Origin: a virus
DNA length: 32,985 nucleotides
Strand: one strand, 5' to 3'
Virus record (IMG/VR): IMGVR_UViG_3300044691_000414
Coordinates: 1-32,985 of that record
Shown: piece by piece, positions 1 through 32,985 of the stretch
Numbering within the stretch: position 1 is the first letter of the stretch
Layout: the number at the start of each line of letters is the position of its first letter
Notes under the pieces: generated by a model
The model's database searches: none
What the model saw: only the letters and a program-made list of their open reading frames with translations
What the model was told of the DNA's origin: nothing
Program-made: the position numbers and the translations under genes

Positions 1-246
1 TCATGCTCTCCTCAGTTTGTCATACTGCTCTTCGGTGACGTTGACCCACGCGCTGCCTTTTCCCCAGGCGCTGATACAGAGATCGAAGTGAGCGACGTCC
101 TCCGGATTACAGCGCATTACGAAGGTGCGTAGGGAGTCCAAAGATGTGAAGTCGATGAAGCCGCTGACCGGGGTCTTGCAATCGGCCTCGATGAAATGGC
201 ATGTCCACCCGCGGGAGTTCTGGAAGTTCATCAATAGGCGTGGCAC
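1..246 (-). CDS. Small protein, paralogue of the next gene
   Basis: An 81-residue protein that I do not recognise. It has a GTG start at 246 and a TGA stop exactly at the window edge, so it is complete. It aligns over its whole length with the protein encoded at 250-540. Both share an R-x-L-M-x-F segment, a G-W-x3-F-x-E/C-x-D segment and a C-terminal T-E-Q-x2-K-L-R motif, so the two arose by tandem duplication. The genes are three bases apart and are probably co-transcribed leftward. There is no signal peptide or membrane segment. Whether this is the distal end of the prophage or host sequence cannot be decided here. Confidence 0.6.
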   Translation of the reverse strand: MPRLLMNFQNSRGWTCHFIEADCKTPVSGFIDFTSLDSLRTFVMRCNPEDVAHFDLCISAWGKGSAWVNVTEEQYDKLRRA

Positions 247-249
247 GCG

Positions 250-540
250 TCAGTCCTTCTTGCTCCGCAGTTTGGCGAATTGTTCCGTGTTAAGCTCCAG
301 GGTGATCTCGCCGAAGCCGCGCTCCATAATCATCGCGAAGATATTACGATCCTCCAACGTTTTCGGCCCACCGGCGCGTCGCGTGAACTCGACCATCGCC
401 TCATCGCTGTTGAAGAAGGCGAGACGGGGCAACTGGCGCCGTTGGCGGTCGCACTCGAAGAAACATACGTGCCAGCCTTTGCGATAGGTGAACGACATCA
501 GGACGCGGTGGGTTCGCTCGATTGGGGCGGCTTGCTGCAT
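250..540 (-). CDS. Small protein, first of a tandem paralogous pair
   Basis: A 96-residue protein of unknown function, with an ATG at 540 and TGA at 250-252. No clear Shine-Dalgarno lies before the start, and the Met at residue 15 (position 498) is an alternative start where the similarity to its neighbour begins. Shared positions with the 1-246 product include the L-M-x-F and G-W pairs near the N-terminus and the C-terminal E-Q-x2-K-L-R. The protein is charged, with no membrane segment. It is divergent from the ion-channel gene, across a 122-base gap that could hold promoters for both, although no convincing -35/-10 pair stands out. Confidence 0.6.
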   Translation of the reverse strand: MQQAAPIERTHRVLMSFTYRKGWHVCFFECDRQRRQLPRLAFFNSDEAMVEFTRRAGGPKTLEDRNIFAMIMERGFGEITLELNTEQFAKLRSKKD

Positions 541-662
541 GAGTGAATAGTAGGCGAAGATAAGGCGAAAGCAAAGAGTCTAGTTGTGGATGGAGATTGA
601 ACCCCAACGGGTTGTGCTCGGATCGCTAATAGGAAGATACGCGCAACTGGTAGACTGCCCGA

Positions 663-1607
663 ATGCCAGAGCAATCGACAATGACGCCTCAGCGAGCACG
701 CAAGGTGTTATGGATTATTTCGGGTATAGTCGCCGCCATAGTGCTCTCCCTGATCGGTTTGCTCATTTATGGGTTGGTGCACCCGGTAAGACATCTGGTC
801 TTACTCATGCTTCTCGGAATTGTTTTCGGACCCGCACTGTTGGCCTTCTTGCTTAGCAAGACAGGATTCAGAGGAATGCTAGAGTCGAGTGCGCCCATAG
901 TTCCTACGTCTATGAGGTCAGCGCTTCGCCATAATCCTGCGATCTTAATCGTGTTCCCGTTGGTCACAATGGCCGTCATCTGGGGTTTGCTTCTTAAAGT
1001 GGTAGGGGAGAAGAAGGACGGAGACACGAAGGTGTGGGTAGCGAACCACACAGCGCTGGTCGTTCTCTGGATGATGACACCGCAGGTTGCAGCAGCTTAT
1101 TTTTGCATTGTTCTCCATGCGAGATACATCGGGATATACATCGCTGCATGCATTGTCTTTATGACCGTAAAGACGGCGGTCGGTGGCTTGACGCTGGAGA
1201 ATGGCGTGGTCAAGTTCTTCGGCACGTATAAAGCGCACGCATCGCCGATTGTGATACTTACCATCGCCTTAGTGTGTTGCGCATCGTTCGGCGTGCTGCA
1301 CTTTGCGATCTGGTCGATGTGGCCCAGCGAGTACGTGAACATGAATGGTATCGAGGACGCGCTCTACTTCAGTGTGGTGACGATGGCTACTGTCGGTTAT
1401 GGGGACATTCTCCCGGTCGGCCATGCCGCCAGATGGCTGTGCGTTTCTGAAATCGTGTCTGGCGTTCTTCTGCTGGTAGTAGGCGTGTCGGCTTCGATGA
1501 CGATCTGGCTGCAAAAGAATCAACCGTCGTCAGCGAGCGACACGGATTGCCTAAAGGTCCTTGCGCTACAAGGAAGCGAATCCTCAAACCCGATAGAGCC
1601 AAGCTAG
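663..1607 (+). CDS. Potassium-channel-like multi-pass membrane protein
   Basis: A 314-residue integral membrane protein. The pore signature T-V-G-Y-G-D lies at residues 243-248, preceded by a pore-helix-like stretch (about 231-242) and flanked by two transmembrane helices (about 193-215 and 259-282). This is the two-helix Ion_trans_2 pore seen in prokaryotic K+ channels. Four or five further hydrophobic segments precede it (about 16-38, 44-64, 92-113, 130-150, 155-172), so the topology is larger than a minimal KcsA-type channel. No cytosolic RCK/TrkA_N domain is present after the pore. The start at 663 has only a weak purine stretch upstream, and Met at 681 is an alternative. It is rightward, against the neighbouring genes, and its last four bases overlap the convergent endolysin gene. 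The role in K+ flux is from the family; cargo versus host gene is unresolved. Confidence 0.8.
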   Translation: MPEQSTMTPQRARKVLWIISGIVAAIVLSLIGLLIYGLVHPVRHLVLLMLLGIVFGPALLAFLLSKTGFRGMLESSAPIVPTSMRSALRHNPAILIVFPLVTMAVIWGLLLKVVGEKKDGDTKVWVANHTALVVLWMMTPQVAAAYFCIVLHARYIGIYIAACIVFMTVKTAVGGLTLENGVVKFFGTYKAHASPIVILTIALVCCASFGVLHFAIWSMWPSEYVNMNGIEDALYFSVVTMATVGYGDILPVGHAARWLCVSEIVSGVLLLVVGVSASMTIWLQKNQPSSASDTDCLKVLALQGSESSNPIEPS

Positions 1608-2068
1608 GCGTCAGGGTTTGTGAATAGCTTCATTTCAGCAGCGCGTCTTGTGACCAACCCAGGCAGCTTCACCCCGCCGCCATAGACCCACACTCCGAAC
1701 TGACCCGCGGCGCCGGCATAGTTGCCAGCGTTCAATTCCTTCAACAGTGTCGACGTTTGCAGCCGCCCCGCACCCTCGTTATAGGTGAATGACACCAGAG
1801 CGTCGTACTGTCCCTGCTTCAAAGGAACAGTCACGAGATGCTCGACAGCGTGCTCGGCGTATGAAGCATCAGCGCGTAGTACCGTGCTTCCCTGCTGCTC
1901 ATCGATACCAGCAACAAACGGTTTCTCAGATGGTGCTCCACATACCGGACCCTTATGAACCAGATGACCGTAGCCGATTGTTGCGTCGTTGGCCGGACAG
2001 TTATAGAGGTGTGACTTGAATCCCTCATCAGTTTTGATGAGGGCCAACCCTGCGTTTGATATCTGCAT
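1604..2068 (-). CDS. Phage endolysin, GH24 lysozyme (T4/P22 type)
   Basis: A 154-residue muramidase that cleaves the MurNAc-GlcNAc bond of peptidoglycan for host lysis. The active-site signature is clear: E15, eight residues, C24, five residues, T30, followed by I-G-Y-G-H. This matches the E-8aa-(D/C)-5aa-T pattern of phage lysozymes, here in the cysteine version. A later stretch around residues 90-104 (Q-Y-D-A-L-V-S-F-x-Y-N) is the usual second conserved block. There is no signal peptide or SAR helix, so export would need a holin. The ATG at 2068 overlaps the TAA of the upstream gene by one base (TAATG), suggesting translational coupling to the fibre genes. The gene ends convergently with the channel gene. 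Confidence 0.93.
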   Translation of the reverse strand: MQISNAGLALIKTDEGFKSHLYNCPANDATIGYGHLVHKGPVCGAPSEKPFVAGIDEQQGSTVLRADASYAEHAVEHLVTVPLKQGQYDALVSFTYNEGAGRLQTSTLLKELNAGNYAGAAGQFGVWVYGGGVKLPGLVTRRAAEMKLFTNPDA

Positions 2069-2838
2069 TATGTCCCCGGATACTTACAACTGATGGTGTT
2101 CTCCCAAGTCTGGATGTCGGTGGTAGCCAGATGAGGCGAGAAGATGTAGACAGCGCCGATGTACGAATTTGTGAATTCAGTCGGGCTACCGTTGTTGAAG
2201 TTTGAGCCGAGGATGGCGATAGGCTGACCAATTCCCGCTGTAGCGCCGCCCTGGGTGGCATCCACCGTTTTGTTACGTCTGAACGTCGGGGGAGATAAGG
2301 TGTAGGTGACGTTGGTTTGGTAAATGTTCCCCGCTGTGCCTATTGCTGTGCCCGAACCAAGCATCGCGGAGTTGGATGAGTCCGCTCCTTGTGCCGCAGA
2401 AGAAGTACCTACGAGCCAGTAGGCAAAGACGGTGCTGTTCATGCCCGCAATGATGGTCTGCTTCACATTGGTGGCAACGGGCTTCCACGCCACCATAATG
2501 GTGATGTCACTACTGGCTGAGGCGGAGATGGTACCCGCCATCGTGAAATACTGCGAGCTACTTGAGGACAGAAGGACGCCGGGGACGGAGCCGAACACAC
2601 TAGGCACACACGTAGGGCTGTTGACTGCCGTAAGTGTGTTTGTTCCGAGCCCGCTCGCCCAGGTACTCACCGCCCCACCCGAACAGGGAGCAAGGCTTAT
2701 CGAGTCCATCCGCAGGACCATGTTGGTGGTTGGCCCATCAGTGCATACTATCGCTGCACTCGTGGCACCGGTGTATCTTCCTGGCGATATGGCCGACTGG
2801 ACCAATAGAAGAGCTGAGAGAAACAGATTCTTTAACAT
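2068..2838 (-). CDS. LamG/concanavalin-like protein with signal peptide
   Basis: A 256-residue protein. The first 20 or so residues (M-L-K-N-L-F-L-S-A-L-L-L-V) look like a signal peptide. The rest resembles the beta-sandwich LamG/ConA-like fold. Residues about 40-62 have the L-R-M-D-S-I and A-V-S-T-W-A-S-G-L-G pattern, the middle has V-A-W-K-P, and the end has an S-Y-I-G-A-V-Y-I-F-S segment followed by a final amphipathic helix, a layout I associate with glycan-binding LamG domains. It is encoded one base into the downstream endolysin gene and directly after the collagen-like fibre gene, so it is probably a distal tail or surface glycan-binding protein. A signal peptide is not expected on a virion component. 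No catalytic motif was seen. Confidence 0.65.
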   Translation of the reverse strand: MLKNLFLSALLLVQSAISPGRYTGATSAAIVCTDGPTTNMVLRMDSISLAPCSGGAVSTWASGLGTNTLTAVNSPTCVPSVFGSVPGVLLSSSSSQYFTMAGTISASASSDITIMVAWKPVATNVKQTIIAGMNSTVFAYWLVGTSSAAQGADSSNSAMLGSGTAIGTAGNIYQTNVTYTLSPPTFRRNKTVDATQGGATAGIGQPIAILGSNFNNGSPTEFTNSYIGAVYIFSPHLATTDIQTWENTISCKYPGT

Positions 2839-5054
2839 TATTTGGCTCCTACGTTAAGCGTCATGGCACCGGGTGTGATTGAAGCTGAAGTCTGGTTACA
2901 GACCGACCAGTTCAACGTGTTGGCAGATGGCCACGCGGTAAACGCGAGGCCTCCATTTACGCCCCATCCAGTCACCGCATTTGGGTTGGTGGCGAACGCG
3001 GTGTCGAATGCCGAGGTGGTTGCGAGACCCGTCATCGTCTTCGTTGCCGCCGTTGTGCATGTGTTCGCCGCGATAGCTGTGGTTGGCAGAGTGACCGTAA
3101 CGTTGGCGATCACGGTGGGTGTACCGGGGATGCCGAACGCGAGAACCGCCGCCGACGCGGTGCCTGAGTTTGTCACCGTCGGCGTGGCTCCAGGCGATAG
3201 AGGAGTGACGATGCCGATGCTTATCGTCGCCGCCGCACCAGCAGTGCCGGTGGTTCCAGTAGTGCCTGTCGCTCCTGCTGCCCCTTGAGGGACTGAGAAG
3301 TTGAGGACAGCGGAACTCGATGTGCCTGCATTGGTCACCGTCGCTGAAGATCCAGCCGCGCCGGTCAATACAGAGCCGACACTGATCGTCGCCGCGGTAC
3401 CTGGGGTCCCAGTCGTGCCGGTTGCTCCCGCCGCTCCTTGCGGAATGGTGAAGTTGAGTACAGCAGCGCTCGTAGTGCCAGCGTTGCTCACAGTCGCCGA
3501 AGATCCTGCCGCGCCGGTCGATACTGAACCGACCGCTACCGTAGCGGCAGTACCAGGGGAGCCGGTGGTGCCGGTGGTTCCCTGAGTACCGGTTGCACCA
3601 GCAGCTCCGGCAGGGATGCCGAAGTTGAACGTAGCCGCTGAAGTCGATCCAGCATTAGTGACAGTCGGCGCGGCACCGGCAGCGAGTGGTGTAACGGTGC
3701 CGATGCTGACAGTTGCCGCTGTACCAGCCGTGCCCGTTGTGCCGGTAGCACCTATAGCCCCAACCGGAATTCCGAAGTTGAATGTAGCAGCAGAAGACGT
3801 ACCGACATTCGTAACAGTGGGTGTCGCTCCGGAAGCCAAAGGACTCACAGTGCCAACCGCAATGGTGGCAGAAGTACCTTGCGATCCGGTTGTACCGGTC
3901 GCGCCAGCCGAGCCTACTTGAGCGAGTAACTGCCAGGCAGCAGAATTGGTTCCTGGAGTTACATTCGTGCTCGTAGCTACCGCAATGTAGGAGGAGCCTG
4001 CGATGCTAACTGCATCATCGAGCACGTAGGTGTTGGTGCTTACCCAGGCGCCGCGCCAATTAGTCGAACCACCGGACAGACCCTGCGGACCTGTCGCACC
4101 GGCGGCACCAGCGGCTCCAGCCGGAATACCGAAGTTGAAGGTAGCCGCGGAAGACGATCCAACATTAGTGACGGTCGGGATAGCACCGTTGGCAAGCGGG
4201 GTCACCGTACCTACAGCTATGGTGGCGGCAGTTCCTGCTAGGCCTGTCGAGCCCTGTGTCCCAGCCGTTCCAGTAGAACCAGCGACGCCCGGAGTACCCT
4301 GTGATCCAGTTGCACCAGTATCGCCCTTCGCTCCCTGAAGACCCGTTGCGCCTTGAGCGCCAGCGGGGATACCGAAGTCGAAGATTGCATCAGAGCTTGT
4401 GCCCTCATTGGTTACAGTCGGAGTCGATCCGGCCGGAAGCTGCGCTACAGAGCCGACAGCGATAGTCGCACCCGACCCGCTGCCACCCCCGGAGCTGATG
4501 ACTAGAACGTAGTGACCACCGACACACATATAGAGCTGTCCACCCGCGAAGTTGCGGACATAGAACGATGGACTCACGCATGAGCTTGCAGGCGCAGCAG
4601 TGCCGTAAGCAACCTGAATGGGTTCCACGTTGGTGGTCTGCGCGGGAGGAGCATACGCGTCCAGAGCCCAGGTTGCGCCGGTGATGTTCGGCACAGTAGA
4701 GAACGTGAACGCTTTCTGCGAAGCCGTATTCGTCACCTGAATCGAATAAAGGATATGAGCCTGCGTGGTCAGAGCAGAGTCGGGAATCTGGCACGTACCT
4801 GTTATGGCTCCTGCAACAATCGTGCATGCGAAAGCATCAGGAGAGTTCAGACCGCCGCCGCCTTGATCAAACGCAATCGGGATTCCGGCGAGATTCACAG
4901 GAGTAAAGGTCACCGTGCCGACGGCAATGGCCTTGCCACCCATCTTGATGGAGCTTGCGGTGATGGTAGTCAGCGGTGCTTGCGCGCGCGCTGATTCATG
5001 TACGCCGAGCACGCACACGAGTGCGATCGCGGCTGCTTTGAGCAATCGGTTCAT
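2838..5054 (-). CDS. Collagen-like tail fibre protein with signal peptide
   Basis: A 738-residue fibre-like protein. Residues 1-26 form a textbook Sec signal peptide: a basic start, a hydrophobic core, then S-A-R-A-Q-A with an A-x-A cleavage site. Residues about 30-190 form an N-terminal region of unknown fold. From 196 to 644 there are seven copies of a 37-residue repeat of the type A-T-I-A-V-G-x-V-x-P-L ... P-T-V-T-N-x-G ... F-x-F-G-I-P-x-G, separated by short Gly-X-Y runs (G-A-T-G, G-T-T-G, G-P-Q-G) typical of collagen-like phage fibres. Residues about 333-378 carry a tryptophan-rich W-R-G-A-W ... Y-x-x-D-D-A-V module like a chitin-binding (CBM5/12) domain. The last 90 residues form a separate cap ending T-L-N-V-G-A-K. 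The stop overlaps the start of the next gene. Confidence 0.8.
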   Translation of the reverse strand: MNRLLKAAAIALVCVLGVHESARAQAPLTTITASSIKMGGKAIAVGTVTFTPVNLAGIPIAFDQGGGGLNSPDAFACTIVAGAITGTCQIPDSALTTQAHILYSIQVTNTASQKAFTFSTVPNITGATWALDAYAPPAQTTNVEPIQVAYGTAAPASSCVSPSFYVRNFAGGQLYMCVGGHYVLVISSGGGSGSGATIAVGSVAQLPAGSTPTVTNEGTSSDAIFDFGIPAGAQGATGLQGAKGDTGATGSQGTPGVAGSTGTAGTQGSTGLAGTAATIAVGTVTPLANGAIPTVTNVGSSSAATFNFGIPAGAAGAAGATGPQGLSGGSTNWRGAWVSTNTYVLDDAVSIAGSSYIAVATSTNVTPGTNSAAWQLLAQVGSAGATGTTGSQGTSATIAVGTVSPLASGATPTVTNVGTSSAATFNFGIPVGAIGATGTTGTAGTAATVSIGTVTPLAAGAAPTVTNAGSTSAATFNFGIPAGAAGATGTQGTTGTTGSPGTAATVAVGSVSTGAAGSSATVSNAGTTSAAVLNFTIPQGAAGATGTTGTPGTAATISVGSVLTGAAGSSATVTNAGTSSSAVLNFSVPQGAAGATGTTGTTGTAGAAATISIGIVTPLSPGATPTVTNSGTASAAVLAFGIPGTPTVIANVTVTLPTTAIAANTCTTAATKTMTGLATTSAFDTAFATNPNAVTGWGVNGGLAFTAWPSANTLNWSVCNQTSASITPGAMTLNVGAK
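3123..4469 (-). repeat. Seven coding repeats in the fibre gene
   Basis: Seven copies of a 37-codon unit occur at residues 196-232, 277-313, 396-432, 447-483, 504-540, 555-591 and 609-644 of the fibre protein. Copies 1-4 and 7 share the P-T-V-T-N and F-G-I-P cores. Copies 5 and 6 form a distinct subtype (G-A-A-G-S-S-A-T-V, then V-L-N-F). The spacer lengths differ because the collagen-like runs expand and contract. Such repeats can change copy number by recombination or slippage and so alter fibre length. Confidence 0.85.
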
Positions 5055-5082
5055 TTGGAAACTCCGAATCGGTTGTGAAGGA

Positions 5083-5616
5083 CTAGAGGGAAATCGCTGG
5101 AGTGGACGTCGAGTGACGATGAGGAACTTGGTGCATGAGAGCCATCTCGGCTCGCTCGCGTAGACGAGTCTGGATCAGCGCATTGAAGGCCGGAAGGTCC
5201 GTGGTCATCAGAGCGGTTTCATCATGCGTGAATGAAGCCATCACATGGATGTCAGGGACACGCTTGTAGACGCCAATCAGCTCCTCGCGTGTCAGCGTGG
5301 CCTTCCAGGCTGCATAGGTCGCGGTGTCCAGCTTCCCTGCTTTATGCAGCTCCGGATAATGGATCGTAGGATCGGTGCAGAGCTTGGCGTGAATCTCGGC
5401 CTTCGTTTCGCCGAACTTCAGTGATGTGGGGCCGTCACACATAGGACATTGCACTTCACCATCAACGTCGACTAATCCTGCCTGCGCCGCCATGTGTGGA
5501 GTGATGGCGCCGGGACAGAATTGCTGGTGACAATGATGAAGGTCCGGATGCGTGTGAACGTTGCAGAGCGGAGAGTGGAAGCAGTGGTGCGCGTGCGAGT
5601 CGAGAAGTTTATGCAC
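5083..5616 (-). CDS. His/Cys-rich tail-region protein, probable metal binder
   Basis: I chose the GTG at 5616. It overlaps the stop of the upstream gene (GTGCATAA) and has an AAGGTGG stretch seven bases upstream. An ATG at 5658 would add 14 residues but overlap the upstream gene by 50 bases. The 177-residue product is unrecognised. Its first 35 residues hold nine histidines and four cysteines in H-H-C, H-T-H, H-H-C-H patterns. A C-P-M-C pair follows near residue 60, and there is another Cys near residue 80. This strongly suggests a metal-binding site. The C-terminal half is helical and charged, with a T-H-D-E-T-A segment. It lies between stalk-like proteins and the fibre gene, so a virion or assembly role is likely. 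Confidence 0.65.
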   Translation of the reverse strand: MHKLLDSHAHHCFHSPLCNVHTHPDLHHCHQQFCPGAITPHMAAQAGLVDVDGEVQCPMCDGPTSLKFGETKAEIHAKLCTDPTIHYPELHKAGKLDTATYAAWKATLTREELIGVYKRVPDIHVMASFTHDETALMTTDLPAFNALIQTRLRERAEMALMHQVPHRHSTSTPAISL

Positions 5617-5842
5617 TCGGGGCCACCTTCGACACAACGGTTTGGGTAGCTGAGTCATAGGTGAAGTTACTAATCCCGCCAGCTAGGATCATGTTGTAAG
5701 TAGCCGCCGAGACTCCAACCGGGTCGGTCAGTGTGACTCCCTTGATAGCTCCGATGTTGATCAGAGGAACAATCGTGGCGAAGGGATTGGACTGTATGTG
5801 CCAGATAGTTCCTTGCGCGTCGCATTCAATGAAGTAAATCAT
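5609..5842 (-). CDS. Small hypothetical protein in the tail-fibre cluster
   Basis: A 77-residue protein, start ATG 5842, immediately after the TAG of the upstream gene with no gap. It is unrecognised. It starts M-I-Y-F-I-E-C-D-A-Q-G-T-I-W-H-I and is rich in beta-branched residues with no charged clusters, which would fit a small beta-structured tail accessory or a fibre-attachment domain. Its stop codon overlaps the GTG start chosen for the next gene, indicating coupled translation. Confidence 0.6.
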   Translation of the reverse strand: MIYFIECDAQGTIWHIQSNPFATIVPLINIGAIKGVTLTDPVGVSAATYNMILAGGISNFTYDSATQTVVSKVAPSA

Positions 5843-6340
5843 CTAAATCCACCTGTAAACAAGTTCTGCTGTGTTGAGACCGGCGTCGTAAAAAGGTCCG
5901 GTACTGTCGGTGACGTACTGGTCGCCTTGATTGTTATTCACTAGCCCGATTCCACCCGGAAAGGGGGCCGCGGCGTGGACACAGAAACTATTCAGTCCTT
6001 GGACGCTCTGCGTACCACCACTCGTAGGATCACCAGGAGTTCGGAAGTCCATAAAGGTGGAGGTCGCTGGATACTCAGTATCAAGCTGAACGTTTGGGAT
6101 TCGTCCTGCAATCGTGGTGATAACGGCAGTCTGCCTGATACCGAGATTCATCGCGCCTTGGACTGGGACACCTGCTGAGCTACCAAGTCCGTGTGTGACG
6201 TGACCATTACTGTCGATGATGCCGAAGCCCGCAAGCGTGAGCATGTTGATCGGCGTTCCATCGCCGAAGCACATCGTTCCATCATTGTTAATAGTCAGAA
6301 TCGGCACGTTGGCCGTTTCATCCCGGACAAGAATAGGCAT
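5843..6340 (-). CDS. Stalk-like tail protein, R-D-E-T-A family
   Basis: A 165-residue protein. Its N-terminus (M-P-I-L-V-R-D-E-T-A then I-L-T-I-N-N-D-G ... F-G-D-G-T-P-I-N-M-L-T-L-A-G) matches the N-terminus of the protein at 6703-7056 and more weakly that at 6340-6699. The N-x-G-x-x-x-(F/L)-G-x-x-x-P-x-x-x-L-x-x-x-G pattern resembles the short stalk repeat found in trimeric fibre proteins that precede intramolecular chaperone domains, but no chaperone domain is present here. The C-terminal part is glycine-, asparagine- and proline-rich with no recognised domain. The ATG at 6340 overlaps the preceding TAA by one base. Probably a distal tail or fibre component. Confidence 0.65.
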   Translation of the reverse strand: MPILVRDETANVPILTINNDGTMCFGDGTPINMLTLAGFGIIDSNGHVTHGLGSSAGVPVQGAMNLGIRQTAVITTIAGRIPNVQLDTEYPATSTFMDFRTPGDPTSGGTQSVQGLNSFCVHAAAPFPGGIGLVNNNQGDQYVTDSTGPFYDAGLNTAELVYRWI

Positions 6341-6699
6341 TAGAAGCTCCCGTAGTTAAGAGTTGCGCTACCGGAGGCCAACGTGCAGGAAAGAGTCATG
6401 TGCGTACGGTCACTGCTGTATCCCACGACCAGTCCGGACCCAGCCACTGAAGAGAAGGCGGAGGAAGTTGCGGGTATCGTAACGGTTGCTACGTTGCCAG
6501 CGGCGACGCTGATCGAGCCTGTAATCCTTGGCATTGAAGGAGGAGCCGCCGTTGCCTGAGCCAGCATTGTTCCAGCAAGGATGGTGTGGCCATTTACGGA
6601 AAGCTTCGACGAGGGTGTAGCAGAACCCAGCTCAGTGTTGCCAGCGTTGTCTATGGCGAATCGTTGACTGCCAGCCGTCGTGTCAGTGATTGTGTACAT
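6340..6699 (-). CDS. Stalk-like tail protein with cap domain
   Basis: A 119-residue protein. Residues 1-45 repeat the stalk pattern: D-T-T-A-G, then F-A-I-D-N-A-G-N-T-E-L-G-S-A-T-P-S-S-K-L-S-V-N-G, close to the G-I-G-T-x-x-P-x-x-K-L-x-V-x-G unit of bacterial and phage fibre stalks. The C-terminal part ends S-A-T-L-N-Y-G-S-F, similar to the ends of the fibre at 2838-5054 (T-L-N-V-G-A-K) and of the 6703-7056 product (T-I-N-Y-S-I-W), suggesting a shared small cap domain. It is three bases downstream of the previous gene in the operon and overlaps the next one by one base. Confidence 0.65.
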   Translation of the reverse strand: MYTITDTTAGSQRFAIDNAGNTELGSATPSSKLSVNGHTILAGTMLAQATAAPPSMPRITGSISVAAGNVATVTIPATSSAFSSVAGSGLVVGYSSDRTHMTLSCTLASGSATLNYGSF

Positions 6700-6702
6700 G
6701 AT

Positions 6703-7056
6703 TTACCAGATGGAATAGTTGATGGTGCTAGTCACCGTGTTTCCGGGAGTGAGGAAGGCTACCTGCGTGGTGGTGATGTGGATCGGCGGAATCGTAGAGC
6801 TTACCGTTGGCTGTTGAGTGGTACTGATCGTCACGACAGCAGAGAAGGCACCGGGAGCAAAGACTCCTTCATATCCGATCTGTCCACCCGGACCCAGGAC
6901 TCCAGAACCCAAATCGCCGAACTGATTGATGAACCCGTTTCCCTGTACGGTGAGGGCTTGCCCATTGACGGGCAAGCTCCCCAACCCCATTTGATTGGAA
7001 TTGTCGACGTAGAGGATGTTGACTCCGGCCGTTTCATCGCGCATCTGAAATGGCAT
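6703..7056 (-). CDS. Stalk-like tail protein, R-D-E-T-A family
   Basis: A 117-residue protein beginning M-P-F-Q-M-R-D-E-T-A-G-V-N-I-L-Y-V-D-N, paralogous to the 5843-6340 product over the first 50 residues. The pattern then runs G-L-G-S-L-P-V-N-G-Q-A-L-T-V-Q-G, as in fibre stalks. The C-terminal half is a threonine- and serine-rich beta region ending T-I-N-Y-S-I-W. It starts one base after the stop of the large tip protein gene, placing it with distal tail parts. Three consecutive genes of this family suggest a hetero-oligomeric or variable fibre tip. No enzymatic motif was seen. Confidence 0.65.
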   Translation of the reverse strand: MPFQMRDETAGVNILYVDNSNQMGLGSLPVNGQALTVQGNGFINQFGDLGSGVLGPGGQIGYEGVFAPGAFSAVVTISTTQQPTVSSTIPPIHITTTQVAFLTPGNTVTSTINYSIW

Positions 7057-7057
7057 G

Positions 7058-10000
7058 TTAAACCGCCTGAATCGAGTAACTTCGAGATCCGTTATTAATA
7101 AACAAGCGATAACCGGTGGGGATCACGCTGGCGATGGTCGAGGATGGAATTCCGCTGACGTTGGAGGTGTCGTTGGAGGTGTTTGTACTCGTTACATCAG
7201 CTCCCCACTGACTAACCGCCACGTAGGGAAGACACTGAACGTATTGCAGAAAGACGTCCGAGGTCTGAGAACCGACAGCCGCGTACACGCACATCGACGC
7301 GTAGTTAGCACCAGGAGGAGCAACCCAATCAAACGTCGCTGAAAAAGGCCCACTGGTGCTCAGAGTTCCGCCGGGGAAGAAGTCGAAGGAGTTGCCAGCA
7401 GGCACAACGACCTGCGTCTGAGTTGACTGCCAAGCTACGCGCAGAAAGTCACCGCCGCTACCTCCGTTGCTGTAGGCCCGGTAGACCATCCGATACTTGT
7501 TACCCGGAGTGACCTGAAACGCTGGGGATAACGCTGCGGCGTCATGCTGCCCATTGCTGTATATGCGCGGTCCGAAGCTATCGACACCGTAAGTGAAGCC
7601 ACCTAACTGCCATCCCTGCGTCGTGCCCAGAACGAAGTTGCCGTTGGGCACCAGGGACTCGCTTGAAGCCGCGTAGACAATCGGCTGCTTCGCGGTCTGA
7701 TCAGCACCAGCCTGCGACGGCATCAATCCACTGATGGGCGTGATGAGTGATGCAACCACACCGCCGAGCTGAGCTGACTGCGTTGTGATGTCCGTGAGAG
7801 AAACGCCATCGAAGAATGCGTTTCCGCTTACAACACCGCCTCCGACTGAGTTCTGAAGATTCACCGTCAACGTGCAATCTGCGGCGACCTTGAAAGCCAA
7901 CTGAATCAGCTCCCAAGGAGTGGCGGCTGTAGCCGCAACTTCTATATCCAGAACTCCGGCGTTCGCCACACCAAAGTGCCCGGACGATGTATTCGCGTCA
8001 AGCTGAGTCAGACCGCTGCCTGTGGATGTCCGCAGATAAAGACCAGCACCAAATCCGCTTGGGCTACCGGTTGTCATCACATTGCCGTCGGTCATCACCC
8101 ACGCCTGAAGCAGATAGGTGCGACCAGCTTTCACACTCAGACTAGGACTTGTAGCCGTCTGATTATCGATCACAAGAGACTGTGTTCCCGAATGAAACTC
8201 AGCCGTGGATATGTGTAGTGGTCCCGTGCCATTGGTCAGCGACCAGCCCGTCAGACCAGCAGCGAAGTTGCCGTTGGTCAGCATTTCACCCGGTACCGTA
8301 CCAGCCAACTGTGAGTTAGCGGTGATGACAGGAATCTGCGCACCCAGCGTCCCGAGGAACGATGGAGTGGTGCTGACGATGTAGTGGAGCTGCTGCACCC
8401 AGGCGGACGACACGCCGTTAGCGCGGGTCGACCTGATTTGAATGTCATAAGCTGCACCGGCGACGACACCGGAGATCAGCCCAACGTTCAGACTTATGTC
8501 AATCGCCGGTGCCGAGATCCAGCTACCCGTACCTGCTGGAGCGTACTGAACTTGAATCTGAACGGTCAAATTGTCCAGCGGCGTATTGAAGGCTACTTGG
8601 ATCACCGATTCGAGCGAACCGTCCGGCTGCACTATCGCAGTATTAGGACCAGAGGTGAGCACCATGTTTGTTGGTGGCGCCGGTGTCAACGGAGTCTGAG
8701 AAGGCAGAGCTGGGACGGCATAGACCGTCAGCTCTTCAATCGTGCTCCACTCATAGATCGACGGGTCCGTCTCATTTACATCGAAGCTGGCGCGGATGCT
8801 TTGCGCACCGCTTTCCTGATCTTCGGTGACGCTCAGACTTGCGCCAGATACCTCGAGGATCTTGTTCGACCAGTTGAGATACGGGAAGTTGAAGTCGAAG
8901 ACGGACTTCGGCTGCATCTTGTACGCAGCGAGGCCCATCTCGAGAGTTCCCATTCCCTGAAAGCGATTCCGCATCAAGGCGATCTTCGCGAGGCGTTGAG
9001 CCTGACCTACCGACAACACCGACTGTAGCGACAGCTCTAGCGGGTGTTGATGACCACCGTCAGCGGCGAGCCATTCGTCGGATGGAAATCCGTGAAGGAC
9101 GTCCTGAGCGTATTGAGGAAAGTTCGTTGGCTGAAAAGCGAAGGAGAAGTTGTCCTGTGCTTGCCCGTTGTAAAAGCCGTTCCGATCGTAGAGGTTTCCC
9201 GCGATTGAGAACGGGAAAGAGGGGGCAACGTACGTGCCATTCACACGGTTGACTAGATCAGGAACGGAGCGATAGGGCTTCCACTGAAATGTTGCAGTAA
9301 GATCGCTCTCACCAAAGGTGAAAGACGGACCCTGCCAGAAAGCAGGCCAGAGATAATGCTCACCACCGATGAGACTGTATCCACCGCCAGCGCCGGGCAT
9401 GATTGCAGCCAGAGCATCGCCGGGTGCCATCGAAGTGTCGTAGTGGTAGTTGCAGGTGTAGCGAGATTCAAATCCACCACCGGCACCAACAAACGCTACC
9501 TGTTCATCGCAGACATTGGCCGATGCAATCAGGTTCAATTGGTTGACAGTGTTGTCGCCGAGGCCAAACTGCGTGTCGGTGATTATGTCAGCAGCGATCA
9601 GCGCCCAGTTGGTGGTGAACTTCGTGGTCTGAGTCCGGGGATCCCAGATGTCGTTTTTACCGTTGACGGTAATCCGCACCTCGGGCTCGCCGGGAAACAG
9701 ACTTGGATTGTTCTCGCACTTGAGGTAGATGTAGGTGCACCCCGCGACCCAGGGGGAGTTGCCGTTACCATCAGCCGACCAGGTTGGATCGTTGGCAGTG
9801 AGACCGCCGATGACGTCGCCTGCGAGCTGGTCGCCGAAGCGAGCCTCAGCGTATACAGCGCCACCAAAGTTGTACTGTACGCCCGACGGGCCAGTATGAC
9901 TGTTACCGTCCGCCGCGCCGCCGAAGTTGACGCCGTTGCGAGTTACGTTTCCGACGCCGCCAGCCCAGTGAACCTGACGACCGTCGAGGTAGAGATTGAC

Positions 10001-10342
10001 GAGGCTGTCGCATACGTGACCGGCAATTACGATCACATAGTTGAGCTGATCTCGGTGGGAGCCGGTGGTTGACTTGAATATCTGAACGCCACCTACACGC
10101 TGTTGACCATAGATAATCTGCCGATTTGCGGCAGCCTGCCGCGTGGTGATGTTCATGCCACGGTTAGAGGTGAGTGCTCCGGCGATCGCGCCAGCTTCCA
10201 TCGACACACCCGCCATACCAATGGCGAACATCGCCTTCTGGAACGCAGGATTAACGGTGAGCGCCGGGTCAAACATGGCGGTCAGGACTTCAGCTGTGAG
10301 CACAGCTCCAATCAGCGCCGCGCCTTCAAGAGCCTTTGACAT
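7058..10342 (-). CDS. Tail tip/host-specificity protein (lambda gpJ-like)
   Basis: A 1094-residue protein and the largest in the window. The N-terminus (about 1-60) is a hydrophobic, alanine/glycine-rich segment like the tail-assembly region found near the N-terminus of gpJ-type tips. Residues about 60-550 have the feel of the central tail-hub (baseplate) fold, with W-A-L-I-A-A-D-I-I-T-D-T-Q-F-G-L-G near 245 matching the conserved block of J-like proteins. After about 565 there are fibronectin-III-like strands, then one or two carbohydrate-binding jelly-roll-like modules (about 700-870 and 910-1050). It starts directly at the stop of the NlpC-like gene. It probably forms the tail tip and recognises or penetrates the host envelope. 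Family assignment is by pattern and gene order. Confidence 0.82.
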   Translation of the reverse strand: MSKALEGAALIGAVLTAEVLTAMFDPALTVNPAFQKAMFAIGMAGVSMEAGAIAGALTSNRGMNITTRQAAANRQIIYGQQRVGGVQIFKSTTGSHRDQLNYVIVIAGHVCDSLVNLYLDGRQVHWAGGVGNVTRNGVNFGGAADGNSHTGPSGVQYNFGGAVYAEARFGDQLAGDVIGGLTANDPTWSADGNGNSPWVAGCTYIYLKCENNPSLFPGEPEVRITVNGKNDIWDPRTQTTKFTTNWALIAADIITDTQFGLGDNTVNQLNLIASANVCDEQVAFVGAGGGFESRYTCNYHYDTSMAPGDALAAIMPGAGGGYSLIGGEHYLWPAFWQGPSFTFGESDLTATFQWKPYRSVPDLVNRVNGTYVAPSFPFSIAGNLYDRNGFYNGQAQDNFSFAFQPTNFPQYAQDVLHGFPSDEWLAADGGHQHPLELSLQSVLSVGQAQRLAKIALMRNRFQGMGTLEMGLAAYKMQPKSVFDFNFPYLNWSNKILEVSGASLSVTEDQESGAQSIRASFDVNETDPSIYEWSTIEELTVYAVPALPSQTPLTPAPPTNMVLTSGPNTAIVQPDGSLESVIQVAFNTPLDNLTVQIQVQYAPAGTGSWISAPAIDISLNVGLISGVVAGAAYDIQIRSTRANGVSSAWVQQLHYIVSTTPSFLGTLGAQIPVITANSQLAGTVPGEMLTNGNFAAGLTGWSLTNGTGPLHISTAEFHSGTQSLVIDNQTATSPSLSVKAGRTYLLQAWVMTDGNVMTTGSPSGFGAGLYLRTSTGSGLTQLDANTSSGHFGVANAGVLDIEVAATAATPWELIQLAFKVAADCTLTVNLQNSVGGGVVSGNAFFDGVSLTDITTQSAQLGGVVASLITPISGLMPSQAGADQTAKQPIVYAASSESLVPNGNFVLGTTQGWQLGGFTYGVDSFGPRIYSNGQHDAAALSPAFQVTPGNKYRMVYRAYSNGGSGGDFLRVAWQSTQTQVVVPAGNSFDFFPGGTLSTSGPFSATFDWVAPPGANYASMCVYAAVGSQTSDVFLQYVQCLPYVAVSQWGADVTSTNTSNDTSNVSGIPSSTIASVIPTGYRLFINNGSRSYSIQAV

Positions 10343-10801
10343 TTAGACACTCCACGCGCGAACTACATTGGGCCGCCCTTTGAGGTCGGCGATAGGAAGG
10401 CGGACTAGTCCTGTTTCAGATACCGAGATGACGTGCATGCCATTCAGGTGAACGACACCGGCGATGAGGGTTCCGGCGTTCTCTATAACTACGAGGTCAC
10501 CGCGCTTCGCCATCAGAGGATGAGTGTGTTCGGTGAGCCCGTGCTTCGTCGCGCAGTAAGCAGCGGCATCGGCAACAGAGGTTCCACCGGTTACTTTCTG
10601 AATGGCACGTAGAGCACCAAGCTGAGTCGAGTACTTGCCTCGGAAGTCATCCGCGATGTCCACATCAGTGAATGACTTGATGGCATCCGCCGCGAACAAA
10701 CAGCAGTCCCAAACTCCCCACTCGAATGGCTTGGAGGCGCTGTCCTTCAGGAATTGATGAAAGTGACGTTCCCGCCAGTGCTCGTGTTTCGTAAGTGACA
10801 T
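10343..10801 (-). CDS. NlpC/P60-like tail protein (DUF6950-like)
   Basis: I use the ATG at 10801, two bases after the upstream stop and with a GGGG stretch about eight bases before it. An in-frame start at 10849 would lie inside the upstream gene. The 152-residue product has W-G-V-W-D-C-C-L-F-A-A-D-A near residue 30, then a G-K-Y-S-T-x-x-G-A-L-R-A segment, R-G-D-L-V-V near residue 100, G-x-H-V-I-S-V, and a final V-x-R-A-W. This is the layout of the DUF6950/NlpC-P60-like proteins encoded next to gpJ-type tips, which are thought to act on peptidoglycan during DNA entry. The D-C pair supplies the expected nucleophilic cysteine. Confidence 0.8.
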   Translation of the reverse strand: MSLTKHEHWRERHFHQFLKDSASKPFEWGVWDCCLFAADAIKSFTDVDIADDFRGKYSTQLGALRAIQKVTGGTSVADAAAYCATKHGLTEHTHPLMAKRGDLVVIENAGTLIAGVVHLNGMHVISVSETGLVRLPIADLKGRPNVVRAWSV

Positions 10802-10803
10802 GA

Positions 10804-11358
10804 TCAGTTTCCCCAGACGTCTGCTTGGTCGTTCAACGATTCGACCCATCCGAACGCGCTGTCGGTCGGGTGATATAGGCGCTGGTCAGCCGATGTGTAT
10901 CTGCGATTACTTGCGCGGGAGAGGTCCAGCATCCTCGTCTCGAGAGCGAGTGTGATGGAGATGGTGTCCACACCAACGCTGAAGGTTGGCTGGTCCATGG
11001 CACCCTTGAAGAGCTGATAGGGTGAGCCGATGATGGAGCCGTTGGACAGAAGACCAAGCCACAACGTCGCCTGTGCGCCTGGCTCCATGTCGGTCATGCA
11101 TTCGCCGAGCAGGACAGGATCGATACCGGAGAGGGTGACAGTCGTCCCGTACGCATGGACGTCAGTGCCTTCCTGAATCGTTCCGATCTTGGCGACGGAA
11201 CCGACGCCTAAGAATGGCTGCGAGTTCCATACAAGAGTGCCGACGCCGGTCCAGACCCACATCATCTGTGACTTGAAACTAAGCTGCGCCATGAAGAACG
11301 GGCTTATATTGCCCGTCGCTAGTGCCGCTGCAAGACTTGCATCAAGTTGTCTGCTCAT
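10804..11358 (-). CDS. Tail hub protein (DUF2163-like)
   Basis: A 184-residue protein resembling the N-terminal domain of DUF2163 phage proteins, which form part of the tail-tip hub. Visible family features are the F-F-M-A-Q-L-S-F start, W-x-G-x-G-T-L-x-W-N, then G-x-G-x-x-x-I-G-x-I-x-E-G-T-D, a glycine/serine loop S-G-I-D-P, and near the C-terminus L-E-T-R-M-x-D-L-S-R-A-S-N-R-R-Y-T-S-A-D-Q. It lies between the distal tail protein and the NlpC-like protein, the conserved order for siphovirus tips. The protein stops shortly after the first domain and lacks the C-terminal metal-binding part found in longer DUF2163 proteins. Confidence 0.75.
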   Translation of the reverse strand: MSRQLDASLAAALATGNISPFFMAQLSFKSQMMWVWTGVGTLVWNSQPFLGVGSVAKIGTIQEGTDVHAYGTTVTLSGIDPVLLGECMTDMEPGAQATLWLGLLSNGSIIGSPYQLFKGAMDQPTFSVGVDTISITLALETRMLDLSRASNRRYTSADQRLYHPTDSAFGWVESLNDQADVWGN

Positions 11359-11364
11359 GGGGAT

Positions 11365-12012
11365 TTACCGGAATTCAGTGAACGGGAATGAAAGGTGGGT
11401 AAGGTGATCGACGCCGCTGGACCACGTCCCCTTGTTATTGGCTAGGCGGAACAGTCCGACAGGATTGTTAAGCACGATCAGCTCGCCGCTTAGCGGAGGT
11501 TCACGCAGAGACGGCCAGATGTTGATCGCGGCTTGTCCTACGTTGTTCGAGATAACAGAGTCGAGAACACGGTGAAGCCGAAACCCCAGCTGGAGATAAT
11601 CGCCCGGTAGTAGCAGACCGGCTTGGGCGGGTAGCCACCCCGTAGTGTGAAGTACCTGACCGCCAGCGACCATCGCTACTGAGCCATCCACAACGGGGTC
11701 ACCAATAGCTAAGCCACGGGGAGCTTTCTTCATTGGGTCGCCAAGCTGAAATGCATTGCTCATGCCCTGCATTTGCATGAGGGCGGATAGCCAAGCGTCG
11801 GCCTGTAACTGTGTAAGTGGCGGGAGCGTCGCCGTTCCCGACCACATATCAGCACCGGGCCACTGCTGAGTCTGGACCTGACCGGTGAATACCGATGTAA
11901 CGGTGGCAACAGCCGTAGTGAAGTTCCAGTCGATGGACTGGAGTGCCCCTGCGGCAGCAGGCAGGCCGACGACGCTGACGGTGTTCCCGTTTAGCGAGAT
12001 GAGTGATATCAA
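11365..12012 (-). CDS. Distal tail protein, phage minor tail family
   Basis: A 215-residue protein with a beta-rich, low-charge composition. Features include a tryptophan-rich region near residues 50-75 (Q-W-P-G-A-D-M-W-S-G), a G-D-P-x-K-K-A-P-R-G segment near 92, and a G-W-L-P-A-Q-A-G-L-L-L-P-G-D-Y-L-Q-L-G patch near 125. By position, just after the tape-measure block and before the hub, it is probably the distal tail protein that starts the tip complex. The stop is six bases before the next start. It is unlikely to be an enzyme. The assignment rests mainly on gene order. Confidence 0.6.
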   Translation of the reverse strand: MISLISLNGNTVSVVGLPAAAGALQSIDWNFTTAVATVTSVFTGQVQTQQWPGADMWSGTATLPPLTQLQADAWLSALMQMQGMSNAFQLGDPMKKAPRGLAIGDPVVDGSVAMVAGGQVLHTTGWLPAQAGLLLPGDYLQLGFRLHRVLDSVISNNVGQAAINIWPSLREPPLSGELIVLNNPVGLFRLANNKGTWSSGVDHLTHLSFPFTEFR

Positions 12013-12042
12013 GATGTGCCTTTGGGGTGTAGCGGAGGGGAG

Positions 12043-12165
12043 TTACTTGCGGCGGCGGGGTTTCTTACGCTTCACGAGCTGGCCGAGTTGGAACAGGTCA
12101 CGTGCAAGAGACCAGATTCCATAGAACAGACACACTCCAAGCGCGATACAACAGACGTCGACCAT
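12043..12165 (-). CDS. 40-residue membrane microprotein
   Basis: A short gene with a good ribosome site (GGAG six bases before the ATG at 12165) and a TAA at 12043-12045. The product begins M-V-D-V-C-C-I-A-L-G-V-C-L-F-Y-G-I-W, a single transmembrane segment, then continues to a strongly basic tail (K-R-K-K-P-R-R-R-K). This inside-positive layout resembles small phage membrane proteins. It lies between a second membrane protein and the distal tail gene. A holin-like or assembly role is possible but unproven. Its small size means it is easily missed. Confidence 0.6.
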   Translation of the reverse strand: MVDVCCIALGVCLFYGIWSLARDLFQLGQLVKRKKPRRRK

Positions 12166-12221
12166 GTTGGCTCCAACTAAGAAAAGGTCGCCGCTATAAG
12201 GACGCTCATTGTGTTTGTGGT

Positions 12222-12575
12222 TTACTGGTGTTTGCCGCGTACTTCATCGTCGTGAAGCTGAGTGCGAATCAGAGTGATATCCCGCTCATCAGCAGCTAGA
12301 CGGTCGGTGATTCCATGTAGAGATTCATCCACGTAGTCTTTGCTGACCACGCTGCGTTTGATTTCCTGCACCGTTGTAGACAGGGTGTCCAGCTTCTCGA
12401 CGACGGTGGCCTTGAAGGCCACCCACGTGAAGATCGAGAGGAGCATAGTCACGATCATTGGCGCCACAATCGCGATGATTAGTTTTGATCCAGCTTGCTC
12501 CCAGACTGATTGTTTAGACACGTGTGATTTCCTCTTGCGTATGCGAATGACTGGGATGGAATTGATCTGGCTCAT
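12222..12575 (-). CDS. Single-pass membrane protein with coiled coil
   Basis: A 117-residue protein that begins directly after the stop of the tape-measure gene. Residues 1-28 are basic, residues about 31-54 form a transmembrane helix (L-I-I-A-I-V-A-P-M-I-V-T-M-L-L-S), and the rest (about 58-112) is a charged helix with heptad-like spacing (E-K-L-D-T-L-S-T-T-V-Q-E-I-K). The layout is similar to hemolysin XhlA-type or other lysis-linked membrane proteins, but no family is recognised. With the adjacent 40-residue membrane protein it forms a pair placed where some phages keep holin genes, although the endolysin lies 10 kb away. Confidence 0.6.
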   Translation of the reverse strand: MSQINSIPVIRIRKRKSHVSKQSVWEQAGSKLIIAIVAPMIVTMLLSIFTWVAFKATVVEKLDTLSTTVQEIKRSVVSKDYVDESLHGITDRLAADERDITLIRTQLHDDEVRGKHQ

Positions 12576-14873
12576 TTATGATTTCCGCTGCGACGGCGGG
12601 GTGCGTCGTCGATCCTGATTCTGCGAGCTGATGGTGCTGGCCGCAATGTGCGGAGCAGCGGCCTGGATACCACGCATTACTTGCACGCGCGTCTGAGCGG
12701 GATCGGTTGAACCGCTCGCATCGATGTTGATTACGTGACCGGAGCTGCCGCCGATGTTCAGCTTGTGATTCGGAATGATCGTCCCGCTCGTACCCGGATT
12801 GAACAGCTCGGGACCTTGCTCACCTACGATCGCTGGCCCGTTGATGGGACCACCGGACGCGAGGAATGGGATCATGCCGGTGAGGGTAGAGGCGATTGTG
12901 CCTATGCCGGAAGAAGGATCACTCGCGATGCCCAGGGCTGTACTCAAACCCGCCTGACCTGTACCTTTGCTGCCGCCTCCGAAAAGCTTGCTGATGAAGC
13001 TACCGGCTGAGCCGATTGCGTTACCAACACTCTCTGCGGAACGAGTCCACATAGGATTCGCCTGCGTACCCATCTTTGCGGAGCCGCCGAAGCCGAACAT
13101 GCCGAGTACTGAACCCTCGGCCTTCTGAAGACCGGTACCTGCTACTGATCGGGCCAGACCTGCACCATAGTTACCGAGTGCTTGACGATTCTGAAGACCT
13201 GTCGAGTGTGGTGTGGTCATTATCTTCAACAGAACATCATTGAAGCCATTGATGGCGCTGGCTGTGAATTCACCCATCTGTTTCGCAGCGTCACGAGATG
13301 CGATGACGAACTCATTGAGAGCGTCAGTCGCACCTACCAAGCCAGATGAGGCCGCTGGATTCGTGGTCTGCTCGTCCTGGGCTATCTGAAGACCGCGTGA
13401 TCCATTCAAACCATTAACACGGTTTGTGTTGTCTTGTAGAGCAGCTTTACGTGCAAGTTCGTTGCCGTTGTATTGAGGGTCTTTGGAGATTGCTTCGCGC
13501 TGATCTTGAAGATCCTGTAGAGCCTCTTTGTAGTCCGCCGTGTGCGTGGTGGCGAGGACTTGAGCAGCGTTCAGCTGCGTCATCCGTCCAGTTTGAACGG
13601 CCATCTGTAGAGACGCTGCCGCAATAGAGTCAGCATTCTGTTTGTTGAGCGCGATGCTCTCACGTAGAGAAGTGATGTAAGCGTTGGCACCATTGCCCTG
13701 TTGGCTTAGGCTCTTGCTGTCATCAGAGGAGAGGAAATTCGTCTTGAATTTCTCACGATTATCCTCGCTGAAGATCTTGGCGTTTTCGTCCTCATACGCT
13801 TTCCACTTCTGAGCTATCTCACCATCCACCTCCAACATCTTGGTGAACTCTTCAGCAGCTTTCTTGCGTGCTTCGGCGGCTTTGATAGCGGCGGCATGTG
13901 AAACTTCGGCAGCTTTGTTCTGCGCGGTGAGCTGACCGTTCTTGTCCTGGGCAGCCTGATCTCCCTGCTGGTCATTGATGACCCCGCGCATACCGAGCAG
14001 TATGTTCCTGTTGCCCGCCTGATCGCCACCCATGACTCCATCACCGTCGACCGCGTATTGCGGATTATCGACGAGGAAGAGCTTGTTGGTGACCCACTTT
14101 TGGTAGTAGTCCTGCTTGTCTGAAAGAGTCTTTAGAGCTGCCTTTGCTTCAGGGCTCGCAGCGCCATGGTCACGGACGGCAGAGGCGTTCGCGTTGCCCA
14201 ACCGAGCTATCTCATCCATTCCGTAGTTGGCGGAACCTGTGATGTTACCGGTGCGCGACTGATTGGTGAGGAACCCGCCGAGAGCACTAATCTTGTTCTG
14301 CTCTAGGAGAGACTTGAATGCCTTCGCGTCATTCTCCAGAGACTTCGCAAGACCATCGGCCTTGATTCGTGCTTCGTCAAGCTGGATTGCGAGGTTATTC
14401 TGTGGTTTGCCTTGGAGTTTGTTGATCGAATTCTGGAGTGTGTCGTTGGCGAGACTGAGCGAGTCCTTGGCTGATGCGGCTGCCAAGTGAAGGGACGCAA
14501 ATCCCTGCTCAATAGCCTTTGGCATCTTGTTAACTTTGTCGATGAACTCGGCGACCTTCATGCCTGCGTCGACGATCATCGCGCCGAACGCAGCTCCGCC
14601 GATGAGCGGAAACGCTGCCTGAAGAACTTTGCCTACGCCGGGGATCGTGGTGATGAAGCGCTCGACCGCACGGGTGTTCCGCGTGAAGTCGCCATTCATT
14701 TCCCGAATGGCTGCCGATGACGCTTGCATCGAGGAGACGGTCGAGTGGCCAGCCTGCTTGGTCTTTCCAGCAAACTCGTCAATCTGACGCTGTGCCTGCT
14801 TGAGCGCTTCAGTGTAGGTGACAGCGTTCAGACCCAGAACGATATTTACGCCACCCGCTGCATCAACGCTCAT
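12576..14873 (-). CDS. Tail tape measure protein
   Basis: A 765-residue protein. The N-terminus has the classic helical start (A-L-K-Q-A-Q-R-Q-I-D-E-F-A) and the central part is long and helical with alanine and glutamine enrichment. A hydrophobic stretch occurs near residues 75-105. The C-terminus carries the hallmark L-A-S-G-G-P-I-N-G-P-A-I-V-G-E-Q-G-P-E-L-F followed by N-H-K, seen at the ends of many tape measures. It lies between the gp10-like gene and the tip genes and is the longest gene of the tail-assembly block. Tape-measure length scales with tail length, so this predicts a tail of roughly 100-120 nm (inference). No lysozyme-like insert was seen. Confidence 0.93.
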   Translation of the reverse strand: MSVDAAGGVNIVLGLNAVTYTEALKQAQRQIDEFAGKTKQAGHSTVSSMQASSAAIREMNGDFTRNTRAVERFITTIPGVGKVLQAAFPLIGGAAFGAMIVDAGMKVAEFIDKVNKMPKAIEQGFASLHLAAASAKDSLSLANDTLQNSINKLQGKPQNNLAIQLDEARIKADGLAKSLENDAKAFKSLLEQNKISALGGFLTNQSRTGNITGSANYGMDEIARLGNANASAVRDHGAASPEAKAALKTLSDKQDYYQKWVTNKLFLVDNPQYAVDGDGVMGGDQAGNRNILLGMRGVINDQQGDQAAQDKNGQLTAQNKAAEVSHAAAIKAAEARKKAAEEFTKMLEVDGEIAQKWKAYEDENAKIFSEDNREKFKTNFLSSDDSKSLSQQGNGANAYITSLRESIALNKQNADSIAAASLQMAVQTGRMTQLNAAQVLATTHTADYKEALQDLQDQREAISKDPQYNGNELARKAALQDNTNRVNGLNGSRGLQIAQDEQTTNPAASSGLVGATDALNEFVIASRDAAKQMGEFTASAINGFNDVLLKIMTTPHSTGLQNRQALGNYGAGLARSVAGTGLQKAEGSVLGMFGFGGSAKMGTQANPMWTRSAESVGNAIGSAGSFISKLFGGGSKGTGQAGLSTALGIASDPSSGIGTIASTLTGMIPFLASGGPINGPAIVGEQGPELFNPGTSGTIIPNHKLNIGGSSGHVINIDASGSTDPAQTRVQVMRGIQAAAPHIAASTISSQNQDRRRTPPSQRKS

Positions 14874-14875
14874 TA

Positions 14876-15379
14876 TTAGTTCCCTTTTCGTGCAGCGGCC
14901 TGTTCAATTTCTGAGGCCAGTGTTGTGGTGATGGCGGTGGTTACTGCTTCGCGGGATGCTTCCCAAGCCGGTCGGATGAACGGATGCTCGGGGACCTGAT
15001 CCACTTCCTTACCTGGTCCCTTCGTCTTTCCATTGGCCAGAAGCCTGGATACTCCGCCGCGCACTAAGCGGTGCCCGTACTCAACCCACCGAGCGACGTG
15101 AGCAGTGAACTTATCCGGACCAACGGTGGCGGACATGCCGCCGTGGTCGTCACGTCTGATCTTGATGACTATGTCGTTCTTGAGCGCACCATCGGGGAGT
15201 GTGCCGCCGGTGCCGTCTTTGATCGGAGCACGCTCGGTGATAGCAGCTTGCTCGATGACCGCACCGGCCTTGAGCGCCTTACGCATGGCTGCGTCGGCGG
15301 CTTTGGTTCCGAGGTCGTTCAGCTTTGCCTGCAACTCTGCCAGACCCTGAATCTCGATTGTCAATCCGTCATCTGGCAT
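14876..15379 (-). CDS. HK97 gp10-like head-tail/tail component
   Basis: A 167-residue protein. The ATG at 15379 shares a base with the preceding TGA (TGATG); a GTG at 15382 would add one residue. Features of the HK97 gp10 family include the I-x-G-L-A-E-L-Q-A-K-L-N-D-L start, A-A-D-A-A-M-R-K-A-L-K-A-G-A, V-x-W-V-E-Y-G near residue 100, and a final H-P-F-I-R-P-A-W-E. In many phages this gene sits between the head-tail adaptor and the tail completion gene. Here it lies after the tail chaperones and before the tape measure, an unusual position. Confidence 0.82.
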   Translation of the reverse strand: MPDDGLTIEIQGLAELQAKLNDLGTKAADAAMRKALKAGAVIEQAAITERAPIKDGTGGTLPDGALKNDIVIKIRRDDHGGMSATVGPDKFTAHVARWVEYGHRLVRGGVSRLLANGKTKGPGKEVDQVPEHPFIRPAWEASREAVTTAITTTLASEIEQAAARKGN

Positions 15380-15786
15380 CACTTCACGACCGTTGCGATT
15401 TGTCCGAGGGTTGCGCGTAGGCCTTCGAAGATTGCCTGCCTGCGGTTCTTCGTCATGCGAATGCGTTTGGGCGCGGCGGCTTTCGCCTTGGCCTTCTTAG
15501 CCCATTGGCTCGGCATGAAGTCCAGAGCGGAGGTGGGCTTCTCAGCGGTTCGGAATCCCGTGTTGGCGATCCATGATGTGAGTTGGCCGAAGAGGAACTC
15601 GGTGGACTCGACGCTGCTTCGGTGTCGCTTCAACATTGCGTCGAGTTGTTTGGGAGTGATCGCGAAGAACTCGTCGGCAGAGAGCCGAAGGTCGACGCGA
15701 GCGATCGACCAAAAGTGCAGCCATAGGTCTCTTGGCGGGGCTACTCCGCCAGCGTGGGGTCCGCTTTCACGTCCTCGGGTGACGGG
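15379..15786 (-). CDS. Second tail-assembly chaperone ORF (gpT-like, -1 frame)
   Basis: This frame is open from 15786, just after a TGA, down to the TGA at 15379-15381. An ATG at 15636 could give an 85-residue product, but the conserved part starts earlier: W-L-H-F-W-S-I-A-R-V-D-L-R-L-S-A-D-E-F-F lies upstream of it and resembles the second chaperone ORF of many phages. The frame is -1 relative to the 15741-16127 gene and overlaps its 3' end, so a frameshift fusion of the lambda G-GT type is likely. No canonical X-XXY-YYZ heptamer was found. The only homopolymer in the overlap is CCCC at 15756-15759. The C-terminus is basic (K-K-A-K-A-K). Confidence 0.7.
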   Translation of the reverse strand, partial: PVTRGRESGPHAGGVAPPRDLWLHFWSIARVDLRLSADEFFAITPKQLDAMLKRHRSSVESTEFLFGQLTSWIANTGFRTAEKPTSALDFMPSQWAKKAKAKAAAPKRIRMTKNRRQAIFEGLRATLGQIATVVK

Positions 15787-16127
15787 TCAGCGAGAGATGC
15801 ACCGTATGCCTGTGCGATGCCTTCAAATATCATCCCCAAGTTCTTGATGGTGACGAGAGAGGTGACCTTATCGATCGTGATCTTTGGTTGGTGCGAGAGC
15901 AGGGCGGCATAGAGCAGCGGCACTAGACGCAGAGCATCCATCGTGGATAGATCGAGAGCGTGGAGAAGGTTGCATTCGACGCCGATGTCGCGGAGGTTCT
16001 TCTGGGCGAGCGAGAGCGCACCGAATGTGAAGCAGAGGAAGTAAGTCTCTTTGCCGAGCTTGATTTCAATCTTGGGGAGCGTGGGATCGATCTCAGGGTT
16101 TCCTGCGATCTTTACAGATTTAGCCAT
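15741..16127 (-). CDS. Tail assembly chaperone (lambda gpG-like)
   Basis: A 128-residue acidic protein located between the tail tube and tape-measure genes, where the gpG-type chaperone that coats the tape measure is always found. It contains I-E-I-K-L-G-K-E-T-Y-F-L-C-F-T-F-G-A-L near residues 20-40, a segment common in this class, then a helical body and an acidic C-terminus (D-P-S-P-E-D-V-K-A-D). The stop at 15741 lies inside the -1 open frame of the second ORF, consistent with a frameshifted fusion. It ends 117 bases downstream of the tail tube gene, with a hairpin in between. Confidence 0.82.
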   Translation of the reverse strand: MAKSVKIAGNPEIDPTLPKIEIKLGKETYFLCFTFGALSLAQKNLRDIGVECNLLHALDLSTMDALRLVPLLYAALLSHQPKITIDKVTSLVTIKNLGMIFEGIAQAYGASLADPSPEDVKADPTLAE

Positions 16128-16201
16128 CAGAGTGTGTCTCCGTTATATGTGCGTAGTTTGGTTACAAGTAGCGGCCAGAGCGACTGGCCACCCAGAAGAG
16201 A

Positions 16202-16221
16202 GGCCACCCCGTAGGGTGGCC
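16202..16221 (-). terminator. Hairpin after the tail tube gene
   Basis: A perfect 8-bp stem (GGCCACCC ... GGGTGGCC) with a four-base loop, 24 bases after the leftward tail tube gene. On the minus strand it is followed by a mixed TCTCTTCT run rather than a full U-tract. A further direct copy of the left arm lies at 16186-16193. It may act as an attenuator that keeps the highly expressed tail tube above the downstream chaperones. Confidence 0.55.
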
Positions 16222-16244
16222 GTGGATGCGGCGGTGTGGAAGGC

Positions 16245-16730
16245 TTAGCTTCCGGCGGTGAAGACAACCGAGTTGAGGTCGATGCTGAACGTTGCGCTCG
16301 AGACCTTGGTCTGACTCAGATCGAACGCTCCGGCCTCGGTCACGATGCCCGACATCTTGTAGAGGTCACCGGTGGTCGTTTGACCAGCCAAAGGGTTGGG
16401 CGTCAGCTGGAGCTGGAAATCATAGGCCGCACCGTTCGAGTTGGCCGCGATCAGGGCAAGCTGACCTGCGTTGTTTGAGACCCGGTTGTATGTGCCGGTC
16501 AACGAACCGAGGTCGAGCGTGGTACCAAGCTTCTGCACAACCTGACCGCTATCGAAGTTGGTGTTCGTGGTGGTAGCACGTTTGATCGAGGCGAATCTGA
16601 AGTCGGACAGCTCGCCGATGGGAACGGCGGTCGCCGCAGGGACGATGCCTGTGATGCCGAGGATCGAGAGGGTGCAGCCTGCGCCGAGAATCTGGCCTTT
16701 GCTTGGTACTGGTACGAAGGGCGTGGGCAT
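16245..16730 (-). CDS. Major tail (tube) protein
   Basis: A 161-residue protein of low charge and high beta content. The N-terminus runs G-Q-I-L-G-A-G-C-T-L-S-I-L-G, followed by I-P-A-type turns and a G-E-L-S-D-F-R-F segment. The C-terminal half has A-x-Y-D-F-Q-L-Q-L near residue 105 and a final A-T-F-S-I-D-L-N-S-V-V-F-T. Identity as tail tube rests on these beta features, its size and its place between the tail completion and tail chaperone genes. It is followed by a hairpin, as often seen after abundant structural proteins. Expected to polymerise as hexameric rings around the tape measure. Confidence 0.8.
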   Translation of the reverse strand: MPTPFVPVPSKGQILGAGCTLSILGITGIVPAATAVPIGELSDFRFASIKRATTTNTNFDSGQVVQKLGTTLDLGSLTGTYNRVSNNAGQLALIAANSNGAAYDFQLQLTPNPLAGQTTTGDLYKMSGIVTEAGAFDLSQTKVSSATFSIDLNSVVFTAGS

Positions 16731-16748
16731 GGGTGATACTCCTGGGTG

Positions 16749-17123
16749 TTAGCTGGTGAAGTTGTGTGTGACGTAGAACTCGACCATCGCTCTAAACTCC
16801 AGAAGCTCGTGGTCGAAGAAATCGGTTGGCTGAATGAAGCTGATCTTGACGCCGTTCGCGCTGTATTGCGACAGCGCGGCAATGATGGCGTGGCGGAGGG
16901 TTACGGCATCGAAGTAGCTGTTGCCCCAGGCGTTCACCTCAACGCGATACCTTTGGGTGCCATACGTATCTTGGGTGGCCTGTGAGCTGCCGCCAATGAA
17001 GAGGTAGTGGACCGCAGGGAATGCTGCGTCTTTCGGTAGCGCGGCGGGAAAGATACCGCCGGTAGCGAGCGCAGTGATTGCGGAGGATGACCGTAGCAGG
17101 CCGTCAAATATAAGCTCGATCAT
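16749..17123 (-). CDS. Tail completion protein (DUF3168-like)
   Basis: A 124-residue protein with a DUF3168/tail-terminator layout: the N-terminal helix I-F-D-G-L-L-R-S-S, then F-P-A-V-H-Y-x-F-I-G-G, a central R-Y-R-V-E-V-N-A-W-G strand, and the helix D-A-V-T-L-R-H-A-I-I-A-A-L before C-terminal strands (E-F-R-A-M-V-E-F-Y-V). This family caps the tail and joins it to the head. It lies four bases downstream of the head-tail adaptor and 18 bases upstream of the tail tube gene, its conserved location. Confidence 0.82.
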   Translation of the reverse strand: MIELIFDGLLRSSSAITALATGGIFPAALPKDAAFPAVHYLFIGGSSQATQDTYGTQRYRVEVNAWGNSYFDAVTLRHAIIAALSQYSANGVKISFIQPTDFFDHELLEFRAMVEFYVTHNFTS

Positions 17124-17126
17124 GGG

Positions 17127-17483
17127 CTACTCCTCTGCCTCTAATTCGAAGCACATGAAGATTAGCCACTGATTCCCTTGCTTATCGTTAAGGACGGCTT
17201 CAATCTCATACGTGTGGGTGACGCCGGTGGTTGGCTCCGTGTAGACGATGCGCTGCTTCGCCGTGAAGATGACGGATGAGGTGTAGCGGATCGTGATGCG
17301 ATGCGCGACCTTCGACATGAACTCAGCCGTGGAGTAGAGAAGTTGGCTTCCCTGAATGTCGATGGCGGCCCAGCACTTGTAGATCGTGTTCCAATCCGCC
17401 GGGAGCGGCTGCTGGAAGGCGTCTAGTTCGGCAGTCCCAAGGTACTGCACCGAAATACGCCTGTTGAGCTTGCCTGCTTGCAT
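17127..17483 (-). CDS. Head-tail adaptor (SPP1 gp16/HK97 stopper type)
   Basis: A 118-residue protein of the Phage_H_T_join type. The diagnostic opening is M-Q-A-G-K-L-N-R-R-I-S-V-Q, followed by D-A-F-Q-Q-P near residue 21, W-x-A-I-D-I-Q-G-S-Q near 38, H-R-I-T-I-R-Y near 62, and a strand-rich C-terminus (Y-E-I-E-A-V-L-N-D). It acts as the stopper between connector and tail. The start at 17483 follows a 208-base gap, the longest break inside the head-tail block. Confidence 0.85.
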   Translation of the reverse strand: MQAGKLNRRISVQYLGTAELDAFQQPLPADWNTIYKCWAAIDIQGSQLLYSTAEFMSKVAHRITIRYTSSVIFTAKQRIVYTEPTTGVTHTYEIEAVLNDKQGNQWLIFMCFELEAEE

Positions 17484-17652
17484 CTTCGTCCATCTTTCTT
17501 AGCTTCGTGTGCAGCACGACGCGCTTCCGCGCGGCGGTTGACTTCGCCAGCAAATGTGAGCGAAAATATGGGGGAATGAGTAAGCCCGAGGACCGTACAG
17601 CCCCCGGGGCAGCGAGCCCTACTTATTCAGTAGAACTCTAGCGAGTACTGCC

Positions 17653-17685
17653 AAGGCCAATGAGACCGATTATCTCGTTGGCCTT
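17653..17685. terminator. Long hairpin between connector and adaptor genes
   Basis: A 13-bp stem (AAGGCCAATGAGA with TCTCGTTGGCCTT, one wobble pair) and a seven-base loop, directly after the leftward connector gene, which ends at 17692. The U-rich side is on the plus strand (TTTCCTCTTTAA), so on the minus strand it is an imperfect terminator, more likely a pause, attenuator or mRNA stabiliser. The remaining gap (17484-17652) holds no gene that I can support. Confidence 0.55.
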
Positions 17686-17691
17686 TCCTCT

Positions 17692-18363
17692 TTAAGAGAT
17701 TTCATAACTTAGGCAGGTGAACTTCTCAGTGTCGAGCAGGGCTTGCACACCCATCGGGATGTTCTTCAGGTTCAGTTCGGATGATTCCTCGCGATGCGCG
17801 TACCAGTGACCGACGAGTAAGAGAATGGCGATCACGACTGTCTGAGGGCAGGTGTTTACGTCGACGCCATCACCGTAGCTGCCGGCTACGAACTTGATCT
17901 TCACCGAGCCGGGAATGTACGTCTGGAGCATTGGCCAAAAGAGGCCGGGTGCAGGTAGGATACGTGCCGGCTCCGAGATGATGTCGACCGAGTAGGTAGC
18001 AGGGTCAAGAGTTTGAGGTTGGCCAAGTCCATCCACGTAGGTGATGCTTGTGACGCTGACCAGAGTGGGCTTCGGCAGAGATATCGTGAAGTCCGTCCAG
18101 TATCCGGTGTCGATATAATCACGCAGATGGCTGCGGCTGACAGTGGTACGGGGAATCACGTAGGGGAAGTTGTCGAGTGACAGCATCCAGGTCTGGTTGA
18201 AGAAGGACCTGTTGCAATACTTTTCTGCGTACTGAGTGGCGGCGGTGATTAACGCCTTGATGAGCAGATCGTCTTCCGGATAATCGACACGGAGGTGTGA
18301 CTTCGCGATCTGGAGCGAGACCGGCTCTGCTGCTGGCGGTACGGTACGGGTGTAGCTCAGCAT
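17692..18363 (-). CDS. Head-tail connector protein (gp6-like)
   Basis: A 223-residue protein of the phage gp6-like connector family. The opening P-V-S-L-Q-I-A-K-S-H-L-R-V-D-Y-P-E-D-D-L-L-I, the helix A-A-T-Q-Y-A-E-K-Y-C-N-R-S-F, and the strand W-x-L-S-L-D-N-F-P are typical. The C-terminal half has Y-G-D-G-V-D-V-N-T-C-P, then I-A-I-L-L-L-V-G-H-W-Y-A-H-R-E, the conserved helix ending H-R-E. It is the first connector gene after the capsid and interacts with the portal. Confidence 0.87.
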   Translation of the reverse strand: MLSYTRTVPPAAEPVSLQIAKSHLRVDYPEDDLLIKALITAATQYAEKYCNRSFFNQTWMLSLDNFPYVIPRTTVSRSHLRDYIDTGYWTDFTISLPKPTLVSVTSITYVDGLGQPQTLDPATYSVDIISEPARILPAPGLFWPMLQTYIPGSVKIKFVAGSYGDGVDVNTCPQTVVIAILLLVGHWYAHREESSELNLKNIPMGVQALLDTEKFTCLSYEIS

Positions 18364-18415
18364 TGGCGGGGTCTCTCTAAGGTTGGTGGACAGGTGATAC
18401 AGGTGGGAACGAAGC

Positions 18416-18437
18416 GGGGCTGACCGAAGCCAGCCCC
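18416..18437 (-). terminator. Hairpin after the capsid gene
   Basis: A GC-rich 7-bp stem (GGGGCTG/CAGCCCC) with an eight-base loop containing TTCGG, nine bases beyond the capsid stop. On the minus strand the following bases are only partly T-rich (GCTTCGTTCCC). It is probably an attenuator or mRNA-stabilising structure favouring capsid over connector expression. Confidence 0.55.
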
Positions 18438-18445
18438 TTTCCGCA

Positions 18446-19624
18446 CTACTGGACGTGAATTCCGATGACCGGAGCGATTCCAGCGTTCGTTACAACTCCA
18501 CCAACGCGAGCGAAACCGACGAAGCCGGTTTCAAATCCTGCGCTGTACAGCTCGTTCATCCGGAGGATTCCGAGACCAGGATTCTGCTGCCGGAAGGTGT
18601 AACCCTCACGGAAGTCGCCAAAGAGAATCGGCACGTTGCCAGTCGCCACGACGGGAAGCTGAGTGACGATCTTCACCGGGCGACCAAGGATGGTGCCAAC
18701 GAAGCCGCTCGCAGCCGAACCGTAGTCAGGCAGGAACAGAGGACGACCAGCGGTGTCGGTGAGCCCAATGACATAACCCAGGGTGGCGTTCGACATTGCC
18801 CAGACAGCGTTCGTCTGATAGGCCGGATCGAGAGTACCGATCGCGGTCGCAAAGTCCACATAGCCGACCTTGTTGATGACGGCGGAATTGAAGCCAGTAG
18901 CGTAACCAGCTGTCAGCGATGCAACCGAACCAGCGTTACCGGCGCAAATCAGGCTGGACGCGCCGCGGAAGAACCGCTTCGCAAACTTGTCGCGAATGAA
19001 AGCCTCAACGTCGAAGCCGGCATCGGTCAGAAGGCCGTTGTCGATCTTGATCACGCCGGTGGTGAAATTGTCGACCTGGAGAGTGACGCCAGAGAGAGTC
19101 GGGTCAGTTTCTACCGCGCTCGTCCCGACAGTCACAGCCGCCAGACCATTGGTCGTGTCATTGTCCAGAACCATCTTGATTGGGTTGCCGTGGTCAGTCT
19201 TCAGCAGGTTCACCAGGTCGTAGATCTGGCCGTAGGACTTCTGGGCCTCGATGACCTGGGGGTTGAACATCTGGGGAATTGCCACGCCGGAGTTCGCGGT
19301 CGTAAGATCACGAGATTCCACCCGGCCGGTGGAGAGATAGCTGCGGAACGAAGCCTTCACACGAGCATCGCGTACTTCCACGCGCTCGGCAGGGTCATTC
19401 GACTCACCGGGGATGGGACGCGGCTGATTCACAGCACTGCGCTGCTCGGCATTGTAGCTCTCGACGGCCTGAAGACGGACTATGTCCGAATCCACAACTG
19501 CCACATCAGCCAGCATGGTGTCGAACGTGCTGCGCTGCTCGGCTGTTACTTCGGTGCCCGCGACGATGGCCGTTGCATCGGTCATCAACTTGTTACGTTT
19601 TTCCTGCAAATCCTTGAGAATCAT
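18446..19624 (-). CDS. Major capsid protein, HK97 fold
   Basis: A 392-residue HK97-type capsid. Residues 1-70 form a charged helical delta (scaffolding) domain (K-D-L-Q-E-K-R-N-K-L ...), presumably cut off by the prohead protease around residues 100-115. The mature part contains I-P-Q-M-F-N-P-Q-V-I near 115, the D-D-T-T-N-G region, V-E-A-F-I-R-D-K-F-A-K-R-F near 205, G-Y-V-I-G-L ... R-P-L-F-L-P-D-Y, G-R-P-V-K-I-V and F-G-D-F-R-E-G-Y. This is the normal HK97 gp5 order. An AAAGGA ribosome site lies seven bases before the ATG. The gene is flanked by the protease and the connector. Confidence 0.95.
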   Translation of the reverse strand: MILKDLQEKRNKLMTDATAIVAGTEVTAEQRSTFDTMLADVAVVDSDIVRLQAVESYNAEQRSAVNQPRPIPGESNDPAERVEVRDARVKASFRSYLSTGRVESRDLTTANSGVAIPQMFNPQVIEAQKSYGQIYDLVNLLKTDHGNPIKMVLDNDTTNGLAAVTVGTSAVETDPTLSGVTLQVDNFTTGVIKIDNGLLTDAGFDVEAFIRDKFAKRFFRGASSLICAGNAGSVASLTAGYATGFNSAVINKVGYVDFATAIGTLDPAYQTNAVWAMSNATLGYVIGLTDTAGRPLFLPDYGSAASGFVGTILGRPVKIVTQLPVVATGNVPILFGDFREGYTFRQQNPGLGILRMNELYSAGFETGFVGFARVGGVVTNAGIAPVIGIHVQ

Positions 19625-19764
19625 TGGTGTTTTCCTTTGGGGGTTATTGCCGGACAGTCATGCGGCGGGCAGGGCTTCTCGGTAGCAAGCGGAGGTGTGC
19701 GATTGAACGCAGCCGACTGAGCGGCACATCCTACCTGCGTGGTGCATTGAACTTGTGGGTTGGG

Positions 19765-20556
19765 TTACTTCTTGGCGAGTAGAGCTAACTGCATGCTCAT
19801 CCGGCGGCGTTCAGAGTCGGTGATCGACTTGGAACGCTGGTTGAAACAGGAACACTGCTCGTCCGTGCAATCACCGGCAGAGCAGATGTTGCATGCGCCG
19901 GATCTGCACTGTGCGCAGGGACAGGCGCAAGCTAAATCGGAGTCGAGGTCATCATCGGTTCCGTCTGGAGAATCGGCTCCGTCGGTGACTTCTGCATCAC
20001 GCTTGGTGATCTTCGAACGTAGCTCCTTCGGCATGGATGCCGGGAGGCTGCGCGCCTGGGAGGTTGTTGCGGAGTAAGCCGGGTATGTGACTGGCGAGAC
20101 GTCCAGAAGCTCTTCGAACTCCAGAATGCGGCGGGTAACTGTACCGTCGGGGTTCTCCGTCCACTGATCACGCTTGCAAATGAATCCAAACGAACTCTGA
20201 GTCACATCCTTCCGGCGCATAGAAACGATCAGGTCGCGAGCGATCTGTGTGTCGGGCGGATCAATGACATATGCCAGGCCGCGGGCGTCGACGGTCAGGT
20301 GCAGAGTGTTGGCCGTTGTGCGGCCAAGCACGCAATCAGAGTTGTGATTCCAGAGGGCGCGACAATCAGGCTGGTTGGCCATGACGGTGTCGAACGCTTT
20401 AGGATCGATGACTTCATTGAAGTAGCCGAGATCATCCGACTTCGTTTCGAAGAGTGCAGCGTAACCCGAAATACTGGGTGTCTCACCCTCTTTTGACACG
20501 CGGAACTCTGCTACTACGTTGCGTCGTTCGACGACTGGCTTGGACGGCTTAGGCAT
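19765..20556 (-). CDS. Prohead protease (HK97 family, S78) with Cys-rich tail
   Basis: A 263-residue protease that processes the capsid delta domain. The catalytic His71 is in L-W-N-H-N and the catalytic Ser is in the Q-S-S-F-G-F motif (residues 120-125). An I-S-G-Y-A-A-x-F start and E-V-I-D-P-x-A-F block are typical. Residues 170-208 are a linker rich in Asp, Thr and Ser. Residues 210-237 contain nine cysteines in C-x-C-x-C-x2-C-x4-C-x2-C spacing, like a metal or disulphide knot, before a basic helical end. The start overlaps the portal stop by eight bases. A 140-base gap separates it from the capsid gene. Confidence 0.92.
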   Translation of the reverse strand: MPKPSKPVVERRNVVAEFRVSKEGETPSISGYAALFETKSDDLGYFNEVIDPKAFDTVMANQPDCRALWNHNSDCVLGRTTANTLHLTVDARGLAYVIDPPDTQIARDLIVSMRRKDVTQSSFGFICKRDQWTENPDGTVTRRILEFEELLDVSPVTYPAYSATTSQARSLPASMPKELRSKITKRDAEVTDGADSPDGTDDDLDSDLACACPCAQCRSGACNICSAGDCTDEQCSCFNQRSKSITDSERRRMSMQLALLAKK

Positions 20557-22204
20557 GGATGTCCTTTAGTGCGATGGCTGCACCGGCTTCGCGGAAGATG
20601 CCGAGGTGGATGGCACGTATTGCTTTGCTGAGTTCGGCGCCGGCGCTGGTGTCGCGAGTCTCCGCGGTCCAGTCAGCTGCTCTGGTGGCGGCCGCTTTGA
20701 GGTATTCGCGGGTCGTCTTATCCGATGGCTTCCATTCATCTCCGAGGCTGAACTGGGTACGAGCCTCAGCTTCGACTATGGACGCGATGGACTCGAGAAC
20801 CGGAGTGAAGATCGGAGTGATAGTCTCCACATCGCGCTTGCTGCGCGTCGTTACCCGGCCGACAGCATCCTTGAAGATGCTGTTGAACGCGGAAATGTAC
20901 GAATCGAAGAGCGAACGCTGTGCCGGTGTTGGATCAACAGGGGTCGCTGGCGTCGGCGCTGGCTCGTCTGCGGTCTTGAGCATATTCGCCGCGTTCTGCA
21001 TGTTGACCGGAGCCCACAGCAAATCGCCTTCTGGGCCGATGGGATTTTCACCAAGCTTAGCTAAAATCGTGTTGGTTGAGTAGAACCCCCACTGCTTTCC
21101 AACTGCGAAGCCCGCCATCGTAGATGCGAAGTCTCCTCTGAGAATTTCCTCAATGTCAAACTCCACGAAGAGTGATCCATCAGCCGGCAGTAGCTTCCGG
21201 GCAATCTCTTTTTCAATCCGCACCATATACGGACGGAGAGCCTGGATGAGTTGAAGAGCCTGCTGCTCGTGATTCGCATTCGAGAGTCTGGCCGTGTCGC
21301 CAAGCATCGAAGGCGCCAATCGGAAGAGGGCTGCAATGTCAGTGCGGGTGAGCTGCTTCGTTTGAAGGAACTGGCTGTCCTCTGGCGATAAAGAAAGCTG
21401 CGTGTATTTCCAGTCTTGAGGAAGTACGCCTACTCGCCCTTGATTCTCACCGGAATTGGCATCTTCCCAGAACTTACGGAAGTTGATGAGCTCTTTCTCG
21501 TCAACAGTGTTTACTGGGGTGAGAAGACCAGATGGTCTTGAGCCGCCGCCGAAGAAGTTGGCTCCGAAGCGTTCCGTAGCGCGCGCCAGCCCGATAGTCT
21601 GTCGTGCTTGCTGAATAGGAGATAGTCCACGTAAGCCGTCCCAAGAGAAAAGCGGGAAGTGCAACATGTCGGCCGCGGCGATTATGCGTGACTGGCCGCT
21701 GGCCATTCCGACAGTCGTCTTATAGGCCAGTTTGCCGTTGGGGAGTCGCACCGGCTCGGTCTGGAGAGGACTGAGTGGATAGAGTCCAACGGGCTTAGAA
21801 GATGCATTGCGCAGTATCTCGCAGTAGCTGTTGCCAGTGAGAGCCATGCAGCCGGCCAGCGATTCCCACATGACTGGAGCCGACATCTCATCGTTGGGAC
21901 TCAGACTCAGGATGCGATGGATGGGGTCTTCAGTTGCCTCCTGACGGCCCTTGGGAAGCCGTTTGTAGGTGCGGATAGTCAGTGAACCGATAGACTCAGC
22001 AATGATCCGAACCGCGGTGTACACACTTACATGCTGGAGGGCCAGTGCTTCGTTGATGAGTTCGCCGCTGGAGGTACGGTGAGTATTGGTCAGCGCCGCC
22101 CAGGCCGCTGCAAAGAGTCCACCTGCATTGACACTGTTATCTCGCTTCTCAGCGGGTACGGTCGACGCGGTTTCGCCGCTGAGATTGAGGGAGATCAAAG
22201 GCAT
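20549..22204 (-). CDS. Portal protein, HK97 family
   Basis: A 551-residue portal forming the dodecameric DNA gate at one vertex. Family marks include the L-Q-H-V-S-V-Y-T-A-V-R-I-I-A-E-S-I-G-S-L near residues 52-72, the R-x-L-P-K-G-R region, D-P-I-H-R-I-L-S-L-S-P-N-D, M-T-x-x-x-F-W-E-S-x-x-G-C-M-A-L-type helices, N-S-Y-C-E-I near 127, and R-F-G-A-N-F-F-G-G-G-S-R-P-S-G-L. The C-terminal half includes the clip and crown helices and a basic, alanine-rich tail. It overlaps the protease gene by eight bases and starts 12 bases after the TerL stop. Confidence 0.92.
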   Translation of the reverse strand: MPLISLNLSGETASTVPAEKRDNSVNAGGLFAAAWAALTNTHRTSSGELINEALALQHVSVYTAVRIIAESIGSLTIRTYKRLPKGRQEATEDPIHRILSLSPNDEMSAPVMWESLAGCMALTGNSYCEILRNASSKPVGLYPLSPLQTEPVRLPNGKLAYKTTVGMASGQSRIIAAADMLHFPLFSWDGLRGLSPIQQARQTIGLARATERFGANFFGGGSRPSGLLTPVNTVDEKELINFRKFWEDANSGENQGRVGVLPQDWKYTQLSLSPEDSQFLQTKQLTRTDIAALFRLAPSMLGDTARLSNANHEQQALQLIQALRPYMVRIEKEIARKLLPADGSLFVEFDIEEILRGDFASTMAGFAVGKQWGFYSTNTILAKLGENPIGPEGDLLWAPVNMQNAANMLKTADEPAPTPATPVDPTPAQRSLFDSYISAFNSIFKDAVGRVTTRSKRDVETITPIFTPVLESIASIVEAEARTQFSLGDEWKPSDKTTREYLKAAATRAADWTAETRDTSAGAELSKAIRAIHLGIFREAGAAIALKDIHA

Positions 22205-22216
22205 TAAGATCCGTTA

Positions 22217-23875
22217 TTAAAGGAAAAAGGGTTGGAATGAAGACTGTTTTGGTTTGATTGGGACGACCATTGCTCGCGACAGTGCGTCGAGGATCGCCGA
22301 TATGCCGTCTATTTTCTCGGTCGACTTGGCTTTGTCAGGTTTGAGAAGGCCGCTCGCTCCCACACGAACGATAAGGTTGCTTGCCATCCAACGAAGGACG
22401 GGGTTGTTCCCGTGCATGATCTCGTTCCGAAGGACCAGCTCGAGCAGGCGCTTGCACGGAGGAGTCATTGCGACTTCCCCTTGGTTGATGTTCACCGCCG
22501 TTAGGCCATCGCTTTCCAGCTGCGGAATGATATCCGCTGCGAAAGCACGGTCGAAGCACACCTCTACGATCTGGTATTCACCCGAAAGTTCTTTGATCTT
22601 CTCTCGAATGAACTGCGTGTCGATTACGTTGCCTGGCGTGAGATTGAATAGGCCTTGCCGCTCCCATACATCGTAGGGGACACGATCGCGCTTCACGCGC
22701 TTCTGGATATTCCCTTCGGGCAAGAAGAAGTACGGAAGTATCGCCCATTTCTTGCGCACACCATACGGCGGGAACAGCAGCACAAATGCAGAAGTATCCG
22801 TTGTCGAACTGAGATCGAGGCCTCCAAAACATGGCTGACCCTTCAGTGCTTCCGCATCGATGGGTTCTGCGCAGTTGTCCCAATCCTTCATCGGAAGGAA
22901 TGCACTAACAGAGTCTGTCCAGACGTTGAGTCTGTAACGAAGGAATGCGTTGAGGCTCGCCGGATCGGAACTTGCCTTGAGGGCCTGTTCGCGCATATCG
23001 CTTATCTTTACTAATGACCCGAGTGCAGGGTTGGCTTTGATCCACACCGACTCATCTTCGTAGTTGTCTTCATCGTCGATACAGGCAATGAAGGAAAACC
23101 ACGAATCGTCGGGGATGATTCCCTGTAGAACCTTGAGCGAGTATTCCCGAGTCTGCCAACAAATTGAGTTGCGGTCATAGCCGGCAGTCGTGAGAGCAAA
23201 TAGTCGGGAGTTGTCCCGTTTGCCTAATGCCATCACCATTGCATCCCACACCCCACGGTGTGGATGCATGTGCAATTCTTCAATGACTACAAAAGAAGGT
23301 CGCTTACCCTGAAGATTGCGTTCCTGTGCAGATAGAGGCTCAAACTTGGATGCCAGCGAAGGAATGTGTAGGTTGTTCTTATGCTGGACAACCAGATTCC
23401 TTAGCTCCGGCTGCAACTCCACCATCTTCGCAGTGGTATCCCACACGATACGTGCGGTTTCTCTGTCTGTACCCGCGCTGTAAACCTCTGTTGCATATGG
23501 GCCGGTAACAAGCTCCATCTCGCAAAGGCCGCTTAGTAGAGCAGATTTGCCATTGCCTCGAGCCAGCTCGACGTAGGCGATCTTGTAGCGCCTGAATCCT
23601 GTCTCTTCCCATTCCCATCCGTAAAAGATGGCTAGCAATGCTCTTTGAAACGGAAGCGTATGAATAGGTTCGCCAGCATGGCCATCATCGGTCTGGACTA
23701 CAAACTCATCAAAGTAATCGAGAACAAGTTGTGCTTTTTCCTCATTGAACCGAAGGCCACGTAAATGGCCTTCTTTGAGGTCGTCTACATGACGTTGTAG
23801 TTGTAGCTTCACCCATTTTGACGTAACGATTCGCCCAGAAAGAACGTCTCTAATGTACTGTTCGGCGACCTTCAT
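22217..23875 (-). CDS. terL: Terminase large subunit
   Basis: I prefer the ATG at 23875, giving 552 residues that begin M-K-V-A-E-Q-Y-I-R-D-V-L-S-G, the family N-terminus; an in-frame start at 23986 would lie far inside terS. Walker A is A-R-G-N-G-K-S (residues 105-111) and Walker B is V-V-I-E-E (196-200), with a coupling motif L-F-A-L-T-T-A-G near 225-232. The C-terminal nuclease domain has G-G-L-D-L-S-S-T-T-D-T-S-A and a later C-F-D-R-A-F-A segment and D-G-I-S-A-I-L-D acidic residues. It powers DNA packaging with TerS and the portal. The gene overlaps terS by 26 bases. Confidence 0.94.
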   Translation of the reverse strand: MKVAEQYIRDVLSGRIVTSKWVKLQLQRHVDDLKEGHLRGLRFNEEKAQLVLDYFDEFVVQTDDGHAGEPIHTLPFQRALLAIFYGWEWEETGFRRYKIAYVELARGNGKSALLSGLCEMELVTGPYATEVYSAGTDRETARIVWDTTAKMVELQPELRNLVVQHKNNLHIPSLASKFEPLSAQERNLQGKRPSFVVIEELHMHPHRGVWDAMVMALGKRDNSRLFALTTAGYDRNSICWQTREYSLKVLQGIIPDDSWFSFIACIDDEDNYEDESVWIKANPALGSLVKISDMREQALKASSDPASLNAFLRYRLNVWTDSVSAFLPMKDWDNCAEPIDAEALKGQPCFGGLDLSSTTDTSAFVLLFPPYGVRKKWAILPYFFLPEGNIQKRVKRDRVPYDVWERQGLFNLTPGNVIDTQFIREKIKELSGEYQIVEVCFDRAFAADIIPQLESDGLTAVNINQGEVAMTPPCKRLLELVLRNEIMHGNNPVLRWMASNLIVRVGASGLLKPDKAKSTEKIDGISAILDALSRAMVVPIKPKQSSFQPFFL

Positions 23876-24365
23876 TGATGGACGTAACCTTTGACATATG
23901 CCGGTCCAACGCTGACTGAGGAGCCGTTTCACCGACGGAAAGTCGTGATCTGGAGCTAGGATCGAATCCGAAGAGAGCTGATGCACGTAGCATCGATGCG
24001 AGAGAATCCTTCGCGATGGTGGTAGCGGGATGACGCTTGATCTTGTGGCTCACGACTTCGCCGGCTTTGTTCACGACTGGCTCGTTGACGGTCTGACCCT
24101 CAGCTGTGACGATCTCTTCTGCTGATCTCCATCGCGCATAAGACAAGCAATATGCAGCTAGTGATGCGGAGTCGACTCCACGCAACATATCGAGGGCGGA
24201 CAGGTCAGCAACAACACGCTTCCACTCTGCCTTCGCGACGTCAGTGATCCATACAGGACAAACTGGTGTGCCACCGAACTTGGGTTCGTTCTTGTTGATC
24301 TTTCTTTTGCCTGCATTGCCGCCGAGGTTCTTTAAGGCTGACGGTTTTGGGGCGGGTCCGGGCAT
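23850..24365 (-). CDS. terS: Terminase small subunit (P27 family)
   Basis: The ATG at 24365 gives 171 residues beginning M-P-G-P-A-P-K-P-S-A-L-K-x-L-x-G-N-x-G, the signature start of P27-type small terminases. An ATG at 24449 would add 28 atypical residues. The middle helices (W-K-R-V-V-A-D-L-S-A-L-D-M-L near 60, and A-S-L-A-A-Y-C-L-S-Y-A-R-W near 80) and the C-terminal L-R-A-S-A-L-F-G-F-D-P-S-S-R-S-R-L are conserved in the family. It recognises packaging sites and regulates TerL. Its final 26 bases overlap the terL start. No strong ribosome site was seen. Confidence 0.92.
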   Translation of the reverse strand: MPGPAPKPSALKNLGGNAGKRKINKNEPKFGGTPVCPVWITDVAKAEWKRVVADLSALDMLRGVDSASLAAYCLSYARWRSAEEIVTAEGQTVNEPVVNKAGEVVSHKIKRHPATTIAKDSLASMLRASALFGFDPSSRSRLSVGETAPQSALDRHMSKVTSINEGRRTVH

Positions 24366-24520
24366 AATGGAGTCGATCTGGAACGAAAACGGGACGGAAT
24401 GTAAATTCTTAACCTGCGGGTAGACGCGTGTGACCCACCGTGGTCTCACGCTATGTCATTGAAAACAAAGGAACACCCCCATCCCCTGTCTAATGTCGTA
24501 TAGCGCACGGTATGAAAATG

Positions 24521-24547
24521 TATATGTAACATAGGAAGTTACATATA
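24521..24547. repeat. Perfect AT-rich inverted repeat upstream of terS
   Basis: A perfect 10-bp inverted repeat (TATATGTAAC ... GTTACATATA) with a seven-base spacer, 12 bases past the stop of the 24559-24924 gene and about 155 bases before terS. The low GC content and the missing U-run argue against a strong terminator. A dyad protein-binding site is equally likely and could control the late operon. Confidence 0.6.
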
Positions 24548-24558
24548 GTTCATCCAGT

Positions 24559-24924
24559 CTATTCGAGCGGCGGATAGGTCGGGTCATCGGTAACGGTGTC
24601 GTCAACGGAGACGGTAACGACCTTTGCATTCTCTGAGAGATAGACCCTGGTGTTGTCCTTCTTACTGCCCTTTGCTTGTATGTGAGCGACTACAACGGGA
24701 ACGATGCGCGTGTAGTGATCGACGATGACATAGAACTCGCAGATGTAGTCAGCACGTCCGCAGCCAGTCTTACTGGCTTTGCATTGACATCGGGTCGGCT
24801 CATGCTGCTGTACACGGATACGGCTGAGGACGTTGTAGACCTTTCCAGAGTTCTTTGCTGTGACGGTAGTAGGAACCTGTAAGAAGACTTCAGCACCGTC
24901 GACTACCTGATAGACATCTCTCAC
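24559..24924 (-). CDS. Hypothetical protein with Cys cluster
   Basis: A 121-residue protein of unknown function. It begins M-R-D-V-Y-Q-V-V-D-G-A and is rich in beta-branched residues and aspartate. A C-Q-C-x6-G-C cluster with another Cys about seven residues on (residues about 46-62) may bind metal. It lies between an HNH nuclease and terS and reads in the same direction. An inverted repeat follows its stop. Confidence 0.55.
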   Translation of the reverse strand: MRDVYQVVDGAEVFLQVPTTVTAKNSGKVYNVLSRIRVQQHEPTRCQCKASKTGCGRADYICEFYVIVDHYTRIVPVVVAHIQAKGSKKDNTRVYLSENAKVVTVSVDDTVTDDPTYPPLE

Positions 24925-24945
24925 TGTTGTTCCTTATAGGGTGAC

Positions 24946-25290
24946 TTACTGGCCGATGGCAGTCAGCGCTGAGTGGCAGCGCTTACATAGGCTGATGAGG
25001 TTGGTGAGGATCAACCGTAGATGTGGATGAGTGCTGACCTTGAGCACATGATGGACATCTACAGCGGGTGTTACTATGTCGGCCGCCAGGCAATGCTGGC
25101 AGATGAACATATCTCGCTTGAGTGCAAGTGATCTTACCTTGCGCCAGGCAGCGTCATATCCACGGCTGGCAGCGGTGCCACGATACAGTGGGTCGTTCTT
25201 ATGCTGCTGGTGTGCTTCACAGTAGCGTTGGTCACTGACGAGGTTGGGACACGGCTGATATGCGCATGGTCCCTTTGCTGCAAGCGGCAT
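24946..25290 (-). CDS. HNH endonuclease near terS
   Basis: A 114-residue HNH nuclease. The N-terminal zinc pair (C-A-Y-Q-P-C and C-E-A-H) is followed by S-R-G-Y-D-A-A-W-R-K-V-R-x-L-A-L-K-R-D, then C-Q-H-C near residue 66, the V-D-V-H-H-V catalytic block (about 79-84), and N-L-I-S-L-C-K-R-C-H at 97-106. HNH proteins of this class sit beside terS/terL in many HK97-like phages and are needed for specific terminase cutting and head assembly. The gene fits that role here, upstream of terS on the same strand. Confidence 0.88.
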   Translation of the reverse strand: MPLAAKGPCAYQPCPNLVSDQRYCEAHQQHKNDPLYRGTAASRGYDAAWRKVRSLALKRDMFICQHCLAADIVTPAVDVHHVLKVSTHPHLRLILTNLISLCKRCHSALTAIGQ

Positions 25291-25346
25291 CTGAAATCGG
25301 CTCGTTTCGCACAGGCACTGAGATATAAAGGTAGACTGGAGGCATC

Positions 25347-25592
25347 ATGCAAACGAGCATCAGGGCTATTGATCAACGAGGTTGGGACTATGACTTCGCC
25401 TCATTTGAAGAGAATGTGTGTATCCCGTCAGTCGGTGATGAAGTTATTTATGCGCATGGTACGGGAGCCGTCGAGTCAAGGACATTTGAGTATTCAGAGC
25501 CTGGTGTTGTTCCCGCTAGACTCTGCGTCGTCCTCAAGATCAGATTGAAGGAAGAACCCGCCCGGAATATCAAGGTTGGTTTCGCCGGTTAA
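25347..25592 (+). CDS. Small hypothetical protein, rightward gene
   Basis: An 81-residue protein on the strand opposite to its neighbours. A GGAGG ribosome site lies five bases before the ATG, and a TATAAA at about 25324-25329 could be a -10 element. The product begins M-Q-T-S-I-R-A-I-D-Q-R-G-W-D-Y-D and is acidic in the middle and basic at the end. It is unrecognised. A hairpin follows its stop. A self-contained rightward unit with its own promoter, ribosome site and terminator suggests a moron or lysogeny-expressed gene. Confidence 0.65.
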   Translation: MQTSIRAIDQRGWDYDFASFEENVCIPSVGDEVIYAHGTGAVESRTFEYSEPGVVPARLCVVLKIRLKEEPARNIKVGFAG

Positions 25593-25598
25593 ACTACA

Positions 25599-25629
25599 AG
25601 CCGCTTGGAGCGTTACGCTCTGAGCGGCT
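25599..25629 (+). terminator. Terminator hairpin after the small rightward gene
   Basis: A 14-bp stem (AGCCGCTTGGAGCG with CGCTCTGAGCGGCT, two wobble pairs) and a three-base loop, seven bases after the stop at 25592. No strong U-run follows (GATTGATATTTG). It is the best candidate for ending the rightward transcript. Confidence 0.6.
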
Positions 25630-25733
25630 GATTGATATTTGTATGGGTTCCCACCAGATTCATCCGCAGCCCTCAGTGGGTGATGTCGTCGCGAACTTGC
25701 TAGACCATGCTCTAGGCGGACCGTCTTCGATAT

Positions 25734-26084
25734 TTAGTCGTGCCACTGGAGGTCTACTGTTACTTCTGAATAGACCTTCTCAACGAGAGGGACGAATGTG
25801 TTTTTGAAGTAGCCGAAGAACGCCTCAGCGTCAGCCAGGGCCTTTGCGTCCACAGTCAGGTCGAAACCCTTATCTGCTACTACGGTCGAGGTATCTGCGA
25901 TGACAGTCTCGGCCTGTTTGATCATGTTGAGGACGGCTGTCTTGATGGCCGGCTGGTTTTGAATGGCAGATGCCAGTACCTTCTCTGCCTTCACGAGAAA
26001 CTCAATGGGGTACTCGACAGCTTTTGCAACATCTTCAGCTGCTACCTTGAGTCCGTGTCCGATTGCTTCGATTGGATTGCTCAT
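25734..26084 (-). CDS. Alanine-rich helical hypothetical protein
   Basis: A 116-residue protein. It begins M-S-N-P-I-E-A-I-G-H-G-L-K-V-A-A-E-D-V-A-K and is helical throughout, with alternating valine, alanine, lysine and glutamate suggesting amphipathic helices. It resembles small virion- or lysis-associated helical proteins of phages but I cannot name a family. It stands alone between two rightward genes, on the main operon strand. Confidence 0.5.
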   Translation of the reverse strand: MSNPIEAIGHGLKVAAEDVAKAVEYPIEFLVKAEKVLASAIQNQPAIKTAVLNMIKQAETVIADTSTVVADKGFDLTVDAKALADAEAFFGYFKNTFVPLVEKVYSEVTVDLQWHD

Positions 26085-26171
26085 ATGTGTCTTATTCCCT
26101 GGCGCCGCGGCTGTTGGCCGGGCTGCTGAATGTGTGTTGAATTTCTACCATGACCGGTCTAACGTATTGGG

Positions 26172-26441
26172 ATGAGCGACTATCGTTTCTGGATCGTATT
26201 TGCAGCGGCGTGGTCTGGCGTATTCGGCTACTTTATCGGGAGATTAATCGAACGTAGTTCACAGGAGAAGCTCCGTGAAAACGCTATGCCAGATCGATCG
26301 CTTCCGATGATTTCTTCGGGGAAAGCCCAATACGAGTACGGCCGACTTATCGCCACAGTGCAGTTTTTGGATAACTCTTTTGATCAACTATCAAAAAGGG
26401 TAGACAAGTTGGAATCGGAGCGTGAATCTGGCGCTGCTTGA
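26172..26441 (+). CDS. Small membrane protein with coiled coil, rightward
   Basis: An 89-residue protein with one N-terminal transmembrane segment (about residues 6-24, F-W-I-V-F-A-A-A-W-S-G-V-F-G-Y-F-I-G) followed by a basic helix and a C-terminal coiled-coil-like stretch (F-D-Q-L-S-K-R-V-D-K-L-E-S-E). No ribosome site is obvious before the ATG at 26172, apart from GGG directly adjoining it, so a leaderless or downstream start is possible. The layout is like membrane-anchored superinfection or lysis accessory proteins, but no function can be assigned. Confidence 0.55.
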   Translation: MSDYRFWIVFAAAWSGVFGYFIGRLIERSSQEKLRENAMPDRSLPMISSGKAQYEYGRLIATVQFLDNSFDQLSKRVDKLESERESGAA

Positions 26442-26585
26442 TATGGGATTCCAGGATGCCTCTCTATTTGGGAGAAGGTGGGGACCGTCACGCTAATGTG
26501 TGAAACATCGCGGAGAGGATGTCTCTGGAGTTGGCGACTTATTTAGGACCATTTATCGCGGTCGCATGGCCGCGCCGGGCCGGGG

Positions 26586-27092
26586 TCAATCTTGGTGTCT
26601 ACTTACTAATGCCTTTGAAGGGGCATTTCGTAACGCTGTCTTGCGAAATCGTGACAGTCTATTTCTGAGGGCTGCGCTGCTGATGTTCAACTGGCCGGCG
26701 ATCTCGACCAGACTGTGACCCTGTAGCAGCTTGTCCGCCACTATGCGAATGCCATTAGGCAATCTGGATGTGTCCACGTATCCATCGTCAGTTGGGCTCT
26801 GACCAGCATCTTCATCGAAGACCTGGGTGTGATCCGATGATGTGCGATAGGCGTCCAATCGCGTCCGCCTAATTATCGAGTTCACCCATTTGCTGAACCC
26901 AGTGGCATCTGATCGAACGAATGTCTCCAGTTTGTCCAGGACGACGATGCAGACGTTCTGAGCCACATCTTCATCCCGTGTCAGTCGCAGAGCCTCTGAT
27001 CTGACACCTGCGACCAGCCCGTCCGGAGACGGTACTGATCGAGGCGAAGCCCAGTATTCGGCGTAGAGCGTATCGAGTGTCTCAGCTGACAT
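26586..27092 (-). CDS. RNA polymerase sigma factor, ECF-like
   Basis: A 168-residue sigma-70-family protein. Region 2 runs from about residue 28 to 85 (L-T-R-D-E-D-V-A-Q-N-V, then F-S-K-W-V-N-S-I-I-R-R-T-R-L-D-A-Y-R), and region 4 is the C-terminal helix-turn-helix at about 115-150 (A-D-K-L-L-Q-G-H-S-L-V-E-I-A-G-Q-L-N-I-S), ending in basic residues. Regions 1 and 3 are missing, as in ECF factors. The gene shares 11 bases with its upstream neighbour. Phage ECF-like sigmas could direct late transcription, but target promoters are not visible. Confidence 0.8.
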   Translation of the reverse strand: MSAETLDTLYAEYWASPRSVPSPDGLVAGVRSEALRLTRDEDVAQNVCIVVLDKLETFVRSDATGFSKWVNSIIRRTRLDAYRTSSDHTQVFDEDAGQSPTDDGYVDTSRLPNGIRIVADKLLQGHSLVEIAGQLNISSAALRNRLSRFRKTALRNAPSKALVSRHQD

Positions 27093-27348
27093 CTGAGTCC
27101 CCCGCTTTCAGTTCAGGCTTCATCTGCTTGAGAAGGTCTCTGAGTTCCCGGACAATCTTTAGCGTCTCGACTTCGATAGGATTTGGAGTCGGCACGCGCG
27201 GCGCGAATGGATTAGCACCAGACCACACCTTGATCGGACCCCCCTTCAACAGCTTCATGAAATGTTTCAACGTTTTCTCCTGCTCTACCTCAGTGAGATC
27301 CAGTCTCTTGACTGCCTCGTTGGCAGACGCCAGGTCGGTAATACTCAT
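27082..27348 (-). CDS. Helical hypothetical protein next to the sigma factor
   Basis: An 88-residue charged helical protein, using the ATG at 27348. An upstream in-frame start at 27423 would overlap the 27371-27610 gene by 53 bases. No ribosome site is clear. It begins M-S-I-T-D-L-A-S-A-N-E-A-V-K-R-L-D-L and has a long C-terminal helix V-E-T-L-K-I-V-R-E-L-R-D-L-L-K-Q-M. It overlaps the sigma gene by 11 bases, so it might modulate that factor (an anti-sigma role), but nothing in the sequence proves this. Confidence 0.5.
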   Translation of the reverse strand: MSITDLASANEAVKRLDLTEVEQEKTLKHFMKLLKGGPIKVWSGANPFAPRVPTPNPIEVETLKIVRELRDLLKQMKPELKAGDSDVS

Positions 27349-27370
27349 CGCAAAGTGAGGCTGAATTGGG

Positions 27371-27610
27371 TTAGCCAAGGAACACCACCAGATTCCGTTC
27401 GGCCATCGCGGCGAACCGTTCATGGCTCACAATGGTCACTGGAAACCGGAACGCATAGCTATCACGTATCGCTTCTGCCAATGGTGACTTGCAGAGGCAG
27501 CCGTCCATCATCGCCAAACCTGGACGAAGTGAAGGAGCTGATTTGAGTGCCGAGCGACTCTGAATTACAACGCGTTCCTGCTTATCAATTACTGGATCGA
27601 CACCGAGCAT
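27371..27610 (-). CDS. Small hypothetical protein
   Basis: A 79-residue protein beginning M-L-G-V-D-P-V-I-D-K-Q-E-R-V-V-I-Q. It is unrecognised. The middle has R-P-G-L-A-M-M-D-G-C-L-C-K-S-P-L-A-E-A-I, then a hydrophobic tail. It lies upstream of the sigma-factor pair on the same strand. A weak hairpin lies before its start. Confidence 0.45.
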   Translation of the reverse strand: MLGVDPVIDKQERVVIQSRSALKSAPSLRPGLAMMDGCLCKSPLAEAIRDSYAFRFPVTIVSHERFAAMAERNLVVFLG

Positions 27611-27637
27611 GGGTCCACTTTCGTAGTTAACGGGTAG

Positions 27638-27660
27638 GGCCGCCCTATGAGGGGTCGGCC
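27638..27660 (-). terminator. Weak hairpin upstream of the 27371-27610 gene
   Basis: A GGCCG/CGGCC stem extended by CCC/GGG with a bulge, about 60 bases downstream of the 50-residue membrane protein gene. The flanks have no U-run. It may end or attenuate the transcript from the HNH gene. Confidence 0.35.
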
Positions 27661-27722
27661 ATGTTTGGGAAAGGGAGTGTTGCGGAGGGTGTTACTTTTT
27701 CGAGGGTGTGGTGGAGATCGTA

Positions 27723-27875
27723 TTAATTAATGCGCGGGTGACGGCTGGGGGATGCAGGCAATACGAGATGGACGAGGTAGAAGATTACCTCGGCGAGCAC
27801 TACACCGATTCCGGTAACGATCGTTCCGGCTCCGACCATGGCGAGTAGTTTGACGATAATGAGTGGTGTGTCCAT
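27723..27875 (-). CDS. 50-residue membrane protein
   Basis: Its ATG at 27875 shares a base with the TAA of the HNH gene (TAATG), a strong sign of real coupled translation. The 50-residue product begins M-D-T-P-L-I-I-V-K-L-L-A-M-V-G-A-G-T-I-V and continues with hydrophobic residues to about residue 40, then a short basic tail. One long or two short transmembrane helices are possible. It is a holin-like candidate by size and topology, though it is far from the endolysin gene. Confidence 0.65.
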   Translation of the reverse strand: MDTPLIIVKLLAMVGAGTIVTGIGVVLAEVIFYLVHLVLPASPSRHPRIN

Positions 27876-28357
27876 TACGCCGCCGCCGATCCGATGCCGA
27901 GATATTTCTCGATTTTGCTCTTGACTAGTTGCTGTGATGAGCGACCTAGAACCTTTGCTATTTTGTAGAATGACACGCCAGCGATGTGCATTTTAACCAT
28001 CTTCGTCAGTTCAGCACGACTGACTGGGCGCGACGGTCTAGGATTGCGACAATAACGGTCTTTCTTGACGGCGTCTTCACTGTTGGACTTCTTCGTTCCG
28101 AGAAAACAGTGCTCGATAACGTTGACGCAACTTGGATTGTCACAACGATGACATACACACATGCCATCAGGGATATCTCCGATAATCATCGTCCACGCAT
28201 ATCGATACGCCAAAACTGACCGACCACCGGAGGTGTAGATCCCGCGTCCGTTGCTGGCCTTCCCACCCATCCACTCGTAACACCCTGTTACTGGATCAAC
28301 TTTGATGTTCTCCAAAAATACTTCAATTTCTTCTGATTCGCTCTTTCGCCGTCCCAT
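27875..28357 (-). CDS. HNH homing-type endonuclease with C-terminal HTH
   Basis: A 160-residue HNH protein. It has a G-C-Y-E-W-M-G-G-K-A-S-N-G-R-G start to the domain, A-Y-R-Y-A-W near residue 50, then the V-C-H-R-C-D-N-P-S-C-V-N catalytic block (about 68-79) and H-C-F-L-G-T-K-K-S-N, typical of the HNH_3 free-standing homing class. The C-terminal part (about 112-155) has a helix-turn-helix-like segment (K-M-H-I-A-G-V-S-F-Y-K-I-A-K-V-L-G-R-S-S). A GGAGG ribosome site lies five bases before the ATG, and a TATACT -10-like box lies just upstream. Probably an intron-less homing nuclease. Confidence 0.88.
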   Translation of the reverse strand: MGRRKSESEEIEVFLENIKVDPVTGCYEWMGGKASNGRGIYTSGGRSVLAYRYAWTMIIGDIPDGMCVCHRCDNPSCVNVIEHCFLGTKKSNSEDAVKKDRYCRNPRPSRPVSRAELTKMVKMHIAGVSFYKIAKVLGRSSQQLVKSKIEKYLGIGSAAA

Positions 28358-28464
28358 ACAGCCTCCAGATGGTAGAGTATAATTCGGCCATCTATTAGGT
28401 ATTAATATAGGGCAGACGTCGATTTCGAATCATGGGGAGCCCCACTTAGTTGAAATCAAAGTAC

Positions 28465-28488
28465 GAGGCCCGCTATACGGCGGGTCTT
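28465..28488 (-). terminator. Terminator hairpin after the 28509-28835 gene
   Basis: A GC-rich stem (GGCCCGC/GCGGGTC, one wobble) with a six-base loop, about 20 bases past the stop of the leftward gene. Only a moderate T content follows on the minus strand. It probably separates this gene from the HNH transcript, which has its own promoter-like box. Confidence 0.6.
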
Positions 28489-28508
28489 CATTCTAAGTAG
28501 GGGAGCTT

Positions 28509-28835
28509 CTATGCGCGTAGCTTCTCGAGCAGTTTGCTCTTTGTCGCCGCGTCCGTGTCATTGACAACCGCGCGGGTGATGTGCTCGGTGTAGAGGAGGC
28601 AGGCTGTAACGAAGTGAGCCATAGAGCAGCCTTTGAGCAGTGGGGACTCCGCCATGTCTTGAATGGCCATGAATACTCGTACTACGTCGCCATTCTCATC
28701 CTTGTCCGGGGAGACGTTCCAGATTTCCCGGATGGTTCCGAAAGGTACCCGATCGATGTCGAACTCGGCGTACAGGTCTTCGAGTTCTCTCTTTTTCTCC
28801 GTGGATGGCATCTGTACGATCTTGCTCTTGCTCAT
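28509..28835 (-). CDS. Hypothetical protein, helical
   Basis: A 108-residue protein with a GGAGG ribosome site six bases before the ATG. It begins M-S-K-S-K-I-V-Q-M-P-S-T-E-K-K and has F-D-I-D-R-V-P-F-G-T-I-R-E-I-W, then a hydrophobic helix S-M-A-H-F-V-T-A-C-L-L-Y-T-E. It is unrecognised. It lies 16 bases downstream of the zinc-motif gene and is probably co-transcribed with it. A terminator-like hairpin follows. Confidence 0.6.
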   Translation of the reverse strand: MSKSKIVQMPSTEKKRELEDLYAEFDIDRVPFGTIREIWNVSPDKDENGDVVRVFMAIQDMAESPLLKGCSMAHFVTACLLYTEHITRAVVNDTDAATKSKLLEKLRA

Positions 28836-28851
28836 ATATCCTCCGAGGTTC

Positions 28852-29484
28852 TTATGCGGCTGCTTGACGATTCTGTTTGTGAATGTAGGCGATTGTTGAA
28901 GGAAGCAAGCCTGTACGGGCAGCTATCACGAAATGGCAGGTATTACGTTTCAGGAGTGAATTGATAAGTGGCATCCATTTGGTTGCCATGACGCCACGTG
29001 CGACATGGCGAAATACTGCATCGACCAGGATCTTAGGAAGGCGTACTCTTTGGCCAATCGTAGCTGACGACTCCCCGTGGAGCCTCCAAGTGAATATCTG
29101 GTTGGAACGATCTACGTCGAGGGCAAGCTTGGCTGCAATATCGTCATTGAATCTCAGGGAGTTTCCCTTCTTGACGTGACCACATGAGGTAGTTCTGTTC
29201 TTTGGATCGGTTGACCGTATCTTGTCGAGGCGTACAACTGTCTGGTTGCCGCAGTCACATTCGCAGCAAACAAGTTGACGTCTGCTTTTATCGCGCCCCA
29301 GCGCGCCCAGGATTGTGAGATGTCCATGCTTATCTCCAACCTTCCACTTAGCGAGACGCCGGTCAGGGAGACCGGCAGCCTTTCGGCCTCTCGGCTTCCG
29401 CTTGGTGACACGATGCTCCACGAGTTCTAAGGTACTTCTACCAGACTGACCCTGATGCCCCGAGATATCGATTAGCTTTCCCAT
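28852..29484 (-). CDS. Zn-motif DNA-binding-like protein
   Basis: A 210-residue protein. Residues about 45-105 have the pattern W-K-V-G-D-K-H-G-H-L-T-I-L then C-C-E-C-D-C-G-N and T-S-C-G-H-V-K-K-G-N, the Cys-containing module common in phage AP2/HNH-associated proteins, which often reads C-x-C-G ... S-C-G-C-x2-K. Only the Zn-like part is present; no AP2 or HNH core follows. The C-terminal 110 residues contain two helix-turn-helix-like stretches (near 120-150 and 183-203). A 22-bp segment of its early coding sequence is duplicated about 100 bases upstream. DNA binding is inferred. Confidence 0.65.
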   Translation of the reverse strand: MGKLIDISGHQGQSGRSTLELVEHRVTKRKPRGRKAAGLPDRRLAKWKVGDKHGHLTILGALGRDKSRRQLVCCECDCGNQTVVRLDKIRSTDPKNRTTSCGHVKKGNSLRFNDDIAAKLALDVDRSNQIFTWRLHGESSATIGQRVRLPKILVDAVFRHVARGVMATKWMPLINSLLKRNTCHFVIAARTGLLPSTIAYIHKQNRQAAA

Positions 29485-29540
29485 AGTCCTTCAGTTCCAA
29501 TTCCCTAACCACAATGCGCCACGAGTTCTAAGGTACTTCT
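29418..29540. repeat. 22-bp exact repeat pair around the Zn-motif gene start
   Basis: The sequence starting CCACGAGTTCTAAGG occurs at 29418-29439, inside the gene's early coding region, and at 29519-29540 upstream of its start. The match is 22 bases, and nearly 27 with ATGC before each copy. The upstream copy reads as an echo of the same frame and ends in a stop codon soon after, so it is a partial duplication or a repeated binding site. Confidence 0.75.
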
Positions 29541-29610
29541 GCTATTGCGTCCACCAAAGAATGTGTGTTACGCCGAGCTCGTAATCTGAACCCAAGACTC
29601 CTGATTCAAT

Positions 29611-29655
29611 CTCCTGAGTGCTCCTGAGTGGGAATCCGGCCTCTAGCCGGTTCCC
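29611..29655. repeat. Tandem 10-bp repeat followed by a hairpin
   Basis: CTCCTGAGTG occurs twice back-to-back (29611-29620, 29621-29630), with a related CTCCTGATTC copy just before. A hairpin then follows at 29630-29655 (GGGAA-T-CCGGC / GCCGG-TTCCC, one bulge, five-base loop). It could be a terminator on the rightward strand or a structured leader. Confidence 0.55.
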
Positions 29656-29773
29656 CGCTCGGAAACCAATCCCTGATTGCGGCTGGGGGTAATTAGTATG
29701 CCGTTTCCCATACCATTTTCCATATATTTGCCTCGATCGGTTGACTCAGCACGATCGGTATTCAATGTAAGCT

Positions 29774-29799
29774 ATTGACTAGACTAGACATAGGTCAAT
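29774..29799. promoter_or_regulatory. Dyad site with TTGAC half-sites
   Basis: ATTGACTA and TAGGTCAAT flank a short centre, giving a near-palindrome of 26 bases. The outer TTGAC/GTCAA could be half-sites of an operator, or a -35 box on the leftward strand (TTGACC), though no strong -10 follows at 17 bases. Confidence 0.4.
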
Positions 29800-29833
29800 C
29801 TGAAGTTTTCTGTTGGATCATCAAATTAAAAGT

Positions 29834-30030
29834 GGGGGGACTCGCCCGAGCGATCCCCGCTCTCATACTCAAAAGTCAAAGCGTCTTGTCCTGGTCGGGT
29901 CGGATATGAGCCTGGCGGTTGAGATTGACCAGGAGTTCAACCCTGCACGTATTTCCCAGATCAAGGGACAGTGCCAGGGCTGGAGGTCACGAGACTACCA
30001 GGATGGGGATCGCTTGGAGCGAGTCCCCCC
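29834..30030. repeat. Inverted pair of 25-bp hairpin sequences
   Basis: A GGGGGGACTCGC ... AGCGATCCCC sequence at 29834-29858 recurs in reverse-complement form at 30005-30030, differing only in the 3-4 central bases. Each copy is also an imperfect hairpin by itself (GGGGA/TCCCC plus TCGC/GCGA). The two enclose 146 bases with no clear gene. The arrangement is compatible with a mini mobile element or a pair of opposed regulatory hairpins. Confidence 0.7.
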
Positions 30031-30046
30031 TTCTTCAATGCAAGTC

Positions 30047-30913
30047 TCAGATCTCTTCAGTTGGTGCTGGGTCAACTGGCACAGGTGTGAGTTCGTTGCA
30101 TGGCGACTCACTTAGGATCTCCACAATCTGCGGATATCCAGGTTCTGAGTTAAATCTGACGAGGTAACAGTGGTGTCTGTGCAGACAGCTGATCACTGCC
30201 TCAGAGCCATAAGCCCGGGCTTTGAATGTGAACGCCCCAAGCGACTGATCGAACACGTCAAATGTCACACTGTGATGGATCTTGCCGATCCGCTGTGAGC
30301 GGTAAACGTGAATTGTGACCGAGTCACCTGAGGCTGGGTACAGAGATGAGGATCCACCCTTAATCTTAGATTTACCAACTTTGCCGCTTCGAAAACCTCG
30401 ATCGGTCTTCGATGGCGACTTGCCGGCCGCTTTAGCTGCCTTGTCCACGCTCTTCAGTATTCGGGTCTTCTTACCCCTCACCCAACCGAGATCGACCCGA
30501 ACCGAGACTTTTGAAGAAACCGTGATGTAACGCTTCCATAGGTCCACGTTTTCGATTGGTTTTCCATCCCGATTGCACCACCTTTGCTTCCGCCAGGTTT
30601 CTGGTCGCTTATGGTGGTCGTATACATACTTGGAGTCAGTGAACAACTGCACCCGCTGCACACCTAGCGCGCGTCCCTGTTCCGCTATCCACTCGAACGC
30701 GTGAATGCAGGCGGAAAGCTCCATGCGGTTGATAGATGATTCGAGGTACCCGACCGAGAACATCAGCGACTCATCCGGCAATCCTGAAGCGTCAGGATAT
30801 CTCGCTACGCACGCATAACCACCGGCCCCACCTGGATTCTTGTAGGAATTGCCATCAACGTATAGGTGGAGCGCATGCGGATCTTCCTGCAATGATCCCC
30901 CGTAGAGCTGCAA
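30047..30913 (-). CDS. RNase H type I with C-terminal extension
   Basis: A 288-residue protein. Residues about 15-165 are a ribonuclease HI domain, which cuts RNA in RNA-DNA hybrids. The acidic catalytic set is visible: D20 in Y-V-D-G-N-S, E65 in N-R-M-E-L-S-A, D93 in F-T-D-S-K-Y-V, and D157 in S-V-D-K-A-A-K-A-A. After a basic linker (about 165-190) comes a 95-residue domain of unknown type with strands (V-T-I-H-V-Y, F-T-F-K-A-R-A-Y), not part of classical RNase H. The start at 30913 is a TTG with a weak ribosome site; a second TTG seven codons on, with GGGGGA upstream, is possible. The region around the start has a TACAAT box. Confidence 0.85.
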   Translation of the reverse strand: MQLYGGSLQEDPHALHLYVDGNSYKNPGGAGGYACVARYPDASGLPDESLMFSVGYLESSINRMELSACIHAFEWIAEQGRALGVQRVQLFTDSKYVYDHHKRPETWRKQRWCNRDGKPIENVDLWKRYITVSSKVSVRVDLGWVRGKKTRILKSVDKAAKAAGKSPSKTDRGFRSGKVGKSKIKGGSSSLYPASGDSVTIHVYRSQRIGKIHHSVTFDVFDQSLGAFTFKARAYGSEAVISCLHRHHCYLVRFNSEPGYPQIVEILSESPCNELTPVPVDPAPTEEI

Positions 30914-31280
30914 CTCGATATTGTATCGTCCGCTACTCGCCAGGTTCTCCGCGGCTGGACGCGATTCTGCCTAACCGGTCAGTGAACAGCTTGTAAGGGG
31001 AGGCCAGACTACAAGGGTGGACCGCATGACAACGTGTGAGGCAGTAGGAGTCTTCCAGCCATAAGTACACCGGCGTCCACGCATAAGTAGTGAGGCTGAA
31101 AAGCTGGGATTTGGGTTGTCCACGCATGAGTACATAGGTTTTCCACGCATAAGTAGAAAGCTAACCGCGCGTATGTCATTGGTAAATAAGGTATGTAGCT
31201 TTTCGCTGGCCGGCTATCGACACACATCCTTTGGTGGGGGTCAGCAGATAGACAGAATAGACGAAGAGGAACAGATAGCC
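30914..31280. promoter_or_regulatory. Control region between RNase H and the HTH gene
   Basis: This 367-base divergent region contains the four iterons and no gene I can support. Small open frames on the minus strand here are created by the repeats themselves (repeated Y-L-C-V). It should hold promoters for the leftward RNase H gene and the rightward HTH gene. A TTGGTA at about 31180 is a possible -35 box, but no matching -10 stands out. Confidence 0.55.
31054..31155. repeat. Four phased 14-bp iterons, consensus TCCACGCATAAGTA
   Basis: Copies lie at 31054-31067 (TCCAGCCATAAGTA), 31076-31089, 31119-31132 (TCCACGCATGAGTA) and 31142-31155. Start-to-start distances are 22, 43 and 23 bases, so all copies fall on the same face of the helix at multiples of about two turns. 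They precede the small HTH gene at 31281. They could be binding sites for that protein, integrase arm sites, or origin iterons. Confidence 0.85.
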
Positions 31281-31535
31281 ATGAGCAAGATTAAGAAAGC
31301 CTGCCGCACATACCCGAACGTCCATGATGATTCAGTTCCCTTCTCCGTCGCTGAGCGGATCGAGCGTCACCGGGGATTGCTGGCCGTCGACGAACTCTCT
31401 CCTTTGCTTGGCATGTCTCCCAAGACCATTTACGCCTGGGTGGCCGCGGGAACGCTCCCAGCGGTCAGGATGGGATCGTCGGTCAAGTTCTGTCCTCACA
31501 CGACAGCACAGTGGCTACGAGCCCGGTCAGCCTAG
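31281..31535 (+). CDS. Small HTH protein, excisionase/AlpA-like
   Basis: I use the ATG at 31281, with a GAGGA stretch about ten bases upstream; a longer frame from 31116 would run through the iterons. The 84-residue product has the compact HTH_17/excisionase pattern in its second half: L-A-V-D-E-L-S-P-L-L-G-M-S, then K-T-I-Y-A-W-V-A-A-G-T-L-P-A-V-R-M-G and a final W-L-R-A-R. This class acts as recombination directionality factor or transcription regulator. It is convergent with the integrase gene, 11 bases apart, supporting a role in integration/excision. Confidence 0.85.
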   Translation: MSKIKKACRTYPNVHDDSVPFSVAERIERHRGLLAVDELSPLLGMSPKTIYAWVAAGTLPAVRMGSSVKFCPHTTAQWLRARSA

Positions 31536-31546
31536 TTCTGGAGGGG

Positions 31547-32767
31547 TCAGCGCCAGCGAATGGCGTTGACCTTCTTCTGCACTTCTACACCACCGGCAGG
31601 ACGCAGATATCGCATTACGGACTCCAAATCCGCATGTCCAGATAAAAGCATAACCGTGCGAAGGTCCATTCCTTCACGCAAGAGTCGCGTGATGAACGAT
31701 GCTCTGAACTTGTGGAGATACCAGCGTTCACATTCTGACCCTTCGCTTGCCACGCACGTACCGCACTCGCCACAATTGAGACCAGCCATCTTTGCGAGTC
31801 CCTTGAGACGCCGAAGTAGATGCCCGTCTGGTTGATCTTCTAGGCCGCCCCGAGTGCCGAATACGAGCCTACAATCTGGATGCTCTTTCCTGTACGCCTG
31901 TAGCTGCTTGACGACCGAAGTCGTCAGCGGCATTTCACGCTCTTCTGAATCTTTGATCTTGTGGTTGTAGCGAGGCTTCGATTTCACCTGAAGAGTCTTG
32001 TGCGCGTAGCTGAGGTCACCCCACTCCAAATGCATTGCTTCCCTCTCCCGAAGTCCAGTAGTCAGAAGCAGATCGAACAGCAGCTTGTCATAGTCAGTTG
32101 TCAGCGATGCGAAGAAGGTCTTGAGTTCCCCCGGCTCGTATATCTCAGGCAGAGTCTTCTCAAACTTGGGAGCGATCCTGCCAGCGATGGATTTGACCTG
32201 TTCTACCGTGAACCCGAGGGTGAGGATGAAGCTCCTGAGAGCCATGTGGCGATTGTGGATCGTCCGGTCAGACAATCCCCGCTTACGCATTTGCCCATGG
32301 AACTTTAGGATGTCATCGTGGATGAGTTCGTCAGCATACGTCTTATTGCAGCCGGATAGGAACTCCTCCAACGTTCTCTCGTAAATCTCGCTGGCTTCTT
32401 TAGAGCCGCGGTCGAACGCGGCCAGGGCAAACTTCTTGGCCTCATCCCGTAGAGCAATGCGCTTGGGATCGAGCACAACTGCCACACCGGCGTCACCGGC
32501 CAGCGCAACGGCGTTGGCCCGCTTCTGAGCCACCTTGAGCGCGGCCAGGGCCTCCGTGGCACCGCCAGTCAGCCTCGTCCATACCAGCTTCGAACCGGAG
32601 TATGACCGAAACTCGTAGTGACCGACCTCGTATACGCGCTCGGCACCGTCGGCGATGACGGTGTCCGGCTTGACTCTGCCATTGGCCGACATCGCAACCG
32701 GGAACCGCTTCCAAGAACCGTCATCCGTCTTGCACTTCCGTACCAGCGAAACCCGCTTGTTTGCCAT
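31547..32767 (-). CDS. int: Tyrosine integrase
   Basis: I use the ATG at 32767 (M-A-N-K-R-V-S-L-V-R-K), with AGAGGA upstream; the in-frame start at 32836 adds 23 residues reaching across the promoter region. The 406-residue protein has a basic arm-binding N-terminus, a core-binding domain (about 105-200) and the catalytic domain with R240 (T-G-L-R-E), H352 and R355 (H-K-F-R), H378 (S-G-H-A-D) and Y387 (M-R-Y-L-R-P). An insertion with four cysteines (332, 335, 338, 346) sits just before H352 and may bind zinc. It catalyses integration and excision of the phage DNA at the attachment site. Confidence 0.93.
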   Translation of the reverse strand: MANKRVSLVRKCKTDDGSWKRFPVAMSANGRVKPDTVIADGAERVYEVGHYEFRSYSGSKLVWTRLTGGATEALAALKVAQKRANAVALAGDAGVAVVLDPKRIALRDEAKKFALAAFDRGSKEASEIYERTLEEFLSGCNKTYADELIHDDILKFHGQMRKRGLSDRTIHNRHMALRSFILTLGFTVEQVKSIAGRIAPKFEKTLPEIYEPGELKTFFASLTTDYDKLLFDLLLTTGLREREAMHLEWGDLSYAHKTLQVKSKPRYNHKIKDSEEREMPLTTSVVKQLQAYRKEHPDCRLVFGTRGGLEDQPDGHLLRRLKGLAKMAGLNCGECGTCVASEGSECERWYLHKFRASFITRLLREGMDLRTVMLLSGHADLESVMRYLRPAGGVEVQKKVNAIRWR

Positions 32768-32791
32768 CAGTTTTGCGTTATCCTCTAAAGA

Positions 32792-32803
32792 TATGATACC
32801 ATA
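32792..32803. promoter_or_regulatory. Imperfect dyad between int and the small ORF
   Basis: TATGATACCATA is an imperfect palindrome (TATG/CATA) in the 59-base divergent gap between the integrase and the small rightward frame. TATGAT could also serve as a rightward -10 box. It may be an operator for divergent control; no regulator can be linked from the sequence. Confidence 0.35.
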
Positions 32804-32826
32804 GCAATACCACAGAGGAGAAATAC

Positions 32827-32961
32827 GTGAAAACACTGGAACAAATGACGATTGATAGAGAATCCCTCACTCTCCGCCATTTTTTTGAGTCGACGACTTA
32901 CAAGGTTTGTACACTTTCTGTTACAGATTGTGCAGGCGTAATCGGGATCAGTCGCGCTTGA
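32827..32961 (+). CDS. Small ORF spanning the candidate att core
   Basis: A 44-codon frame with a strong ribosome site (AGAGGAG five bases before a GTG at 32827) and a TGA at 32959-32961. The product begins V-K-T-L-E-Q-M-T-I-D-R-E-S-L-T-L-R-H-F-F and includes the candidate attachment core within its coding sequence. It is divergent from the integrase. It is unrecognised; it may be a real small gene whose 3' part changes on integration, or a chance frame behind a good ribosome site. Confidence 0.45.
   Translation: MKTLEQMTIDRESLTLRHFFESTTYKVCTLSVTDCAGVIGISRA
32860..32879 (+). other. Candidate attachment core (tRNA 3' end)
   Basis: GAATCCCTCACTCTCCGCCA fits positions 57-76 of a tRNA exactly: G57 A58 A59 T60 C61 of the T-loop, a five-base T-stem strand, a seven-base acceptor strand, discriminator G and CCA, followed by TTTTTTT. 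The bases before it do not form the rest of a tRNA. This is the usual appearance of the partial tRNA copy left by integration into a tRNA gene (Ser type by its acceptor end). It lies 93 bases from the integrase start. Confidence 0.72.
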
Positions 32962-32985
32962 CGATCGTGCGACCCGATGTCATAG

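Follow-up and report, generated by a model that had tools for sequence, protein, structure and literature searches.

To our knowledge, very little is known about the control of replication in phages of the Acidobacteria, a dominant phylum in soil. The iterons of plasmid Rep proteins are non-palindromic units which follow each other at a step of two helical turns. Origins of the lambda type carry four iterons in lambda itself and six in the Stx phages (PMC7466680). The direct repeats to which excisionases bind are arranged head to tail, with sites normally one helical turn (10-11 bp) apart rather than two, and Apl of phage 186 acts far from att, binding both att and the early promoters (PMC7498355). 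Here we describe a phased repeat array which is laid out like a lambda-type origin, but which we do not class as one, since the linked initiator was looked for in an incomplete record and was not found.

The window, by which we mean the whole stretch of DNA analysed, is a 32,985-bp IMG/VR virus contig which encodes head, packaging and tail proteins as well as an endolysin, and is part of an Acidobacteriaceae prophage. The closest integrase, 87% identical, is found in an Edaphobacter MAG (locus L007 of genome G001). Homology between the window and this sister prophage ends at 32880, inside GAATCCCTCACTCTCCGCCA. This sequence forms the 3' end of a tRNA-Ser(CGA) gene and occurs on the G001 contig at 14422 and 40677, with an intact tRNA gene at 40677; the end of homology and these copies together place the window's right attachment site at 32861-32880. 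No tRNA genes were found in the window and the left attachment site with the intact tRNA lies outside the record, which means that the left side of the prophage is not complete. As attachment core, members of this integrase family (window, G001, G369 and G343) use tRNA-Ser 3' ends, and paired core copies bound prophages of approximately 26, 48 and 14 kb (G001:C166:14422/40677, G369:C6:262242/310613 and G343:C7:54331/68576, respectively). The sister prophage in G001 has, at its left end (L088, 9487-10745), a DNA methyltransferase-like gene adjoining a possible restriction endonuclease gene, as judged from the translation only. The early region of the window encodes a small sigma-70-like factor (26586-27092), while a 314-residue ion-channel-like gene (663-1607; Pfam Ion_trans_2, 2.7e-13), which may be either cargo or chromosomal, lies beside the endolysin gene. 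The array and the features around it are as follows, with the copies scored against the consensus TCCACGCATAAGTA:

30047-30913, minus strand: RNase H gene with a C-terminal extension, reading away from the array and probably starting with a TTG near 30892
30933-31247: segment for which no relative was found; RNase H homology ends at 30932 and HTH-leader homology begins at 31248
31054-31067, plus strand: iteron 1, TCCAGCCATAAGTA, 12/14 to the consensus
31076-31089, plus strand: iteron 2, TCCACGCATAAGTA, 14/14
31098-31111, plus strand: vacant rung of the 22-bp ladder, best match at most 5/14
31119-31132, plus strand: iteron 3, TCCACGCATGAGTA, 13/14
31142-31155, plus strand: iteron 4, TCCACGCATAAGTA, 14/14
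31150-31189: most AT-rich 40 bp adjoining the array, 62% AT versus a window mean of 45%
31164-31177, plus strand: possible degenerate fifth iteron, ACCGCGCGTATGTC, 9/14, exactly 22 bp past the fourth
31281-31535, plus strand: HTH_17/excisionase-like protein of 84 residues, tail-to-tail with the integrase gene
31547-32767, minus strand: tyrosine integrase of 406 residues
32861-32880, plus strand: attachment core at the 3' end of the tRNA-Ser gene, GAATCCCTCACTCTCCGCCA, where homology with the sister prophage stops

The 14-bp unit, TCCACGCATRAGTA, is present in four copies in the 33-kb record, all on the plus strand and starting at 31054, 31076, 31119 and 31142; the steps of 22, 43 and 23 bp between them agree in full with those given in an earlier, sequence-only reading. 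That reading described a regular ladder of five with one site missing, and a vacant rung is indeed present at ~31098, between copies 2 and 3, but when the degenerate copy at 31164 is counted the ladder has six rungs rather than five, with a fitted step of 21.9-22.0 bp. Only ~0.2% of the 14-mers in the window score as well as the 31164 copy (9/14), and its membership of the ladder is suggestive, not proven. There are no further copies of at least 12/14 elsewhere in the 32,985-bp window and no extra sites were seen at the half-step of the ladder, while the units are non-palindromic, with the best dyad pairing only three of the 5-6 conserved positions. When 100 windows were simulated at matching dinucleotide content, the maximum was two 14-mer copies (at least 12/14) per 130 bp, versus four in the real window. 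The array thus consists of iterons in tandem on one strand at a regular step of two turns, a ladder not found in simulated sequence, and its phased layout is confirmed as real; this regular spacing fits with the earlier proposal that the array serves a cooperative DNA-binding protein.

The array lies between the leftward RNase H gene and the rightward HTH_17 gene, and ends ~126 bp upstream of the start of the latter. Its earlier placement in the control region of the HTH gene is therefore correct in so far as it is upstream of that gene, but as it is also upstream of the RNase H gene on the opposite strand, the control region is a divergent one. The description of the 84-residue HTH protein as excisionase-like was supported by its matches to NCBIfam TIGR01764 'excise' (34.5 bits versus a cut-off of 28.8) and to PHROG 66. 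The C-terminal extension of the RNase H protein (~110 residues) is conserved between the window (30047-30913) and loci L064, L065, L066 and L068, and RNase H with this extension is present in 16/398 family genomes, with a frameshifted relict in G343. An RNA element at the array was rejected (fold z-score of 0.07, no Rfam matches), as were DnaA boxes: TTWTNCACA is absent from the window, and TTTTCCACG and TTGTCCACG, which overlap copies 4 and 3 respectively, match at only 7/9 positions.

Integrase relatives were found in 150/398 family genomes, and the convergent HTH gene accompanies the majority of the nearest relatives. The tail-to-tail integrase/HTH_17 pair recurs in Acidobacteriaceae integrative elements (L006, L007, L018, L020, L031, L032, L042-L044 and others). 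An array of comparable score was absent from all 18 other tested loci with this HTH gene; the window scored 39 versus a maximum of 22 among these 18 loci, and shuffled controls mostly scored 23 or less. This includes L007, where no array is present upstream of an HTH gene encoding a 67% identical protein, next to the 87% identical integrase and in a near-identical neighbourhood. The array was also absent from the RNase H relatives, and the idea that it is tied to the RNase H gene was rejected because the G343 relict, in which RNase H is 82-87% identical, shares sequence with the window only as far as 30932. The TerL relatives (0.95 Mb of IMG/VR loci, most of which cover the early region partly) contained neither a non-coding ladder nor an O-like gene. 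With the array absent from the HTH, RNase H and TerL relatives alike, the segment from 30933 to 31247 is without a known relative. No IMG/VR contig contained two units at a 22-bp step, there was no match among the INPHARED phages to the 2986-bp region, the integrase or the HTH protein, and unit matches in the sister MAG were attributed to chance (17 versus 19 for a reversed-pattern control). The expectation that related prophages would carry the same repeats at the same spacing was thus not borne out, as none of the relatives carries them.

Ladders were also searched for independently of unit sequence, in 1.45 Mb flanking integrase relatives plus 0.4 Mb taken at random from family chromosomes; repeats stepping by a multiple of 3 were treated as coding and set aside. 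These 1.85 Mb yielded just two further ladders with steps unlike those of coding repeats, and randomised sequence yielded none. One is in L126 (14292-14369, steps 22-22-22) and lies within an O-like gene, while the other is in L068 (10482-10607, steps 22-24-22-22-22), directly 3' of a gene for a 191-residue O-like initiator with PHROG replication-initiation matches (1.7e-6); in L068, an RNase H relative is present alongside the ladder. Searches of the 398 genomes with the L126 and L068 initiators identified L143, L145, L146 and L147, all of which have 4-6 non-palindromic direct repeats inside the initiator gene, mostly at 22-24 bp steps. The L145, L146 and L147 proteins match PHROG replication initiation, L145 weakly, whereas the L126 and L143 proteins match a PHROG family of unknown function and are grouped as O-like by their similarity to other O-like proteins. 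Overall, ladders with 22-24 bp steps are present in 6/8 O-like loci (L126, L143, L068, L145, L146 and L147), and a clean 22-bp ladder was absent from the O-like genes of the other two (L064 and L094). As L126 is related to L143 and L146 to L147, these represent approximately four independent ladder families. The units are ~10-15 bp and non-palindromic and differ from ladder to ladder, and we consider these six ladders candidate lambda-type origins. In G184 (L064), the gene order is integrase, HTH_17, O-like initiator (PHROG 270, 2.4e-13) and RNase H, whereas in the window it is integrase, HTH_17, array and RNase H, placing the array in the slot of the L064 initiator.

The association of ladders with initiators and the synteny with L064, both of them indirect evidence, lead us to favour an iteron-type phage replication origin as the function of the array, a reading to which we give roughly an even chance of being right. 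The repeats would serve as same-strand docking sites, on one face of the DNA and two helical turns apart, for a phage-encoded initiator of the lambda/O type, the protomers of which would bind the rungs cooperatively and wrap or bend the DNA. The AT-richer stretch by the last rungs would then be opened and the host helicase recruited. The array in the window would work like the family ladders of O-like initiators, and the initiator itself may have its gene in the left end of the prophage that was not sequenced, be an unrecognised protein, or be supplied in trans. The iteron number is in line with an origin, given the four of lambda and six of the Stx phages (PMC7466680), and if initiators are specific to each element the unit is expected to differ per element, in keeping with the window unit not being conserved. 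With regard to the evidence on the other side, neither an O-like gene nor a remnant of one was found in the window, searched with a profile of seven family O-like proteins and by tblastn, or in the G001 sister prophage. The region at 31150-31189, with 62% AT over 40 bp, is a weak candidate for unwinding. The two O-like loci without a clean ladder (L064 and L094) and the match of the L126 and L143 proteins to a family of unknown function also weigh on this side. As the TerL relatives and the sister prophage lack a ladder, the replication module would also have to have been swapped. An origin, one of the functions suggested earlier, thus has indirect support from the ladders which accompany O-like initiators in the same family, but not from an initiator in the window. 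A stand-alone origin with an initiator unlike O, DnaD or Rep seems improbable; in such a case the HTH_17 protein could double as the initiator, or the prophage could have retained just the docking array and use the initiator of another resident element, while the neighbouring RNase H would take part in priming.

The main rival to the origin reading, which we regard as possible but doubtful, is an early operator array, at which a phage repressor or activator would bind cooperatively to control the divergent RNase H and HTH_17 promoters. The array is located between two divergently transcribed genes, same-face spacing suits cooperative regulators, and a comparable divergent control region in L094 contains an array with steps of 33, 21 and 23 bp (6217-6320). 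The L094 array is made up of palindromic TACGCACA-N-TGTGCGTA units, adjoins an operon in which a DnaC-like gene accompanies that of an O-like initiator, and is probably a repressor operator. The window units, however, are non-palindromic, unlike most sites of dimeric phage repressors, none of the genes searched in the incomplete record was recognised as that of a repressor, and the other promoters of the record have no further copies. A scan also found no sigma-70-like promoter in the array region, with the proviso that promoters of Acidobacteria may not fit the scan.

Binding of the array by the 84-residue HTH_17 protein, for autocontrol or as a second excisionase site like that of Apl, is unlikely. 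The protein is excisionase-like and its gene is close by, and head-to-tail direct repeats are what excisionases bind, with Apl as precedent for action away from att (PMC7498355); however, their sites are one turn apart, and the window lacks both half-step sites and unit copies near the attachment core, while neither L007 nor the other tested HTH loci have an array. An excision complex, one of the possibilities raised in the sequence-only reading, is the least supported of excision, origin and cooperative binder. The attachment core, which in this record is that of the right side, has no unit copies and is separated from the array by 1.7 kb, and the 22-bp step contrasts with the 10-11 bp of excisionases (PMC7498355). 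Such an array should also accompany the conserved HTH gene, whereas the prophage with 87% and 67% identical integrase and HTH proteins is without it. Lastly, a plasmid-type partition centromere or other structural DNA element is very improbable: direct-repeat arrays form some phage and plasmid centromeres, and some mycobacteriophages are reported to carry an additional parS locus containing five direct repeats (PMC7157519), but none of the window genes tested was recognisably ParA- or ParB-like, and a normal integrase is present together with a tRNA attachment site.

If the array is a true origin, it offers a cis element for testing in a lineage of phages without a recognisable initiator. Since O-like initiators with 22-24 bp ladders and element-specific units are usual in the Acidobacteriaceae, such ladders may also provide a simple way to find origins.

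When compared with known systems, the array shares direct repeats with the arrays of excisionases and other RDFs (Apl of phage 186, lambda Xis and Pukovnik Xis) and with BldC filaments, and as with the former an excisionase-family gene adjoins it. The sites of these excisionases and of BldC are at most one helical turn apart versus two in the window, and excision sites are located at the attachment site rather than 1.7 kb away from it; as one-turn spacing and a location at the attachment site were both looked for and neither was found, we do not class the array as an excisionase array. In step and type of unit it resembles the iterons of plasmid Rep proteins, but no Rep-family initiator was found in the window. 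Lambda-type origins have the O gene linked and the iterons inside the initiator gene, whereas the window array is intergenic in a record in which no O gene was found, has a weak AT-rich flank, and its units are not imperfect palindromes; the likeness lies in the 4-6 same-direction repeats on one helical face in an early region. The O-like ladders of the Acidobacteriaceae differ from it in unit sequence and in being located in or beside a recognisable initiator gene, but have in common with it the ~10-15 bp non-palindromic units, the 22-24 bp steps, the 4-6 copies, the occasional longer gaps and the host family.
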